Shown: positions 1 through 64,000 of the stretch, one piece after another | Layout: every line of letters starts with the position of its first letter | Position numbering within the stretch: position 1 is the first letter of the stretch | Assembly (NCBI GenBank): GCA_902534465.1 | Contig: CACAPU010000001.1 | Coordinates: forward strand, 62,001-126,000 | Direction of reading: 5' to 3' | Origin: an uncultured Pelagibacteraceae bacterium | GTDB lineage: Bacteria; Pseudomonadota; Alphaproteobacteria; Pelagibacterales; Pelagibacteraceae | DNA: 64,000 bases | Position numbers and translations under genes: made by a program | Notes under the pieces: model-generated | What the model saw: the letters and a program-made list of their open reading frames with translations, nothing else | Told to the model about the DNA's origin: nothing | Database searches by the model: none

Positions 1-2
1 GA

Positions 3-494
3 TCTCTGCATAAATTTACAGCATTTACTCCTAGTATAACGAATGTAAGACCCACTAGCAGAGGTTCTATTGAACTAAAATCTTCAGATACAAGAGTGTC
101 CCCAAAAATTAAAATGAATTATTTGTCTACAGATGAAGACAGAGAAATTGCAGGCAAAGCATTAAAAATTACAAGAAACATTGTAATGAATTCTAAAGCA
201 TACAAAAAATATGAACCAGAGGAATATAGGCCTGGTATTCATATCACAAATAATGAGGAATTAGCTAAAGAGGCAGGAAAATTTTGCAGTACTATTTTTC
301 ACCCTGTAAGTACTTGTAGGATGGGTTCGGATGAAAATGCAGTCGTATCCGATAGATTAGTGGCTCATGGCTTGAAAAATTTAAGAATTGTTGATGCATC
401 TGTTATGCCATCGATAACCTCAGGAAATACTAATGCACCTACTATTATGATTGCTGAAAAAGCAGCAGATATGATAATAGAAGATGCTAGATGA
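3..494 (+). CDS. GMC-family FAD alcohol dehydrogenase, C-terminal part (choline dehydrogenase-like)
   Basis: The open frame runs in from the left edge, so only the last ~163 residues are present; a GTG at 96 lies inside the frame and is not the true start. The visible part is the GMC_oxred_C domain. FHPVSTCRMG carries the active-site histidine region, followed by LRIVDASVMPSITSGNTNAP, the conserved C-terminal FAD-contacting segment with its His/Asn pair replaced locally by S/N (SITSGN). Family members oxidise alcohols such as choline to aldehydes using FAD. Substrate cannot be fixed from this half. Its TGA overlaps the ATG of the next gene (ATGA), so the two are probably co-transcribed. Confidence 0.9.
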   Translation, partial: SLHKFTAFTPSITNVRPTSRGSIELKSSDTRVSPKIKMNYLSTDEDREIAGKALKITRNIVMNSKAYKKYEPEEYRPGIHITNNEELAKEAGKFCSTIFHPVSTCRMGSDENAVVSDRLVAHGLKNLRIVDASVMPSITSGNTNAPTIMIAEKAADMIIEDAR

Positions 495-1066
495 CAGAAG
501 AAATTACAATTTTTTTTCAAATAATATTTATTGATTTAATTCTTGCTGGAGATAACGCAATTATTATAGGAATGGTTGCATCGAAATTTCCTCCAGAACA
601 AAGAAAAAAAATAATTTTCTGGGGAATTGGTGGAGCAGTAATATTAAGAATTTTATTAACGCTCATAACTGCTTATCTTTTACAAATAACAGGGCTAAGA
701 CTCTTAGGTGGTTTGTTATTGTTGTACATAGTTTACAAACTTTATGTTGATGTAATTAGAAATTCACAAAATGATGAGGAAAACATCAAAGTAGATAGTT
801 CATCAATGCTTAAAGCAATTTGGACTGTTTTGTTAGCTGATTTTACTATGAGTTTGGATAATGTATTGGGTGTAGCAGGTGCTGCCAAAGATCATTACTT
901 TTTATTAATTTTTGGTCTTGTTTTGTCAATTATATTAATGGCAACTGCCGCAACATTAATTTCTCGATGGATTAAAGAGTACAAATGGATAGCTTGGATT
1001 GGTTTATTTGCTATATTATTTGTTGCAATTGATTTAATTTATACAGACATCAAGTTATTTATTTAA
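491..1066 (+). CDS. TerC-family integral membrane protein
   Basis: 191 residues, almost entirely hydrophobic, with about six to seven membrane segments. It has the two TerC signature repeats: DLILAGDNAIIIG near residue 15 and DFTMSLDNVLGVAG near residue 117. The acidic residues inside the membrane segments are the family hallmark. TerC/YjbE/Alx proteins are thought to export metal ions such as manganese or calcium at the cytoplasmic membrane. The length fits the short YjbE-like branch without CBS domains. It overlaps the GMC gene by four bases and abuts the next gene, but nothing in the context links it to their metabolism. Confidence 0.9.
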   Translation: MTEEITIFFQIIFIDLILAGDNAIIIGMVASKFPPEQRKKIIFWGIGGAVILRILLTLITAYLLQITGLRLLGGLLLLYIVYKLYVDVIRNSQNDEENIKVDSSSMLKAIWTVLLADFTMSLDNVLGVAGAAKDHYFLLIFGLVLSIILMATAATLISRWIKEYKWIAWIGLFAILFVAIDLIYTDIKLFI

Positions 1067-1825
1067 ATGTATTTAAAAAAAATTAATCTTAAAGGGAAAT
1101 ATGCTCTTGTAACAGGAGCTGGTAAAGGCTTAGGACGCGCTTGTTCAATCGCTCTAGCTGAAGCAGGGGCAACAATTATTGGTTTGAGCAGAACATCATC
1201 TGATCTTGATAAATTAGAAAAAGATATAAAAAAAGTTAAAAGTAAATTAATCAAAATAAATTGTGATGTAATGAACTATAGCGAATTACAGGAAAAATTA
1301 AAAAAAATAAAAATTATTGATATTCTTGTAAATAATGCAGGGACTAATATTCCAGAACCATTTGAGAAAATAAAACAGCAAAGTATGAATTATTTGGTAG
1401 ATCTAAACTTAAAAGCTGCCTTTAATGTTGCACAGTTAGTTGTAAAGAAAATGATTAAAAATAAAAAAAGAGCTGGATCAATTATAAATATGTCATCTCA
1501 ACTTGGTCATGTAGGTATGTCTGGTAGAAATATTTATAATATGACTAAATTTGGAATCGAAGGTTTAACAAAGGGCATGGGCGTAGAGTTAGCAACAAAA
1601 AATATTAGAGTAAATACAGTTGCTCCGACATTTGTTGAAACTCCTATGGTAAAAAAATTTTTTAAAAATAAAAAGTTCAAAAATTTGGCTTTAGGTAATA
1701 TTCCTATGGGCAAAGCAGCTAAAGAGAGTGATGTGGCTACAGCTGTATGTTTTTTAGCATCAGATGCTGCTGCAATGATAACTGGATCATCTATTTTGAT
1801 AGATGGAGGATGGACAGCAAAATAA
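1067..1825 (+). CDS. SDR-family NAD(P)-dependent oxidoreductase
   Basis: 252 residues, the classical SDR length. The TGAGKGLG nucleotide-binding motif is at 16-23, NNAG at 89-92, the catalytic serine in NMSSQ near 143-144, and YxxxK as Y157/K161. The C-terminal SILIDGGW motif is typical of FabG-like enzymes. It would reversibly oxidise an alcohol or reduce a ketone in the cytoplasm; the closest textbook analogue is gluconate or 3-oxoacyl dehydrogenase, but the substrate is not determined. It starts one base after the TerC stop, and its TAA shares a base with the next ATG (TAATG). It probably belongs to a catabolic operon with the GMC dehydrogenase upstream. Confidence 0.9.
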   Translation: MYLKKINLKGKYALVTGAGKGLGRACSIALAEAGATIIGLSRTSSDLDKLEKDIKKVKSKLIKINCDVMNYSELQEKLKKIKIIDILVNNAGTNIPEPFEKIKQQSMNYLVDLNLKAAFNVAQLVVKKMIKNKKRAGSIINMSSQLGHVGMSGRNIYNMTKFGIEGLTKGMGVELATKNIRVNTVAPTFVETPMVKKFFKNKKFKNLALGNIPMGKAAKESDVATAVCFLASDAAAMITGSSILIDGGWTAK

Positions 1826-2613
1826 TGAAAAAACTGTTGCTAATACTAGCAATTTTTTTTCCAACAAATATTTTTGCAATTGAATTTGATGGTAAATTTA
1901 TTCAAGGTCATTTTATTTTAGGAAAAACAGATCCTAATTCAAAAATAATAATTGATAAGAAAGATGTCAAAGTATCAGATGATGGTTATTTTGTTTTTGG
2001 AATTGATCGAGATAGGAAGTTTGATGTTTTGATTACAAAAATTACTAATGGAAAATCAGAAAAAATAATAAAAAAAGTTTTTAAACGTAAGTATAACATT
2101 CAAAGAATTGATGGATTGCCTGAAAACAAAGTAACACCACCTGAATCTGTTTATAAAAGAATTAAAAAAGAAAATGGGAAAATTGGAGAAGCTAGAGCAA
2201 TTAACTCCAATTTAACTTTTTTTTCTGAAAAATTTATTATGCCAGTTGAAGGTATAATTAGTGGGGTTTATGGAAGCCAAAGAATTCTCAATGGGAAACC
2301 AAGATGGCCTCATTACGGTATTGATATAGCAGCAAAAAAAGGAACTGAGATTAAATCTTCTGGTACTGGGATGGTCACGATGGCTGAAAATGACCTTTAT
2401 TACACCGGAGGTACAATAATTATGGATCATGGTCATGGTATATCGACAATTTATTCTCATTTAGAAAATGTAATGGTTGAAGTAGGAGATTTAATTAAAA
2501 AAGGAGATATAATAGGAACTGTTGGCTCCACAGGTAGATCAACTGGTCCTCACTTAGATTTTAGAATAAATTGGTTTCAAACAAGGCTTGATCCAATGAC
2601 AGTTCTTCAATAG
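1825..2613 (+). CDS. M23/LytM-type peptidase, exported
   Basis: I start this gene at the ATG at 1825, which overlaps the SDR stop codon; the longer frame from 1747 lies inside the SDR gene and lacks a signal peptide. The 262-residue product begins with a signal peptide (MKKLLLILAIFFPTNIFA). The LytM/peptidase M23 domain covers about 135-260, with H163 and D167 (HYGID), H212 (SHLE) and the terminal motif GPHLDF (H243, D245). Classical members have HxH there, so one zinc ligand is Asp in place of His. It would act on periplasmic peptidoglycan or serve as an amidase activator if catalytically weak. Confidence 0.88.
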   Translation: MKKLLLILAIFFPTNIFAIEFDGKFIQGHFILGKTDPNSKIIIDKKDVKVSDDGYFVFGIDRDRKFDVLITKITNGKSEKIIKKVFKRKYNIQRIDGLPENKVTPPESVYKRIKKENGKIGEARAINSNLTFFSEKFIMPVEGIISGVYGSQRILNGKPRWPHYGIDIAAKKGTEIKSSGTGMVTMAENDLYYTGGTIIMDHGHGISTIYSHLENVMVEVGDLIKKGDIIGTVGSTGRSTGPHLDFRINWFQTRLDPMTVLQ

Positions 2614-2622
2614 GCTATAGAT

Positions 2623-3393
2623 ATGAAAAATGATATTCAATCAGTGTCAAAAAAATTAGTAAAGGCTTATAATAGTAACAAACTTATCAATCCAATTCCT
2701 GAAAAATTCTGTAAGAATATAAAATTAGCACATAAACTTAGATTATTATGTGAAAGTAAAATTAAGGATATAAAAGTTGGTTTTAAAGCAGGGGGTACAA
2801 TAATTGCTCTCTTAAAAAAATTAAAAGAAAAAGAGCCATTTCATTCGACTGTATTTGGAAAAAATTTAATCAAATCTGGAGGAAGAGTAAAAATTAATAA
2901 ATATGCTTTGGGTACTGAAGTGGAGGTTTACTATATAATTAAAAAAAAATTTTTTGACTTTAAAGGAAAATTAAATTCAAAAAATATAACAAAGTTTATT
3001 ACTCATATGGGTCCTTGCATTGAGGTTGTTGGATTTAGACAGAAAAAAAAAGGTATTAAATATTTAGGTGACTTATGTAGTGATTTTGGTGTGAATATTA
3101 AATTTATTGTTGGAGCTAAGAAAAAATTTAAAAAAATAAATTTCAGCAATTTAAAAACAAATTTAAAAAATAAAAAAGGATTAAACGTAAACGGTAATAC
3201 AAATACTGTTTATGTAAACCCACTAAATTCTTTAAAATTTGTTCTTAACAAAATAAGAAAAGAGAAAGTTTCTTTAGATAAAGATTTTTATGTATTTACT
3301 GGCTCTACAGTTGGTGTTGTGCCAATTAAAAGCAAAGGTGAATATATAGGCAAAGTAGAGAAACTTGGTACTGTTAGAACAACTATCAATTAA
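2623..3393 (+). CDS. 2-keto-4-pentenoate hydratase / FAH-superfamily-like protein
   Basis: 256 residues resembling the MhpD/hydratase-decarboxylase branch of the FAH superfamily. Supporting pieces are the acidic metal-site segment GTEVEVYY near residue 97, HMGPCIEVVGF near 128 and the C-terminal glycine-rich STVGVVPIKSKG. Such enzymes hydrate or decarboxylate 2-oxo-acids using a divalent metal in the cytoplasm. It is very lysine-rich, and sequence conservation outside these motifs is modest, so the reaction is uncertain. It lies nine bases after the peptidase gene and its stop overlaps the start of the M24 gene, so it is likely in the same operon. Confidence 0.65.
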   Translation: MKNDIQSVSKKLVKAYNSNKLINPIPEKFCKNIKLAHKLRLLCESKIKDIKVGFKAGGTIIALLKKLKEKEPFHSTVFGKNLIKSGGRVKINKYALGTEVEVYYIIKKKFFDFKGKLNSKNITKFITHMGPCIEVVGFRQKKKGIKYLGDLCSDFGVNIKFIVGAKKKFKKINFSNLKTNLKNKKGLNVNGNTNTVYVNPLNSLKFVLNKIRKEKVSLDKDFYVFTGSTVGVVPIKSKGEYIGKVEKLGTVRTTIN

Positions 3394-4544
3394 TGGGTCT
3401 TCATTTTTCTGTAGAAGAATTCAAAAGTAGAAAAGATAAAATAATTAAACTTTTAAAAGAGGAAAAATTGGATGCTATCCTGATGTTTAGACAGGAGTCG
3501 ATGTATTGGCTCACTGGATATGACACATTTGGGTATGTTTTTTTTCAAACATTAGTTTTGGATCAAAAAGGTGATATAATTTTATTAACAAGAGCTCCAG
3601 ATTTAAGACAAGCACAAAACACATCTAATATTAGTGATATAAGAATATGGGTTGATAAAAATGGATCAAACCCAACTGAAGATCTTAAAGTTATTTTAGA
3701 TGAATTAAATTTAAAGGGTAAAAAAATTGGAATTGAATATGAAGCATACGGATTAACTGGTCGAAATGCTTTAAGGCTAAATAAATCTTTAGAAAATTAC
3801 TGCTCAATAGAAGATACTTCTGAATTAGTTACTAAATTAAGAGTTATAAAATCCAATGAAGAAATTGATTATATAAAAAAGGCAGCAAATTTAGCTGACA
3901 AAGCTTTAAGTGAGGTTTGGAAACATGCAAAAGCAGGTGTAAGTGAGTCAAAAATTTTAGCTGAAATGAATAAAGTCATATTTGAGGGAGGTGGTGATTA
4001 TCCTGCAAATGAATTTATAATTGGATCTGGTAAAAATGCACTTCTTTGTCGATACCAAGCTGAAAAACAAATATTAAATTCACAAGATCAACTGACTATA
4101 GAATGGGCTGGAACATTCAGACATTATCACTCTGCAATGTTTCGGACTATTCCAATTGGAAAAGCTGATCCAAAACATTATAAAATGCATGAAGCTTGTA
4201 TTGAGGCTTTAAATAATTGTGAAAATAAATTGAAACCAGGTAACAAAGTTGGTGAAGTATATGATATTCATGCAAAGACTTTTGATGATTTAGGTTATAA
4301 AAATTCTAGAATGAATGCTTGTGGTTATTCTTTAGGAGCAACCTTTTCACCTAATTGGATGGATTGGCCAATGTTATACACTGGAAATCCATATATAATT
4401 AAACCAGGAAATGTATTTTTTATGCATATGATATTAATGGATTCTGAAAATAATTTAGCAATGAACTTAGGTGAAACTTACCTAGTTACAGAAAGTGGTA
4501 ACGAAAGACTTGGCAATCAAAAACTTGATTTAGTCGTTATTTGA
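3393..4544 (+). CDS. M24-fold hydrolase, creatinase/ectoine-hydrolase-like, without classical metal ligands
   Basis: 383 residues with an N-terminal creatinase domain (about 1-150, LDAILMFRQESMYWLTGYD) and a pita-bread M24 domain (about 160-375). At the first metal-ligand positions the usual D-x10-D is replaced by IEWAGTFRHYHSAMFRT. The usual GHGIG histidine segment reads ACGYSLGATFSPNW. These losses resemble creatinase and ectoine hydrolase DoeA, which hydrolyse C-N bonds without metals, more than aminopeptidase P. A small nitrogenous osmolyte is therefore a more likely substrate than a peptide, but this is inference. It is the last gene of the plus-strand run and faces dhaK convergently. 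Confidence 0.8.
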   Translation: MGLHFSVEEFKSRKDKIIKLLKEEKLDAILMFRQESMYWLTGYDTFGYVFFQTLVLDQKGDIILLTRAPDLRQAQNTSNISDIRIWVDKNGSNPTEDLKVILDELNLKGKKIGIEYEAYGLTGRNALRLNKSLENYCSIEDTSELVTKLRVIKSNEEIDYIKKAANLADKALSEVWKHAKAGVSESKILAEMNKVIFEGGGDYPANEFIIGSGKNALLCRYQAEKQILNSQDQLTIEWAGTFRHYHSAMFRTIPIGKADPKHYKMHEACIEALNNCENKLKPGNKVGEVYDIHAKTFDDLGYKNSRMNACGYSLGATFSPNWMDWPMLYTGNPYIIKPGNVFFMHMILMDSENNLAMNLGETYLVTESGNERLGNQKLDLVVI

Positions 4545-4556
4545 TCAAAAAAAGTT

Positions 4557-5549
4557 TTACATTCCCCATCTCATTGCCGCTGTATGAACTGGTGAGTCCC
4601 AATGCTTTAAGATTTCATCATCACATTTGAGAAGAGTAATTGAAGCACCTTGCATTTCAAGTGATGTACAATAATTTCCAACTAAACTTTTTGTTACTTG
4701 AACACCCTTTGATTGTAAAATTTGACATGCATCCTCATAAACTAAATATAATTCTGTTAAAGGAGTGCCTCCCATTCCATTTACGAAAAGTAAATTCTTC
4801 TCATTTTTTTCTGGTTTTAAATTATCTAAAATAGCTTCAAGAATATTTCCTACAATCGTTTTTGAGGCTTGAATTTTTTCTCTTTTTCTCCCTGGCTCAC
4901 CGTGTATCCCTACACCAAACTCCATTTCATCATCGCCTATATCAAAAGTAGGTTTTCCTGCAGCAGGAACTGTGCAGCTTGTAAATGCAACTCCCATCGT
5001 ACCAGCGTTTTTATTTACTTTTTCACCAAGTTTTTTACATTCTTCGAGTGATCCGCCGTTTTCAGCTAAAGATCCAACTATTTTTTCTACTAATACTGTT
5101 GCTGCAACACCTCTTCTTCCAGTTGTAAATGTAGAGTCTTCAACAGCAACATCATCGTTAGTAACAATACTATCATTTTTGCCAGAGTACATTTCAGCTC
5201 CCATTTGAAAGTTCATTATGTCTCCAGAATAATTTTTAACAATAAATAAAACCCCTGCACCACTATCAACATGTTCTGCTGCTGCTTGCATTTGATCAGG
5301 CGTTGGTGCTGAAAATACAAAACCTGGGCATGCAGCATCTAACATTCCATGACCAACAAATCCTCCATGCATTGGTTCATGACCACTTCCGCCACCTGAA
5401 ATTAGGGAGACTTTTCCATTTTTGGTTTTATTTTTTCTTGAAACAAAACTTGGGTCTAGATTGACATTTATAATGTCGCTATGTGCCTTACCAAAACCTG
5501 TAAGGCTCTCTTTTAAAAAATCATCGTTATTGTTAATAAATTTTTTCAT
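4557..5549 (-). CDS. dhaK: dihydroxyacetone kinase-type subunit DhaK
   Basis: 330 residues, the usual length of DhaK. The ISGGGSGHEPMHGGFVG block near 50-66 and the GIHGEPG motif with H216, the histidine that forms the covalent hemiaminal with the ketone substrate, are both present. DhaK binds dihydroxyacetone or a related ketose such as erythrulose; DhaL supplies the nucleotide. It is the last gene of the sugar-uptake operon, nine bases after dhaL. No PTS component or DhaM is visible here, so an ATP-dependent split kinase is likely. Substrate may be a C3 or C4 ketose. Confidence 0.93.
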   Translation of the reverse strand: MKKFINNNDDFLKESLTGFGKAHSDIINVNLDPSFVSRKNKTKNGKVSLISGGGSGHEPMHGGFVGHGMLDAACPGFVFSAPTPDQMQAAAEHVDSGAGVLFIVKNYSGDIMNFQMGAEMYSGKNDSIVTNDDVAVEDSTFTTGRRGVAATVLVEKIVGSLAENGGSLEECKKLGEKVNKNAGTMGVAFTSCTVPAAGKPTFDIGDDEMEFGVGIHGEPGRKREKIQASKTIVGNILEAILDNLKPEKNEKNLLFVNGMGGTPLTELYLVYEDACQILQSKGVQVTKSLVGNYCTSLEMQGASITLLKCDDEILKHWDSPVHTAAMRWGM

Positions 5550-5557
5550 TTTCCCTC

Positions 5558-6184
5558 CTAATTATTAATTACTGATTTACAAATTGTATCGATTATAAGC
5601 TGTGAAGAACGGGCTCCAGGATCTATATGTCCTTTTGCACGTTCACCTAAAAAAGAAGCTCTACCTTTTGTGGCTAACATATCTTTTGTGGATAACATTC
5701 TTTCTTCAGCAATTTTTATTACTTCATTTAAACCTGATTTAAATTCATTTTCATTTTTTAATTCGTTAAGTTTTTCTGAAACTGGTATTAAAACATCCAT
5801 CATAGTCTTTTCTCCAACATCGGCTTTTCCTCTTTCTTTCATGGCTTTAATTCCACTAATAATCATTTCACATGCTTTATTAAAATCAACATCTTTATCT
5901 AGATCAGGAGATTTAGCCATGGTCATAAAAAAAGTTCCAAATAATGCGCCTGATGATCCACCGATACCTGACAGAACTTTCATTGCTATCATATTTAAAG
6001 CTTTGGCTAATGGTAAATCTTTGATTGAATCTTCAAGTTCAACAACTAACTTTAAACCTCTTTGAATGTTAAAAATATGGTCTCCGTCTCCAATTTTTTG
6101 ATCAAGAACCTCTATTTCAGCAGAATTTTCATCTATAACTTTTTGTACACTTTTTGCTTGAGAAATTAAAAAACTAACGCTCAT
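5558..6184 (-). CDS. dhaL: dihydroxyacetone kinase-type subunit DhaL
   Basis: The start is placed at the ATG at 6184, preceded by AAGGAA at good spacing, in preference to the ATG at 6208; this gives 208 residues, normal for DhaL. The nucleotide/Mg site DQKIGDGDH (D28, D33, D35) and the glycine-rich GIGGSSGALFGT segment are clear. The product phosphorylates the DhaK-bound ketose. The gene overlaps the upstream ATPase gene by 11 bases, which indicates translational coupling. The expected partner domains are all present, so function as a DhaKL pair is secure, though the actual sugar is not. Confidence 0.92.
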   Translation of the reverse strand: MSVSFLISQAKSVQKVIDENSAEIEVLDQKIGDGDHIFNIQRGLKLVVELEDSIKDLPLAKALNMIAMKVLSGIGGSSGALFGTFFMTMAKSPDLDKDVDFNKACEMIISGIKAMKERGKADVGEKTMMDVLIPVSEKLNELKNENEFKSGLNEVIKIAEERMLSTKDMLATKGRASFLGERAKGHIDPGARSSQLIIDTICKSVINN

Positions 6185-7181
6185 AAATTCTGTTTCCTTC
6201 TTGATCAAATTTTAAAACTTTTTTATTATTGATGTCAAAATTAATTGTCTCATTTATTGATGATTTATAATTACCTTGAATTGACACAAGGATTTCTTGG
6301 TCTTTAAAATTTAAAGCAACTACTGTTTCAGAGCCTAGATTTTCAATTGAGATAATTTTGGCTGAGTGGTTACCATTTCCTATTGTAATATTCTCAGGTC
6401 TTATACCAAAAGTAGGTACATCATTCATTCCAAGTAAAGTTCCAGGCAGAATATTGATTTTTGGCGAACCCAATCTTTGCGAAACATATATAGAATTTGG
6501 ATTTTCATATATCTCTTCAGGAGTACCTATTTGCACCAAATGGCCTTCTTTTAAAACTCCAATTTTATCTGCTAAAGTAGTGGCTTCTGCTTGATCATGA
6601 GTAACATAAAGTATTGTTGCATTTAGATTGGTTTGAATGTTTTTTAATTCAACCCTTAAACTCTCTCTTAATTTAGCATCTAGAGAGGATAACGGTTCAT
6701 CCATCAAGTATAAATTTGGCTCACGAACTAGCGCACGTCCAATTGCAACTCTTTGCATCTCACCACCAGATAATTGTGTAGCTTTATTATTTAGCTTATT
6801 TGAAATCTTTAACATGCTTGCAATATTCTCAACCTTAGTTTTAATTTCATCCTCAGGTAATTTTCTCATTGGAGATCTTAAAGGGAATGCTAAATTTTCA
6901 TAAACACTATAGTGAGGATATAAAGAGTATTGTTGAAACACAAAACAAACATCTCTTGATGCTGGTTGATCTTCGGTTACGGACTCATCGTTAAATAGAA
7001 TACTTCCATTATCTATTTTCTCTAATCCAGCAATACATCTTAATGTAGTAGTTTTTCCAGCACCAGAGGGGCCTAATAAAACAAAAAACTGACCATCCTC
7101 AATGGTAAAATTTATATCATGTAAGGCCTCAATTTTTTTATTATAGGTTTTAGATAAATTTTTTAATTCTATTTTTGCCAT
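6174..7181 (-). CDS. sugar/polyol ABC transporter ATP-binding protein (MalK/UgpC type)
   Basis: 335 residues. The ABC domain has Walker A GPSGAGKT at 37-44, Q-loop FQQYSLYP, signature LSGGEMQR at 137-144, Walker B LYLMDEPLSSLD and switch THDQAEA. A C-terminal TOBE/regulatory region (about 235-335, with FGIRPENITIG) is of the MalK type but short. It is the second of two ATPases in the operon and overlaps its neighbour by one base. Two unlike ATPases with two permeases suggest a heterodimeric nucleotide-binding pair, as known for the rhizobial glycerol importer GlpST. Confidence 0.93.
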   Translation of the reverse strand: MAKIELKNLSKTYNKKIEALHDINFTIEDGQFFVLLGPSGAGKTTTLRCIAGLEKIDNGSILFNDESVTEDQPASRDVCFVFQQYSLYPHYSVYENLAFPLRSPMRKLPEDEIKTKVENIASMLKISNKLNNKATQLSGGEMQRVAIGRALVREPNLYLMDEPLSSLDAKLRESLRVELKNIQTNLNATILYVTHDQAEATTLADKIGVLKEGHLVQIGTPEEIYENPNSIYVSQRLGSPKINILPGTLLGMNDVPTFGIRPENITIGNGNHSAKIISIENLGSETVVALNFKDQEILVSIQGNYKSSINETINFDINNKKVLKFDQEGNRIYER

Positions 7182-8263
7182 TAATTCATAAACTCACTTT
7201 TAAGAGATTTATCAGTCTCACCATCAAAAATAATTATGTTATCATTTGAGGGTTTTACTTGAACATTTTCGTTGATTTTAACACTTGTTGAAATATCAGT
7301 TTTTACTTTGATTTCTCCAAAATTAGTTTTAACAGTTACAATTTTTCTTGAGCCTAAATATTCAACTCCAAATACTGAACCTTTAAGACCACCTTCGTTA
7401 GTAAGAGATAAATTTTCAGGACGAATACCAAATGAGTTTTTTTTGCCTTTTGATATCTCATACTGTTTAGGTATATTAAAATTTGTTCCTTCTATATTTA
7501 AAGTCGACTGTTCATTGGAAATCCCTTGATCAATACTTATAAAATTCATTCCAGGGGAGCCAATAAATGATGCTACAAATTTGGTAGCAGGTTTATTGTA
7601 GATTACTGAAGGTTCATCAGCTTGTAAAATTTCACCACCATCCATTACGGCAATACGATCAGCTAATGACATTGCCTCTAATTGATCGTGTGTTACATAA
7701 ACAGTGGTAGCGCCAATATCGATGTGTAATTTCTTAAGTTCTAAACACATTAATTCTCTAAATTCTGCATCCAAAGTACCTAAAGGCTCATCCATTAAAA
7801 ATGCTTTTGGTCTTCTCACTAAAGCTCTACCAAGAGCTACACGTTGTCTATCTCCACCCGATAAAGAAGAAATGTTGGAGTTTAAAATATGATCAATTCT
7901 TAAAAGTTTTGCTGCTTCTTCAACTCTAGTTTTAATTTCACTTCTAGTATAACCTTGCATTTTAAGTGGAAAAGATAGGTTATTTTTTACATTCATATGT
8001 GGATAGAGGGCAAACAATTGAAAAACGAAGGCAATATCTCTCTCAGATGCTCTTAACATTCCAACTTCTTCATCTCCTAAATAAATTTCTCCTGATGTTG
8101 GTAATTCTAATCCAGCAATCATTCTTAGAGTTGTTGTTTTTCCACATCCAGATGGGCCAAGCAAAACAAAAAACTCTTTATCATTAATTGTTAAATTAGA
8201 ATTTTTAACTGCAGTGAAATCTCCAAATGATTTTTGTAAATTTACTATTTTAATTTTAGACAT
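7181..8263 (-). CDS. sugar/polyol ABC transporter ATP-binding protein (MalK/UgpC type)
   Basis: 360 residues. Walker A GPSGCGKT at 36-43, Q-loop FQLFALYP, signature LSGGDRQRVALGRALVRRP, Walker B AFLMDEPLGTLD and THDQLEA are intact. The C-terminal TOBE-like part contains FGIRPENLSLTNEG. It is the first ATPase of the pair: its stop overlaps the start of the second. It powers the two permeases encoded immediately upstream. The sequence is clearly different from the other ATPase, so this is an old duplication, not a recent repeat. Confidence 0.93.
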   Translation of the reverse strand: MSKIKIVNLQKSFGDFTAVKNSNLTINDKEFFVLLGPSGCGKTTTLRMIAGLELPTSGEIYLGDEEVGMLRASERDIAFVFQLFALYPHMNVKNNLSFPLKMQGYTRSEIKTRVEEAAKLLRIDHILNSNISSLSGGDRQRVALGRALVRRPKAFLMDEPLGTLDAEFRELMCLELKKLHIDIGATTVYVTHDQLEAMSLADRIAVMDGGEILQADEPSVIYNKPATKFVASFIGSPGMNFISIDQGISNEQSTLNIEGTNFNIPKQYEISKGKKNSFGIRPENLSLTNEGGLKGSVFGVEYLGSRKIVTVKTNFGEIKVKTDISTSVKINENVQVKPSNDNIIIFDGETDKSLKSEFMN

Positions 8264-8264
8264 A

Positions 8265-8456
8265 TTAATCCGGAAAGTGACTTGTGATTACGAAACCTAT
8301 AGTTCCAACTAAAATTACAATAAATGAGTAAGTATACATCCACATTGCAAATGGTTGCAACAACATGAAAACTCCTAATAAAATTAATACTGTAGATAAA
8401 TTTTCCCAGTAAACTCTTCTAAATATTTTTCTCATTAATGATTTTTCTTCTTGCAT
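8265..8456 (-). CDS. small two-helix membrane protein of the ABC operon
   Basis: 63 residues from the ATG at 8456, which overlaps the permease stop (TAATG); the longer frame to 8570 runs through the permease gene and is rejected. After a charged N-terminus (MQEEKSLMRKIFRRVYW) there are two hydrophobic segments, about 18-36 and 41-57, separated by a short MWMYT turn. It has no recognisable catalytic motif. Its place between permease and ATPase genes, with 1-2 base spacing, matches the small membrane gene (GlpU) of the rhizobial glycerol transporter operon, although I see no clear sequence similarity to that family. Confidence 0.75.
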   Translation of the reverse strand: MQEEKSLMRKIFRRVYWENLSTVLILLGVFMLLQPFAMWMYTYSFIVILVGTIGFVITSHFPD

Positions 8457-9400
8457 TATTTTCTCACTGCTCCAAAAGTAATACCTCTCAAAAGGTGTTT
8501 TCTTAAAATAATTGTAAAAATCATCACTGGTAATAAAAATAAAGTTGTACCAGCCCCAATAGCAGGCCAATCCAAACCTCCTTCTCCTATAATTGTCGGG
8601 ATGAATGGTGGAGCTGTTTGTGCGTTAAATTGAGTGAGGAGAACAGCAAATGCATATTCGTTCCATGAAAAAATCATGCAAAAGATTGCTGTTGCAGCAA
8701 TACCGGTCATCGCTTGTGGAAGAACAACTTTAAAGAACGCTTGAAGTCTAGAATATCCATCAATCATAGCTGCTTCTTCGTATTCTTTAGGAATTTCATC
8801 CATAAATCCTTTTAAAAGCCATACTGCTAAACTTAAATTTACTACTGTATATAATATGATCATTCCAAGGTGAGTATCCCCTAAACCTAATTTTCTATAC
8901 ATAATGAATATTGGAACAGCCACCGCTATTGGTGGAAACATCCTGGTAGAAAGAATAAAAAATAATAAATCATCTTTTAATGGAACTCTAAATCTCGAGA
9001 AAGCATACGCCGCTAATGCGCCCAAAAATACGGATGCAAAAGTTGACCCAAAGCCAATTATCATTGAATTTGAGTATCTACCTAAAAATTTTGATGGCCC
9101 CGTTATGACCATTTCTCTACTTCTAACTAATTCTTCATACCAAGTTTCTGGAGCTGGCAAAGAGTCAAGATATTCCTGAGATTGCCTAGATCTATTAGTG
9201 AACAAGTTAACATATCCCTCTAAAGATGGTTCAAACAATACTTCAGGTGGATAAGAAATTGCACTATTAACATTCTTAAAACTTGTCATTACCATCCAAG
9301 AAATAGGTATCAATGTTATTACTGTGTAAACAATAATAATTGTTGCAGCAAGTTTCTTTGAAAACGATGAAGGTTCTAAATATGATCTGGATGTATCCAT
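8456..9400 (-). CDS. ABC transporter permease, MalG/UgpE type
   Basis: 314 residues, with about six membrane segments beginning at the hydrophobic stretch around 17-37 (IIIVYTVITLIPISWMVM). The EAA loop EEAAMIDGYSRLQAFFKVVLP is near residue 215 and contacts the ATPases. The long extracytoplasmic stretch after the first helix (about 40-110, containing NRSRQSQEYL) is typical for the MalG-like subunit. It overlaps both neighbours by one base and pairs with the permease encoded just upstream. Confidence 0.93.
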   Translation of the reverse strand: MDTSRSYLEPSSFSKKLAATIIIVYTVITLIPISWMVMTSFKNVNSAISYPPEVLFEPSLEGYVNLFTNRSRQSQEYLDSLPAPETWYEELVRSREMVITGPSKFLGRYSNSMIIGFGSTFASVFLGALAAYAFSRFRVPLKDDLLFFILSTRMFPPIAVAVPIFIMYRKLGLGDTHLGMIILYTVVNLSLAVWLLKGFMDEIPKEYEEAAMIDGYSRLQAFFKVVLPQAMTGIAATAIFCMIFSWNEYAFAVLLTQFNAQTAPPFIPTIIGEGGLDWPAIGAGTTLFLLPVMIFTIILRKHLLRGITFGAVRK

Positions 9401-10299
9401 CAGCGTTCCTTTATTTTATTCATTACTTTTACATATACATTTCCAAAACCAAAAATAGTTACAAATAAAATGACAGCAAAAGCTGAACTGTAACCAGTTT
9501 TCCATTTTTCAAATGCTTCTCTTTTTAAATTGATTGAGGCGAGCTCTGTAGCTGAACCAGGGCCACCAGATGTAAGTTCAACGACCATGTCGAACATTTT
9601 GAAATTCTCAATCCCTCTAAATAACAAAGCCAACAATAAAAATGGTAATACAGATGGTAGTGTGATGTATATAAATTGTTGCCATTTACTAGCTCTATCA
9701 ACTTCAGCAGCCTCATATAAATAATTTGGAACTGATCTTAGACCGGCTAAACAAATCAACATTGTAAAAGGTGTCCACATCCAAGTATCAACTATAACTA
9801 TTGACCAAGGTGCGAGTTCACTTGAACCAATCATATCAAAACTTCCAAAATCGTAAAAAAAGTTTACTACGTAATTAAATAAACCTACTTGAGGATTATA
9901 AAGATAAGTCCAAAAAACACCCACAACAGCAGGCGATAACATCATAGGTAATACTATTAGTGTGGTTAATAATTCATTACCTTTAAATTTCCTGTTTAAT
10001 AATAAAGCCAAACCTAATCCTATTACTGCCTGAAGTAACAAAGTCCAAAACATAAAGTTTGCAGTAACCTGCATTTTTTCCCATATGGCCTCTTTATTGA
10101 GAACCTTTATATAATTTTTTAAACCAACAAACTGTGGTTCTCTCCCAATTTTATTTGCGTAAAAATTTGTAAAAGACATTCTGATTGCATAAATCAAAGG
10201 ATAAATATTTATCGCCAATAAAAGAAAGACAGATGGTCCAATGAAAAGCCATGCTACAGCCTTATCAGAAAGTCCTTTAAATTTTTTTTTAACGCTCAT
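9400..10299 (-). CDS. ABC transporter permease, MalF/UgpA type
   Basis: 299 residues with six predicted membrane helices, the first at about 14-35 (AWLFIGPSVFLLLAINIYP, typical for UgpA/MalF-like subunits). The EAA loop reads YEAAEVDRASKWQQFIYITLPS near residue 195. It forms the heterodimeric membrane channel with the next gene product. It is the first gene after the hairpin that follows the binding-protein gene, so its expression is probably set lower than that of the binding protein. Confidence 0.93.
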   Translation of the reverse strand: MSVKKKFKGLSDKAVAWLFIGPSVFLLLAINIYPLIYAIRMSFTNFYANKIGREPQFVGLKNYIKVLNKEAIWEKMQVTANFMFWTLLLQAVIGLGLALLLNRKFKGNELLTTLIVLPMMLSPAVVGVFWTYLYNPQVGLFNYVVNFFYDFGSFDMIGSSELAPWSIVIVDTWMWTPFTMLICLAGLRSVPNYLYEAAEVDRASKWQQFIYITLPSVLPFLLLALLFRGIENFKMFDMVVELTSGGPGSATELASINLKREAFEKWKTGYSSAFAVILFVTIFGFGNVYVKVMNKIKER

Positions 10300-10312
10300 A
10301 TGATTTTTTTAA

Positions 10313-10347
10313 GAAAAAAGGGGAGATATTACCTCCCCTTTTTTTTT
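10313..10347 (-). terminator. hairpin between binding-protein and permease genes (attenuating terminator)
   Basis: GGGGAG at 10320-10325 pairs with CTCCCC at 10333-10338 around a 7-base loop, and the stem is extended by A- and T-runs on both sides. Read on the minus strand, the stem is followed by a T-rich stretch. It sits 18 bases past the binding-protein stop. Such a hairpin usually lets the binding protein be made in excess over the downstream transporter genes and protects its mRNA end; that role is inferred. Confidence 0.8.
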
Positions 10348-10366
10348 ATATTTTTAAATATTAATG

Positions 10367-11671
10367 TTAAAGTTTTCCGTCTGCTTCAAATACTTCAACC
10401 CACTCTTCGATAATTTTATCTAGAGCGCCTTTAGCAGTTCCTTTTCCATTAACAACGTAATCATGAATAGCTTCCTGCATAGGTAACATTAACTCAACAA
10501 ATGTTGGTTCTTGCCAAAAATCTTTGACAATTCCCATTGAGTCCAAGAAACCTTGGGCATAAACTGTAGATGTAGGGAACGATGGTGAATTTAATACATC
10601 ATTATGACATGAATATCCGCCTAAATCCCACCATTTTTGCTGTACATCTGGTCTTGCAAACCATTTAATATATTCTAATGCAAGATCTTGTTTATCTGAA
10701 TATTTAACAACAGATATACCTTGTCCACCTAATGTTGCAGCAGCTACGTTTTGTTTTGGATTTGCAAAGAAACCACTAACTCTTCCGTCGCTATCTTCTT
10801 TAGAAACACCTGGCCAAAAAGCATACCAGTTCATTTGGAATGCTACTTGTCCTGATTTATATGCATCTAAGTTTGCTACCATATAAGCATCAGAGTGTCC
10901 TGGAGGAGCACAGTCCTCATATAATTTTCTATAGAACTCTACAGCTTCTACTGCTTGCGGAGAATTGAAATAACCTTCCATATCGTACGGTTTGTTTGGA
11001 TTTTCATACTCCATACCCCATGCATACATAGCAGCAGTTACACCCATTGTAATACCTTCAGATCCACGCTCTGTATTTATAGCAGCACCGTATCTTTTTT
11101 GACCATCAATTTCTCTTCCTTGGAAAAAAGTACACATGTCATATAGCTGATCCCAACTAGCAGGTACACCTAAATCATAACCATGTTTCTTTTTGAATTC
11201 AGATTTAAGCTCAGGTCTATCAAACCAGTCTTTTCTATAAGCCCATGCTAATGCATCTCCCATAGCTGGTAGTGCATAATAGTTTTCACTTCCTTTTGGC
11301 CATGTTGAATACGCATAAACTGTTGCAGGTGAGAAATCGTTCATTGAAATTCCTTCTTTATCAAAAAAGTCATTCAATTTTACGTAGTGTCCATACACTG
11401 CACCAGCACCGATCCATTGTGAGTCACCAATTAACAAGTCAAAAGTTTTACCTTTGTTGTTAAGTTCGTTCAACATACGATCAGCAAAATTAGGCCATGG
11501 TACGAATTCGAAGTTAACATCTATTCCTGTCTCTGCTGTAAACTCTTTTGTAAGTTCTTGTAGTGCATTAGCAGGGTCCCAAGCGGCCCATCCTAATGTT
11601 ATTGACTTAGCATTTGAATTTGCAGAAAAAGTAAATAGAGAAACAAACAATAAAATCATTATTTTTTTCAT
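10367..11671 (-). CDS. extracellular solute-binding protein (family 1) for sugar/polyol uptake
   Basis: The start at 11671 is chosen because AGGAGA precedes it and a signal peptide follows (MKKIMILLFVSLFTFSANSNA); the frame extending to 11716 has none. The 434-residue mature protein is of the MalE-like size and fold, with ITLGWAAWDPANALQELTKEF at its N-terminus and many Trp/Tyr residues (FQMNWYAFWPG, QQKWWDLGGYSC) suited to sugar binding. It acts in the periplasm and delivers substrate to the two permeases downstream. The DhaKL kinase, isomerase and dehydrogenase genes around it suggest a sugar, polyol or tetritol, but the ligand cannot be read from the sequence. Confidence 0.92.
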   Translation of the reverse strand: MKKIMILLFVSLFTFSANSNAKSITLGWAAWDPANALQELTKEFTAETGIDVNFEFVPWPNFADRMLNELNNKGKTFDLLIGDSQWIGAGAVYGHYVKLNDFFDKEGISMNDFSPATVYAYSTWPKGSENYYALPAMGDALAWAYRKDWFDRPELKSEFKKKHGYDLGVPASWDQLYDMCTFFQGREIDGQKRYGAAINTERGSEGITMGVTAAMYAWGMEYENPNKPYDMEGYFNSPQAVEAVEFYRKLYEDCAPPGHSDAYMVANLDAYKSGQVAFQMNWYAFWPGVSKEDSDGRVSGFFANPKQNVAAATLGGQGISVVKYSDKQDLALEYIKWFARPDVQQKWWDLGGYSCHNDVLNSPSFPTSTVYAQGFLDSMGIVKDFWQEPTFVELMLPMQEAIHDYVVNGKGTAKGALDKIIEEWVEVFEADGKL

Positions 11672-11786
11672 TTTATCTCCTATTAATTTAATTATTCTTA
11701 ATAATAGTCTATCCAAGAAGACTTGTGCCTGCTAGTATTTTTTTTGTAAAAAATAGTTGGGTAAAAATTAAAGAGAAAGGGGAATT

Positions 11787-12842
11787 ATGAACAAAATAAA
11801 AGGTCCTGCAATTTTCCTAGCACAATTTGTAGGCGAAGATGCACCGTTTAATTCTTTAGATAATATTTGCAAATGGGCATCATCTCTTGGTTACAAAGGT
11901 ATACAAATTCCAAGTTGGGATGGTAGATTAATTGATTTAAAAAAAGCATCTGAAAGTAAAGATTATTGTGATGAGATTAAAGGAATTGCTAAATCACACA
12001 ATTTAGAAATTACAGAATTATCAACTCACCTACAAGGTCAACTTGTTGCAGTACATCCTGCTTATGACACTGCCTTTGATGGTTTTGCTGCACCTGAAGT
12101 AAGAGGAAATCCCAAAGCAAGACAAGAATGGGCTGTAAATCAATTAATGATGGCTGGAAAAGCATCAAACAGTCTAGGAATAGATAAACATGTAACTTTT
12201 TCAGGAGCACTTGCTTGGCCTTATGTTTACCCTTGGCCTCAGAGACCTGAAGGGTTAATTGAAAATGCATTTGATGAACTATCAAAAAGATGGAAGCCAA
12301 TTCTTGATCACTTTGATAATAATGGGGTTGATTTATGTTATGAAATACATCCAGGTGAAGATCTTCATGATGGTGTAACTTTTGAAATGTTCTTAGAAAG
12401 AGTTGGTAATCACAAAAGATGTAATATGCTTTTTGATCCAAGTCATTATGTTCTACAGCATCTGGATTATTTAGCTCATATTGACATTTATCATGAGAAG
12501 ATAAAAATGTTTCACGTTAAAGATGCTGAGTTAAATCCATCTGGGAAACAAGGAGTGTACGGTGGATTTCAATCATGGGTAAATAGAGCTGGTAGATTTA
12601 GATCGCTTGGTGATGGACAAGTTGATTTTAAATCTATATTTTCAAAATTAACTTCATATGATTATGATGGTTGGGCAGTTCTTGAATGGGAATGCTGCCT
12701 TAAACATCCAGAAGATGGAGCAAGAGAGGGAGCAGAATTTATTAAAAATCATATAATTAATACAACAGAAAAAGCTTTTGATGATTTTGCAGGTAGCGGA
12801 GCTGACCATGAAGCAAACAAAAAAATGCTAGGCATTAATTAA
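11787..12842 (+). CDS. sugar phosphate isomerase/epimerase, TIM-barrel (AP endonuclease family 2 fold)
   Basis: 351 residues, preceded by the ribosome site AAAGGGGA. The xylose-isomerase-like barrel shows the expected metal-ligand series: E in CYEIHPGED near 192, D in LFDPSHYV near 217, H in MFHVKDAE near 245, and E in LEWECC near 295. Such enzymes isomerise or epimerise ketoses. It is transcribed divergently from the binding-protein operon and overlaps the dehydrogenase gene by one base, so it very probably works on the imported sugar or its DhaKL product. Which interconversion it performs is open. Confidence 0.88.
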   Translation: MNKIKGPAIFLAQFVGEDAPFNSLDNICKWASSLGYKGIQIPSWDGRLIDLKKASESKDYCDEIKGIAKSHNLEITELSTHLQGQLVAVHPAYDTAFDGFAAPEVRGNPKARQEWAVNQLMMAGKASNSLGIDKHVTFSGALAWPYVYPWPQRPEGLIENAFDELSKRWKPILDHFDNNGVDLCYEIHPGEDLHDGVTFEMFLERVGNHKRCNMLFDPSHYVLQHLDYLAHIDIYHEKIKMFHVKDAELNPSGKQGVYGGFQSWVNRAGRFRSLGDGQVDFKSIFSKLTSYDYDGWAVLEWECCLKHPEDGAREGAEFIKNHIINTTEKAFDDFAGSGADHEANKKMLGIN

Positions 12843-13996
12843 TGAATAGAAAAATACGCATCGGTATGGTTGGTGGTGGTAAAGATGCTTTTATTGGAAG
12901 TGTCCACAGAATAGCTTTAAGACTTGATGGGTATTATGAATTAGTTGCTGGATCATTTTCATCTGACTTTGAAAATTCAAAAGAAACTGGAAAAATTCTT
13001 GGTCTAGAAAATGATAGGATCTATAAAACCTATCAAGAGATGGCTGAAAAAGAGTCAACTAGAGCAGATGGTGTTGATGTAGTTTCAATAGTAACTCCAA
13101 ATCATTTACATGTGCCTATTGCAAAAATTTTTGCAGAAAATGGGATACATATTATTTGCGATAAGCCAATTGGTATGTCTAGTAAGGAAGCAATAGATCT
13201 TAAAAAGGTAATTGAAAGCAAAAAATTAATATTTGCTTTGACACATAATTACACTGGATATCCTATGGTTCGACATGCAAGATCTTTGGTTCAAAAAGGG
13301 GACTTGGGTTCTTTAAGAGTTATTCAAGCTGAATATCCACAAGATTGGTTAACAACAAAAGCAGAGGATAGTGGATTAAAGCAAGCCGAATGGAGAACTG
13401 ATCCCAATAGATCTGGCGCTGGTGGTTGTATAGGAGATATTGGAACACATGCTTATAATTTGATTAGGTTTATAACTGGATTGGAGGTAGATGAAATTTC
13501 AGCTGATATTCATACATTTGTTGAAGGGAGAAAAGTAGATGATAATGCCCAAATAATGCTAAGATTTAAAGGGGGTGCAAAAGGATCAATATGGTCAAGC
13601 CAAGTAGCAGTTGGAAATGAAAATAATCTTAAAATTAGAATATATGGAGAAAATGCTGGAATTGAGTGGAGACAAGAAGACCCAAATTACTTGAGTTATA
13701 CTAAATTTGGTAGCCCTGCTCAAAACATTACAAGAGGAAGCAATATTACTAGTGATGAAGCTAAAAATGTAACAAGAATTCCCCAAGGTCATCCAGAAGG
13801 TTATTTAGAAGGTTTTGCTAATATTTATAGTGATGTTTACAAAGAGCTATCAGCTAATATTGATAGACAAGAATATGATAAGTCAAATAATTGTTATCCT
13901 ACAATTGATGATGGAATTGATGGAATGAAGTTTATAGAAAACGTTATTAAGTCAAGTAAGAACAATAGTAAATGGATCGAATTTAATTCTAATTAA
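12842..13996 (+). CDS. Gfo/Idh/MocA-family oxidoreductase
   Basis: 384 residues. The N-terminal Rossmann fold begins IRIGMVGGGKDAFIGSVHR and contains the family hallmark CDKPIGM (about 109-115), whose lysine is catalytic. The C-terminal domain has GGCIGDIGTHAYNLIRF with the second catalytic histidine near residue 203. These proteins oxidise or reduce sugars and inositols with NAD(P). It is translationally coupled to the isomerase upstream, so the two probably act in succession on the transported sugar. Confidence 0.92.
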   Translation: MNRKIRIGMVGGGKDAFIGSVHRIALRLDGYYELVAGSFSSDFENSKETGKILGLENDRIYKTYQEMAEKESTRADGVDVVSIVTPNHLHVPIAKIFAENGIHIICDKPIGMSSKEAIDLKKVIESKKLIFALTHNYTGYPMVRHARSLVQKGDLGSLRVIQAEYPQDWLTTKAEDSGLKQAEWRTDPNRSGAGGCIGDIGTHAYNLIRFITGLEVDEISADIHTFVEGRKVDDNAQIMLRFKGGAKGSIWSSQVAVGNENNLKIRIYGENAGIEWRQEDPNYLSYTKFGSPAQNITRGSNITSDEAKNVTRIPQGHPEGYLEGFANIYSDVYKELSANIDRQEYDKSNNCYPTIDDGIDGMKFIENVIKSSKNNSKWIEFNSN

Positions 13997-14048
13997 ATTT
14001 TGTTGATAAATATAATTAATAAAACCCATTTTGATATTTATTTTTTTT

Positions 14049-14130
14049 TATAATTTGAAATCAATTTTTTAGAATGATAAATTATGTTTACCATATCTCA
14101 TGGTAAAAAAGAGACCGATATCGCATCGGT
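14049..14130 (+). promoter_or_regulatory. -10 box and tandem hairpin leader of the small basic protein gene
   Basis: TATAAT lies at 14049-14054, but I cannot find a convincing -35 at 16-18 bases. Two perfect inverted repeats follow closely: TTTACCAT/ATGGTAAA at 14087-14107 (5-base loop) and ACCGAT/ATCGGT at 14114-14130 (5-base loop). Both lie ahead of the AAGGAG site at 14157. The spacing and perfection suggest a structured 5' leader that could bind a protein or control translation. An alternative is that the first repeat falls inside a longer coding frame starting at 14084. Confidence 0.5.
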
Positions 14131-14167
14131 TAAAAGCGAGTTTTGGAAAAACAAACAAGGAGAGTGT

Positions 14168-14359
14168 ATGAAAAGAATGCACAGAGTATTAAGTTCGTTT
14201 AGCCGAGGCTCAAAGAACGCTAGGCTAAATCAACTTATGTTTCGAAACTTGAAAACTGTAGAAACTAATGCAAATGGCACAAGTGGATACGTAATCAAAT
14301 CTGGAAAAAATTCAGGAGAAACATTAGGTCACTTAAAGAAAGAGGCTAAAAAGTTTTAG
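14168..14359 (+). CDS. small basic protein of unknown function (63 aa)
   Basis: I start at the ATG at 14168 because AAGGAG precedes it at five bases, whereas the ATG at 14084 in the same frame has no ribosome site and would put the two leader hairpins into coding sequence. The 63-residue product is strongly basic (MKRMHRVLSSFSRGSKNARL at its start, GHLKKEAKKF at its end), with no membrane segment or cysteine. Local base composition is visibly richer in G and C than its neighbours. A further 7-base inverted repeat (TTTAGCC/GGCTAAA, 14198-14229) lies inside the gene. It has its own terminator and looks monocistronic. Nucleic-acid binding is possible from charge alone; I do not recognise the family. 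Confidence 0.6.
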   Translation: MKRMHRVLSSFSRGSKNARLNQLMFRNLKTVETNANGTSGYVIKSGKNSGETLGHLKKEAKKF

Positions 14360-14372
14360 CTTAAAGAATGAG

Positions 14373-14410
14373 ATATGGGGCAATCATATTTATATGCCCC
14401 ATATTTTTTC
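14373..14410 (+). terminator. Rho-independent terminator
   Basis: ATATGGGGCA at 14373-14382 pairs perfectly with TGCCCCATAT at 14395-14404 across a 12-base loop, followed by TTTTTT. It closes the small basic protein gene and also separates it from the convergent cupin gene. It is the strongest terminator in the window. Confidence 0.9.
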
Positions 14411-14414
14411 CTTC

Positions 14415-14816
14415 CTATTTTACTGGTGTCATAATTTTTTGACCTTCAACTCCCATCGCAACAACAATCGCTTTAACAGGAACGTCTCCAATATTTTTTG
14501 ATTCATGGACTACACCCACATCTTCTACGAATGCATCTCCAGCTTTATAGATATAGCTTTTGCCTCCTTGGGTAAGCTCAATCTCTCCTTGCTGAATCAT
14601 TATTAATACCGGAAAAGAGTGGGTATGAGGAACGACCGGACCTCCTACAGGAACATTAAACTCAAAAGCAGTTATCTTTGCTTTGCCTGAAGGATATACT
14701 ATATCGTTACCCATTCCAGTTTGACTTGTAGATATAATTCTCTTTACATGTCCATCAGCTAAAACTGAATTTTTTATAACAAATATTGCAAAGAGAGTGA
14801 TTATTATTTTTTTCAT
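14415..14816 (-). CDS. exported cupin-domain protein
   Basis: 133 residues beginning with a signal peptide (MKKIIITLFAIFVIKNSVLA). The single cupin barrel has the metal motif PHTHSFPVLIMIQQGE near 62-77 and the second motif with H103 (EDVGVVHESKN). The fold is common and can bind a small ligand or act as an enzyme; here it would be periplasmic. Nothing in the neighbours (SOUL protein downstream on the same strand) fixes a function. Confidence 0.85.
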   Translation of the reverse strand: MKKIIITLFAIFVIKNSVLADGHVKRIISTSQTGMGNDIVYPSGKAKITAFEFNVPVGGPVVPHTHSFPVLIMIQQGEIELTQGGKSYIYKAGDAFVEDVGVVHESKNIGDVPVKAIVVAMGVEGQKIMTPVK

Positions 14817-14891
14817 ATATTACCTTTCTGATTATGAGATAATAGAACACAAATGTTTTTTTATACGATATGACAAAAAGGTTTTTAGAAA

Positions 14892-15458
14892 TTATTTATT
14901 CCAAGAAACTTTAAACATTACTTCATTTCTTCTCATCATAGGTAACGTAAAGGGACCATTATATGTCGCTCTTATTGCAGGTCCGTTAATATTTATATTA
15001 TCTTCAAGAAGCTTTTGATTAAGAATATCTCTGTGTTTTAAAAAATTATTTTCAGATGCTCTACCAGAATATTGAATAACTGCAAAATGACCCTCTTCAA
15101 TTGTTGAAATTTTTATTTCTGGATTATTTGGAAGAGGAGCATTATCTTTTGTAAATTTAGATGGTAAATAGAATCGCATATAATACCCTTCATCTTTTTC
15201 TCCTTGGGTTACTGGAACTGTCATTTTAATTTCTTCAGATTTATTGTTTTGTCCTGAGATATATTTAAAGAGTTTTCTAAAACTGTTATCATCATTTTTA
15301 TTAATAACTTCTACAACCAACCTATCTTTATAGTGTCTTATCTCATAAGTATCAGTTGAATGAACTATATTATAAGTAGCTTCTTCATATGCCATTGATG
15401 AAGAATATTGGAAATTAAAAGATAAAAAAATTAAAAAAAATATAATTATTTTTCTCAT
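14892..15458 (-). CDS. SOUL-family heme-binding-type protein, exported
   Basis: 188 residues with a hydrophobic signal peptide (about 1-23). The SOUL/HBP domain is recognisable by YNIVHSTDTYEIRHYKDRLV near the start, FRKLFKYISGQNNKSEEIKM, MTVPVTQ and the closing MMRRNEVMFKVSW. SOUL proteins bind tetrapyrroles in eukaryotes; bacterial periplasmic members are poorly studied. It follows the aminotransferase gene by five bases. Confidence 0.85.
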   Translation of the reverse strand: MRKIIIFFLIFLSFNFQYSSSMAYEEATYNIVHSTDTYEIRHYKDRLVVEVINKNDDNSFRKLFKYISGQNNKSEEIKMTVPVTQGEKDEGYYMRFYLPSKFTKDNAPLPNNPEIKISTIEEGHFAVIQYSGRASENNFLKHRDILNQKLLEDNININGPAIRATYNGPFTLPMMRRNEVMFKVSWNK

Positions 15459-15463
15459 ATTAC

Positions 15464-16612
15464 TTACAAGTAATTTTCATTCATGAATAAGTTAATTCTT
15501 TTCATGCCTTCAACAATATCATCAGTACTTCTAGCGTAAGAAAATCTTATGGTGGAATTACCTCTTTTTTGATCAAAATCTAATCCAGGAGTTATGGCAA
15601 CTCCAGCTTTATCTAACACTTCCTTACAGAAATTAAGGCTATCATTGGAATATTTAGAAATATCTACATAAATATAAAATGCACCATCAGGAGGAGAAAA
15701 TTTTCCTAATCCAGCTTTAGGTAATTCTTCTAAAAGTATTTCTCTATTTTTTTTATAAACATTTACATTTTCATTTAATTCAATATTCGCGTCCATTGCT
15801 GATAACGCTGTTAATTGGCTTACATGTGGTGGACATATAAATAAATTTTGTGATAATCTTTCTACTTGTCTTACATGATCTTCTGGAACAATCATCCAAC
15901 CTATTCGCCAACCTGTCATTGAAAAATATTTAGAAAAAGAATTTATAACATAACATTTATTTGTTATTTCTAGCGCTGTTGTGGGATTATTTTCATATTG
16001 AATACCGTGGTATATTTCATCGCTTATAAAGCTTACATTATTTTCGTGTGCAGTGTTTATTAAATTTTTTAGAGTTTCCTTATCAACCATCGATCCAGTA
16101 GGATTTGCAGGAGATGCAACAAGAATACCATTTAAATTATTTTTTTTTATATCTTCAGGTACTGGCTGAAATTTATTTTGTATTTCAGTTTGAATATCTA
16201 CTGGAATTAAATCTTGAGATTTTAAAATTTGTCGGTAGCTAGGATAGCCAGGTGCTGCTATACCCACTCTATCACCAATATTAAACAAAGATGTAAAAGA
16301 TAAAATAAAAGCTCCAGATGAACCTACGGTTATTACAACTCTATTTGGATTTAAATCAATGTTGTACCAAACTCCGTATAACTTAGAAATACGTTCTCTC
16401 AAAGCAGGAAGTCCAAGAGTAACCGTATAACCTAAGTTATTATTAGATATTTCTTTAGTGATAAATTTTTTTGCTAATTTTGGAGCTGGGGTACCTGGCT
16501 GCCCTACTTCCATATGTATAATATGTTTGCCATTTTTTTCAGCTATTCTAGCAGACTCCATTACATCCATTACAATAAACGGATCAACATTGCTTCTTTT
16601 TGAATTTTTCAT
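15464..16612 (-). CDS. class I/II pyridoxal-phosphate aminotransferase
   Basis: 382 residues, the normal length for fold-type I aminotransferases of the aspartate group. The PLP lysine lies in SFSKYFSMTGWRIGW near 228-242, the substrate-binding region VASPANPTGSMV near 164-175 and the conserved FSYARS arginine near 365. It transfers amino groups between an amino acid and a 2-oxo acid; which one is not clear. It follows a small ORF by 23 bases on the same strand. Confidence 0.93.
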   Translation of the reverse strand: MKNSKRSNVDPFIVMDVMESARIAEKNGKHIIHMEVGQPGTPAPKLAKKFITKEISNNNLGYTVTLGLPALRERISKLYGVWYNIDLNPNRVVITVGSSGAFILSFTSLFNIGDRVGIAAPGYPSYRQILKSQDLIPVDIQTEIQNKFQPVPEDIKKNNLNGILVASPANPTGSMVDKETLKNLINTAHENNVSFISDEIYHGIQYENNPTTALEITNKCYVINSFSKYFSMTGWRIGWMIVPEDHVRQVERLSQNLFICPPHVSQLTALSAMDANIELNENVNVYKKNREILLEELPKAGLGKFSPPDGAFYIYVDISKYSNDSLNFCKEVLDKAGVAITPGLDFDQKRGNSTIRFSYARSTDDIVEGMKRINLFMNENYL

Positions 16613-16635
16613 TTTTAATTTGATTTTAAAAAAAT

Positions 16636-16827
16636 TTATAAATTAATTTTAAAAGTTCTTGCAGATTTTTCTTCAGAAATTTTAAGAATTTTGAATTTAG
16701 ATGTTTTCTCTAATTTTTTACCTTTGTTTGTCACAAATGATTTCATTTTTTTTACTTCTCCCTCAGGCATCTTTCTTGTGTACTTAAGTGTATGTTTTTT
16801 CGAGCCTATAACAAAGATTGTTTTCAT
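16636..16827 (-). CDS. small lysine-rich hypothetical protein (63 aa)
   Basis: 63 residues, about a quarter of them lysine, with no cysteine or membrane segment. It fills the space between the histidine phosphatase and aminotransferase genes, is collinear with both and has codon use like its neighbours, which supports a real gene. No family is recognised. Confidence 0.55.
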   Translation of the reverse strand: MKTIFVIGSKKHTLKYTRKMPEGEVKKMKSFVTNKGKKLEKTSKFKILKISEEKSARTFKINL

Positions 16828-16839
16828 AATTTCTATATA

Positions 16840-17388
16840 TTATAAAGTATCGATTGATCCAATAATATTCAAGTTTTTATCTGTCACAACAATTTCACCA
16901 GAAGATGTTCCAATATTTAAAATTGCCCCAATAACTACGTAGTGCGTAACAAATACAATATTATTTTTACTATCTATGTTGTCTATAAATTCATAAAAAT
17001 TTTTTATCTGTTTATCCTCATTAGCTGCAAATCTTATATCGTAGAATGAATTTAAAGCATCAAATGTCTCAAATTCATCAAAAGCATATTTTGCAGTATC
17101 TTTACATCTGCACCACTCACTAGAATAAATATTATCAATTTTAATCTCATTTTTTTTAAAAATTAATCCAATTTTTTTTGATTGCTGAATTCCTATTTCA
17201 TTTAAATTTCTTTGGGTAGAACAGTTTTGTAATTCAAAATTTTCTGGATCACCATTACCTGGGGCAAGTGCATGCCTTATAAATATAAGTTTGTCTCCCT
17301 CTTTTAAAGATTCAATAACTTTGTCATTGGCAAATGAATAATTTAATTGAAACAATAAAACTGAAAAAATTAAAATTAATTTTTTCAT
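16840..17388 (-). CDS. exported histidine phosphatase (phosphoglycerate mutase-like)
   Basis: 182 residues with a signal peptide (MKKLILIFSVLLFQLNYSFA). The RHG-type motif reads LIFIRHALAPGNGDP near 34-48, with Ala in the usual Gly place. CSTQRNLNEIG, SSEWCRCKDTA and the second histidine in FVTHYVVIG complete the histidine-phosphatase set. Such periplasmic members hydrolyse phosphate esters; substrate unknown. It follows the TPR gene by one base. Confidence 0.88.
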   Translation of the reverse strand: MKKLILIFSVLLFQLNYSFANDKVIESLKEGDKLIFIRHALAPGNGDPENFELQNCSTQRNLNEIGIQQSKKIGLIFKKNEIKIDNIYSSEWCRCKDTAKYAFDEFETFDALNSFYDIRFAANEDKQIKNFYEFIDNIDSKNNIVFVTHYVVIGAILNIGTSSGEIVVTDKNLNIIGSIDTL

Positions 17389-17389
17389 C

Positions 17390-17935
17390 TTAAACAGATT
17401 GATCTTTAATTAGTTCCTTTATTTGAGGTATCATTATTTTTGGAGACCTCATTGATGGATAAATTTTTTTTACTCTTTCGTAGCTGCTTAAAGCTTTTTC
17501 ATAGTTTTTTAATTTCATTTGCACCAAGCCTTGACCTGACAAAGCTCCAAAATGTCTTTTTTCTAATTTTAAAACTTCATCAATATCGTCTTGTGACCTT
17601 TGATACTTACCCATCAAATAAAGAACTGTAGCTCGTTTATTCCACGCTTCAGCCCATTTTGGATCAAGTTCAATAACAGTTGTAAATATATCTTCAGCTT
17701 TTTGATATTCTTGACTGTTCATAAATGATGTTCCTCTTGATAATAAAGTGGTTAAGTTTTGATCTTTCGGATGAGTTGTCCAAATACCCCAAATTTTCAT
17801 TTCAGTTTCCATTGCTGAGATTTCGCCATCTTCTAAAAGTTTTTCAAAAAGTTTATCTAATTGATTATTATCTGCTGAAAAGGCTGGATTAAAAAATAAA
17901 GTAAAGACTATTAAGCTTTTTAAAATAATTTTCAT
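17390..17935 (-). CDS. exported TPR-repeat protein
   Basis: 181 residues with an N-terminal signal peptide (about 1-20). Tetratricopeptide repeats cover about 60-165, recognisable by EYQKAEDIFTTVIELDPKWA, EAWNKRATVLYLMGKYQRSQ and NYEKALSSYERV. It is probably a periplasmic scaffold. It sits between TldE and a histidine phosphatase, but no function follows from that. Confidence 0.85.
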   Translation of the reverse strand: MKIILKSLIVFTLFFNPAFSADNNQLDKLFEKLLEDGEISAMETEMKIWGIWTTHPKDQNLTTLLSRGTSFMNSQEYQKAEDIFTTVIELDPKWAEAWNKRATVLYLMGKYQRSQDDIDEVLKLEKRHFGALSGQGLVQMKLKNYEKALSSYERVKKIYPSMRSPKIMIPQIKELIKDQSV

Positions 17936-17941
17936 TAATTC

Positions 17942-19261
17942 TTATTTTCCCCCAACAATCATACCTTCAACATGCATTGTTGGAGAATTTGTAGAATAAT
18001 TAAATTCCAGATCGTCAGCTAGAGTTATATTTTGAAAAATATTATTTAAATTTCCAGCGATTGTTATTTCACTTACCGGATATGAGAATTCACCATTTTC
18101 AATCATTATACCACTTGCACCTACGGAATAATCTCCATTAATAATATTTGTGCCGTGACCGATAGTTTCTTTTATGTAAAGAAGTTTTTTTTCTGATTTT
18201 ATCAACTCACTAAAAGTTTTAGATCCGTTTTCAAAATACAGATTTGTTGTACCGCTTGCTCTACCATTAGACTTTCTGTTTATTTTTTTTCCATTGTAAG
18301 TGTCAATCAAATAATCTTGAAGTATTCCATTTTTAATTAAATCTAAATTAATTATACCTATACCTTCACTGTCAAAATAACGTGATCCATTAGCTTTTTT
18401 GATATCACCACGATCATTAATATTTATTTCAGTGTTGAATACTTTGTGGTTTAATTTGTCCTTTAAAAAAGTAGTGCCTTTTGCTATGGCACTTGATGAA
18501 ATGGCGCTAGCAAAGATTGAAAGAAAGTTTTTTGATATTCTTTTGTCAAATATAAGGCTAATTTTTTCACTTTTAATCTTTTTTGGATTTAATTTTTTCA
18601 CAGCATGATCCGCTGCGATAGATCCAAGCTCTTTTGGTTTTAAAATGTCATTATAAAATCTTTTACTAGTATATTCATAATCTCTTTCCATACTTCCATT
18701 GTTTTTAGAAACAACTTCACAATAAGCTGTAAATTGAGAAGTTTTATATCCATCAGCAAATCCATTTGAATTAGCTAATAAAAAATTTGATTTATTTTCC
18801 CCAAATCCTGAACCATTGGTATTTACAATTTTATTATTCGAAAAAGCCTCATCTTCTGCCTCTTTTATATAATTAATTTTATCTTCATTACTCAAATGAG
18901 TTTCATCGTATAAATCTAAATCTTTCAAACCGCTAAAATGAAGATCTTTATCTGGCAGTGAATTATATTCATCTTCGGGCGTTATCTTCATTGTTTCAAT
19001 ACATCTATCAACTAATTCATTTAAGTTACTCTCTTTAAGGTTTGATGATGCAATTGAGGACTTTTTTTTTCCTAAATATGTAGTAAGGACAACTCCAAGA
19101 TTTTCTGATCTTTCAGAACCATCTAATTTTTTATTCCTAACATTAATATTTTCAGATACAGAACTCTGTACCAAAATACTTGCATCAGTTGAGCCAAGTT
19201 TTTTTGATTTGCTAAGACAAATATCAGCAATTTTTTTTAGATAATCTTGATCTTTAATCAT
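17942..19261 (-). CDS. pmbA: TldE/PmbA subunit of the TldD-TldE metalloprotease
   Basis: 439 residues, standard for PmbA/TldE. It shows GRASGTTNLYFENG, SVGASGIMIENGEFSYPVSE and the closing PTMHVEGMIVGGK, all family-typical. It lacks the HExxxH zinc site, as TldE always does. It forms a heterodimer with TldD that degrades unfolded peptides and matures peptide products in some bacteria. It lies five bases downstream of tldD. Confidence 0.93.
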   Translation of the reverse strand: MIKDQDYLKKIADICLSKSKKLGSTDASILVQSSVSENINVRNKKLDGSERSENLGVVLTTYLGKKKSSIASSNLKESNLNELVDRCIETMKITPEDEYNSLPDKDLHFSGLKDLDLYDETHLSNEDKINYIKEAEDEAFSNNKIVNTNGSGFGENKSNFLLANSNGFADGYKTSQFTAYCEVVSKNNGSMERDYEYTSKRFYNDILKPKELGSIAADHAVKKLNPKKIKSEKISLIFDKRISKNFLSIFASAISSSAIAKGTTFLKDKLNHKVFNTEININDRGDIKKANGSRYFDSEGIGIINLDLIKNGILQDYLIDTYNGKKINRKSNGRASGTTNLYFENGSKTFSELIKSEKKLLYIKETIGHGTNIINGDYSVGASGIMIENGEFSYPVSEITIAGNLNNIFQNITLADDLEFNYSTNSPTMHVEGMIVGGK

Positions 19262-19266
19262 TGAGA

Positions 19267-20679
19267 TTACAATTGAGTTCCACCCACTGTCATATTGTTT
19301 ATTAATAAAGATGGTTGTCCAACACCAACTGGAACGCCTTGTCCTGCTTTTCCACAGGTACCAATTCCTGGGTCTAACATCATATCATTTCCAACCATTA
19401 AAATTTCTTTTAATGATGATGGTCCGTCACCTATTAGAGTTGCGCCTTTAATCGGAGCTCCTACTTTGCCATTAATTATTTCATATGCCTCTGTACAATT
19501 GAAAACAAATTTTCCTGATGTTATATCCACTTGACCACCACCAAAACTTACAGCAAATATACCCTTATCGACTGATTTAATCATTTCCTCTTGAGTGTTT
19601 GTGCCGCCTAACATGATTGTATTTCTCATCCTTGGCATTACGACATGTTTATAACTTTCTCTTCTTCCATTTCCTGTGGATTTTGTATTCATTAATCTGG
19701 CGTTTAATCTATCTTGCATAAAATTTTTTAGAATTCCGTCCTCTATTAAAACAGTTCTTTCGGTTGGAGTTCCCTCATCATCAATATTTAAACTACCTCT
19801 TCTATTATCTATTGTGCCATCGTCTATTATTGTAACTCCTTTACTTGCAACTTTTTTTCCTACTAAATCATGAAACGCAGAAGTTTTTTTTCTATTAAAG
19901 TCTCCCTCTAAACCATGACCAACAGCTTCATGAATTAAAATAGCAGGCCAGCCTGGTCCGAGCACTACTTTCATCTCTCCAGCTGGTGAGGGTTTACTTT
20001 CTATATTTGTGTTTGCAATCCTAAAAGCTTCATCGCAAACTTTTTTCCAGTTATCGTTCTTTAAATATTCATCATAATCTTGTCTTCCACCAATTCCATA
20101 AACACCAGTTTCTTTTCTTCCATTTTTTTCAACCATCACTGACATGTTAATTCTAACCAATGGTCGATTATCTGATAATAGCTCTCCACCAGATCTAATA
20201 ATTTCAATATTTTTCTTCTCAGCTAAAAGACTAGCTGTAACTTGCTTTACACTACTATCTTTAGATCTGGCATATTCATTCATATTATTAAGTAACTCTA
20301 TTTTTGATTTCATTGATTTGCTTTCAATCGGATCAATTTCTTTATAAAGTTTTTGATTAGTTTTTTTTATTTCTGAATTGTAAGTGCCACTATTGTTTTT
20401 TAAAGTTGATTTAAGATTATCACTTGAATTTTTTAACGATTTTTCTGAAATTTCATTTGAATGTGAGTAAGCCACGGTATCGCCTGTGACCGCTCTAAAA
20501 CCATAGCCTAAATCAGATGTATAGTTTGAACTTTTGATTTTATTATCATCTAAAACGATAGTTTCAGATTTTGTATCTTCGACGTAAAGTTCACCATCAT
20601 CACAACTATTTAAAGTCTCTGAAACAATTTTATCAGCTTTTTCTAGAGATAATTCCGAGTTTTTTAGTAAAGAGGTCAT
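19267..20679 (-). CDS. tldD: TldD zinc-protease subunit
   Basis: 470 residues, the normal TldD length. The zinc site HEAVGHGLEGD (HExxxH) lies near 250, with the cysteine/histidine C-terminal segment GTCGKAGQGVPVGVGQPSLL typical of the family. It is the catalytic partner of TldE encoded directly downstream. A TATAAT-like box (minus strand) lies only three bases before the start, so a very short leader is possible, but no good -35 is seen. Confidence 0.95.
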   Translation of the reverse strand: MTSLLKNSELSLEKADKIVSETLNSCDDGELYVEDTKSETIVLDDNKIKSSNYTSDLGYGFRAVTGDTVAYSHSNEISEKSLKNSSDNLKSTLKNNSGTYNSEIKKTNQKLYKEIDPIESKSMKSKIELLNNMNEYARSKDSSVKQVTASLLAEKKNIEIIRSGGELLSDNRPLVRINMSVMVEKNGRKETGVYGIGGRQDYDEYLKNDNWKKVCDEAFRIANTNIESKPSPAGEMKVVLGPGWPAILIHEAVGHGLEGDFNRKKTSAFHDLVGKKVASKGVTIIDDGTIDNRRGSLNIDDEGTPTERTVLIEDGILKNFMQDRLNARLMNTKSTGNGRRESYKHVVMPRMRNTIMLGGTNTQEEMIKSVDKGIFAVSFGGGQVDITSGKFVFNCTEAYEIINGKVGAPIKGATLIGDGPSSLKEILMVGNDMMLDPGIGTCGKAGQGVPVGVGQPSLLINNMTVGGTQL

Positions 20680-20754
20680 AGATTATATTTAAGGGCGAAT
20701 TATTTATCTTCAAGAATGATATGCGCGATCATTGATCACATCAAAACACATAAA

Positions 20755-21633
20755 TTAGCTAATTTTATCTAAAAAAAAATTGGTTAAATATTTTACAGTT
20801 GCTTTTGGGTTTTGTTCTGGAATGAAATGACCTGAATTTATTGCATGTCCTTCAATTTTTTTAGTTGTATATTTCTGCCAAATTTTTAAGGGTTTGAACT
20901 GTCTACCAATTACACCTTTTTTTCCCCACAATACTTGAATATGAATATTTAGTTTTTTCTTTCTGTCTTTTTTATCATGATCCAAGTCAATTGTTGCAGA
21001 AGCTCTATAGTCCTCACATGATCCATGAATTCTTTTTGGTTGCTTAAAACATTTTAAATAACTTTCTTCAACTTTTCCAAATTTATGATTTCCAGACCAT
21101 TTATCTAGACAGTATTTCATCCATTTTCTTGGATCACTCATAATCATTCTTTCAGGTAGCCACTTAGGTTGAATTAAAAAAAACCAATGAAAGTATGCTT
21201 TAGCAAAGTCTTTAGTTGTTAATTCATACATATCTAATGTGGGGCAAATATCTAAAACACTCAAAGCTAATATATTTTTTCTATGATCCCTTGCTAATCT
21301 ATGAGCCACTCTTCCTCCTCTATCATGTCCAGCTACAAAGAATTTAAAATAACCTAATTTTACCATTATTTGTTTCATGTCACTTGCCATTTCTCTTTTG
21401 GAATAATTAAAATGACTTTTATCTGAGGGTGGAGCTAAACTATTACCATATCCCCTTAGGTCTGCAGCAATAACTGTAAATTTTTTCGATAATTCCAGAG
21501 CAGTCTTGTGCCACATTAAATGTGTTTGTGGATACCCATGAAGCAAAAGTAACGGTGGACCCTTACCTCCTACTCTACAGAAAATTTTACCTTTTCTAAC
21601 TTTAATGTATTTTGACTTAAAACCTTTAAACAT
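20755..21633 (-). CDS. alpha/beta hydrolase, haloacetate dehalogenase-like
   Basis: 292 residues. The nucleophile elbow is GHDRGGR, with Asp as nucleophile. The cap segment FHWFFLIQPKWLPERM matches the HW halide pocket of fluoroacetate dehalogenases, CEDYRASA provides the tyrosine and GHFIPEQNP the catalytic histidine. The oxyanion motif LLHGYPQTHLMWHK is intact. Hydrolysis of a haloacid or related ester is likely, but the natural substrate in seawater is unknown; epoxide hydrolase is the alternative. It stands alone on the minus strand after the TldDE genes. Confidence 0.82.
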   Translation of the reverse strand: MFKGFKSKYIKVRKGKIFCRVGGKGPPLLLLHGYPQTHLMWHKTALELSKKFTVIAADLRGYGNSLAPPSDKSHFNYSKREMASDMKQIMVKLGYFKFFVAGHDRGGRVAHRLARDHRKNILALSVLDICPTLDMYELTTKDFAKAYFHWFFLIQPKWLPERMIMSDPRKWMKYCLDKWSGNHKFGKVEESYLKCFKQPKRIHGSCEDYRASATIDLDHDKKDRKKKLNIHIQVLWGKKGVIGRQFKPLKIWQKYTTKKIEGHAINSGHFIPEQNPKATVKYLTNFFLDKIS

Positions 21634-21738
21634 GCTTAATAATATGAATTTTTGAAAGTATAACTAATGAAAGCTTAGTATCAATATTAATAATATTTAA
21701 TTTGAATTTACTTTGTGCACCTGTATAAATTCGGATTT

Positions 21739-22773
21739 GTGAGAATTGAAGAAGAATTAAAACTAGATTATTCAGACGTCCTTTTTAGACCTAAAAGAAG
21801 TACGCTACAAAGTCGAAAAGATGTAAATCTTTTAAGAACATACAGATTTAAATATAGTAAAAATGAGTGGTCGGGTATTCCTATAATGGCTGCAAATATG
21901 GATGGTGTCGGAGAGCTTAGAGTAGCTGAGAAATTATCTGAATATGGCATGATTACATGTTTAACAAAACAACATGATGTAAAAAAAATAAAACAATTTA
22001 AAAAAATCAAATCTATTTATAAAAATATAGCTATTAGTATTGGTACTAAAAAAGAAGATTTTGAAAATTTAAACAAAGTTTTAAGAGAATTTGGATTTAT
22101 AAAGTTCATTTGTATTGATGTTGCTAATGGTTATTCTGAATACTTTAGTAAATTTCTTAAGTCTGTAAGAGATAAATATCCTACAAAAACTATAATAGCT
22201 GGAAATGTGGTTACTGCAGACATGACGCAAGAACTTATTTTATCTGGTGCAGATATTGTAAAAGTTGGGATTGGCCCAGGAAGTGTTTGTACAACAAGAA
22301 TTCAAACAGGAGTTGGCTACCCTCAATTAAGTGCTGTAATTGAATGTGCTGATGCAGCACATGGTTTAGGAGCTCATATAATTGCAGACGGTGGATGTAC
22401 ATGTCCTGGAGATGTTGCAAAAGGTTTTGGTGGTGGTGCGGATTTTGTAATGTTGGGTGGAATGTTTGCAGGTCACGACGAAGGTAAAGGGAAAATAGTT
22501 AAATCAAACGGCTCAAAATATATTGAATTTTACGGTTCAAGCTCTGAAACAGCAAATAAAAAGCATTATGGAGGGTTATCAAATTACAGAAGTAGTGAAG
22601 GAAGAACTGTAAGAATTAAATATAGAGGAAAAATAAAAGATACAATTCAAGATATTCTAGGTGGCGTTAGAAGTAGTTGCACTTATGTGGGTGCTCCTTC
22701 ATTAAAACAATTAAGTAAATGTACTACTTTTGTAAGAGTTGCAAAACAATTTAACGATACTTTCACAAAATAA
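21739..22773 (+). CDS. guaC: GMP reductase
   Basis: I start at the GTG at 21739, because the protein then begins [20 protein letters not shown], lining up with the N-terminus of enterobacterial GuaC (about 347 residues); the GTG at 21715 adds eight unmatched residues. The product has 344 residues with the catalytic cysteine in GPGSVCTTR, the IMP-phosphate loop [11 protein letters not shown] and the C-terminal [12 protein letters not shown]. GuaC converts GMP to IMP with NADPH. The CBS domains of IMP dehydrogenase are absent, which favours GuaC. Confidence 0.9.
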
Positions 22774-22775
22774 AA

Positions 22776-23840
22776 ATGAAAGTGTATAAAATTGCATCCA
22801 TTGCAGGAGATGGAATTGGCAAAGAAGTAGTTCCAGAAGCTCAAAAAATTTTAAAAGAAGTTGCCAATCAACATCAATTCAAATTACAAATTGATGAATT
22901 TGATTTTTCATCGTGTGATTATTATGAAAAACACGGAAAAATGTTACCCGATGATTGGAAGGATAAAATTGGTAGTCATGATGCTATATTTTTTGGCGCT
23001 GTTGGAATGCCAGATCGATACCCAGATCATGTTACATTATGGGGATCACTACTTCAGTTTAGAAGAGAATTTGATCAATTTATAAATCTAAGACCAGTAA
23101 AATTATTTGAAGGTGTAAATGCCCCACTAGCTAATAAGAAACCCGGCGATATTGATATGATGATAGTTCGAGAAAATACAGAGGGAGAGTATTCTTCAGT
23201 TGGTGGAAAGATGTATCAAAACACTGAAAGAGAAATTGTAATTCAAGAAACTATTATGTCAAAACATGGGATAGACAGAGTACAAAAGTTTGCATTTGAA
23301 TTAGCAAAAAAGCGTAAAAGAAAAAAATTAACAAATGCTACAAAATCTAATGGTATATCAATAACTATGCCTTACTGGGATGAAAGATTTAATGAAAACA
23401 AAAAAAGCTATCCTGAAATTGAAACTGATCAATTTCACATTGATATATTAACTGCTAGATTTGTTTTAACTCCTGAATGGTTTGATGTTGTCGTGGCTTC
23501 AAACTTATTTGGAGATATTTTATCAGATCTAGGTCCAGCATGTACTGGAACTATAGGCATTGCACCGTCTGGAAATATTAACCCTACAAACAAATATCCA
23601 TCATTATTTGAACCGGTGCATGGTTCCGCCCCAGATATAGCAGGAAAAGGTATTGCTAATCCCGTGGGACAGATATGGTCTGGCGCCATGATGTTAGATT
23701 ACTTGGGAGAAAAAGAAGCTGCATCAAGAATAGTAAAATCAATCGAAAAGACTTTATTAGAAAAAAATAATAGAACAAAAGATTTAGATGGTGATAGCAA
23801 TACCACAGAATGTGCTAGTAAAGTTCTAAGTAACTTGTAG
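22776..23840 (+). CDS. tartrate/D-malate-type dehydrogenase (isocitrate/isopropylmalate dehydrogenase family)
   Basis: 354 residues of the beta-decarboxylating dehydrogenase family. The substrate arginines are in LLQFRREFDQFINLRP, with IVRENTEGEYSS, metal aspartates in NLFGDILSDLGP and the NAD loop EPVHGSAPDIAGKG. PDHVTLWGSLLQFRRE is characteristic of tartrate dehydrogenase (TtuC) and D-malate dehydrogenase and not of LeuB. It oxidises a 2-hydroxy acid with NAD in the cytoplasm. It follows guaC by two bases; its end overlaps the convergent transporter gene by 15 bases. Confidence 0.88.
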   Translation: MKVYKIASIAGDGIGKEVVPEAQKILKEVANQHQFKLQIDEFDFSSCDYYEKHGKMLPDDWKDKIGSHDAIFFGAVGMPDRYPDHVTLWGSLLQFRREFDQFINLRPVKLFEGVNAPLANKKPGDIDMMIVRENTEGEYSSVGGKMYQNTEREIVIQETIMSKHGIDRVQKFAFELAKKRKRKKLTNATKSNGISITMPYWDERFNENKKSYPEIETDQFHIDILTARFVLTPEWFDVVVASNLFGDILSDLGPACTGTIGIAPSGNINPTNKYPSLFEPVHGSAPDIAGKGIANPVGQIWSGAMMLDYLGEKEAASRIVKSIEKTLLEKNNRTKDLDGDSNTTECASKVLSNL

Positions 23841-24755
23841 ATATTGAATTGCAAAAAAAATTGTGCCTATAGAGGCAAAAGTAGAAATAAATAGAGCTTT
23901 AATAATATTTTCAGGACTAACATTATAAGCTGAACATAATACTACCGCAGTGTGTCCACAAGGTGCTACACTTACAAAAAATGCACCTGGTATTTTTTCA
24001 GGTAATCCAGCATCAAAAAATATAAATGCTATAATTAATAAAATTAGAGGAGATATTACCAATTTTAAAATAGAGACGGTTGAAGTTAATTTATTAATAA
24101 CTTTGTAAGTATAAAAAGAGAGAGTAATACCAATTGCAAACAAACCAACAGGAGAAACACAGGCCGCCAAAACAGATAATACGTAATCAATCGGCGTATT
24201 ATCAATTTTATAGTTAAATATAAAAAGCAAAAGTCCAATTAAAATTGAAAAAATCATTGGATTAAAAGTCACATTCCTTAAAAAAAACAGTAATTTAATA
24301 TTTTTTTTTGTAGTTAATTCTAAGAAAAAAGTAATCACAGATAGTAATATAACTCCATCCATTAATATTATACTGGTAACTTGCGTTATAACTTCTGTTC
24401 CAAAATAAATTTTTGTAATTGGTAATAATAAAGTTACATGGTTAGACAAGGAAACCATTAATGACCATATAATTGACTCAGGTATGGGTCTTTTAAAAAG
24501 TTTACTTGTCACAAAAAAAGTGAGTAAACCTAGACTAGCTTGCATTAAAAAATATGAAATTATTTGCTTAATGTCTACCTGGCCAATTTCACTCTGTGCA
24601 ACAAATTTTATAATTAGTGCAGGTACTGCAACGTAGAATAAAAATAAGTTTAAAACTTTTGCATGGCTTAGATCAAATATTTTTAGTCTTCCAAATATAA
24701 ATCCAAGCAAAGTTATAAAAATAAAAGGTGTTAACCCAAGAAAGATCGAATACAT
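23826..24755 (-). CDS. AEC-family transporter (auxin efflux carrier type)
   Basis: 309 residues with about ten membrane helices and the AEC fold of two five-helix halves. LGFIFGRLKIFDLSHAKVLN and FYVAVPALIIKFVA near the start and PCGHTAVVLCSAYNV near the end match the family. Members carry small carboxylates such as malate or malonate. It is collinear with the TauD-type and DMGDH-type genes upstream, so it may move a product or substrate of theirs. It ends inside the tail of the convergent dehydrogenase gene. Confidence 0.87.
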   Translation of the reverse strand: MYSIFLGLTPFIFITLLGFIFGRLKIFDLSHAKVLNLFLFYVAVPALIIKFVAQSEIGQVDIKQIISYFLMQASLGLLTFFVTSKLFKRPIPESIIWSLMVSLSNHVTLLLPITKIYFGTEVITQVTSIILMDGVILLSVITFFLELTTKKNIKLLFFLRNVTFNPMIFSILIGLLLFIFNYKIDNTPIDYVLSVLAACVSPVGLFAIGITLSFYTYKVINKLTSTVSILKLVISPLILLIIAFIFFDAGLPEKIPGAFFVSVAPCGHTAVVLCSAYNVSPENIIKALFISTFASIGTIFFAIQYLQVT

Positions 24756-24759
24756 TTGA

Positions 24760-25551
24760 TTATAATATTGTTATTCTATGAAGAATTCTATTTCCTTTAA
24801 AAGGAGTAGCTTGATGAAGCATTGCTCTATTATCCCAAATAGCAAGCTGGTCTTTTTCCCATTCTAAAGCATATTGAAATTTTTTTTTAGTCTGGTGATT
24901 GAATAAAAAATTCTTTAATTTGTTTTTTTGTTTAGTCATGTTTGTGTTAAATTTTATAAAGTGCCCAGGGCTACAGTATATAGTTTTTTTGCTATTAATA
25001 GTTTTAATAATTTTGTGACTGGCAATTAATTCTTTTGAAATTTTTCCCTTTTCTTTCTCTCTTTCAACTGTAGTAATTGATATAGGTCCATGTGATGAGT
25101 AAATGCCTTTTAATTTATTAAGTCTAATTTTCTGATTATTAGTCAGTTTTTCATATGCTAAATACTGTGAAGAAAACTCAGTATTTGCAACACCTTTTTT
25201 AGGTACCAGTTTTGATAGCAACATTGTGTATCTTGGTGGTTTTTTTGTATATGAAGAGTCTGTATGAAATTGTTCACCAAAGCTTGGTCCCTTGTCTGAG
25301 GATTTTCTTTGTACGACAGTAATTTGTGGGTATTTTTTATTTAATCCTTTCAACCTTGGATAGTTTGCAGGTTTCCCAAATTTTTGTGCAAAATTTAGAT
25401 AAGCTTTAGAATTTAGCTTTTGTTTTGGAAAATAAATCATACCAAATTTATCAAGTGTAGATTTTATTTGTTTCAATTCATTCTTATTAATTTTATTGAG
25501 ATTACAAATAATCTCTGCTGCCTTATTTTTTTTGGGGATAATTTTAAACAT
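24760..25551 (-). CDS. TauD/TfdA-family Fe(II)/2-oxoglutarate dioxygenase
   Basis: 263 residues. The iron facial triad is visible as HxD in EQFHTDSSY near 94-100 and the distal histidine in NRAMLHQATPF near 244; the 2-oxoglutarate arginine is in HRITIL at the end. The family hydroxylates substrates such as taurine, trimethyllysine or gamma-butyrobetaine, often leading to C-N or C-S cleavage. Its start overlaps the stop of the DMGDH-type gene, so the two are coupled; a methylated amine or betaine is a reasonable substrate guess. Confidence 0.88.
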   Translation of the reverse strand: MFKIIPKKNKAAEIICNLNKINKNELKQIKSTLDKFGMIYFPKQKLNSKAYLNFAQKFGKPANYPRLKGLNKKYPQITVVQRKSSDKGPSFGEQFHTDSSYTKKPPRYTMLLSKLVPKKGVANTEFSSQYLAYEKLTNNQKIRLNKLKGIYSSHGPISITTVEREKEKGKISKELIASHKIIKTINSKKTIYCSPGHFIKFNTNMTKQKNKLKNFLFNHQTKKKFQYALEWEKDQLAIWDNRAMLHQATPFKGNRILHRITIL

Positions 25552-27995
25552 TAAGCATTTTTAATATTTTTTTGATTAAGTGGCTTTTGAATTAATGAAA
25601 CAGGATATTTTTTCTTTTCTATTTCAATAGACAAATTTTTATCAATTAAATTTTCAATTGTATTTCCAGAATTTACATAACCAAAAGATATATTTTTTTC
25701 AAAATTGAATGAATAATTCCCTGAAGTTGTTCTACCAATTATTTTATCATCTAAGTAAATCGGTTCTTCATGAAGCAATAGAGGTTGTCCTGGTTTATTA
25801 TTTTTAAGAACCATCATTGCCAACAATTTTGTTGGTTTTTGATCTTTAATTTTTAATAAAGCTTCTTTTCCAATAAAATTAATATTTTTTTTATAACTGA
25901 TAGCAAATTGAAGTCCTGCTTGATATTGATTCTCTTCAGGAGATATATCATGTCCCCAATGTAAAAACCCACTTTCCATTCTCATTATATCCATTGCGTG
26001 CGCCCCACATAGAGATAAATTATGATTTTTACCTTCATTGACTATAGTTAAGAAAAGTTTTTTGCCATCTTCTATCCTTACGTATAACTCAAATCCAATT
26101 TCACCCACATATGACAATCTTTGAACCCAAACATCAATTCCATCTATTTTCACCTTTTTACCATAACTAAATTTTATTCCTTCATTTGAAAAATCATCAT
26201 CACTTATATTTGATAATAGTTTTCTAGTATTTGGTCCATATAATCCTAAGCATGCAAAATCCTCTGTTACATCTTTAAAGTTAATTTTTTCTGAGAGGTA
26301 TTTTTTTATATGAAATTTATCGTGTTCTCTTGTTGCAGCTGGACCTATTATTCTAAAATGATTTTTAGTGAGGCAAGTTATAGTAACATCTGTTTCTATA
26401 CCACCGTCCTCATTTAGCATCTGAGTGTAAGTTGATATACCTTCAAAATCTTTTATGTTTGCTGTACACAATTTTTGTAATTCTTCATGAACATTTTCTC
26501 CAGTAACATCAAATTTAGAAAAAGGTGTTAATTCGAATAAACCGACATTTTTTCTTGTATTTTTGGTCTCATATTCAGCAGATGGATACCAATTTTGGTA
26601 ACCAAAACTGTATTCATATTCAGCTTTTGCACCATTTAAAGAATACCACATGGGTCTTTCAAAACCTCCTGAAGATCCAAAACAAGCACCTAATTTTTTA
26701 AGTTCCTCATGGTATGGTAAAGTGATTTGGTTCCTTGAAGTTATATGTTGTTTATATGGCCAATGCATTCCATATAAATCGCCAAGTGTCTCTGTCACTC
26801 TTTCCATAATAAATTTTTTTGAAGAATGGAATTGTTGAAATCTTTTTATATCTACCGAGAATAAATCCTCATTAATATGTCCATTGATCATCCATTCAGC
26901 AGTAACTCGACCTGCGCCACCCGAACTTGCTATACCGATGCTATTAAACCCACAACAAGTGAATAAGTTTTTAATCTCCGGAGTCTCTCCTAATAAATAT
27001 TGTGTATCAGGTGTAAAAGATTCTGGGCCTGAGAAAAATTTTCTAATTCCAGCATTTTCTAACATTGGCAATCTATGAAAAGATTTTTTTAGATAAGGTT
27101 CAAAATGATCAAAGTCATCTGGCAATTCTCCAAAAGAAAAATTTTCAGGTACAATGCCAGTATCTTTAAATGCTGGTTTGGCATTTGGTTCAAAAATTCC
27201 AACTAACATTTTCCCAGCATCTTCTTTTAAATAAAGACAATTATTATAATCTCTCAAAACTGGTAAATTGGTAGGTAGATCCTTCATCGGCTCTGTTATC
27301 ACATAAAAATGTTCATTAGGATATAATGGAATGCTCACATTCATTTTTTCACCAATTTGTCTAGACCACATACCGGTAGCTAGAACAACATACTCACAAT
27401 CTATTTTTCCTTGTGGAGTCTTTACTCCAACTATAGATTTATTTTTGACCAAAATTTTTGTAACAGGTGTTTTTTCAAAAATTTTTGCACCTTCCATCCT
27501 AGCCGCTTTTGCTAAAACGTTGGTGACACCTATTGGGTCAGCCTGCCCATCTTTAGGCATAAAAACACTTCCAATAATGTCCTCATTGTTTACTACTGGG
27601 TATAAATCTTTTGTTTGTTTTTTATCTAAAACTTGCACTTCAACATCTGATAATTGAGCTGTAGTTGCTTGTCTTAGCAACTCTTGCATTCTATCATTTG
27701 TTGTTGCAACTGTAATAGCTCCATTTTGTTTTAATCCAATTGATAAACCAGTTTTTTTTTCTAAATCTTGGTAAAGATCTAAAGTATATTTTCTAAGTTT
27801 TGTTATAGTTGATGAAGCTCCTAATTGGCCCATAAGACCGGCAGCGTGCCAAGTTGTTCCTGATGTCAATTGATCTCTTTCTAATAAAACGACATCCTTC
27901 CAACCAAATTTAGCAAGATGGTACACACATGATGTACCTGCAACACCACCTCCAATAACTACAACTTTTGAGCTTTTTGGTAATTCTTTATCCAT
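25551..27995 (-). CDS. dimethylglycine/sarcosine dehydrogenase-type FAD protein with GcvT domains (paralog 1)
   Basis: 814 residues in the full DMGDH order: FAD-binding DAO domain (about 1-380, VVVIGGGVAGTSCVYHLAKFG), FAO_M linker (to about 430), GCV_T (about 435-710) and GCV_T_C (to about 805). LTSGTTWHAAGL holds the histidine that carries covalent FAD in DMGDH. These enzymes demethylate N-methylglycines and pass the methyl as methylene-tetrahydrofolate. It lies 27 bases after the iron-transport ATPase gene and overlaps the dioxygenase gene. Its substrate could be a different N-methyl compound, since two other paralogs are in the window. Confidence 0.9.
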   Translation of the reverse strand: MDKELPKSSKVVVIGGGVAGTSCVYHLAKFGWKDVVLLERDQLTSGTTWHAAGLMGQLGASSTITKLRKYTLDLYQDLEKKTGLSIGLKQNGAITVATTNDRMQELLRQATTAQLSDVEVQVLDKKQTKDLYPVVNNEDIIGSVFMPKDGQADPIGVTNVLAKAARMEGAKIFEKTPVTKILVKNKSIVGVKTPQGKIDCEYVVLATGMWSRQIGEKMNVSIPLYPNEHFYVITEPMKDLPTNLPVLRDYNNCLYLKEDAGKMLVGIFEPNAKPAFKDTGIVPENFSFGELPDDFDHFEPYLKKSFHRLPMLENAGIRKFFSGPESFTPDTQYLLGETPEIKNLFTCCGFNSIGIASSGGAGRVTAEWMINGHINEDLFSVDIKRFQQFHSSKKFIMERVTETLGDLYGMHWPYKQHITSRNQITLPYHEELKKLGACFGSSGGFERPMWYSLNGAKAEYEYSFGYQNWYPSAEYETKNTRKNVGLFELTPFSKFDVTGENVHEELQKLCTANIKDFEGISTYTQMLNEDGGIETDVTITCLTKNHFRIIGPAATREHDKFHIKKYLSEKINFKDVTEDFACLGLYGPNTRKLLSNISDDDFSNEGIKFSYGKKVKIDGIDVWVQRLSYVGEIGFELYVRIEDGKKLFLTIVNEGKNHNLSLCGAHAMDIMRMESGFLHWGHDISPEENQYQAGLQFAISYKKNINFIGKEALLKIKDQKPTKLLAMMVLKNNKPGQPLLLHEEPIYLDDKIIGRTTSGNYSFNFEKNISFGYVNSGNTIENLIDKNLSIEIEKKKYPVSLIQKPLNQKNIKNA

Positions 27996-28022
27996 GGATT
28001 TACTATTAACGTATAATAATAA

Positions 28023-29081
28023 TTAAAAACAGACAATGTGGTCAATGTGAATTGGCCTTTTAATTCCGAACTTTTCATCTATTTCATGTTGATGAATATG
28101 ATGAGAATGCACGAATACTGGAATTTGTAAATTACTTTCAGTTTTAAGGGTGTAAATAAAATTTGTACCTCTGAACTTACGATCAACTACCTCTAGTTTT
28201 AAATTACTTTTATCATCATGTTCTAAATCTTCAGGTTGCAGTAAGAGTTTTACATTTGAACCATTAGGGTAATGTTTTACAAAATTCCCTTGTATTGTTC
28301 CTAAATCTTTATTTTCTAAACTATTCTCACTTGTTACTTTAGCAGGAATCAAAATTCCTCTATTTAGGAAATTTACAACCTCTATTGAATTAGGAAAGTG
28401 ATAAACATTATATGGATCATCAAACTGTTTTAATTGTTTATTTAAAATAATTCCACACTTACTTCCTAAATAAAAAGCTTCATATGAGTCATGAGTAACA
28501 ATAATAGTTGTTATTTTAGATTTACTTAATAATTGTTTTAGCTCGACTTGAATTTCTTCTTTAAAACTTTGATCAACATTTGAAAGTGGTTCATCTAGAA
28601 GAAGTAAATCTGGATTAGAAACTAATGATCTTGCTAACGATGCTCTTTGAGCTTCTCCAGCACTAATTTCATGGGGATATTTGTTTAATATTTTTTTTAG
28701 GTTTAAAAAATTAATTATCTCTTTTGGATTTATTTTCTTTTTTTTCTTACTTTTTTTTTCTGTCCCAATTAAAATATTTTTTTCAACGTTATAATGTGGA
28801 AATAAACTATTTTCTTGAAAAGCAAGTGATATGTTTCGGTCCTCTGGTTCAACATGTTTGTTTTTTGAGGACATTAACTTGTTATTAATTGTTATTGATC
28901 CATTAACGATTCTCTCTAAACCAGCTATGGTTCTCAAAATTGTTGTTTTTCCAATTCCAGATGGGCCCAATAAACAAATAACATCTCCCTCGTTTTGAAT
29001 GGAAAATGATACGTTTTTAACTTTAGTTTGACCGCCAACTATAAAATCTACATTTTTGACTTCTAAAAAATTTTTACTCAT
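28023..29081 (-). CDS. ferric iron ABC transporter ATP-binding protein (FbpC type)
   Basis: 352 residues. Walker A GPSGIGKT near 39-46, Q-loop FQENSLFPHY, Walker B LLLLDEPLSNVD and THDSYEA are present. The signature reads ISAGEAQR in place of LSGGQ, a mild departure. The C-terminal TOBE-like part (about 240-352) ends in a histidine-rich stretch (SHHIHQHEIDE). It overlaps the permease gene by eight bases. With the binding protein and permease upstream, it forms an iron importer. Confidence 0.88.
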   Translation of the reverse strand: MSKNFLEVKNVDFIVGGQTKVKNVSFSIQNEGDVICLLGPSGIGKTTILRTIAGLERIVNGSITINNKLMSSKNKHVEPEDRNISLAFQENSLFPHYNVEKNILIGTEKKSKKKKKINPKEIINFLNLKKILNKYPHEISAGEAQRASLARSLVSNPDLLLLDEPLSNVDQSFKEEIQVELKQLLSKSKITTIIVTHDSYEAFYLGSKCGIILNKQLKQFDDPYNVYHFPNSIEVVNFLNRGILIPAKVTSENSLENKDLGTIQGNFVKHYPNGSNVKLLLQPEDLEHDDKSNLKLEVVDRKFRGTNFIYTLKTESNLQIPVFVHSHHIHQHEIDEKFGIKRPIHIDHIVCF

Positions 29082-30702
29082 TATTTTCTTTTAAAATATA
29101 TTTTGAAGATATTGTAATAAAAAAAGCTGCAATTAAAATTAAAAATAATGATGGTACTGCAGCTGCCTCAAGCATATCTTCGGAAGCTGAAATATAAGCT
29201 GTTGTTGCAAATGTCTCAAAATTAAAAGGCCTTAAAACAAGGGTAATTGGCAATTCCCTGATTATCTCAAGTGAAATTAGTATTACAACAAAAAGAAGAG
29301 AGTTTCTCAAATAAGGAATATGAATATTAAGAAATGTCTTTCTCTTGGAATATCCAAGAAGATAGGCGCTTTCATCCACAGAAAGGTTTATTTTTTCATA
29401 ACCTGATTTAATCCCATTAAATGCTAATGAGTAAAAACGAATAAAATATACAATTACCAAACCTAAAATTGACCCAATAAATACTTTTTTAATGGATAAG
29501 AAACCTAGTGATTTAATAAACGTATTATCTAACCAAGCAATAAAAGTTATAAATGCTACAGCTAAAATTACACCTGGAATCGCATATCCCGAAATTGATA
29601 ATGTTGATAGAAAATTAAGAGTTTTATTTTTTGAAACACGATTTCCATAGTTAGATATTAAAGCAAAAACTATTAAAACAAGGCTAGATAAACCAACTAA
29701 ATATAAAGTATTTAACAAAAGGTTTATTACATTTATATCAAAAAAGTTTTCTGGAAATTTAATTGTCCAATAAAGCATTTGTCCTAAGGGAAAAAGGAAA
29801 CTCAAAAAGAATAAAATAAAACAAAAAAGGAAAGCAAATAATGATTGGTAACCTGAAAGGTTTATTTTTTCTTTTTGTTTAAAACCACCTCTTGAGTCTA
29901 AATGATACTTTGCTTTTTTTCTAGATAGATTTTCTGTTATAAATAAAATGAAAATAAATAATAATAGAAAAAAAGATATTCGATTAGCAAAGGCTAAATC
30001 ATCAAAAGTAATCCATGCATTATAAATTCCAGTTGTTAATGTATTGACCGAAAAAAAGTCAACAGCTCCAAACTCTGCTAAAGTTTCCATTGCAACTAAT
30101 GATAAGCCAGCAACGATTGCTGGTCGCGCAGCAGGTAGAATTATTGAATAAAAAGATTTAAATTTTGAAAAACCTAAATTTTTTCCAAGTTCAATCAAAT
30201 TTTGTGATTGATAAAGAAATGATGATCTAGCTAAAATATAAACATATGCAAATAGTGAAAAAGAAATTGACAAAATTAAACCAAACATACCATCGAATTT
30301 TGGTATATGTTTGTTATACTCTCCGTCTCCAAATAAGTTTTTAAGAATTGTAAATGCTGTTCCATAATTATCAAAAAAAGCAAATAGAGAATATGCATAT
30401 ATATAAGGAGGAATTGCAAAAGATAATATCAAGGCCCATTTAAAAAAATTAACTCCTGGAAATTTAAAAAAAGAAACAATATATGCTGAGCCAACCCCAA
30501 GTACAAAAGTTAAAATTAAAACCCCAATCAAAAGTGATAAAGAATTAAAAATATATTCAAATAAAAAAGTATCTTTGAGTATTTCAAAATATCTAGAGGT
30601 TTCTTCAAAAAAACTTACAGATACTGTTAATATTGGAATAATAACCAATAAAGAAATTAAAATGGAGCTTAAAAACCATATATTAAATTTTATTGAGAAC
30701 AT
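29074..30702 (-). CDS. ferric iron ABC transporter permease (FbpB type)
   Basis: 542 residues with about twelve membrane helices, i.e. two fused permease halves as in FbpB/SfuB. EAA-type loops occur twice: ELGKNLGFSKFKSFYSIILP near 170 and ESAYLLGYSKRKTFLNIHIP near 440. It would carry ferric iron across the inner membrane. It follows the peroxiredoxin gene by 23 bases and is coupled to the ATPase gene. Confidence 0.92.
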   Translation of the reverse strand: MFSIKFNIWFLSSILISLLVIIPILTVSVSFFEETSRYFEILKDTFLFEYIFNSLSLLIGVLILTFVLGVGSAYIVSFFKFPGVNFFKWALILSFAIPPYIYAYSLFAFFDNYGTAFTILKNLFGDGEYNKHIPKFDGMFGLILSISFSLFAYVYILARSSFLYQSQNLIELGKNLGFSKFKSFYSIILPAARPAIVAGLSLVAMETLAEFGAVDFFSVNTLTTGIYNAWITFDDLAFANRISFFLLLFIFILFITENLSRKKAKYHLDSRGGFKQKEKINLSGYQSLFAFLFCFILFFLSFLFPLGQMLYWTIKFPENFFDINVINLLLNTLYLVGLSSLVLIVFALISNYGNRVSKNKTLNFLSTLSISGYAIPGVILAVAFITFIAWLDNTFIKSLGFLSIKKVFIGSILGLVIVYFIRFYSLAFNGIKSGYEKINLSVDESAYLLGYSKRKTFLNIHIPYLRNSLLFVVILISLEIIRELPITLVLRPFNFETFATTAYISASEDMLEAAAVPSLFLILIAAFFITISSKYILKENNE

Positions 30703-30725
30703 TTAGATAATATTGAATAGTTGGT

Positions 30726-31274
30726 TTAATTTTTATTTTTTTCTGAAAGATATTTAATACAATTCTCTGGCGTTGTCTCGATGTATGGATCATCGTCTGA
30801 TCCATCATTATTAATACCTGGTTCTTGCCACCATTTTTCAATAATTCCATTATTTATAATTGCCATATATCTCCAACTTCTTTGCCCAAATCCGTTATGA
30901 TCTTTAGATACTAGCATACCCATAAATTTAGTAAAAAGTCCTGAACCATCAGGAATTAACTTAATATTATGAATTTTCAATTTATCTGCCCATGCATTCA
31001 TAGTGTAAGAGTCATTTACTGAACAACAGTATACCTCATCTATTCCAAAATCTTTCAATTTTAAGTAATTATTCTCAAAACCTGGAAGTTGTTGTGAAGA
31101 GCATGTAGGAGTAAATGCTCCTGGTAAACTAAAAATTACAACTCTTTTATCTTTAAAATAGTCATCAGTTGATTTATCAACCCACTTACCACCTATTGAA
31201 CATTCATTAGGAAAGTTAGAACTATCTCCTTCTCTAGTCTTAAAAATTACTTTAGGTATTTTGAGTCCGATCAT
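30726..31274 (-). CDS. Prx5-like peroxiredoxin
   Basis: I use the ATG at 31274, giving MIGLKIPKVIFKTREGD; the TTG at 31292 adds only six residues. The 182-residue protein has the peroxidatic cysteine in PGAFTPTCSSQQLPGF, and the arginine and Trp-containing GQRSWRYMAIINNG segment of the AhpC/TSA-Prx5 group. It reduces peroxides with thiol electrons. It sits inside the iron-uptake gene set, between the binding protein and the permease, which suits protection from iron-driven peroxide chemistry. Confidence 0.9.
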   Translation of the reverse strand: MIGLKIPKVIFKTREGDSSNFPNECSIGGKWVDKSTDDYFKDKRVVIFSLPGAFTPTCSSQQLPGFENNYLKLKDFGIDEVYCCSVNDSYTMNAWADKLKIHNIKLIPDGSGLFTKFMGMLVSKDHNGFGQRSWRYMAIINNGIIEKWWQEPGINNDGSDDDPYIETTPENCIKYLSEKNKN

Positions 31275-31295
31275 ATCAAAAGTTTTATGCAATTT

Positions 31296-31330
31296 TAAAA
31301 GTGCTTACGAAGGATACATAGGCACTTTTA
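31296..31330 (-). terminator. hairpin upstream of the peroxiredoxin gene (partial terminator)
   Basis: TAAAAGTGC at 31296-31304 pairs with GCACTTTTA at 31322-31330 around a 17-base loop. On the minus strand it is followed by a short A/T-rich run, so it may end part of the transcripts from the iron binding-protein gene and raise that protein relative to the permease and ATPase. Its loop is longer than usual. Confidence 0.55.
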
Positions 31331-31341
31331 TTAAGAAAAGG

Positions 31342-31491
31342 TCAGATATTGAATACTTTTAGAATGTGCGGAAAATCTTTAGTATTTATCTCTGATAACT
31401 TTCTTTTATTTATTCTGTTATTAATTTTTTTACACTCCTCAGCACATGGGACACATGGCTTAGTTGATTTATTGTAATTAACATCAGACAT
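31342..31491 (-). CDS. small cysteine-containing protein after the iron-binding protein gene (49 aa)
   Basis: Starts at the ATG at 31491, giving 49 residues; a TTG at 31524 would overlap the binding-protein stop. The product has three cysteines (CVPCAEEC near 13-20) followed by a lysine/arginine-rich helix. It has no signal peptide, so it is cytoplasmic. It lies between the iron binding-protein gene and a hairpin, hence on the same Fur-type transcript. Metal or Fe-S binding is conceivable but unproven, and I do not recognise the family. Confidence 0.5.
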   Translation of the reverse strand: MSDVNYNKSTKPCVPCAEECKKINNRINKRKLSEINTKDFPHILKVFNI

Positions 31492-31514
31492 AAATTTTTT
31501 TTTATTCGTCAATG

Positions 31515-32543
31515 TTACTTCCAACCTGCAGCTGTCATTACTTCTAATGCGTCTACTTGTTTATCTCCATAGCTAGCAACACTTGTAGTAAGATCTTGTT
31601 TGAAATCTAAACCTAAGTTATTTACTACTAATGGATTTGGTGAAACACCTGCAATCATCGGAAACTCAAAAGTATTATTAGTGAAATGTTCTTGAGCTTC
31701 GGGTGATAATAAATAATCTACAAGTGCAATTGCATTAGCTTTATTTGGAGCACCTTTAACAAGAGCAGCACAACTAATGTTCATGTGTGTTCCTCTATCG
31801 TTTTGATTAGGGAAAAATGCTTTTACTTTTTTAGCAGCTGCTTGTTGTTCTGCGCCTTTGTTCCCGGATAACATCAAAGCTAAATAGTATGTGTTTGCGA
31901 CTGCAATATCTGCTTCTCCTGCTGCAACTGCCATAATCTGAGCTCTATCATTACCTTTTGGATCTCTAGCCATATTAGCAACAACACCTTTTGCCCACTC
32001 TCCAGCAGCTTTTTTTCCATTATTTTTTACTAATGATGCTACTAAAGATTTATTGTAAATATTGCTAGATGCTCTTATTGCAATTCTACCTTTCCATTTA
32101 GGGTCAGCTAAACTTTCATAAGTTAATCCTGATAATTCTGCCCCACTTACTCTTTCTGGAGCGTAATAAACTATTCTAGCTCTCTTAGCTACTCCAACCC
32201 AGTGAGTAGTTCTAAAGTTTTTTGGAACTGAAGATTTGATAGTTGGTGAAACAAGCCCTGCTTGTGTCATACCTTTAGCTTTAAAAGCACCACATCTTCC
32301 AGCATCTGCTGTGATGTATAGATCAGCAGCTGAATCTGCGCCTTCCTCGATCATTCTTTTCTCTAAAGCTCCAGCTTTACCATTAATTAAATTTACTTTA
32401 ATTCCAGTTGCTGCAGTAAATTTGCTATAAAGTTCTGCGTCGGCTTTATAGTGTCTAGCATTAAATATATTAACCTCATTTGCTATCGCAAAAGTTGAAA
32501 CAAATAAGGATAGAATTAATGCTGAAATTGATATTTTTTTCAT
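31515..32543 (-). CDS. ferric iron-binding periplasmic protein (FbpA/FutA type)
   Basis: 342 residues with signal peptide (about 1-21, ending FAIA). The mature part begins EVNIFNARHYKADAELYSKF, the N-terminal tyrosine region of the FutA/FbpA group, and carries VANTYYLALM near 225 with the adjacent iron-ligand tyrosines. It captures ferric iron in the periplasm. A Fur-type operator and promoter precede it. It is the first gene of the iron operon. Confidence 0.93.
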   Translation of the reverse strand: MKKISISALILSLFVSTFAIANEVNIFNARHYKADAELYSKFTAATGIKVNLINGKAGALEKRMIEEGADSAADLYITADAGRCGAFKAKGMTQAGLVSPTIKSSVPKNFRTTHWVGVAKRARIVYYAPERVSGAELSGLTYESLADPKWKGRIAIRASSNIYNKSLVASLVKNNGKKAAGEWAKGVVANMARDPKGNDRAQIMAVAAGEADIAVANTYYLALMLSGNKGAEQQAAAKKVKAFFPNQNDRGTHMNISCAALVKGAPNKANAIALVDYLLSPEAQEHFTNNTFEFPMIAGVSPNPLVVNNLGLDFKQDLTTSVASYGDKQVDALEVMTAAGWK

Positions 32544-32573
32544 TAATCTCTCTCTATGTTAGTTGTTTATGTA

Positions 32574-32602
32574 TTTATAATGGTTCTGAGAACTATTCGC
32601 AA
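32574..32602 (-). promoter_or_regulatory. sigma70-type promoter of the iron-uptake operon
   Basis: On the minus strand, TTGCGA (-35, 32597-32602) and TATAAA (-10, 32574-32579) are separated by exactly 17 bases. The transcript would start about 25 bases before the FbpA-type ATG at 32543. The -35 directly abuts the Fur-type operator. Confidence 0.75.
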
Positions 32603-32617
32603 TGAGAATGATTATCA
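32603..32617. promoter_or_regulatory. Fur-type operator
   Basis: TGAGAATGATTATCA is a 7-1-7 inverted repeat (TGAGAAT, G, ATTATCA), differing from the classical TGATAAT-n-ATTATCA Fur core at one base. It directly adjoins the -35 box of the iron operon, where bound Fur would block RNA polymerase under iron-replete conditions. The flanking bases (CAAT before, ATCTCA after) extend the symmetry slightly. Confidence 0.85.
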
Positions 32618-32660
32618 ATCTCAATAGTGTCGCACTAAATTATTATGAATTATAGGGTTT

Positions 32661-33551
32661 TTAAGACTTAAACTCAGAAATTTTACTATAAAGAAAATTT
32701 CTGAAGGTTGTAACTCTAGCTACGTTTTTAAGAGATTCTGGAAAAACGAAATGAGCTTCCGTAATTGGGCCCTCGATGTTAGGTAAAACTTTAATTACAT
32801 TTCTTGATAATGATACTAAATAATCAGGCAAAGCAGCAAGTCCTACTCCACTTTCAACTGCAAGCAGCAAGCCCATAACACTGTTTACTTTCATTACAGT
32901 TTTTCTTTTTTTATTATCTTTCACTCCTAATTTTAGTGCCCAGTCAGGATTAAAAACAGGAGAAGGTGCCCCTCTTCCAAATGATATAAATTTATGCTTG
33001 CTTAAATCATTTATTGTTTTTGGTATCCCATATTTTTCAAAATATTTAGTAGACCCATAAATATGGTAATTAATATCCATCAATTTTCTTTGAATATAAT
33101 TTAATTGTTTGGGTCTTCTCATAAAAATACCAATATCGGCTTGTCTAGTACTTAGATCTAATTCTTTATCATCAAAAATTAATTCTATTTCAATTTCTGG
33201 ATTTAATTGCATAAATTCTTGAATCCTTGGAGTTAACCAGTGGGTACCAAAACTTCTTACAGTGGTAATAGTTAATTTTCCTGTTGGCTTATGTTTTTGG
33301 TCTCCTAATGTTGTTTCAACCTCTTTAAGTTTACTTATGACCTCATGAGCTGTTTTGTAAACATATTCTCCATTTTCAGTTAATGTTAATCCTCTAGCGT
33401 GTCTCTCAAATAGTTTTACTTTCAAATCTTCTTCTAATGACTGAATTTGTCTGCTTATAGCAGACTGACTTAGATTAAGTATAACTGTAGCACTGGTAAA
33501 GCTTCCTGCTTCAGCTACTGCATGAAAAATTTTTAATTTATCCCAATCCAT
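32661..33551 (-). CDS. LysR-family transcriptional regulator
   Basis: 296 residues. The N-terminal helix-turn-helix is typical (FHAVAEAGSFTSATVILNLS, QSAISRQIQSLEEDLKVKLF), and the C-terminal periplasmic-binding-like effector domain runs from about 90. It is coupled to the acuI-like gene (stop of acuI overlaps its start), so it may regulate that gene or respond to a related metabolite. The effector is unknown. Confidence 0.92.
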   Translation of the reverse strand: MDWDKLKIFHAVAEAGSFTSATVILNLSQSAISRQIQSLEEDLKVKLFERHARGLTLTENGEYVYKTAHEVISKLKEVETTLGDQKHKPTGKLTITTVRSFGTHWLTPRIQEFMQLNPEIEIELIFDDKELDLSTRQADIGIFMRRPKQLNYIQRKLMDINYHIYGSTKYFEKYGIPKTINDLSKHKFISFGRGAPSPVFNPDWALKLGVKDNKKRKTVMKVNSVMGLLLAVESGVGLAALPDYLVSLSRNVIKVLPNIEGPITEAHFVFPESLKNVARVTTFRNFLYSKISEFKS

Positions 33552-34552
33552 TATTTATTTACATCAACTAATATTCTATTTTTTAATTTTCCTTCTAACA
33601 TTTCAGGAAAAACATCTAAAAGTTCATTCAAACCCACAGTTTTGATTGATTTTTCCAAAATATCGAAATCTACATATTTGGGAACTTCACCCCAAACAAA
33701 CTCTTTTCTTTTATTACTAATATTTACTGAGTCGATACCCCATAATTTAACTGCTCTTAGAAAAAAAGGCACAACAGAAGTATTTAATTTATTGCTACTT
33801 GCATTGCCACAAATTGCTACTATTCCTTTTAATCTAGTTTGAGAAATTGCATTCGCTAAAATATTTCCACCAACAGTATCTACAACACCATCCCAAGTAC
33901 CTTTTCCAATTAAACTAGCTTCACCCTCAAATTCTTTACGATCTATAACGTTTTTTGCACCTAGTTCCATTAAATATTCTGCTTTATCTGGTTTACCTGT
34001 CAATGCAGTTACATTACAACCCATTTTAGATAATACCATTACCGCAACCATTCCAACACCCCCAGTAGATCCAGTTACAAGTACATCGTTAACTTTGCTT
34101 TGTAAAAATAACTCTTCTTTAGCTTTTACTGCAAAGGCACACAGCATTGCTGTTAAACCAGCAGTTCCCATCATCATTGCATGTTTGCTATTTAGATTTG
34201 ATGGTCTTTTTATTAAATGTTCTGCTTTCACTCTTGCATATTGTGAAAATCCACCATGAAATAATTCACCAACTCTACATCCAGTAAGAATTACTTCATC
34301 TCCAACTTTAAATTCATCTGATTTACTTTCGCTAACTGTTCCAGAAAAGTCTATCCCGGGAATTCTTGGAAACTCTTTAACTAACTTTGCACCATTTTTT
34401 AAAATTAAAGCATCTTTATAATTTAAATCAGAGTAATCTACCTTTACTAAGACATCACCGTCTTTTAGAAAATCTAAATTTAAATCACTAACTGCTCTAG
34501 TGAACTTTTCTCCCTCTTGGTTGATAACCAAGGCTTTAAAAGTATCGGACAT
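33551..34552 (-). CDS. acuI: AcuI-type acrylyl-CoA reductase (YhdH/YhfP quinone-oxidoreductase family)
   Basis: 333 residues of the zinc-free medium-chain dehydrogenase family. PRIPGIDFSGTVSES, EHLIKRPSNLNSKHAMMMGT and the NADPH site TGSTGGVGMVAVMVL match the AcuI/YhdH group, as does the C-terminal KNRILVDV. AcuI reduces toxic acrylyl-CoA to propionyl-CoA and is needed in bacteria that break down DMSP. The gene lies between folE and a LysR gene; no lyase is adjacent, but a DddP-like gene is 11 kb away on the same strand. Confidence 0.85.
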   Translation of the reverse strand: MSDTFKALVINQEGEKFTRAVSDLNLDFLKDGDVLVKVDYSDLNYKDALILKNGAKLVKEFPRIPGIDFSGTVSESKSDEFKVGDEVILTGCRVGELFHGGFSQYARVKAEHLIKRPSNLNSKHAMMMGTAGLTAMLCAFAVKAKEELFLQSKVNDVLVTGSTGGVGMVAVMVLSKMGCNVTALTGKPDKAEYLMELGAKNVIDRKEFEGEASLIGKGTWDGVVDTVGGNILANAISQTRLKGIVAICGNASSNKLNTSVVPFFLRAVKLWGIDSVNISNKRKEFVWGEVPKYVDFDILEKSIKTVGLNELLDVFPEMLEGKLKNRILVDVNK

Positions 34553-34565
34553 GTGTAATTATACT

Positions 34566-35174
34566 CTATTCTTTAATAAATCGTAAGTATCTATTCTGAA
34601 TAGAAAGATCGTCCTTAAATTGACCTAAAAAGTAATTAGTAACAGTAGATGCTCTTTCTTTTTTTATCCCTCTGGTAGTCATACATTGATGAGCTGCATC
34701 AATTGTTACTGCTACTCCTTTAGCATCAAGAGCAGTCATAATTGATTTAGCAATTTGTAGTGTTAATCTTTCCTGTGTTTGCAACCTTTTTGCAAATACA
34801 TCAACAACCCTTGCTAGCTTACTTAGTCCTACAACTCTTTCTTTTGGTATGTATGCAACATGTGCCATACCCAATATTGGAACCATATGATGTTCGCAAT
34901 GACTTTGTACAGAAATATTCTTTTGAATTACCATGTCGTTGTATCCTTCAACGTCACCAAAAGTTTTTTCTAAAACTTTATTAGCATCCTCTTTGTATCC
35001 ACTAAAAAATTCCTTATAAGCTTTTATTACTCTCTTTGGTGTTTCTAACAAACCTTCTCTATTTGGGTCCTCACCAATCCAAGTTAATATCTTAATCAAA
35101 GCCTCTTCGGCTTCTTTATCTGAAACTTGTTTAATCTCTAAACTTTTATTGTCTGTGTCTTTTACTAATTTCAT
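34566..35174 (-). CDS. folE: GTP cyclohydrolase I
   Basis: 202 residues. Zinc and substrate motifs are intact: SHCEHHMVPILG, the SKLARVVDVFAKRLQTQERLT helix and HQCMTTRGI. FolE makes 7,8-dihydroneopterin triphosphate, the first step to tetrahydrofolate, and many proteins in this window depend on folate. It precedes acuI by 13 bases. Confidence 0.95.
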   Translation of the reverse strand: MKLVKDTDNKSLEIKQVSDKEAEEALIKILTWIGEDPNREGLLETPKRVIKAYKEFFSGYKEDANKVLEKTFGDVEGYNDMVIQKNISVQSHCEHHMVPILGMAHVAYIPKERVVGLSKLARVVDVFAKRLQTQERLTLQIAKSIMTALDAKGVAVTIDAAHQCMTTRGIKKERASTVTNYFLGQFKDDLSIQNRYLRFIKE

Positions 35175-35250
35175 AGCGCCTTTTTATACAGTAAATACTT
35201 TATTTTAAAAATATTTATTATATCTATATATATGCTACATAATCACCCAA

Positions 35251-35718
35251 ATGTTCAAAAAAAGAGAAAATGTCGCTGATATAGAAGAAGGTAACCTATT
35301 ATCGCCAAAATTTGATAATGATGGTTTAATTCCTGTGATTACTACATGCAGTAAAACTAAAGAAATTCTAATGCATGGGTATATGAATGTTGAAGCATTA
35401 AAAATGACTATTGAAACAAAAGAAGCTCATTACTGGAGTAGATCTAGAAAAGCGATTTGGCATAAAGGAAAAACAAGTGGATTTACTCAAAAAGTAAAAG
35501 AAATAAGAATTGATGATGATCAAGATGCGGTATGGATTACTGTTGATATTGGTGACGGAGCTAGTTGCCATGTTGGTTATAGATCTTGCTTTTATAGATC
35601 GGTTCCAATGGGAAAAATTGAGAATGGTCGAAAAGTTGAAATGAAATTCGAAGAAGAAAATAAAAAATTTGATCCAGAAGTTGTTTATAAAGGACAACCA
35701 AATCCTACCAAAATTTAA
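35251..35718 (+). CDS. hisI: phosphoribosyl-AMP cyclohydrolase
   Basis: 155 residues, some 20 longer than the shortest bacterial HisI proteins. WHKGKTSGFTQKVKEIRID and the zinc-ligand pattern DGASCHVGYRSCFYR are the family core. HisI opens the adenine ring of phosphoribosyl-AMP in histidine synthesis. No other his gene is near. Its stop overlaps the next start by one base. Confidence 0.94.
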   Translation: MFKKRENVADIEEGNLLSPKFDNDGLIPVITTCSKTKEILMHGYMNVEALKMTIETKEAHYWSRSRKAIWHKGKTSGFTQKVKEIRIDDDQDAVWITVDIGDGASCHVGYRSCFYRSVPMGKIENGRKVEMKFEEENKKFDPEVVYKGQPNPTKI

Positions 35719-36092
35719 TGAGTGAAATTCAAAAAAATGTTCTTGGAGAAGATCTAGAAGAATGTTCAAAAAATCCTTTAACTGGTTGGTTTAGAGATGG
35801 TTGTTGCAATACAGATGAAAATGATCATGGGTTACATACAGTTTGTGTAAAAGTTAACGATGAATTTTTACAATGGTGTAAAGAAGCTGGTAATGATTTA
35901 ATCACGCCTCACCCTGAGTTTGGTTTTCCCGGACTTAAAGATGGTGATAACTGGTGTGTATGTGCAGGTTGGGTTGCTAGAGCCTTAGAAGCAGGAATTG
36001 GATGTTCTATTTATCTAAAAAAAACTCATATGAACACTTTAAAACTTGTACCAATTGAAACTTTAAAAAAGTTTGCAATAGATCTTTCCTAA
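35718..36092 (+). CDS. DUF2237-family protein
   Basis: 124 residues with the conserved pattern NVLGEDLEECSKNPLTGWFRDGCCNT, HTVCVKVNDEFL, FGFPGLKDGDNWCVCAGWV of DUF2237. The cysteines in GCCNT and WCVCAGW suggest metal or redox chemistry, but no function is established that I know of. It is coupled to hisI. Confidence 0.85.
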   Translation: MSEIQKNVLGEDLEECSKNPLTGWFRDGCCNTDENDHGLHTVCVKVNDEFLQWCKEAGNDLITPHPEFGFPGLKDGDNWCVCAGWVARALEAGIGCSIYLKKTHMNTLKLVPIETLKKFAIDLS

Positions 36093-37712
36093 TCACATAT
36101 TTCCATACTTAGGTCCGCCGCCACCTTCTGGAGTAACCCATGTAATATTTTGTGATGGCTCTTTTATATCGCAAGTTTTGCAATGAATACAGTTTTGAGA
36201 ATTTATAACAAACTTTTCAACTTCATTTTCTTTCTGTATTTCATAAACACCAACAGGGCAATATCTTTGAGCAGGCTCATCATATTTTCCTAAAGTATAT
36301 TTGATTGGCAAATCTTTATCTTTAAGTTGAAGATGAACAGGTTGATTATCAGTATGGTTTGTTCCTGTTAAGTAAACTGAACTAGTTTTATCAAATGTAA
36401 TCACATTATCTGGTTTTGGATACTCTATTTTAGGCATTTCATTAGCGGGCTTCAATGTTTCGTGATCAGCATGCTTATGTTTAAGAGTAAAAGGTAATTT
36501 TCCTTTAAATAAAATTTGATCAATTCCTGTAAATATTATTCCCAAAATTAAACCCCAACTAAAACTTGGTTTAACATTTCTGGCTTCATATAATTCCTTA
36601 TAAACCCAACTATTTTTAAATTTTTCTTCATAAACAGATAATTCTTTGTTTGAATTTAAATGATCTACAATAGTCTCAGCTGCAATCATCCCGCTCTTCA
36701 TTGCCGTGTGGGAACCTTTTATTTTTGGCATATTTAAAGTACCAGCATCACAACCAACCAATAGTGCACCCGGCATAAACATTTTAGGCAAACTTTGAAA
36801 ACCACCCTCTATAAGTGCTCTTGCTCCATAGGATATTCTTTTACCACCTTCCAACATTGACTTGATTGCAGGATGAGTTTTAAATCTTTGAAATTCATCA
36901 AAAGGTGATAGATGAGGATTTTTATAATCAAGCCCTATGACATAACCTAAAAAAATCTGTTTATTTTCAGCATGATAAACAAAGCTTCCTCCATAAGTAT
37001 TATTATCTAAAGGCCAGCCTGCTGTATGCATTACTAAACCTTCTTCATGTTTTTCCTCTTTTAATTCCCAAATTTCTTTGAAACCAATTCCATATTGTTG
37101 TGGATCTTTTCCTTTATCTAATTCAAATTTTTTAATTAATTCTTTTCCTAAGTGACCCCTACAACCTTCAGCGAAAACTGTTACCTTTCCATGGAGCTCC
37201 ATTCCAGGTTCATAACTATCTTTTTTATTTCCATCTTTATCTAAACCCATATCTTGAGTTGCAATACCTTTCACAGAACCATCTTCGTTATATAAAACCT
37301 CACTTGCAGGAAACCCTGGAAATATTTCAACACCTAAATTTTCAGCTTGCTCTGCTAACCATCTACATAAATTAGCAAGACTAATTATATAGTTATTATG
37401 ATTTTGTTGAACTTTAGGTAATAACCAAGTTGGCCAACTAATTTTTTTAGTCTTTCCTAAAAATAAAAATTTTTCTTTAGTAACTTTTGTTTTAATTGGT
37501 GCATTAAGATCCTTCCAATTAGGCAACAGTTCATCTAAAGCTCGTGTTTCAAACACGTTCCCTGATAAAATATGTGCACCTATTTCAGATGCTTTTTCTA
37601 ACAGGCAGACATTAATATCTGGATTTAACTGCTTTAATTTAATTGCAGTTGAAAGTCCTGATGGTCCGCCACCTACGATTACTACATCGTATTCCATCAC
37701 TTCTCTGGACAT
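36093..37712 (-). CDS. electron-transfer flavoprotein-ubiquinone oxidoreductase
   Basis: 539 residues, the usual size of ETF-QO. FAD fold at the start (DVVIVGGGPSGLSTAIKLKQ), the ubiquinone-binding middle part, and the C-terminal [4Fe-4S] site with cysteines in QRYCPVGVYE and NCIHCKTCDIKEPSQ followed by WVTPEGGGGPKYGNM. It passes electrons from ETF to ubiquinone at the membrane. It is the last gene of the minus-strand block and follows etfA by 21 bases. Confidence 0.95.
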   Translation of the reverse strand: MSREVMEYDVVIVGGGPSGLSTAIKLKQLNPDINVCLLEKASEIGAHILSGNVFETRALDELLPNWKDLNAPIKTKVTKEKFLFLGKTKKISWPTWLLPKVQQNHNNYIISLANLCRWLAEQAENLGVEIFPGFPASEVLYNEDGSVKGIATQDMGLDKDGNKKDSYEPGMELHGKVTVFAEGCRGHLGKELIKKFELDKGKDPQQYGIGFKEIWELKEEKHEEGLVMHTAGWPLDNNTYGGSFVYHAENKQIFLGYVIGLDYKNPHLSPFDEFQRFKTHPAIKSMLEGGKRISYGARALIEGGFQSLPKMFMPGALLVGCDAGTLNMPKIKGSHTAMKSGMIAAETIVDHLNSNKELSVYEEKFKNSWVYKELYEARNVKPSFSWGLILGIIFTGIDQILFKGKLPFTLKHKHADHETLKPANEMPKIEYPKPDNVITFDKTSSVYLTGTNHTDNQPVHLQLKDKDLPIKYTLGKYDEPAQRYCPVGVYEIQKENEVEKFVINSQNCIHCKTCDIKEPSQNITWVTPEGGGGPKYGNM

Positions 37713-37733
37713 ATTATTTTTTTACAGTATTTG

Positions 37734-38687
37734 TTATTTTTGTATAGTGTTTAATTTATTCAACTCCTCTAAGAATTGAGGAAGTGCTTCGAATAAATCA
37801 GCTTCTAAGCCGTAGTCTGCGACACTAAAAATTGGTGCCTCACCGTCTTTATTTATAGCCACGATAACTTTACTTTCTTTCATGCCAGCTAAATGCTGGA
37901 TAGCCCCAGAGATTCCAACTGCTATATATAAGTCTGGAACTACTACTTTACCTGTTTGTCCAACCTGATGTTCGTTTGTAATATAACCTGCATCAACTGC
38001 TGCTCTTGATGCCCCTATTGCAGCATTTAATTTGTCTGCAACATCAGTTATTAATTTGAAATTCTCACCACTTTGCAACCCTCTTCCTCCAGAAATTACA
38101 ATTCTAGCTGTTCCTAATTCAGGTCTATCTGATTTAATTTCCTCTCTGTTCACAAATTTTGTATTTTCAGTTTTATCTGCTGCATCCACTTTCTCAATTT
38201 CTGCTGACCCACCTGTGGTTTCAGCCGCCTCAAATGATGTTGGTCTTATTGTTATACACTTTTTCTCGTCATTACTTTTGACAGTAGCAAATGCGTTACC
38301 AGCATAAATTGGTCTTAGGAATGTATCTGGAGCAATTACTTTTATTATATCACTCACTTGAGAAATATCTAATAATGCAGCAATTCTAGGCATTAGATTT
38401 TTTCCAAAGGTATTTGCTGAACAGACTATATGAGAATATTTATCAGCATGTTTTAAAATTGCTGAAGTATAATTTTCAGCAATATAATTTTCATAAATTT
38501 CATTATCCATATGAAGTACTTTTTTTACCAAAGGTACCTCAGATAAGGATTTTGCAACGTCATCTGCATTATGACCAATTAATAAAACATGTAAGTCTTG
38601 ATCTATCTGAGATGCAGCTGTAATTGCGTTTAAAGTAAATGATTTGACTTCTTTATTGTTATGCTCTGCTATTAATAAAACTGACAT
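37734..38687 (-). CDS. etfA: electron-transfer flavoprotein alpha subunit
   Basis: 317 residues. The C-terminal FAD motif is complete: [53 protein letters not shown] and VIVAINKD. It accepts electrons from the DMGDH-type enzyme upstream, and its stop/start overlap with etfB supports one operon. Confidence 0.96.
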
Positions 38688-39436
38688 TATATTACCTTAG
38701 CCTCATTTTTTAATTTTTGCACCAACTCCTCAACACTAGCAACCTTTATACCTGCTTTTCTTTTAGGCGGTTCCTCAATTTTAATATGTTCTATTCTAGG
38801 GTTAGTATCAACTCCTAGATCTGACGCATTAATTTGTTCAATAGGTTTTTTCTTTGCTTTCATAATATTTGGTAGTGATGCATATCTTGGTTCATTTAAT
38901 CTTAAGTCACATGTCACTATTGCAGGTGTATTAACTTCAATAGTTTCTAAACCCTCATCGACTTCTCTAGTTACTTCTAATGAATTTTCTTTAACTTCAA
39001 TTTTTGATGCAAAAGTAGCTTGAGGCCAGTTTAAATGTGCAGCCAACATTTGACCAGTTTGGTTGCAATCATCGTCAATTGCTTGTTTGCCCATGAAAAC
39101 TAAATCTGGATTTTCTTTTTCAACAATTTTTTTAAGAATTTTAGAAACAGCAAGAGGTTCTAATACACTATCCACTTTTATATGAATTCCTCTATCCGCT
39201 CCAACTGCTAGTGCTTTTCTAACAGTCTCTTGGGCTTTTTCTTCTCCAACTGTTACAGCTATTATTTCTGAAGCTTTTCCAGCCTCTTTAATTTTAACAG
39301 CTTCCTCAATTGCATTATCATCTGGTGGATTAGTTGACATTTTAACATTGTCTGTCACAACGCCACTGCCATCCTCTTTTACTCTTATTTGGACGTTATA
39401 ATCAATTACCCTTTTTACAGCGACTAAAATTTTCAT
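38687..39436 (-). CDS. etfB: electron-transfer flavoprotein beta subunit
   Basis: 249 residues. The AMP-binding segment [15 protein letters not shown] and the EtfB docking loop ([20 protein letters not shown]) are clear. It pairs with EtfA. It shares overlapping bases with etfA and with the DMGDH-type gene upstream, so electron acceptor and donor are made together. Confidence 0.96.
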
Positions 39437-41871
39437 TATGCTCTTAATAATTTATTTTCTGCATCATAAGGACTCTCCTCTAAAATTGTTGCCTCATGCA
39501 TCTTACCAAGTATATCAATCTTTAGTTTTTGTCCAATATTAGCTAGCTCTGGCTTAACCATTCCTAGTGCGATAGATTTTCCTAGTCTAAAACCAAAATC
39601 ACCTCCTGTTGCTCTACCGACAACACTACCGTTTTCATAAATAGGGTTATTTCCAAGCACGTCTGCATCACTTGTTTCATGAACTTCTAAAGTAACAAGT
39701 TTGTTATCAAAACCTTTCTCTCTCCATTTATTCAAAGCTTCTAAACCAATAAAACTTCCTTTATTTGGATGGACGAATCTATCTAAACCACTTTCATATG
39801 GTGAATATTCAATGGATAATTCGGTGCCAACCAATTTGTAAGATTTTTCAACTCTTAAACTGTTCATAGCTCTTATACCATATGGTTTTAAACCTAAATC
39901 TTGTCCTGCATCCATTAACTTATCAAAAATATGGTTTTGATATTCAATAGGATGATGTAGTTCCCAGCCTAACTCTCCTACAAAATTTACTCTCATTGCA
40001 TTTACTGGTGCAAATCCTACATCTACTTGTTTTGCACTTAACCATTTAAAATTTTCATTTGAAAAATCATCATTAGATACTCTTTGCATTAACTCTCTGG
40101 CTTTTGGTCCTGATACAACTAGAACACCTTTGCTGTTTGTTAAGTTTTCAAATTGAACAGTTCCATCTTTTGGCATCCAACCTAATATCCAGTCATGATC
40201 TAACCTTTGAAACGCTCCCGCAGAAACCAAATAAAAACTACTTTCTGATTCTCTCATTATTGTAAATTCTGAATGAACACCACCTTTAGTATTCAATGCA
40301 TGACATAAATTTATTCTACCTATTTTTTTTGGAAGTTTGTTTGCGACCAACTTATCTAAAAATTCCTCAGCTCCAGGACCTTTTATTCTACATTTTGCGA
40401 ATGCTGTCATATCTAGTAGACCAACATTTTCCTTTACATTCTTGCACTCTTTCTCGATAGCCTTGAACCAATTTGATCTTCTAAAAGACCAATCGTCCTT
40501 TTGCTCCATCCCATCAGTTGCAAAAAAATTAGGTCTTTCCCATCCAAACTTTTGACCAAAAACTGCACCAAGATTTTTCATTCTGTCATAACAAGGAGCT
40601 GTTCTTAATGGTCTTGCAGCTGGTCTTTCTTCATCTGGAAAGTGAGTGATAAATACATGGCTGTAAGCTTCCTCATTTTTCTCTTTAAGATAAGATTTTG
40701 AGCAATAATCACCATATCTTCTTGGCTCAACACCTAACATATCTATTGTTGGCTCTCCATCTACAATCCACTCTGCTAATTGCCAACCTGCTCCACCAGC
40801 GGCAGTAATTCCAAAGCTGTGACCTTCATTTATCCAAAAATTTTTTAAACCCCATGCTGGTCCAACAATGGGATTTCCATCAGGTGTATAACAGATAGCA
40901 CCGTTGTAAACTTTTTTAACTCCTACTTCTCCAAAAGCAGGAACTCTATGTATCGCACCTTCAATATGTGGTGCTAGTCTATCCAAGTCTTCTTGGAACA
41001 ATTCGTATTCAGACTCTTTGGAAGGTCCATTAACATAACATGCTGGAGCTCCATCTTCATAGGGACCTAATATTAAACCACCGGCCTCTTCTCTCATATA
41101 CCATCTACTATCACTATCTCTTAATACTCCCATCTCAGGTAATCCATCTTTTTTTCTTTTTTGAATTTCTGGATGTGGCTCTGTTACAATATATTGATGT
41201 TCAACAGGTATTACCGGAATATCCAAACCTACCATTTTTCCAGTCTGTCTAGCAAAGTTTCCAGAGCAAGAGATTACATGTTCGCATTCTATTGACCCTT
41301 TATCTGTTTCAACAATCCAACCATCCTTATTTTGTCTCATCGCTAAAACTGTTGTATTTCTATATATCTCAGCTCCTCTATTTCTCGCCCCTGTTGCTAA
41401 CGCTTGAGTTAGATCGGCAGGTTGAATGTAGCCATCTTCAGGATGTTGTATTGCTCCAACTAGATCATCTGTATGACATAATGGCCAAATTTCTTTAACT
41501 TGTTCTGGAGTTAAAAATTTAACATCTACTCCGATTGTTTTAGCAACACCCGCATACTGGTGGTATTCATCCATCCTGTCTTGATTGCTTGCTAATCTGA
41601 TATTTGATACAACACTAAATCCAACATTCTTTCCAGTTTCCTCTTCTAAACTTTTATATAAATTGACGGCATACTTATGAAGTTGTCCTACTGAATAACT
41701 CATATTAAATAATGGAAGAAGTCCCGCAGCATGCCATGTAGAACCTGAAGTTAATTCTTTTCGTTCAGCTAATACAACATCAGACCAACCTTTTTTTGCT
41801 AAATGATAAAGTGCGCTGACACCAACAACACCTCCACCAACTACTACGACTTTTGCTTTTGATTTCATCAT
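39436..41871 (-). CDS. dimethylglycine/sarcosine dehydrogenase-type FAD protein with GcvT domains (paralog 2)
   Basis: 811 residues with the DAO, FAO_M, GCV_T and GCV_T_C order. [20 protein letters not shown] has the covalent-FAD histidine, and [13 protein letters not shown] and [13 protein letters not shown] fall in the folate part. Two adjacent ATGs are available; the first is used. Its start of the EtfB-EtfA-ETFQO operon makes electron transfer to ubiquinone the most direct route. Dimethylglycine or sarcosine is the likely substrate, giving methylene-tetrahydrofolate. Confidence 0.93.
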
Positions 41872-41911
41872 GCGATTTTTACCTAATTTTTCTTATAAAC
41901 AAAACATAATT

Positions 41912-42127
41912 CTAGTAGTCATAATCGTCATCATCGTCATCTCTCCATCCCATTTGATACATTAGATAAGCTGCGGTTATTACACTAATGACACCTGCAA
42001 CCATACCAAAATTTACCCCCATCTCTTGTCCAAAATAGTACCATCCAATTTGGGTCGCGCCAATTGGCGGGATGCAAAGAATAGCCATTAATATTGCAAT
42101 TCTAACTGGAAAACTTGGTTTTTTCAT
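41912..42127 (-). CDS. small membrane protein with an aspartate-rich tail (71 aa)
   Basis: Starts at the ATG at 42127, overlapping the stop of the DUF4864-like gene. 71 residues with two hydrophobic helices (about 8-26 and 38-57), ending GWRDDDDDDYDY, so that seven of the last nine residues are Asp. Inner-membrane location with an acidic tail is likely. No family is recognised; the tail could bind divalent cations. Confidence 0.65.
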   Translation of the reverse strand: MKKPSFPVRIAILMAILCIPPIGATQIGWYYFGQEMGVNFGMVAGVISVITAAYLMYQMGWRDDDDDDYDY

Positions 42128-42609
42128 TAGATAGATGAACCCATCGGCATAGGTTGAGAGACCGCAGTGGTAAGCCAACAATTTTTTAAAAATCCATCGA
42201 GCTCATATTTTTCAACTTGCCATTTAAATTTATAATACTTTTTGTCTTTGTCCATAATTGTCACTTCAAAAGTCGATACGCCCTTTGATTTATATACCTC
42301 TACAATTTCATAGTTCTCATGGTTTAAAAGCATTGAGTAGGAATCTGTTTTGATCATATTTTTAAATCTCTCAATAGGTCCTGTTACTCTCTGATTATTT
42401 GGGTGCGCAAAAAACCATGTTTGAATTATCCCATGATCTTTATTAGGAGTATCATTTTTCATCAAAGCATTAAGTTGAATTTCAATTACTTCTCTAGGTT
42501 CAATATCTGGATTTGGTTTTTTTATTTCTGCTTTTAATTCATTTGTAGAAAAAATTAAAAATATAAATATAAAAAAAATTCTATAAATGTCTGGCTGTAT
42601 TTTTAACAT
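42127..42609 (-). CDS. exported DUF4864-like protein
   Basis: I start at the ATG at 42609, which gives a signal peptide (IYRIFFIFIFLIFSTNELKA); the frame to 42690 lies in the flavodoxin-fold gene. 160 residues of NTF2-like character, with IEIQLNALMKNDTPNKDHGI and TFEVTIMDKDKKYYKFKWQV, which resembles DUF4864. It ends with MPMGSS. Function unknown. Confidence 0.7.
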   Translation of the reverse strand: MLKIQPDIYRIFFIFIFLIFSTNELKAEIKKPNPDIEPREVIEIQLNALMKNDTPNKDHGIIQTWFFAHPNNQRVTGPIERFKNMIKTDSYSMLLNHENYEIVEVYKSKGVSTFEVTIMDKDKKYYKFKWQVEKYELDGFLKNCWLTTAVSQPMPMGSSI

Positions 42610-43150
42610 CTTCCAAAAACTCAATTCTTTTTTCATTTGATACAAATGGTACAGCAAAATATCGTTTATAGGTAATGTCATAAATACCACACTTATTAAA
42701 AATACCTTTTTTAATTCTTCTCAGGGGTAAATTTAAAAAAAAATCTGAAATTGAGAATCTGGGTGAACCATATGTGCAAAAAATCAAAGCCTTTTTGCTT
42801 TTTAGCTTCCCAACAGCATATCCATAATTACCAAAAAGTTTCTTAAATGAAAAAGCCCAAGGTGGCGCTAAAACCTTATCGATCCAACCTTCTACAATAG
42901 CAGGCATTCTATAATTCCATATAGGAGCAACTAGAACAATTAAATCAGAATCGTCAATTTTTCTTCTGTGATCCAAGACAATATCATCAGCATTTTCACC
43001 AGCATATACTGGATCAAATTTTTCTTTATATAAATCTACACATTCAACTAAATGACCATTTTCTCTAGCAGATTTTATGAAATTATCTTTTATAGCAGAA
43101 TTAAAAGATTTATCGTTGTAATGCCCATATACCAAAAATACTTTTTTCAT
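42581..43150 (-). CDS. NAD(P)H dehydrogenase, flavodoxin-like fold (KefF/MdaB type)
   Basis: 189 residues. Flavodoxin-like fold with VYGHYNDKSFNSAI at the start, LIVLVAPIWNYRMPAIVEGW and WAFSFKKLFGNYGYAVGKLK in the middle, as in KefF/MdaB/NQO proteins. It reduces quinones using NAD(P)H via FMN. It overlaps the upstream CoA-binding gene by one base. Confidence 0.86.
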   Translation of the reverse strand: MKKVFLVYGHYNDKSFNSAIKDNFIKSARENGHLVECVDLYKEKFDPVYAGENADDIVLDHRRKIDDSDLIVLVAPIWNYRMPAIVEGWIDKVLAPPWAFSFKKLFGNYGYAVGKLKSKKALIFCTYGSPRFSISDFFLNLPLRRIKKGIFNKCGIYDITYKRYFAVPFVSNEKRIEFLEDVKNTARHL

Positions 43151-43617
43151 TAATCTTTAAGGACTGGAAAAACTGGATTAGATTTTTGAAAAAGTTTTTG
43201 GTACTCCTGTTTTATACATCTATTGGAAATAAATTGGATATTCTCTTTATCTGCTAAAACTTTTGCCTCCTCACTGTGAATTCCGTATTGTAACCATAAA
43301 ACTTTTGTTCCTTTTTTAATTGCTTCTTTTGCAATTCCTTCAGCCTCTTTTGAGGGTCTAAAAACATCAACTATGTCTATTTCTTCCTTTATCTTATCTA
43401 AACTTTCAATCATTTGTTCCCCATTTACAATCTCACCAACTGCAAAAGGGTTAATAGGAATAACTTTATAACCAAAATTTTGCATATATTTCATAACAAC
43501 ATTTGCTGGTTTTCTCTTAAGATTTTTTCTATCCTCTCCTTTTTTTTCAGAGCTCACTCCAATCATTGCTATGGTTTTTGATTTTCTCAAAATAGATTTA
43601 ATTTCATTATCGTTCAT
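43150..43617 (-). CDS. CoA-binding-domain protein (YccU type)
   Basis: 155 residues with the CoA-binding Rossmann-like fold: TIAMIGVSSEKKGEDRKN, GYKVIPINPFAVGE, DIVDVFRPSKEAEGIAKEAI and GTKVLWLQYGIHS. Members of this group are small stand-alone relatives of succinyl-CoA synthetase alpha. The biological role is not known. It is coupled to the flavodoxin gene downstream. Confidence 0.86.
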   Translation of the reverse strand: MNDNEIKSILRKSKTIAMIGVSSEKKGEDRKNLKRKPANVVMKYMQNFGYKVIPINPFAVGEIVNGEQMIESLDKIKEEIDIVDVFRPSKEAEGIAKEAIKKGTKVLWLQYGIHSEEAKVLADKENIQFISNRCIKQEYQKLFQKSNPVFPVLKD

Positions 43618-43638
43618 TATTTTCTTTCTGAATAACTA

Positions 43639-44412
43639 TTATTTATTTTTCCAACTAGGTTTTCTTTTTTGTAAAAAAGCTGATATTCCCTCTTTTGCAT
43701 CTTGCGAAGCCATATTTACAGTCATCATTTTACTTGTAAACTTATAAGCATCTCCAAGTGGCATCTCTAATTGTTTATAAAATGCTTGTTTTCCGATCTT
43801 AATTGTTAAATTTGATTTTGAAGAAATTTTTTTTGCAATTTTTAAAACTTCTATATTTAGTTTTTTGTTTGAAAAACAATCATTAATCAAACCAATTTCC
43901 TTAGCGTATTTTGCATTTATTGGATCTCCAGTCAGAAGCATCTTCATCATGATTTTACGAGTTACTTTTCTACTCACAGCAACCATCGGAGTACTGCAGA
44001 AAAGTCCTATATTTACTCCTGGTGTTGCAAAGGTGGCATTTGTTGTACTGTAAGCAAGGTCACAACTTGCGGCTAACTGACATCCAGCTGCATAAGCTGC
44101 ACCATGTACTTTTGCAATAACAGGCTTCTTTCCTTCAACAATTTTCATCATTAATTTTGAGCAAAGATTAAATAATTTTAAGTGATTTAATCTATTTTTA
44201 ATTCCACCAACCTCTTTAAGATTATGGCCGGCGCTGAATCCTTTACCTGATCCCTCTAATATTATTACTCTTGTATTATCATCCTTATCTAATCGAGTAA
44301 AAGTATTCAAAAGATCCCTTAAAGTTTTAAATGAAAGTGAATTATAAGTTTTAGGATCATTAATTATTACATTTGTAATTCCGTTTCCTAATTTTTTTGT
44401 TTTTACATTCAT
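43639..44412 (-). CDS. enoyl-CoA hydratase/isomerase-family protein (ECHDC3-like, catalytic glutamates absent)
   Basis: 257 residues with the crotonase fold: GKGFSAGHNLKEV forms the CoA oxyanion loop and VHGAAYAAGCQLAASCDLAY the second. At the two catalytic glutamate positions of classical hydratases there are Gln (GCQLAASC) and Gly (TPGVNIGLFCSTPM), as in ECHDC3-like proteins. Plain hydratase activity is therefore doubtful; hydrolase or isomerase action is possible. It follows the nucleotidyltransferase gene by seven bases. Confidence 0.85.
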   Translation of the reverse strand: MNVKTKKLGNGITNVIINDPKTYNSLSFKTLRDLLNTFTRLDKDDNTRVIILEGSGKGFSAGHNLKEVGGIKNRLNHLKLFNLCSKLMMKIVEGKKPVIAKVHGAAYAAGCQLAASCDLAYSTTNATFATPGVNIGLFCSTPMVAVSRKVTRKIMMKMLLTGDPINAKYAKEIGLINDCFSNKKLNIEVLKIAKKISSKSNLTIKIGKQAFYKQLEMPLGDAYKFTSKMMTVNMASQDAKEGISAFLQKRKPSWKNK

Positions 44413-44419
44413 ATTGTAA

Positions 44420-44794
44420 TTATTTTAACTCACCATCTTCACGCATTTTAGCTCTAATTTTTGTGGCAGAAATTTTTTGTATTTCTTCAGACAATACTAT
44501 CTCCTCAATTTTGTAACCAACTCCTCTCCCGTAACAAATATTTGTAATATTTGGCACCATCATTATTTTAAATCTTCCTTCAAATTCAGGATTTAATTTA
44601 TTTTCAATATTTTTTTTTACCGTTTCAAAGTCGAATGGATTGTCATCAACTCCTTGAACGTCTCTTATTTGAATACACACTTGACCGGTCTTTTTGATGA
44701 TCTCTTTAAATAAAGTATAGTGACCCTCATGAAATGGCTGCCATCTTCCAAGCATTTGTGCTGTTGGTTTTTTATTATCCCATTCATAACTCAT
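44420..44794 (-). CDS. small cytidylyltransferase/NMN-adenylyltransferase-fold protein
   Basis: 124 residues. The nucleotidyltransferase HxGH motif appears in LGRWQPFHEGHYTLF near 15-29, and the C-terminal ISATKIR near 105-111 matches the ISxTxIR loop. It would transfer a nucleotide to a phosphate compound. It is unusually short. It is coupled to the kinase gene upstream by overlapping stop and start, so the two probably act in sequence. Confidence 0.78.
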   Translation of the reverse strand: MSYEWDNKKPTAQMLGRWQPFHEGHYTLFKEIIKKTGQVCIQIRDVQGVDDNPFDFETVKKNIENKLNPEFEGRFKIMMVPNITNICYGRGVGYKIEEIVLSEEIQKISATKIRAKMREDGELK

Positions 44795-45201
44795 TATGAT
44801 ATCTCCTTTATTATTTTATCCGCCCAAAACTTAGCATCTTGAGTAGTTACACGAAAATCATATTTTTCTGGTTTGACAAACATTTGATTAGTATCGTCAA
44901 ACCTTCCTTCTTTAATCGTGTCTACCCAAATAACAAAATCTGCAGGGAATAAACTTCTTGCTTTTGGAGTTGGGCAAATAAAATCTGCCACAACATAATT
45001 TCCTTGATTTTTCAGCTTTAAAGCAAAGTCTGCCATTCTTTTAGCTTGTCTTTTTCTACCCTCCTCAGAAAAATCCCAATCATTTGCTTCTTTTCTAACT
45101 TCGTCAGCATTTAATCTTTTTGCATTCAGTTTTGGAGCAAGTTCTTCTGCCAATGTTGTTTTGCCAGCCCCAGGCAAACCCATAATTAAAACTATTTTCA
45201 T
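44794..45201 (-). CDS. APS-kinase-like P-loop kinase
   Basis: 135 residues. Walker A GLPGAGKT at 8-15, the DEVR pair (NADEVR near 31-36) and VADFICPTPKARSLFP match the adenylylsulfate-kinase fold, although it is shorter than CysC. The protein phosphorylates an unknown small substrate, perhaps not APS, given no sulfate assimilation genes here. It overlaps both neighbours, next to a nucleotidyltransferase. Confidence 0.78.
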   Translation of the reverse strand: MKIVLIMGLPGAGKTTLAEELAPKLNAKRLNADEVRKEANDWDFSEEGRKRQAKRMADFALKLKNQGNYVVADFICPTPKARSLFPADFVIWVDTIKEGRFDDTNQMFVKPEKYDFRVTTQDAKFWADKIIKEIS

Positions 45202-46436
45202 TAAATTTGTTCTAAAGGATGATGAGACATTAATTCTAATCCATTTTCGCCAACTAAATATTGTTGTTCTAATTTCACTCCCTCATGACCTCCAACTTCG
45301 CCGATATAACTTTCTAGGGTAATTGTCATATTTTTTTGAAATATACCGCTTCTTTCTCCACCATCAGTCGGATATCTAATTGCTGGCCACTCATCACATA
45401 AACCTATTCCATGAAGCATGACTGAATATCTATTTCCGTAATATTTTTCAGGAAGTATCCATGCCTTTTCAGTAAATTCTCTAAATGATACTCCATCTTT
45501 AATTAATCTTGAATTATAGTCAATCTGCTCAACTGCTGTTGAATAAATTTTTTTTTGATGTTCATTAAATTTATTTCCACAAACAAAAGCTCTAGAAATA
45601 TCTGCACAATATCCATAAGGGCCTACCATATCTGTATCAAAGGATACGATCTCACCATCTTGAATAATCTTATTACTACTTTCTTGCATCCAAGGATTGG
45701 TTCTAGAGCCTGAAGATAATATTCTACACTCTATCCACTCTCCACCATTTTCAATGTTCGTTTTATGTAAAATCGACCATAACTCATCTTCAGTAATTCC
45801 TGATTTCAAATAATCTCTCATTTTAATTATTCCAATATCAGCAACATCTAAAGCTGCTCGCATGCATTTAATTTCTTCAGACGATTTAATAACTCTAGCC
45901 TGTTCAAGTATTTTTTTCGCTTCTAAAACTTGAATTCCTTTTTTATTAAGCTCATTTACGGCTGGACCATTGATTACATCAATTGCGATTTTTTTACTTT
46001 TAAAATAAGAGTTAGATAAATCATTTACTTCATTGACCCATTTTTTAAGTTGCAACTCTGATTGGTCACCATTGCTAAAATAATCCCAAGTAATTGCTGG
46101 TCTTATTTCATCTATTAAATTGAGACCTTTAGATAATATTTCACAGTTAAAATATTCATATAATATTGTTGGACCATCAACAGAGATAAAACAATATCTT
46201 GTAAGATTATGCATATTATAAACACTCATATTCACAGTATCTAATGCATACCTTACATTTACTGGATCAAATAAAATACATGCCTCTATATTATTTTTCT
46301 TTAATTCATTTCTTAATCTATCAAGTCTATAAGATCTAAGTTCGTCAAAATCTATTTCATCTTCTCTTAATCTTTTTTTTGAAATATATTTCTTAATTGG
46401 TTGGTTTTCTGAAAGAATTTTTCTGTTAAACTTCAT
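45201..46436 (-). CDS. M24-fold metallohydrolase/lyase of the DddP-like clade
   Basis: 411 residues with an N-terminal creatinase-type domain (FDPVNVRYALDTVNMSVYNM) and an M24 domain. All metal ligands are intact: FDTDMVGPYGYCADISR (three Asp), HGIGLCDEW (His), ITLESYIGE (Glu) and GVKLEQQYL (Glu). GGEWIECRILSSGSRTNPW and HGIGLCDEWP resemble the DMSP lyase DddP, which cleaves DMSP to acrylate and DMS. However, DddP has close M24 paralogs of unknown activity that share these motifs, and I cannot separate them by eye. It overlaps the kinase gene by one base. Confidence 0.82.
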   Translation of the reverse strand: MKFNRKILSENQPIKKYISKKRLREDEIDFDELRSYRLDRLRNELKKNNIEACILFDPVNVRYALDTVNMSVYNMHNLTRYCFISVDGPTILYEYFNCEILSKGLNLIDEIRPAITWDYFSNGDQSELQLKKWVNEVNDLSNSYFKSKKIAIDVINGPAVNELNKKGIQVLEAKKILEQARVIKSSEEIKCMRAALDVADIGIIKMRDYLKSGITEDELWSILHKTNIENGGEWIECRILSSGSRTNPWMQESSNKIIQDGEIVSFDTDMVGPYGYCADISRAFVCGNKFNEHQKKIYSTAVEQIDYNSRLIKDGVSFREFTEKAWILPEKYYGNRYSVMLHGIGLCDEWPAIRYPTDGGERSGIFQKNMTITLESYIGEVGGHEGVKLEQQYLVGENGLELMSHHPLEQI

Positions 46437-46438
46437 CT

Positions 46439-46879
46439 CTATAACATCTGTACACCAACTCCTGTTTTTGGATAGGTGTATAAATTATAATTTGCACAAA
46501 GCTCATCTCCTGGTTTCAAATCTTTTATTGAAACCATAAAAAAATATTTTGCGTCTGGTTTCTCTCTTAAATTATAATACATGTTTTCTAAATTATCATC
46601 ATTTTCGTTAAATTTTTTTGCTTTTGCGGTAGGATCAATTGGATCACCAAACTTTAATGTAGGTAAAATATTTGATACCATTCTTTGAACTGTAGGATTG
46701 TCAGAATGATTATAAAAACCACCTAATGGAGTTCTTATATATTTATTTTCAAACTGCTCATCTCTTATGTGAGTAATTCCGATAAAAGTATTAGCTTTAA
46801 TTTCTTTGGTTGCGAATAATCCCAAACCTTCGATTGGTGAACTTTTTATTGTTAATGCATCTGGTAAAGGTCTGTACAT
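46439..46879 (-). CDS. SET-domain protein (prokaryotic lysine methyltransferase-like)
   Basis: Start set at the ATG at 46879, after the Rieske stop; 146 residues. The SET domain is clear: SPIEGLGLFATKEIKANTFI near the start, GGFYNHSDNPT (NHSxxPN-type) and DLKPGDELCANYNLY at the end. SET proteins use SAM to methylate lysines; small bacterial ones have largely unknown targets. It is placed between the Rieske oxygenase and the DddP-like gene. Confidence 0.85.
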   Translation of the reverse strand: MYRPLPDALTIKSSPIEGLGLFATKEIKANTFIGITHIRDEQFENKYIRTPLGGFYNHSDNPTVQRMVSNILPTLKFGDPIDPTAKAKKFNENDDNLENMYYNLREKPDAKYFFMVSIKDLKPGDELCANYNLYTYPKTGVGVQML

Positions 46880-46893
46880 ATATTTCGCACTTT

Positions 46894-48069
46894 CTACACA
46901 ATGTGAGTTGCCACCCACTTGTGAAATTGATGTGTTGGATTATCCATATCAGGAGAAAAATTTCCACCATTATATGCATGTGAGTTGCGGCCTAATTGCA
47001 TTCTTTGAATTATACCAACATCTTCTTTTTGAATATCTTCCCACAATTTATGATTTTGTTTTCTTAATGATTTAAATTCTAATGATTTTGCGGCTTTTTC
47101 ACCTACATAATATATTTCCATGTGCTCTAAAGTTTTTTTATGACTAATGGGTTCTAACCAATATGCGTAGAAATGATCTTTATGTATACCTAACATAACA
47201 TTGGGAAACAAAGCTACATACTCTGCAATATTTTCTTTTTCTTTGGGCCAGTTAGGAAAGCAAGGAAATTTTTTCTTACCTTTAAATTTTGGATTGTAAA
47301 CAACTGTGCCTTGGCCTGCAAAGCGGTTTGGTAATCCTTGAATATGATAGTGATCTTCAATTTTTGAATAAGAATTTAAACCTGGATGAACCCATGGCAA
47401 ATGATAACTTTCACAATAATTTTCAATTGCAAATTTCCAATTACATTTTGCATTTATTTTAAAATAACCAAAATCATTTGCATGATTAATTAATTTTCTA
47501 TCTTTTTTTTTCCAAAATTTAGCCCACCTATCATTTAAGGGTTTAATATATTTTTCAAATGGAATTTCGTTGTTACTAATATTAATAAAAATTAAATCTA
47601 ACCAAACACATGATCTTATTTCTTTTAAATTGTTTTTATTTTTTTTAAATTTTGGGCTACTATGTTGGTTCATCCCACCTATATGAGGTGTTGCAATTAG
47701 CTTTCCATCTGATGTGTATGACCATGAATGATAAGGACATCTGATAACATTTCTAATATTGCCTTTTTTGTTTACTAGCTTTACTCCTCTATGACTACAG
47801 ACGTTATGAAAAACTTTTATCTGATCTTTTTTATTCCTTACTAAAAATAATGGCAGTCCTAACAAGTTAAATGGTTTTACATCGCCGATATTTGGCAAAG
47901 AACTTGCTACTCCTATTACAGTCCATTTATTTTCAAATATTTTCTCTCTTTCTATTAAAGTATAATCTTTACTTGTATAACATTCGTTGGGGAGTCCATG
48001 TGCTTTTGAAATTGGTTTCTTAACTATATCTAATTTTTTTTTATCTATAATTTTATAAATTGCTGACAT
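46894..48069 (-). CDS. Rieske non-heme iron oxygenase, betaine/carnitine-monooxygenase-like
   Basis: 391 residues. The Rieske cluster has C91-x-H93 and C111-x2-H114 (CSHRGVKLVN, RCPYHSW). The catalytic domain has the mononuclear iron histidines H223 and H228 (ESYHLPWVHPG). This architecture matches GbcA, CntA and stachydrine demethylase, which attack quaternary ammonium compounds to release a methyl as formaldehyde or cleave C-N bonds. A reductase subunit is not encoded nearby. It lies between a methyltransferase gene and the SET gene in the DMGDH block. Confidence 0.9.
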   Translation of the reverse strand: MSAIYKIIDKKKLDIVKKPISKAHGLPNECYTSKDYTLIEREKIFENKWTVIGVASSLPNIGDVKPFNLLGLPLFLVRNKKDQIKVFHNVCSHRGVKLVNKKGNIRNVIRCPYHSWSYTSDGKLIATPHIGGMNQHSSPKFKKNKNNLKEIRSCVWLDLIFINISNNEIPFEKYIKPLNDRWAKFWKKKDRKLINHANDFGYFKINAKCNWKFAIENYCESYHLPWVHPGLNSYSKIEDHYHIQGLPNRFAGQGTVVYNPKFKGKKKFPCFPNWPKEKENIAEYVALFPNVMLGIHKDHFYAYWLEPISHKKTLEHMEIYYVGEKAAKSLEFKSLRKQNHKLWEDIQKEDVGIIQRMQLGRNSHAYNGGNFSPDMDNPTHQFHKWVATHIV

Positions 48070-48070
48070 T

Positions 48071-48700
48071 TTATTTTGTCACTTCATATAGACCAAGCCA
48101 TGCATTTACATCTTTACTAGCAATATAATCAGATTTAAAAAACTCTATTTCTTTCCATTTATTTTCATTTTTTAATTGTTTGATTTTTTTATCAAATCCA
48201 TATTCCTCATATATTCCCTCGTTAATAGTGAAACAAATTAGACCTTTATTTTTAGTAATTCTAATAAACTCATCTAATGCAGGTGGTTTTACATGTCCAA
48301 AAGTAAATGTGCCCACACACATTAAAGCATCATATTGATCATCCTTTTCCTTGATTGGTTTATTTAAATCTACTTTATCTAATTTTTTATAAAGGTTATT
48401 TGGAACCAAATCTAAAAGTTTTTGGGATAGATCGGCACCAAAAAAATTAGTGAAACCATACTTTTTCAATTCTACACCAACCAATCCAGTTCCACATCCA
48501 GCATCATAAATATTAATATCTTTTTCTTTTTGATGTTTATTGAAAACTTCTGCTGTTTCCTTTGGGCCAGTATAATTCCATTCAACCATATCTTTATCAT
48601 ATTTATTATCCAAACCCCATTCGTCATAAAAATCCATCACCTCTTTTGTTTCTTTTAGTTTATAAATTGGAACTTTGTTACCTACATCTTTTTGGGCCAT
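48071..48700 (-). CDS. class I SAM-dependent methyltransferase
   Basis: 209 residues. SAM-binding motif I is IYDAGCGTGLVGVELKKYGF, followed by an acidic loop GADLSQKLLD, then YDALMCVGTFTFGHVKPPAL. It resembles Williams-Beuren/type 11 methyltransferases (N-terminus DFYDEWGLDNKYDKDMVEWN). The target is not known. It is coupled to the DMGDH-type gene upstream, so an amine or carboxylate methyl transfer linked to betaine chemistry is possible. Confidence 0.88.
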   Translation of the reverse strand: MAQKDVGNKVPIYKLKETKEVMDFYDEWGLDNKYDKDMVEWNYTGPKETAEVFNKHQKEKDINIYDAGCGTGLVGVELKKYGFTNFFGADLSQKLLDLVPNNLYKKLDKVDLNKPIKEKDDQYDALMCVGTFTFGHVKPPALDEFIRITKNKGLICFTINEGIYEEYGFDKKIKQLKNENKWKEIEFFKSDYIASKDVNAWLGLYEVTK

Positions 48701-51105
48701 TACCCTCTCATTTTTTCTCCACTTGGATCATAAAGTGCTTCTTTGATAATTGAACAATTGAATAAATCACCATTAATTTCTACTTGTATTCCATCTTCAG
48801 ATGATAAATTTTTTTGATCTAGATATGAAAAAGCAACACTTTTATTTACAAAATGAGCAAATCCACCTGAAGTTATATACCCAATGCTATTATCTCCCTT
48901 CATTACTGCTTCATTGTTTGTGACATCTATGTCGTTTGTTTGAATTATTAAAGGAACTAATCTATTCGAGCTATTGTCTTGTTTAGCTTTTTCTTTACCA
49001 ATAAATTCTTTGTTCCAATTAATGAAACTTTCTAATCCAGTTTCTTTAGCAGTAAAATCAGGTCGATAGTCTAAAGTCCACGCACCCCAATTTTTCTCTA
49101 GTCTCATAGACATTAAAGCTCTTCCACCAAAAGGTTTAATACCAAATTCTTTTCCCGCCTCCATTAACTCCTCATAAAGTTTAATTTGGAAATGTGGCGC
49201 AACATATATTTCATAACCAAGTTCACCCGTGAATGAAATTCGGTTTATAATTGCTGGAACACCTCCAACAAACATTCTTCTTGAGTCTCTAAATCTAAAT
49301 TTTTCATTAGATACATCGTCTCTAACTATTTTTTCTAAAACTTTTCTCGAATTAGGTCCTGCTATAGATATTCCATGAAATTCATCTGATCTATTTTTAT
49401 ATTCAACATTAAATTTATCTAAATGGCTTTCAAACCAACGTCTATGCATTTCTTGAGCTGCACCTGAACCAAAAACCATAAATTCGTTTTCATCAAGGCA
49501 TGAAACTGTAAGATCGCCACATAATTTTCCTCTATAAGATAACATTGGAGATAACGATATTCTTCCAGGATTTGGAAGCTTACCTGCCATAATATGATCT
49601 AAAAATTTTCTTGCATCTTTTCCTTTAAATTGATGTTTTGAAAAATTAGCAACTTCAATAAAACCAACATTTTCTCTTACATTAATAACTTCTTTGGAGA
49701 CATAATTATGCGATCTAGATCTTTTTATAGTTGGCTCTTCGTATGCATCTTTTTTATCATTTGCAAACCACAAAACATTTTCTAAACCAAAGCTGTCTCC
49801 CATAACCGCTCCTTGTTCTACAAACCGATCATAAAGAGCTGTTGTTTTTTGTTTTCTTCCTTTTGGTAAAGTTTCATTTGGAAATGTCATAATAAATCTT
49901 CGTTCATAATTTTCAGAAGATTTAATTGTTCCGTATTGAGGTGATGCATAATCTCCAAATCTTGCAACATCCATTGCCCAAACATCTATTGATGGTTCTC
50001 CGTCAATTATCCATTCAGCAATACATTTTCCAACTCCTCCTCCTTGACAAAAACCAGCCATTACACCCACTGCTACCCAATAATTTTTCATTCCGGGAAC
50101 AGGTCCAATTAATGGTGATCCATCAGGTCCAAAAGTAAAAGGCCCATTTACAATATTTTTAATTCCTGCCTTTTCTAACGCTGGCATTCTTTCAAAACCT
50201 ATTGCTAATCTATCTTGAATATTATCTAGTTTTGGTTCTAATAACTCATGACCAAAATTCATAGGTGTTCCTTCAACCTTCCATGGTGTTGATTTTGGTT
50301 CATAAGTTCCAAGAAGCATTCCTTTTCCTTCTTGTCTAAAATAAATGTTACCTTCAAAATCAGTTCCAATAGGAATTCTTTGATCACCCATTGCTTCAAT
50401 TTCTGGAATAGCTTCAGTGATTAAGTAGTGATGCTCCATTGGTTGAACTGGTAGATTAATTCCTGCAAGCTGTCCAACTTCTCTTGCCCATAAACCTCCA
50501 GCGTTAATAACTATTTCAGCTTTTATATTGCCCTTGTCAGTTATCACATCCCAACTTCCATCCTCTTTTTGTTTTGTGTCTTTTACAACTGTATGTGTAT
50601 AATATTTTCCACCATGAACTTTTGCTGCTTTAGCAAAAGCATAAGTCACACCTGATGGGTCTACTTCCCCATCAATTGGATCCCACAATGCTAGAAGGTA
50701 TCTTGATGGATCAATTAAAGGATTTTTCTTTTTTACTTCCTCTAAAGAAACAAACTCTTGGTCAAGACCCATATATCTTGCTTTAGACCTCTCTCTTTTT
50801 AAATAATCCGCCCAAACATCATTTGAAGCCAAATAAAATCCCCCACTTGATTTGAATCCAACTGAATGGCCAGACTCTTTTTCAATTTCTTTGTACAATC
50901 CGATTGTATAAGCCATCATTCTAGAAATATTTGGGTCAGATGAAATCACATGTACATTTCCAGCTGCATGCCAAGAGGATCCAGATGTGAGTTCATTTCT
51001 TTCAAGAAGAATACAATCTTTTAAACCAAACTTTGATAAATGATAAAGAATGGAACAGCCTACTACGCCGCCACCTATGATGACTACTTTTGCATGATTT
51101 TGCAT
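48700..51105 (-). CDS. dimethylglycine/sarcosine dehydrogenase-type FAD protein with GcvT domains (paralog 3)
   Basis: 801 residues. FAD domain from VVIIGGGVVGCSILYHLSKF, covalent-FAD histidine in LTSGSSWHAAGN, FAO_M linker, then GCV_T (about 425-690) and GCV_T_C to the end. Its closest functional analogue is DMGDH, taking an N-methyl group to tetrahydrofolate. It follows the homocysteine methyltransferase gene by one base. Since that enzyme would make dimethylglycine from betaine, dimethylglycine is a fitting substrate. Confidence 0.93.
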   Translation of the reverse strand: MQNHAKVVIIGGGVVGCSILYHLSKFGLKDCILLERNELTSGSSWHAAGNVHVISSDPNISRMMAYTIGLYKEIEKESGHSVGFKSSGGFYLASNDVWADYLKRERSKARYMGLDQEFVSLEEVKKKNPLIDPSRYLLALWDPIDGEVDPSGVTYAFAKAAKVHGGKYYTHTVVKDTKQKEDGSWDVITDKGNIKAEIVINAGGLWAREVGQLAGINLPVQPMEHHYLITEAIPEIEAMGDQRIPIGTDFEGNIYFRQEGKGMLLGTYEPKSTPWKVEGTPMNFGHELLEPKLDNIQDRLAIGFERMPALEKAGIKNIVNGPFTFGPDGSPLIGPVPGMKNYWVAVGVMAGFCQGGGVGKCIAEWIIDGEPSIDVWAMDVARFGDYASPQYGTIKSSENYERRFIMTFPNETLPKGRKQKTTALYDRFVEQGAVMGDSFGLENVLWFANDKKDAYEEPTIKRSRSHNYVSKEVINVRENVGFIEVANFSKHQFKGKDARKFLDHIMAGKLPNPGRISLSPMLSYRGKLCGDLTVSCLDENEFMVFGSGAAQEMHRRWFESHLDKFNVEYKNRSDEFHGISIAGPNSRKVLEKIVRDDVSNEKFRFRDSRRMFVGGVPAIINRISFTGELGYEIYVAPHFQIKLYEELMEAGKEFGIKPFGGRALMSMRLEKNWGAWTLDYRPDFTAKETGLESFINWNKEFIGKEKAKQDNSSNRLVPLIIQTNDIDVTNNEAVMKGDNSIGYITSGGFAHFVNKSVAFSYLDQKNLSSEDGIQVEINGDLFNCSIIKEALYDPSGEKMRG

Positions 51106-51106
51106 G

Positions 51107-52147
51107 TTAGTATTTTACTTCTTTATTGACGTCTTTCAATGTCTTGTCTGTCCCATGGTGAAAATGTTTAGTCATATCTGGCATGTACTTCATGGCAATT
51201 GGTTTTTTACCAACTGCAACAGCCATTTGTCTAACATGATGAGCTTCAGCACCACAACAAATACCGATTAAATTAATTTTTTCTTTAAGACATTCTTTTG
51301 CAAATTCAGCCATTTCAAATCTGTTACAATATAAATTATCTAGAGCAACAGGGAATGCATTTCCTCCAGGAATGCAGTCACATCCGTGATCTGTCTGATT
51401 CAAAAATCCTGGTTCTTCCTCTGTTGTTCTATATGGAACAGGAAGACCTGCAACATGACAGGAAACTTTTTTTCTTATTTTTTTTAAAAGTTTCATGGTC
51501 ATTTCTGGACCTCTATAACAATTCAAACCAACAACATCAGCACCAAGATCTTCAATTATTTTACATGCGTCTTCAGCAGTGTGGCCATCTCTTGTCAAAT
51601 CACCACGAGGTATTGCATAATTGGCAACTGCAATCAAACCTTCATCCTTAATTGCTTTTAAAGCTATCTTCATTTCATCTACCCAATTAATTGTTTCTGC
51701 AACTACAAAGTCAACTCCTGCCTCTTTGGCCCAAAGCACTTGCTCTTCGTACATCTTTTGACATTCTTTGAATGAGTTTTTGTCTTTTGGATCAAAAATA
51801 TTTGTATTAGCAACATCTCCACAAACCATTAAGTCTAAATCTTTAAATTCTTTCGCAGCATCCTTTGCAATTTTAAGTGCATTTTTTTGCATCGGCTCTA
51901 GCAAATGTTCTTTTCCAATAATTCTTAATTTCTCTCTATGTCCATAATAGGTGAAAGCTTGAACAATATCTGAACCAGCTCTAATAAATTCTCTATGTAA
52001 TTGTGTAACTACATCTGGATGCTCTAAAACTACTTCTGGCACAAATGGACCTGCAGAAAGATATCCTCTCCTTTCCATCGCAAATAAATATCCCTCTGCG
52101 AATATAACGGGACCCTCATCTAATCTTGATAATAAATTTTTATTCAT
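51107..52147 (-). CDS. homocysteine S-methyltransferase, betaine-homocysteine methyltransferase-like
   Basis: 346 residues of the homocysteine S-methyltransferase family. Zinc cysteines appear in VGLNCYRGPE and GICCGAEAHH (pattern C...CC), and the betaine-type start EGPVIFAEGYLFAMERRGYL. It would transfer a methyl group from betaine, or DMSP-like donors, to homocysteine, giving methionine and dimethylglycine. It is the first gene of the minus-strand block, with the DMGDH gene directly after it. The leader before it (52148-52280) is shared with a divergent gene. Confidence 0.9.
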   Translation of the reverse strand: MNKNLLSRLDEGPVIFAEGYLFAMERRGYLSAGPFVPEVVLEHPDVVTQLHREFIRAGSDIVQAFTYYGHREKLRIIGKEHLLEPMQKNALKIAKDAAKEFKDLDLMVCGDVANTNIFDPKDKNSFKECQKMYEEQVLWAKEAGVDFVVAETINWVDEMKIALKAIKDEGLIAVANYAIPRGDLTRDGHTAEDACKIIEDLGADVVGLNCYRGPEMTMKLLKKIRKKVSCHVAGLPVPYRTTEEEPGFLNQTDHGCDCIPGGNAFPVALDNLYCNRFEMAEFAKECLKEKINLIGICCGAEAHHVRQMAVAVGKKPIAMKYMPDMTKHFHHGTDKTLKDVNKEVKY

Positions 52148-52254
52148 ATTTATTTAATAATTTATTTCTAAATAAAGTGAGTTTAAAGACAATTTTAACA
52201 CAACTCAAAGTTGAAACTAGTTTGCAATTTTTCCATCTATATGTTCTGATGATT

Positions 52255-52275
52255 TATAATTAATTAATTAGGAGA
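52255..52275 (+). promoter_or_regulatory. -10 box and ribosome site of the TMAO/betaine-type binding-protein gene
   Basis: TATAAT lies at 52255-52260 and GGAGA at 52271-52275, six bases before the ATG at 52281. A possible weak -35, TTCCAT at 52231-52236, is 18 bases upstream of the -10. The leader would be about 15 bases. Confidence 0.5.
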
Positions 52276-52280
52276 TAATA

Positions 52281-53291
52281 ATGAAATTAAAAAGAATCTT
52301 ACTTTCTGCATTATTTGTTTTAGGCGTTACATCTTTCGGTAATGTTGCTAATGCAAAATGTGGAGACATTAGTATTGCTAATATGAACTGGGCTTCTGCA
52401 AACTTCATGGCTGAAGTTGACAAAATCATATTAGAAGAAGGTTATGGATGTAATGTTGAGCTTGTGCCTGGTGCAACTCAGCCAACTTTTGCATCTATGC
52501 AAGAAAAAGGTGAACCAGATGTAGCCCCAGAATTTTGGGCTAACGCTGCAATCATTGCTTTAAATAAAGCAGTTGATGAAGGAAGAATGCACTCACTTAA
52601 TAAAGCACCTATTACTGGTTTAGGTGAAGGATGGTGGGTGTTACCTGCTACTTTAGAAAAACATCCTGAACTTACAACTGCTGAAGCAATTTTGGCAAGA
52701 CCGGATCTATTTCCTCATCCAGAGGATCCATCAAAAGGTGGGTTTCATATTTGTCCTCCAGGATGGAACTGTGAACTAAGTAATAGAAATCTTTACAAAG
52801 CTTTTGACATGGAAGCAAAAGGTTGGGCTATTGTTGAAACAGGTTCTGCTGCAGGATTAGATGGATCAATTGCTAAAGCTGCTGAAAGAGGTGAAAACTG
52901 GTTTGGTTACTATTGGTCACCAACAGCTATCATTGGTAAATATGATATGAGAGCTGTGGACATGGGAGCTTGGGGTGGAAAAGATAACTGGGATAAATGT
53001 ATAGTTTTACCAGAACAAGAATGTGGAGACCCTAAAGCAACTTCATGGACAAAATCTGAAGTTTACACAATCGTAACTGACAATTTCAAAAATACAGCTG
53101 GAAGTGCTGGTATGGATTATTTCAAAAAAAGAACTTATCCAGGTCCAGTAATGAACGGTATGTTAGTTTGGATGGGTGAAAACCAAGCAGAGGGTGCTGA
53201 TGCTGCAATTGAATTCCTAACAAACCAAGAAGATGTTTGGTCTAAGTGGGTTTCAAGTGAAGCTGCTGCAAAAATAAAAAAAGCACTATAA
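52281..53291 (+). CDS. TMAO/glycine betaine-type ABC substrate-binding protein (OpuAC/TmoX-like)
   Basis: 336 residues with a signal peptide (about 1-25, ending NVANA). The OpuAC fold follows, with GDISIANMNWASANFMAEV, and several tryptophans (WWVLP, WFGYYWSP, WGGKDNW) suitable for an aromatic cage round a quaternary ammonium or N-oxide. TmoX, the TMAO-binding protein of marine alphaproteobacteria, is the closest functional type I can think of; glycine betaine is the alternative ligand. It heads a plus-strand operon with a permease, MetF-like and GcvT-like genes. Confidence 0.85.
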   Translation: MKLKRILLSALFVLGVTSFGNVANAKCGDISIANMNWASANFMAEVDKIILEEGYGCNVELVPGATQPTFASMQEKGEPDVAPEFWANAAIIALNKAVDEGRMHSLNKAPITGLGEGWWVLPATLEKHPELTTAEAILARPDLFPHPEDPSKGGFHICPPGWNCELSNRNLYKAFDMEAKGWAIVETGSAAGLDGSIAKAAERGENWFGYYWSPTAIIGKYDMRAVDMGAWGGKDNWDKCIVLPEQECGDPKATSWTKSEVYTIVTDNFKNTAGSAGMDYFKKRTYPGPVMNGMLVWMGENQAEGADAAIEFLTNQEDVWSKWVSSEAAAKIKKAL

Positions 53292-53305
53292 TTAGTGTAA
53301 ATATT

Positions 53306-53332
53306 ACTGAACCCGTTTATAACGGGTTCAGT
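53306..53332 (+). repeat. perfect 12-bp hairpin between binding-protein and permease genes
   Basis: ACTGAACCCGTT (53306-53317) pairs with AACGGGTTCAGT (53321-53332) around a 3-base loop. It is followed by A-rich bases and not a T-tract, so it is not a classical terminator. It lies directly before the permease ATG at 53340, where a ribosome site would be expected. It may stabilise the upstream mRNA or hold down permease translation. Confidence 0.85.
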
Positions 53333-53339
53333 TAAAAAA

Positions 53340-54224
53340 ATGGATTTCTTAAATTCGATACCTGTAATGGATAGAACAGCTCTTAGGGAGCTGAAAAAGG
53401 GTATTGATTTAAGTTTTAAAGATTTTTCAAGAGCTTATGGAGATGGAATAGAAAGTTTTTTTGATCCACTACTATATTTTTTAATTTGGTTAGAAAAGTT
53501 ATTAGTAAATAGTCCTTGGCCTTTAGTCATAGGAGCATTTGCTCTGTTGGCTTGGATTGGTTCAAGAAGTATTAAGCTGGTTATAGGAACTGTAATTTGT
53601 TTTCTAATTATAGGTTATTTTGGGATGTGGAAAAATTGTATGGCAACTGTTGCTATAATTTCTGTTTCTACACTTGTCTGTATTGTTGTTGGAATACCTA
53701 TTGGAGTATTAATGTCAAAATCAAGTAGAGCAGAAAAAACTATTCTACCCGTATTGGACATGATGCAAACGATTCCAAGTTTTGTGTATCTAATTCCAAT
53801 AATTATGCTTTTGGGTATCGGAAAAGTCCCTGGTTTATTGGCAGTTTGTATTTATGCTTTACCTCCAGTAGTCAGGCTAACAAATCTTGGGATTAGAGAA
53901 GTAGATAAAGAAACACTTGAGGCAAGTGAAGCATTTGGTGCAACACCTATGCAGAAGTTAAAATCAGTTCAAATACCTCTTTCTCTACCAACTATTTTTG
54001 CAGGTATTAACCAAACAATTATGATGGCTTTAGCCATGGTAGTTATTGCATCTATGATTGGGGTAAAAGGTCTTGGAGTACCTATTTTACAAGCAATTTC
54101 AAATCAGTATTTAGCACTTGGAATGATGAATGGGCTAGCCATAGTTGCTTTAGCAATTATCTTTGATAGGGTAACTCAGAAATATGGTGAGAGAATTCAA
54201 AAGCACAGAGGCCAGAAAAAATAG
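53340..54224 (+). CDS. ABC permease for betaine/TMAO uptake (ProW/TmoW-like)
   Basis: 294 residues with about six to seven membrane helices. The binding-protein-dependent transport domain has EASEAFGATPMQKLKSVQIP as its EAA loop near 195-214 and the ProW-typical MMQTIPSFVYLIPIIMLLG. It works with the binding protein encoded just before. No ATPase gene follows; the next gene is MetF-like, so the ATP-binding partner must be elsewhere in the genome. Confidence 0.93.
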   Translation: MDFLNSIPVMDRTALRELKKGIDLSFKDFSRAYGDGIESFFDPLLYFLIWLEKLLVNSPWPLVIGAFALLAWIGSRSIKLVIGTVICFLIIGYFGMWKNCMATVAIISVSTLVCIVVGIPIGVLMSKSSRAEKTILPVLDMMQTIPSFVYLIPIIMLLGIGKVPGLLAVCIYALPPVVRLTNLGIREVDKETLEASEAFGATPMQKLKSVQIPLSLPTIFAGINQTIMMALAMVVIASMIGVKGLGVPILQAISNQYLALGMMNGLAIVALAIIFDRVTQKYGERIQKHRGQKK

Positions 54225-54286
54225 CTCTGACATTTTAGCTTACGATTTTTCTAGACAGACATTTTAAAATAAATAATTATTCAAAA

Positions 54287-55015
54287 ATGAATTTTTCATT
54301 AGAAATTGGACCTCACACAGATCTTGATACTTTACCTGAAGTTAAAGATGTTTATGTGACTATGCTACCTGGAGGAGATTATAAAGAAACTGCGGATAAA
54401 TCTGGTGACTTGGTTAAGAAAGGATTTAATCCAGTACCCCACTTCCCAGCTAGATCAATAAATAATGAAGAAGAACTTAAAGACTACATTTCGAGATGTA
54501 AAGATTTAGGTGTGAAACAGATATTGGCTATAGGTGGAAGTAGAGACCCAGTTGGAAAATTTGACAGCTCATATCAAATATTAGAGACAGGATTATTTGA
54601 TGGAATTAAGATTGGAATTGCTGGACATCCAGAGGGTAGTCCTGATATATCCGATTCAGAATTAGAAAAAGCAATGATAGATAAAAAGCCTTACGCTGAT
54701 TATATTGTAACCCAATGGTTATTAGATTCTCAGCCTATCGTTGATTTCATTTCTAAACAAACGATACCAGTTCATGTTGGAATAACTGGGCCCATGAAAA
54801 TTTCAAGCTTAATAAAGTTTGCAAATATTGTAGGGGCAAAAAATTCCATTAACTTTCTTAAATCTAATTTTACTAAGGCATTAGATTTATTGAAACCTAA
54901 AGACCCTAATGATCTAATTGGGAAAGTTAAATCGCATACTGATTATTTTCACATTTATACATTCGGCGGCTTGAAGGAAACAAACAAGTGGTTGAAGGAG
55001 AATAACTATGTCTAA
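54287..55015 (+). CDS. methylenetetrahydrofolate reductase-like protein (MetF-like, short)
   Basis: 242 residues, about 50 fewer than MetF. FSLEIGPHTDLDTLPEV, VTMLPGGDYKETAD, HFPARSINNEEEL and LGVKQILAIGGSRDPVG resemble the folate-barrel of MetF with altered spacing. It probably binds tetrahydrofolate species and may oxidise methyl-tetrahydrofolate to methylene-tetrahydrofolate. It is 62 bases after the permease and overlaps the GcvT/DmdA-like gene by eight bases, so the methyl acceptor and its processing enzyme appear paired. Confidence 0.75.
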   Translation: MNFSLEIGPHTDLDTLPEVKDVYVTMLPGGDYKETADKSGDLVKKGFNPVPHFPARSINNEEELKDYISRCKDLGVKQILAIGGSRDPVGKFDSSYQILETGLFDGIKIGIAGHPEGSPDISDSELEKAMIDKKPYADYIVTQWLLDSQPIVDFISKQTIPVHVGITGPMKISSLIKFANIVGAKNSINFLKSNFTKALDLLKPKDPNDLIGKVKSHTDYFHIYTFGGLKETNKWLKENNYV

Positions 55016-56366
55016 AGAATTTGACTATAGTAAGCTAAGACACGTAACATCAGTAGATCAATCTGATAGAAAAGTGCCTTATAATTTAAGACAAAGCGGA
55101 CCAACAAAAGTTGAAATGTTAATTTCAACACGTGTAAGAAAGTCACCATACTGGCATTTATCAATGCAAGCTGGTTGTTGGAGAGCAACTGTATATAATC
55201 GTATTTACCATCCAAGAGGATATGTAAAACCTGAAGATGGAGGTGCAATGGTTGAGTATGATGCAATTGTTAATCATGTAACAATGTGGAATGTTGCAGT
55301 TGAAAGACAAATTAGAGTGAAGGGTCCTGATGCAGAAAAATTTGTAGACTATGTAATTACAAGAGATGCTACAAAAATTTCTCCAATGAGAGCAAGATAT
55401 GTAATTCTTTGTAATGCATATGGCGGTGTATTAAATGATCCTATACTTTTAAGAATATCAAAAGACGAATTTTGGTTTAGTTTGTCTGATAGTGATATAG
55501 GTCTTTATTTACAGGGTGTAAACTCCGACGAGAGATTTAATGTAGAAATTGATGAGATAGATGTAAGTCCTGTTCAAATTCAAGGACCAAAATCTAAAGC
55601 GTTAATGAAAGATTTATGTGGAGATCAAGTTGATTTTGATAACATGCCCTTCTATGGTTTAGCAGAAGCTAAAGTTGGTGGAAGAAGCTGTGTAATTTCT
55701 CAATCAGGATTCTCAGGTGAAGCAGGTTATGAGATATATTTGAGAGAGTGCACTTTATACGCTGAGGATATGTGGAATGCTGTTCTTGAAGCAGGTAAAA
55801 AACATAGTTTAATGGTAATTGCTCCAGCTCACCATAGAAGAATTCAAGCTGGAATTCTTTCTTGGGGGCAAGATATGGATAATCAACACAATCCATTCCA
55901 ATGTAATTTAGGTTATCAAGTTTCATTATCCGGTAAAGGTGAATGGAATAAAAAAGCTGACTATGTTGGAAAAAAAGCTCTTGAAAAAATGAAAGCTGAT
56001 TTAAAAGCTGGACATAAACCTTATAAACTTCAATTGGTTGGTCTAGAATTAGGTGGAAAGCCAATTGAGGAATACGCTCCTGATTTTTGGTTAATTTCAG
56101 ATGAAGGTGGTGGAGAGCCAATTGGATTTATTACTTCACCTTGGTATCACCCTGAAAAAAAACAAAATATTGCAATGGGATATGTGCCTTTTGATGGAAC
56201 ATTGAACGCAAATGGTTTTCCAAAAGGAAAAGTAGGATCTAAATTCAAGGTACACTTGCCTGAAAAATATTCTGAAACTCCAGGCAAACCGGTAGATGCT
56301 GTAATAGTTGATATACCATTTAAAGAGTCTTACAACGCAAATACGAGAGAAGTTGTAAAAGGTTAA
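55008..56366 (+). CDS. GcvT/DmdA-like tetrahydrofolate-dependent methyltransferase
   Basis: 452 residues with GCV_T and GCV_T_C domains. Start at 55008 has AAGGAG in front, inside the end of the previous gene. VERQIRVKGPDAEKFVDYVI and QSGFSGEAGYEIYLREC align in style with DmdA, the DMSP demethylase, but aromatic and lysine residues around the DMSP site of DmdA differ (SGWSKQGGYEIY there, SGFSGEAGYEIY here), and it is about 80 residues longer. It probably passes a methyl group from an imported methylated compound to tetrahydrofolate. DMSP, betaine and TMAO-derived amines are candidates. Confidence 0.85.
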   Translation: MSKEFDYSKLRHVTSVDQSDRKVPYNLRQSGPTKVEMLISTRVRKSPYWHLSMQAGCWRATVYNRIYHPRGYVKPEDGGAMVEYDAIVNHVTMWNVAVERQIRVKGPDAEKFVDYVITRDATKISPMRARYVILCNAYGGVLNDPILLRISKDEFWFSLSDSDIGLYLQGVNSDERFNVEIDEIDVSPVQIQGPKSKALMKDLCGDQVDFDNMPFYGLAEAKVGGRSCVISQSGFSGEAGYEIYLRECTLYAEDMWNAVLEAGKKHSLMVIAPAHHRRIQAGILSWGQDMDNQHNPFQCNLGYQVSLSGKGEWNKKADYVGKKALEKMKADLKAGHKPYKLQLVGLELGGKPIEEYAPDFWLISDEGGGEPIGFITSPWYHPEKKQNIAMGYVPFDGTLNANGFPKGKVGSKFKVHLPEKYSETPGKPVDAVIVDIPFKESYNANTREVVKG

Positions 56367-56373
56367 ATAATTA

Positions 56374-56400
56374 TAAGGGAGGAGCAAAACTTCTCCCTTA
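56374..56400 (+). terminator. hairpin after the GcvT/DmdA-like gene
   Basis: TAAGGGAG (56374-56381) pairs with CTCCCTTA (56393-56400), with extra pairing of AG/CT inside. It is followed by AAAACTT, not a T-run, so termination is probably weak; it stands directly before the ATG of the next gene at 56407. Confidence 0.6.
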
Positions 56401-56406
56401 AAACTT

Positions 56407-56952
56407 ATGCTAGCACAATTTCTAGAGATTTTTTTTAAATCCTTAAAGTTAGATAGAAGCTTATACAAAGATAATAAATACTTTGGAGAAGCTGCAATAT
56501 ATTTTGCAGGTCTTGTAATGATACTGGATGGAGTTGCAGGTGCTGTAGCGGCAAATTCAATTATTAAAACTTCAGTTGGTATTTCTGGTTTGACGGCCCT
56601 TTTAACATGGTTTGTTTGGGCAATTTTTATTTTTGTAATTGGTGTTAAAATTTTTCCTGACAAAGGCAGCAAAGTTCCATTTAAAAAAGTATTAATTGCC
56701 GTAGGATATGCTCACGCACCAGGTTTAATAAGATTTTTTGCAGTTACACCAGACTTAGTTTTGCCAATTATTTTTCTTACACAGTTTTGGATATTTGCGT
56801 CTTTAATTATATCTACAAAGCAAATATTAAATTTAAGGTCTAATCTAAAATCTTTTGGAGTAGTATTTTTATCTTTTCTTATAATTGCTTTTCTCTCAAT
56901 AACATTCATTATAAATAGAATGAACTCAATCCCAGTCAGCAATATAAGTTAA
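56407..56952 (+). CDS. Yip1-type membrane protein
   Basis: 181 residues with about five hydrophobic helices, and LAQFLEIFFKSLKLDRSLYK and GYAHAPGLIRFF as in bacterial Yip1-domain proteins. It is a polytopic inner-membrane protein of unknown role. Its stop overlaps the end of the convergent 55-residue gene by three bases. Confidence 0.78.
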   Translation: MLAQFLEIFFKSLKLDRSLYKDNKYFGEAAIYFAGLVMILDGVAGAVAANSIIKTSVGISGLTALLTWFVWAIFIFVIGVKIFPDKGSKVPFKKVLIAVGYAHAPGLIRFFAVTPDLVLPIIFLTQFWIFASLIISTKQILNLRSNLKSFGVVFLSFLIIAFLSITFIINRMNSIPVSNIS

Positions 56953-57116
56953 AGAGGAAATACAGTCTTTGAGGTTCTACAAGATTTGCACAACTTGTAT
57001 CCTGTCAAAATTAAATTTTGTGTAACACTTTCATCTTCTTTATGACATTCTTCACAAATCTCGTCTAAATCTTTTAAATTTTTCTCCAAAAAATCATCTT
57101 TTTTTTTATCAGTCAT
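56949..57116 (-). CDS. small Cys4 zinc-ribbon-like protein (55 aa)
   Basis: ATG at 57116, stop at 56949-56951; 55 residues. Two CxxC pairs, CEEC near 21-24 and CKSC near 43-46, are spaced like a zinc ribbon. The N-terminus is acidic and lysine-rich (MTDKKKDDFLEKNLKDLDEI). The ATG overlaps the stop of the DUF3726-like gene, so it closes a four-gene run and is probably co-translated. Metal binding is likely; partner and role are unknown. Confidence 0.75.
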   Translation of the reverse strand: MTDKKKDDFLEKNLKDLDEICEECHKEDESVTQNLILTGYKLCKSCRTSKTVFPL

Positions 57117-57717
57117 TATCTGTTAAACCAGCCCCTGCAGTTCTTGATTTAGACTCCTCGCTTTCCTCAACATAAGTTTTAATTGAAAGTTTATGCATTT
57201 CTAACCATTCGTCCTCGGAGAAGTTATTTTTATTATCTAAAAATTTAATATTTATTTTGTCTGATTTTTCTAAAATATCCCCACTTAAATAATTAGAATA
57301 AATAGATTCATTAAAATTAAACAAAAACTCTTTATTGTCCATTTTTAAGAATATTCTTTTACCAATAATCTCTGACGCCCTACTCAAAAAAGATAAAAAT
57401 ATCAGAGGAAAAGCTATTTTATTAATTTCAATTTCATTAAATTTTAAAATTACAGGAGATTGATCATAAAAATTTAACCCACAAAGTATCGGACAATAAT
57501 ATCCTTTTGCTGTATTTGAAGGAGAAATTTCTCCAATATTTTCAAAGTTACTAATATTATAAATTTTAAAGTATTGGTTAAGATTTTTAAGTCCTGGCAA
57601 ACCAAACATTTCAAGCAATCTTATATTTTTTCCAACTTCCTCAGAAATACCCCATGAAAAACCTTTAGCCTTAGTTGCTCTTTTAATTGTAGTTTCTATC
57701 TCGCTATAACTTCTCAT
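57109..57717 (-). CDS. DUF3726-like protein
   Basis: 202 residues. The N-terminus MRSYSEIETTIKRATKAKGF followed by SWGISEEVGKNIRLLEMFGL fits what I recall of DUF3726, a family of unknown function. No membrane segment or catalytic motif is visible. It lies six bases after the 550-residue gene and overlaps the small Cys4 gene. Confidence 0.7.
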   Translation of the reverse strand: MRSYSEIETTIKRATKAKGFSWGISEEVGKNIRLLEMFGLPGLKNLNQYFKIYNISNFENIGEISPSNTAKGYYCPILCGLNFYDQSPVILKFNEIEINKIAFPLIFLSFLSRASEIIGKRIFLKMDNKEFLFNFNESIYSNYLSGDILEKSDKINIKFLDNKNNFSEDEWLEMHKLSIKTYVEESEESKSRTAGAGLTDND

Positions 57718-57723
57718 ACGAAA

Positions 57724-59376
57724 TTAATTATACATCCAATAATTATCAAAATTTGAGAGTTCTGATGGCAAAGGTGCGCCCTGAAACATGCAAATACGTA
57801 ACCATTTGTCTGATCTAGGATCAAATTTTATTGCACCAAAAAAAGACAACTTAAGCCTTAACATATCAATAGGCATTAATTTATAACCAATTGTATTATC
57901 TTGAATTTCTGCATAAGGACATTTTTCAGAAATAAATACTCTTCTTACTACATGTCTTAAATGATTGTTATCCAATAAAAATTTTCCAATTTTGGAACTA
58001 TTTTTTTTTGTGAATACTATTTCATAAAGCTTTTTGATATCTCTTGCGATTGCAAGTGGTTGTTCTAAATTTGATCCATCATCGATATACCTATCCCCTA
58101 TTCTTGGCTCCTCTTTATTTTTTGAAATAAACCAGAAATTTTTATTATTTTCCTCCTTACTAAAATCAATTTTCAAAATTTCAGAGTAATTCTTTTCAAT
58201 TATATTTCTCAAATCTTCAACAGTTCTTTCAACAGGAATATTGAAGTATTTTTCTTCATTTGAACTCATTTTAGATACTAAAGGATCTACTATTTTATCA
58301 TATGGCTCCATCATCATAGAAACAATATACTCAATACATTCATCATTTAAATTCTCCTCAGCCCAAATATAAATATTATTAAATTGATAAGAATTTTCAA
58401 ATTTAAACTCATCTTTCATAAATTTTATAAATTTTTTTAAATCTAATATTAAATTTTTAATTTTTTCTTTTTGAAATTCGCTGTCAGTATGCCAGCTAGT
58501 AATATTTTTTAGTGATTTAATTAAACACTGATAAAAAATATCTAAATCATTTTTAGAAACTTTTTCTATTTCTCTTATTTTTTTTAAAACTGTTTCTCTA
58601 GCAGTTATCCAATTATTAAGTAAAGTGGGATGGTTTACTATAAATGGTGCCATACCAAGTCCTGTAGAATTTCCTATTCCTAGAGTTCTGCTGATATTAT
58701 TATCTAGTTCAACAGCATTCTTCGGACTAATACTTTTTGCAATATGATTAACTTGGTCAAGTGTGAATTGTCTAACTAAATAAACCAACATCATCTCTAG
58801 TCTAAATGGCCCACAAATTTCATCCCTATTTTTAATCCTAAATCTATCAGCTAAACCAAATTTACCAGATCCATAGACTGCAGTGGTTCTATAAAGATAA
58901 CCAATTTTAGATATAAATTCTTTATCTGGTTGTTGACCTTTTGACAAATTTTCAACTACATGATTAAACAACCTGACAGATTTATTAGCTCTTGATAGAG
59001 TTAATTCTTTGTAAGATAGCCTTCCGACCTCTTGTTTAGGCACATTATTACTAAGTCTATCAACATCTTCTTTAGTTGGAATTCCATCAAATAGAGTAAA
59101 TGCAGCATCCCATTTAGTGGCTATAACTCTATCTGATCTTTCGTCATCCTTAATTTCATTTGCAAAACAAATTAAAGAATAAGTTTTTTTTTCTTTAGTA
59201 AAAGAGTAAATTGCTCTTCCAAATCCTTTGTCGTTTAATTGAAAAAGGTCTCTACTATATTTCCAATCTTTAAACTCTTTTAAGAAAGATCTCAAAAAAG
59301 AGAGTTTTGATTGATGAAAAGAACCAAGTTTAGACAACTTCATCAGAAATTTAGGGTCTCTTAACTTAATTTCCAT
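57724..59376 (-). CDS. conserved protein of unknown function (550 aa)
   Basis: 550 residues with no signal peptide and no clear nucleotide, metal or membrane motif. The most conserved-looking stretch is about 155-270: YLYRTTAVYGSGKFGLADR, CGPFRLEMMLVYLVRQFTLD and RTLGIGNSTGLGMAPFIVNH. The glycine-rich GIGNSTGLGM segment could bind a phosphate or cofactor, but this is a guess. I recall similar proteins in other marine alphaproteobacteria beside DUF3726 and M19 genes. It overlaps the M19-like gene by one base. Confidence 0.8.
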   Translation of the reverse strand: MEIKLRDPKFLMKLSKLGSFHQSKLSFLRSFLKEFKDWKYSRDLFQLNDKGFGRAIYSFTKEKKTYSLICFANEIKDDERSDRVIATKWDAAFTLFDGIPTKEDVDRLSNNVPKQEVGRLSYKELTLSRANKSVRLFNHVVENLSKGQQPDKEFISKIGYLYRTTAVYGSGKFGLADRFRIKNRDEICGPFRLEMMLVYLVRQFTLDQVNHIAKSISPKNAVELDNNISRTLGIGNSTGLGMAPFIVNHPTLLNNWITARETVLKKIREIEKVSKNDLDIFYQCLIKSLKNITSWHTDSEFQKEKIKNLILDLKKFIKFMKDEFKFENSYQFNNIYIWAEENLNDECIEYIVSMMMEPYDKIVDPLVSKMSSNEEKYFNIPVERTVEDLRNIIEKNYSEILKIDFSKEENNKNFWFISKNKEEPRIGDRYIDDGSNLEQPLAIARDIKKLYEIVFTKKNSSKIGKFLLDNNHLRHVVRRVFISEKCPYAEIQDNTIGYKLMPIDMLRLKLSFFGAIKFDPRSDKWLRICMFQGAPLPSELSNFDNYWMYN

Positions 59377-60344
59377 TAATTAATTCCTTTATAAAAATTA
59401 AACCAATTGTTTCCTAAAATATCATTTACTTCATTTTCATTAAAACCTATTTTTTTCAATCCTTTTTCTAAATTACTAAACCCTCTTGCATCAATAAACC
59501 ATTCAGGTTGATTAGGAAATTGTGGTTTACTTTTGCTCCCTTCACCATAATTTTTTGTTTTACTCCACGTTCCATTCCTCATCCACTCAACGATACTATC
59601 TGGTTGATTCAAACAAAGGTCAGAACCAATGCCTATATTTTTTACTCCCATTATTTCAACAGTTTTTGCAACCATTTCACAAAAGCTATCTAATTTACAG
59701 TTCGTTCCATCTTTCAGATGATGTGCATACAAAGAAAGCCCAAGCATTCCTCCACTGTTTGATAAATGTTTTAAAAGTGTTTCAGATTTATTTCTTAAAG
59801 CACTATGCCAAAAAGATGGATTAGCATGAGTAATTGCAATTGGTTTTTCACTAATATCTATAGCGTCCAATGTACTTTTTTCACCTGAATGCGACATATC
59901 AATAACTATTCCAATTCGATTCATTTCTTTTATAGCTTCTCTTCCAAAATTTGTTACACCAGAGTCATTTTTTTCATAACATCCTGTAGCTAAAAGAGAT
60001 TGGTTATTGTAAGTAAGTTGCATGAATCTACATCCATGATGATGAACTTTCTCAATTAAATTAATATCATCCTCAATTGGAGAACAGTTTTGAAAGCCAA
60101 AAAATATTGCAGTTTTATTTTCTGACTTAGCCTTTATTATATCCTCAAAAGTTTTTCCCGGAAATATTAGATCTGAATTTTCATTAAATAAGTTATCCCA
60201 TTCTTTTAATTTAATTAAAAATTCATCATAGTCCTCATGATATACTACTGTCGCATGCACTGCGTTCAGTCCAGCATCTCTGTTGATTTTAAAAATATCT
60301 CTTGACCAGTTGCAATATTGAAGATTATCAATTCGATAATTCAT
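59376..60344 (-). CDS. divergent M19 (renal dipeptidase-like) protein
   Basis: 322 residues of the M19 amidohydrolase fold. The histidine motifs IDMSHSG and ITHANP and the aspartate in GIGSDLCLN are present. However, the N-terminal HxD zinc ligands of classical dipeptidases are replaced by IDNLQYCNWS, and the bridging glutamate position reads GFQNCS. It thus has at most a partial metal site and is unlikely to be an ordinary dipeptidase. It heads the four-gene run and is divergent from purE. Confidence 0.83.
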   Translation of the reverse strand: MNYRIDNLQYCNWSRDIFKINRDAGLNAVHATVVYHEDYDEFLIKLKEWDNLFNENSDLIFPGKTFEDIIKAKSENKTAIFFGFQNCSPIEDDINLIEKVHHHGCRFMQLTYNNQSLLATGCYEKNDSGVTNFGREAIKEMNRIGIVIDMSHSGEKSTLDAIDISEKPIAITHANPSFWHSALRNKSETLLKHLSNSGGMLGLSLYAHHLKDGTNCKLDSFCEMVAKTVEIMGVKNIGIGSDLCLNQPDSIVEWMRNGTWSKTKNYGEGSKSKPQFPNQPEWFIDARGFSNLEKGLKKIGFNENEVNDILGNNWFNFYKGIN

Positions 60345-60431
60345 ATTAAAAACACATTATAATTATTACAAATTTTGTCGACTAGTTTTAATTTTAAGAC
60401 TATATTAATTATATTAATTCAAAAACTTAGC

Positions 60432-60926
60432 ATGAAAAAGAAAAGATATAGTCACAGAGTATCCATTGTAATGGGAAGCAAATCTGACTATTCGACAATG
60501 AAATTATGTGAAAAAACTCTGAAATTACTTAAAGTTAATTATGAAACTAGTATTGTTTCCGCTCATAGAACACCTGAGAGAATGTTCAATTATGCAAAAT
60601 CAGCAGAGTCAAGAAACATTAACGTAATTATTGCGGGCGCAGGAGGATCTGCACATTTACCAGGCATGATTGCTGCATTGACAAGAATACCAGTAATAGG
60701 CGTTCCTATTGAAAGTAAAAAACTAAAAGGTCTAGATAGTCTTTTATCTATAGCCCAAATGCCTAAAGGTATTCCGGTTGGAACAGTTGCCATAGGAACT
60801 GATGGTGCCATAAATGCTGCATTGTATGCAGCATCTATAATTTCTAATTTTGATCCTAAAATTAAAAACAGCTTAATAAAATGGAGATCTAAACAATCCA
60901 AATCTGTTAAGAAAAAACCAAATTAA
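60432..60926 (+). CDS. purE: N5-carboxyaminoimidazole ribonucleotide mutase
   Basis: The start is set at the ATG at 60432 because it gives a 164-residue protein with the usual short N-terminus before the core; the ATG at 60375 adds 19 hydrophobic residues not typical of Pur[24 protein letters not shown] and [15 protein letters not shown] are the signature motifs. PurE rearranges N5-CAIR to CAIR in purine synthesis. It is followed directly by purK. Confidence 0.96.
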
Positions 60927-61970
60927 ATGAAAAATCCTATTTTAGGAATTATAGGTGGAGGTCAACTTGGAAGTTTGCTGTCAGTAGCTGCTAACAAAAT
61001 TGACATTAAAACTGTTATTTTAAGCGATGATGAGAATGCGCCAGCTAAAAACTTTACGGAAAAATTCATATATGGAAAATATGATAACAAATCAATTACT
61101 CAGGAATTTATCAATAGTGTCGATTTAGTTACTTACGAATTTGAAAATATTCCATTTAATATTCTTCAAAGTATAAATAATGAAAAAACAGTTTTGCCTA
61201 AACCTGAGATTAATAATTTAATCCAAAATAGATTGACAGAGAAAAATTTTCTCAATGATATAAATATTCAAACTACCCAATATGTTTCTATAAAACATAT
61301 AGACGAATTAAAAGAAAATGAAAATTTTTTGCCAGGATTGCTAAAAACAACTACATTAGGATATGATGGGAAGGGTCAATACAAATTAAATAGTAAAAAA
61401 GATATATCTAATGAAATAGATTTTTCTAAAGAATACATATTAGAAAAATTCATTAATTTAAAAAAAGAAATATCCGTTATCATTACAAGATTTGGTAATC
61501 AAAAATATGAAATATATGAACCAATTGAAAATGTTCATGAAGACCAAATTTTAAAGCAATCTAAAATCCCTGCAGATGTTTCGAAAGCAATTATAATTAA
61601 ATCCACTGAGTGGGCAAAAAAAATTGTAGAGGATTTAGATTATATTGGAACATTATGTGTAGAGTTTTTTATTGACAAAAATGATAATTTATATGCTAAC
61701 GAAATAGCTCCCAGAGTTCATAACTCAGGACATTTGACAATTAATTCTCACAATATAAGTCAATTTGAAAATCATGTCAGAGCTGTATGTGGTTTAGAAA
61801 AAATTAATACAAAGAAAATATATAATGCCAAAATGATAAATTTAATAGGTGACGATATTTCAATATATAGAGACAAAAAATTTTCTGAGAACGAATTCTT
61901 TTTTGACTATCTTAAAAAAGATATAAAAAATAAAAGAAAAATGGGTCATATAACAATCATTGAAAAATAA
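60927..61970 (+). CDS. purK: N5-carboxyaminoimidazole ribonucleotide synthase
   Basis: 347 residues. ATP-grasp protein with ILGIIGGGQLGSLLSVAANK at the start, LKTTTLGYDGKGQYKL and ANEIAPRVHNSGHLTI in the grasp core. PurK carboxylates AIR using ATP and bicarbonate. It begins at the base after the purE stop. Confidence 0.96.
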   Translation: MKNPILGIIGGGQLGSLLSVAANKIDIKTVILSDDENAPAKNFTEKFIYGKYDNKSITQEFINSVDLVTYEFENIPFNILQSINNEKTVLPKPEINNLIQNRLTEKNFLNDINIQTTQYVSIKHIDELKENENFLPGLLKTTTLGYDGKGQYKLNSKKDISNEIDFSKEYILEKFINLKKEISVIITRFGNQKYEIYEPIENVHEDQILKQSKIPADVSKAIIIKSTEWAKKIVEDLDYIGTLCVEFFIDKNDNLYANEIAPRVHNSGHLTINSHNISQFENHVRAVCGLEKINTKKIYNAKMINLIGDDISIYRDKKFSENEFFFDYLKKDIKNKRKMGHITIIEK

Positions 61971-61974
61971 TATC

Positions 61975-62595
61975 TTAAATTTGTTGAATTAATGAGGCGC
62001 TATTATTTGTTGGTTTATTGACATCTTTAGATATTTCGTGAAAAGTCAAACTTACTTTGTTACAATCTTTTAAAATAGTTGAACCAAAATGTTCAATGTT
62101 TAAATATTTATCTATATCTTTTTCATAAAGTATTACTGGTTGTCTATGATGAATTTCTGAAATATTTTGGCTTGCCTCCTCAGTTATCATGCAAAATTGG
62201 CCTTCATCGTAAATTGCAGCTATAAAAATTGTTTTTTTATCATTTCTGAAAAAATAATATGGAATTTTGTTATCTTTTGTTCTTTTCCACTCGTAGAAGC
62301 CATCGGCAACAACTACACATCTTTGCGTTTTTATAAGTTTTTTAAATGAAACCTTTTCATCAATTGTTTCTAGTCTTGCATTTATCAAGGCTTTAAAGTC
62401 TTTCTGTTTTGCCCATGATGGAATAATTCCCCATTTAAGATTTTCAACAGTATTGCCATTTTTATATTTCATTATTACAGGAAGATTTTGATATGGGTGT
62501 GCATTATAATTATCACTGTCTTGAACTTTAATGGCAGTTTTTACGATATTTTTTGTTTTTGCAACAGCATTCGTTACTACGTATCTTCCACACAT
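61975..62595 (-). CDS. SRAP-domain protein (HMCES/YedK-like)
   Basis: 206 residues. MCGRYVVTN provides the catalytic Cys2 that links to abasic DNA; WGIIPSWAK, NARLETIDE and HHRQPVILYE follow in the usual order. SRAP proteins protect abasic sites in single-stranded DNA by thiazolidine cross-link. It faces purK convergently with four bases between them. Confidence 0.93.
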   Translation of the reverse strand: MCGRYVVTNAVAKTKNIVKTAIKVQDSDNYNAHPYQNLPVIMKYKNGNTVENLKWGIIPSWAKQKDFKALINARLETIDEKVSFKKLIKTQRCVVVADGFYEWKRTKDNKIPYYFFRNDKKTIFIAAIYDEGQFCMITEEASQNISEIHHRQPVILYEKDIDKYLNIEHFGSTILKDCNKVSLTFHEISKDVNKPTNNSASLIQQI

Positions 62596-62642
62596 ATATT
62601 TAATATTGGTTTAATTTATTTTTCGATTATATGTTCTTCAAA

Positions 62643-63101
62643 ATGATTAAATCAATAGAAAATAACTTTGATAACCCACAGGTAAATGAACTTCTTAGAA
62701 TCCATTTTATTGAATTAAGATCTGTATCACCAGAAGGCAGTTCACATGTATTAGATGTGCAAGGTTTGAGAGTGCCGAGTATAAAGTTTTGGAGTTTATG
62801 GGAGAATAATGATTTAGTTGGATGTGGAGCTTTAAAAACTCTTTCAGAAGATCACGGAGAATTTAAATCAATAAGAGTTGTAGATAAATTTAGAAAAAAA
62901 AAATATGGAGAAAAAATTATCACTCATTTGATTGATAAATCAAAAAAAATTGGAATTAAAAAAATAAGTGTTGAAACAGGAGCTGGAGAATTTTTTGCCC
63001 CAGCAAGAAAATTATTTAAAAATTTTGGTTTCAAAAAATGTAAACCTTTTGCACATTATAAAGAGGATCCAAATTCATGTTATTATAGTTTAAATTTGTA
63101 A
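62643..63101 (+). CDS. GNAT-family N-acetyltransferase
   Basis: 152 residues from the ATG at 62643; an ATG at 62631 in frame is also possible as neither has a clear ribosome site. The acetyl-CoA segment FKSIRVVDKFRKKKYGEKII and the late ISVETGAGEFFAPARKLFKN are typical of the GNAT fold (PhnO/YafP-like). Substrate unknown. Confidence 0.86.
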   Translation: MIKSIENNFDNPQVNELLRIHFIELRSVSPEGSSHVLDVQGLRVPSIKFWSLWENNDLVGCGALKTLSEDHGEFKSIRVVDKFRKKKYGEKIITHLIDKSKKIGIKKISVETGAGEFFAPARKLFKNFGFKKCKPFAHYKEDPNSCYYSLNL

Positions 63102-63105
63102 TTTC

Positions 63106-63546
63106 ATGAAAAAAAATTTAGCCAAACCCTATATACTTTATGTTGCTGAGGTTATTTATATAGCAATCAGTGAAATTAAAAGTAAAGAGCAAAATATAAG
63201 CAATATTGATGCTATGGAAAGATTCATAGGTTCACCATTATATGAAAAAATAAGTACTGGTAAGTATCATGATGATTGGTTTGAAGAGTTAAAAAAAAAT
63301 AATTATATTGATATCAATTCTGGAGAAAAAATTTCTGCCGAAGTAATTCGGCTTTTAAATCTTCAAAAAGAAGCAATGATGAAGCAATTAATTAAATTTC
63401 CTGATTTATACTATGCAAAAAGTCATTTTCCTTTAGATATTTCTCAAAGAGCTATTAACCATCTGTGGAGGGTGTGTGAAAGTTACGAGTTGTGGTGTAA
63501 TGAAACAAAGAATACTAAGTTAATAAAATTAAACATAATTGAATAA
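63106..63546 (+). CDS. hypothetical protein (146 aa)
   Basis: 146 residues with no signal peptide, membrane segment or catalytic motif; an aromatic/hydrophobic first half (LAKPYILYVAEVIYIAISEI) and a C-terminal stretch with Trp and Cys (HLWRVCESYELWCNE). It is four bases after the acetyltransferase gene, in the same direction. No family is recognised. Confidence 0.7.
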   Translation: MKKNLAKPYILYVAEVIYIAISEIKSKEQNISNIDAMERFIGSPLYEKISTGKYHDDWFEELKKNNYIDINSGEKISAEVIRLLNLQKEAMMKQLIKFPDLYYAKSHFPLDISQRAINHLWRVCESYELWCNETKNTKLIKLNIIE

Positions 63547-63550
63547 CTTT

Positions 63551-64000
63551 ATGAATCAAATTTCCAAATTCGTTGACTCCACTTTGTTAGATTTAGGAAG
63601 ACAATTTAAATTATCCTATTTGCCACCTCTAATGATTTATCTTGCAGCTGGAATTTCGGGTTTAACAGGAATAGTAGGTACATTTTTTGTCAAAGATTAT
63701 CTAAATCTATCAGCAGCCTTTCTTGCTGGACTAGGGTTTTGGGCTGGTATTCCTTGGGCACTAAAAATGCCATTAGGTCATTTAGTAGATTTAATTTGGA
63801 ACAAAAAAAATTATATGGTTTATGTAGGAGCTACACTAATTGGTTTAAGCTTATTGATAATGTATGGATTAATTATCCATACAGAATGGATGTCCACAAT
63901 TCTAAAAGTAGAGACTTGGTTTGTAATAAGTGTTCTTTTAGCTCCCATTGGATATGTAGTTCAAGATGTTGTTGCAGATGCAATGACAGTAGAAGCTGTT
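63551..64000 (+). CDS. BT1-type (folate/biopterin transporter family) membrane protein, N-terminal part
   Basis: The frame opens at the ATG at 63551, four bases after the previous stop, and is still open at the edge after 150 codons. About four hydrophobic helices are visible. GLGFWAGIPWALKMPLGHLV and YVVQDVVADAMTVEA are of the BT1/major-facilitator type, with the conserved DVVADAMTVE motif. It would be a transporter in the inner membrane; a folate or pterin substrate fits the family but is not shown. Confidence 0.8.
   Translation, partial: MNQISKFVDSTLLDLGRQFKLSYLPPLMIYLAAGISGLTGIVGTFFVKDYLNLSAAFLAGLGFWAGIPWALKMPLGHLVDLIWNKKNYMVYVGATLIGLSLLIMYGLIIHTEWMSTILKVETWFVISVLLAPIGYVVQDVVADAMTVEAV

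Follow-up and report, generated by a model that had tools for sequence, protein, structure and literature searches.

Cyanobacteria inactivate their glutamine synthetase (GS) by means of two small basic proteins, IF7 and IF17, and the gene of the latter, gifB, is under the control of a glutamine-I riboswitch (PMC6316151). The aptamer of this class (RF01739) is a three-way junction with a loop E; glutamine-II (the Downstream-peptide RNA, RF01704) is a small RNA with a single pseudoknot and a conserved binding core that activates short ORFs (PMC6698751, PMC6316151) and, in Pelagibacter, the SAM-II/SAM-V riboswitch consists of two pseudoknotted aptamers of different classes placed in tandem (PMC11508383). 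The leader described here, from an uncultured member of the Pelagibacteraceae, has something in common with each of these systems. Like glutamine-II it is a small pseudoknotted RNA in front of a short ORF, but it contains two pseudoknots in tandem and other conserved letters; like SAM-II/SAM-V it is a SAR11 tandem, but its units are alike, its gene is another one and it has no match in Rfam; with glutamine-I it shares the protein family that follows it, as detailed below, but neither sequence nor structure.

The locus lies in a stretch of 64,000 nucleotides, hereafter the window, between a Gfo/Idh/MocA oxidoreductase gene on one side and a convergent cupin gene on the other. Direct inspection of positions 14049–14410 revealed, at the places originally indicated, every feature for which this segment had been singled out, namely inverted repeats at 14087–14107 and 14114–14130, an AAGGAG site, a 63-aa ORF with an internal repeat and a terminator; these and the other parts of the leader and its gene described below are on the + strand. 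A putative promoter (TTGAAA-17-TAAATT with a TG before the −10), recognized by consensus match only, occupies positions 14047–14083, and the transcription start may be placed just before hairpin 1, where conservation begins. The ORF (14168–14359) encodes a basic protein and is preceded by a conserved spacer (14140–14167, 97% identity in relatives) containing the Shine–Dalgarno (SD) sequence AAGGAG (14157–14162); in the MFE fold the GUGU located 5′ of the start codon can pair with GCAC of codons 4–6 to give a start-codon hairpin. The unit ends with an intrinsic terminator at 14373–14409 (ATATGGGGCA...TGCCCCATAT), a 10-bp stem followed by T6, which folds better than its shuffles (z −3.7), as does the leader (z −2.6). 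The terminator stem of a sister clade (L083:5190-5260 and sister loci) carries a long conserved loop (GGGGCACCTGGCAACAGAACGCCCC) unlike that of the window. The 7-bp repeat TTTAGCC...GGCTAAA inside the ORF is kept among window-type relatives, yet no double changes were seen among them, so that it offers no evidence for a structure there. The claim that the GC content exceeds that of the neighbors proved weak: the unit has 35.2% whereas the window as a whole has 31.4%, values as high are reached by 21% of stretches of its size and the adjacent cupin gene reaches 36%.

The two 5′ hairpins of the original prediction are the stems of two tandem H-type pseudoknots, in each of which the loop pairs with a 4-nt tail placed a few nt past its stem, after an A-rich linker. 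In pseudoknot 1 the 8-bp stem TTTACCAT-ATCTC-ATGGTAAA (14087–14107), with the core ACCAT/ATGGT (14090–14094/14100–14104) and the loop ATCTC, presents the loop strand TCTC (14096–14099) to the tail GAGA (14111–14114) across the linker at 14105–14110. In pseudoknot 2 the stem ACCGAT/ATCGGT with loop ATCGC (14114–14130) offers TCGC (14121–14124) to the tail GCGA (14136–14139) across the linker at 14131–14135. A strict version of the tandem-pseudoknot pattern has a single occurrence in the window, where simulation leads one to expect 0.075 per window. Furthermore, the covariation that had been proposed as a check was found not only in the stems, which change on both sides across SAR11 genera, but also in the pseudoknot helices, whose loops and tails change together, in the sister family as well as in SAR11 genera other than that of the window. 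The pairs seen are CTC/GAG, CAC/GTG, CCAC/GTGG, AGTC/GACT and GAGC/GCTC for unit 1 and CGC/GCG, CTAC/GTAG, CGAC/GTCG, GATC/GATC and GCC/GGC for unit 2. Over 26 distinct elements there are 13 loop/tail types in unit 1 and nine in unit 2, a count biased towards structure since the elements were chosen partly by pairing. Each loop forms on average 3.77 (unit 1) or 3.89 (unit 2) of 4 bp with its own partner, vs 2.32 and 2.43 when the partner is taken from another type (permutation p 5e-5, kinship being ignored in this test). In a 15-sequence alignment, set against a control that preserves kinship, 98.9% of the cells of all four helices are paired vs 24–34% for slid structures, and nine of the 18 pairs have changed on both sides. 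Nearly invariant are the AU topping each stem, the C-G opening each loop-tail helix and the AA preceding the tail, and some lineages have an extra hairpin in the linker.

Two other readings of the leader were discarded. An in-frame 91-aa product starting from the ATG at 14084 and running through the hairpins was rejected because close relatives keep this frame open over only ~67 aa and because the leader changes in the manner of a paired RNA. A pairing between loop and SD, suggested by TCTC/GAGA in the window, is not conserved, the other lineages failing to fit when compared by eye; likewise, leader folding and comparison of relatives disclosed no conserved alternative fold that would sequester the SD.

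Conservation is highest in the RNA: among 67 distinct window-type sequences identity amounts to 97% for the 50-nt element, 90% for the ORF and 62% for the 60 nt upstream. A search of Rfam 15 returned zero matches at gathering score in the window, the best sub-threshold score being that of RT-17 (24.5 bits vs 40.4 gathering); this look-alike and RT-18, both far under the gathering score, were taken as chance. Neither RF01739 nor RF01704 matched the leader at gathering score or at E≤10. The nearest of the Pelagibacter motifs of Meyer 2009 (PMC2704228) adjoins a SOUL gene, as the window element does, but by its description, that of a three-stem junction, it is a different RNA. The leader is a candidate riboswitch class absent from Rfam 15.

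The protein is no less real. Purifying selection acts on its ORF (pN/pS 0.19, from 61 distinct sequences), which answers the question of coding signal raised at the outset and, together with the covariation and with the higher conservation of the leader, strongly supports the proposal of a small mRNA that is regulated, its leader being structured; nothing points to the dual-function RNA suggested as an alternative. The family, with the core motif V-x4-ANGT-xGY-xIK-xG-xN-xGK, occurs in 114 of 127 good Pelagibacteraceae genomes, almost always as a single copy, and a class-wide sample of 288 genomes gave three matches, all in Pelagibacter. It also has relatives on more than 400 viral contigs, and 21 of the 22 phage records with a match are Pelagibacter phages. 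The profile PHROG_32989 matches the window protein (E 2.1e-9) and all of 21 family members; this is a phage family whose function is not annotated, but the present data show it to be near-universal in cellular hosts as well. Pfam, NCBIfam and PDB contain no credible match to the family, the calmodulin matches in PDB being due to chance resemblance of DGNGT-like letters, and AlphaFold predicts a helix at residues 2–26 with the remainder at low confidence (pLDDT 68, pTM 0.34). In Pelagibacter phage HTVC008M an unannotated member lies at 18226–18342 (L388:1501-1617), with the DNA end protector gene on one side and baseplate genes on the other.

RNA and protein are coupled in cells and in viruses. 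With the RNA model a single true element is detected in each genome, located at the gene of the 63-aa family in the SAR11 genera g1, g7 and g15 and in g2 and g3 of the sister family; weaker matches in g2 of f2 and in two g1 genomes (E 3e-4 to 8e-3) fall inside coding sequences and are not leaders. The exception is g12, where this RNA is followed by a basic protein of 48 aa that is unrelated to the family (MFYKDFQLLRKAS...KERQSRPRAKENVINPSQKGI; L379, L380, near 3001–3220) and confined to g12 among 13 genomes. When 2.9 million viral contigs were scanned for the RNA pattern, regardless of any protein, 13 proved to have the full tandem element; in 12 of them an ORF of the family begins 21–29 nt 3′ of the element, directly downstream and behind a Shine–Dalgarno, and in the remaining one the sequence ends too early to see. 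This pair of RNA and protein is real, strongly conserved and new to the catalogues searched, and the pseudoknots, the phage homologues and the link to nitrogen metabolism considered below go beyond what had originally been noted.

The link to nitrogen comes from two associations. First, members of this protein family stand immediately behind RF01739 in genus g15 and on nine viral contigs, the riboswitch scoring 40–67 bits; indeed, the only two copies of this riboswitch in 198 Pelagibacterales genomes are both before this family in g15. Two genomes of this genus have the glutamine riboswitch and two the tandem pseudoknots. Proteins that are 63% identical have one leader or the other, and the tree, on which labels were script-assigned with a few wrong, places one leader exchange inside a well-supported clade. 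Second, the family gene is tail-to-tail with glnA at 38 cellular loci, which belong to several genera. These copies are without pseudoknots and follow a row of iscU-like, sufT-like and HesB-like genes (named by inspection). Upstream of them (L149:2900-3010 and similar loci) are TTGCATA...TATGCATA repeats and a −10-like box a few bases 5′ of the start codon, an arrangement that suggests a near-leaderless mRNA subject to a different, DNA-level control.

Few groups of cells in the ocean are as abundant as the SAR11 bacteria. GlnE is absent in 23 of 23 Pelagibacterales genomes tested and PII in 11 of 11 genomes of the window's genus, the controls being positive in both cases; PII is present in g8, g15 and f2 and, of the two g12 genomes, in one. 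Despite the absence of GlnE, glnA retains the tyrosine context of GS (DKDLYxL). The resemblance to the cyanobacterial inhibitors IF7 and IF17 (gifA/gifB, NF052599), which are likewise small, basic and leader-controlled in a host without GlnE-type control, makes a GS inhibitor the most likely role of the SAR11 protein by analogy, but no sequence similarity is detectable: none of 21 family members matches the IF7A model NF052599 at E≤1, although the model is present in the library, and hhalign of the family vs IF7A gives 2.5%. The IF7 sequence used for comparison is not a database record; it scores 124 bits against the IF7A model and for this reason we take it to be close to a real IF7.

Taken as a whole, the reading that we favor, by a modest measure of confidence, is that of a tandem-pseudoknot riboswitch for nitrogen status, most likely sensing glutamine, that controls a small GS-inactivating protein. 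Its parts do not stand equally firm. The RNA is probably a metabolite riboswitch, and probably a new nitrogen-status switch, because elsewhere the same protein is found behind a glutamine sensor or beside glutamine synthetase. That the protein acts on GS, as its glnA neighbor and its association with the glutamine riboswitch suggest, seems on balance the better assumption. Glutamine is the simplest ligand, because its sensor exchanges directly on the same gene, and is put forward tentatively. The most extensive proposal, a third natural class of glutamine riboswitch made of two like pseudoknots and a SAR11-specific family of GS inhibitors forming a circuit that replaces PII/GlnE and has been copied by phages, is more speculative still. 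Mechanistically, RNA polymerase would start at about hairpin 1; in the presence of the metabolite both pseudoknots would form, the ON direction being presumed, and, placed close 5′ of the Shine–Dalgarno, they would set the access of the ribosome by folding and unfolding, i.e., at the level of translation. The 63-aa protein would then lower GS activity when nitrogen is plentiful, as a stand-in for the GlnE adenylylation system that SAR11 is without, and the transcript would end at the 10-bp terminator.

Several observations count against this riboswitch reading: the g12 element serves an unrelated protein, similarity to IF7A was not detected, a glutamine-I or -II core is lacking and no conserved SD-sequestering alternative fold was seen; furthermore, with loop-tail helices that are free to vary, a binding pocket would have few constant nucleotides (AU...AU, C-G, AAG) to draw on. 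The lack of a core in common with either glutamine class fits better with a riboswitch for another metabolite of nitrogen or carbon status (for instance 2-oxoglutarate, glutamate, some amino acid or a nucleotide signal), the protein acting on GS or on a neighboring step. The exchange with RF01739, the coupling of element and gene and the adjacency of glnA would be explained equally by such a switch, which we nonetheless consider unlikely, glutamine being the simplest choice when a glutamine sensor directly takes the place of the leader on this gene. Somewhat less probable is autogenous control, in which the protein, being small and basic and coupled to the element in cells and viruses, would bind the pseudoknots of its own leader and repress its own translation, as ribosomal proteins do. 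It is contradicted by g12, where the same type of RNA precedes an unrelated protein, by close relatives of the protein that use the glutamine riboswitch or, beside glnA, a different upstream region, and by the free variation of the loop-tail letters against a constant protein core. Least probable of all is that the pseudoknots, without any ligand, constitutively shield the 5′ end or help to load ribosomes on a small, highly expressed mRNA for a housekeeping protein unrelated to nitrogen. The element does begin near the expected transcript start and end 21–29 nt ahead of the start codon, but a shield needs less than two pseudoknots whose tertiary helices covary and are kept from genus to genus, and the exchange with a sensor riboswitch also counts against this reading.

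The favored reading puts names to an RNA, a protein and a target that may serve in the control of ammonium assimilation in SAR11, which in the genomes tested is without GlnE and, in the window's genus, without PII. If it is correct, a riboswitch class with an unusual tandem-pseudoknot design would be added to those known, the two like pseudoknots could give a steep, cooperative response, and the presence of both protein and switch in phages would suggest that phages take over their host at nitrogen assimilation, too.

Two further small basic ORFs deserve mention. The glutamine riboswitch of the Methylophilales phage Melnitz EXVC044M has been published as controlling ssrA (PMC9004378); at 46400–46567 (L389:601-768) it is directly followed by a Shine–Dalgarno and an unannotated 32-aa basic ORF (MTLYQQWCYLKAQKEYRRRQKILMYFRIRLKG), which is more likely to be its target than ssrA. 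In the window itself a second 63-aa basic ORF (MKTIFVIGSKKHTLKYTRKM...) lies nearby, on the − strand at 16636–16827.
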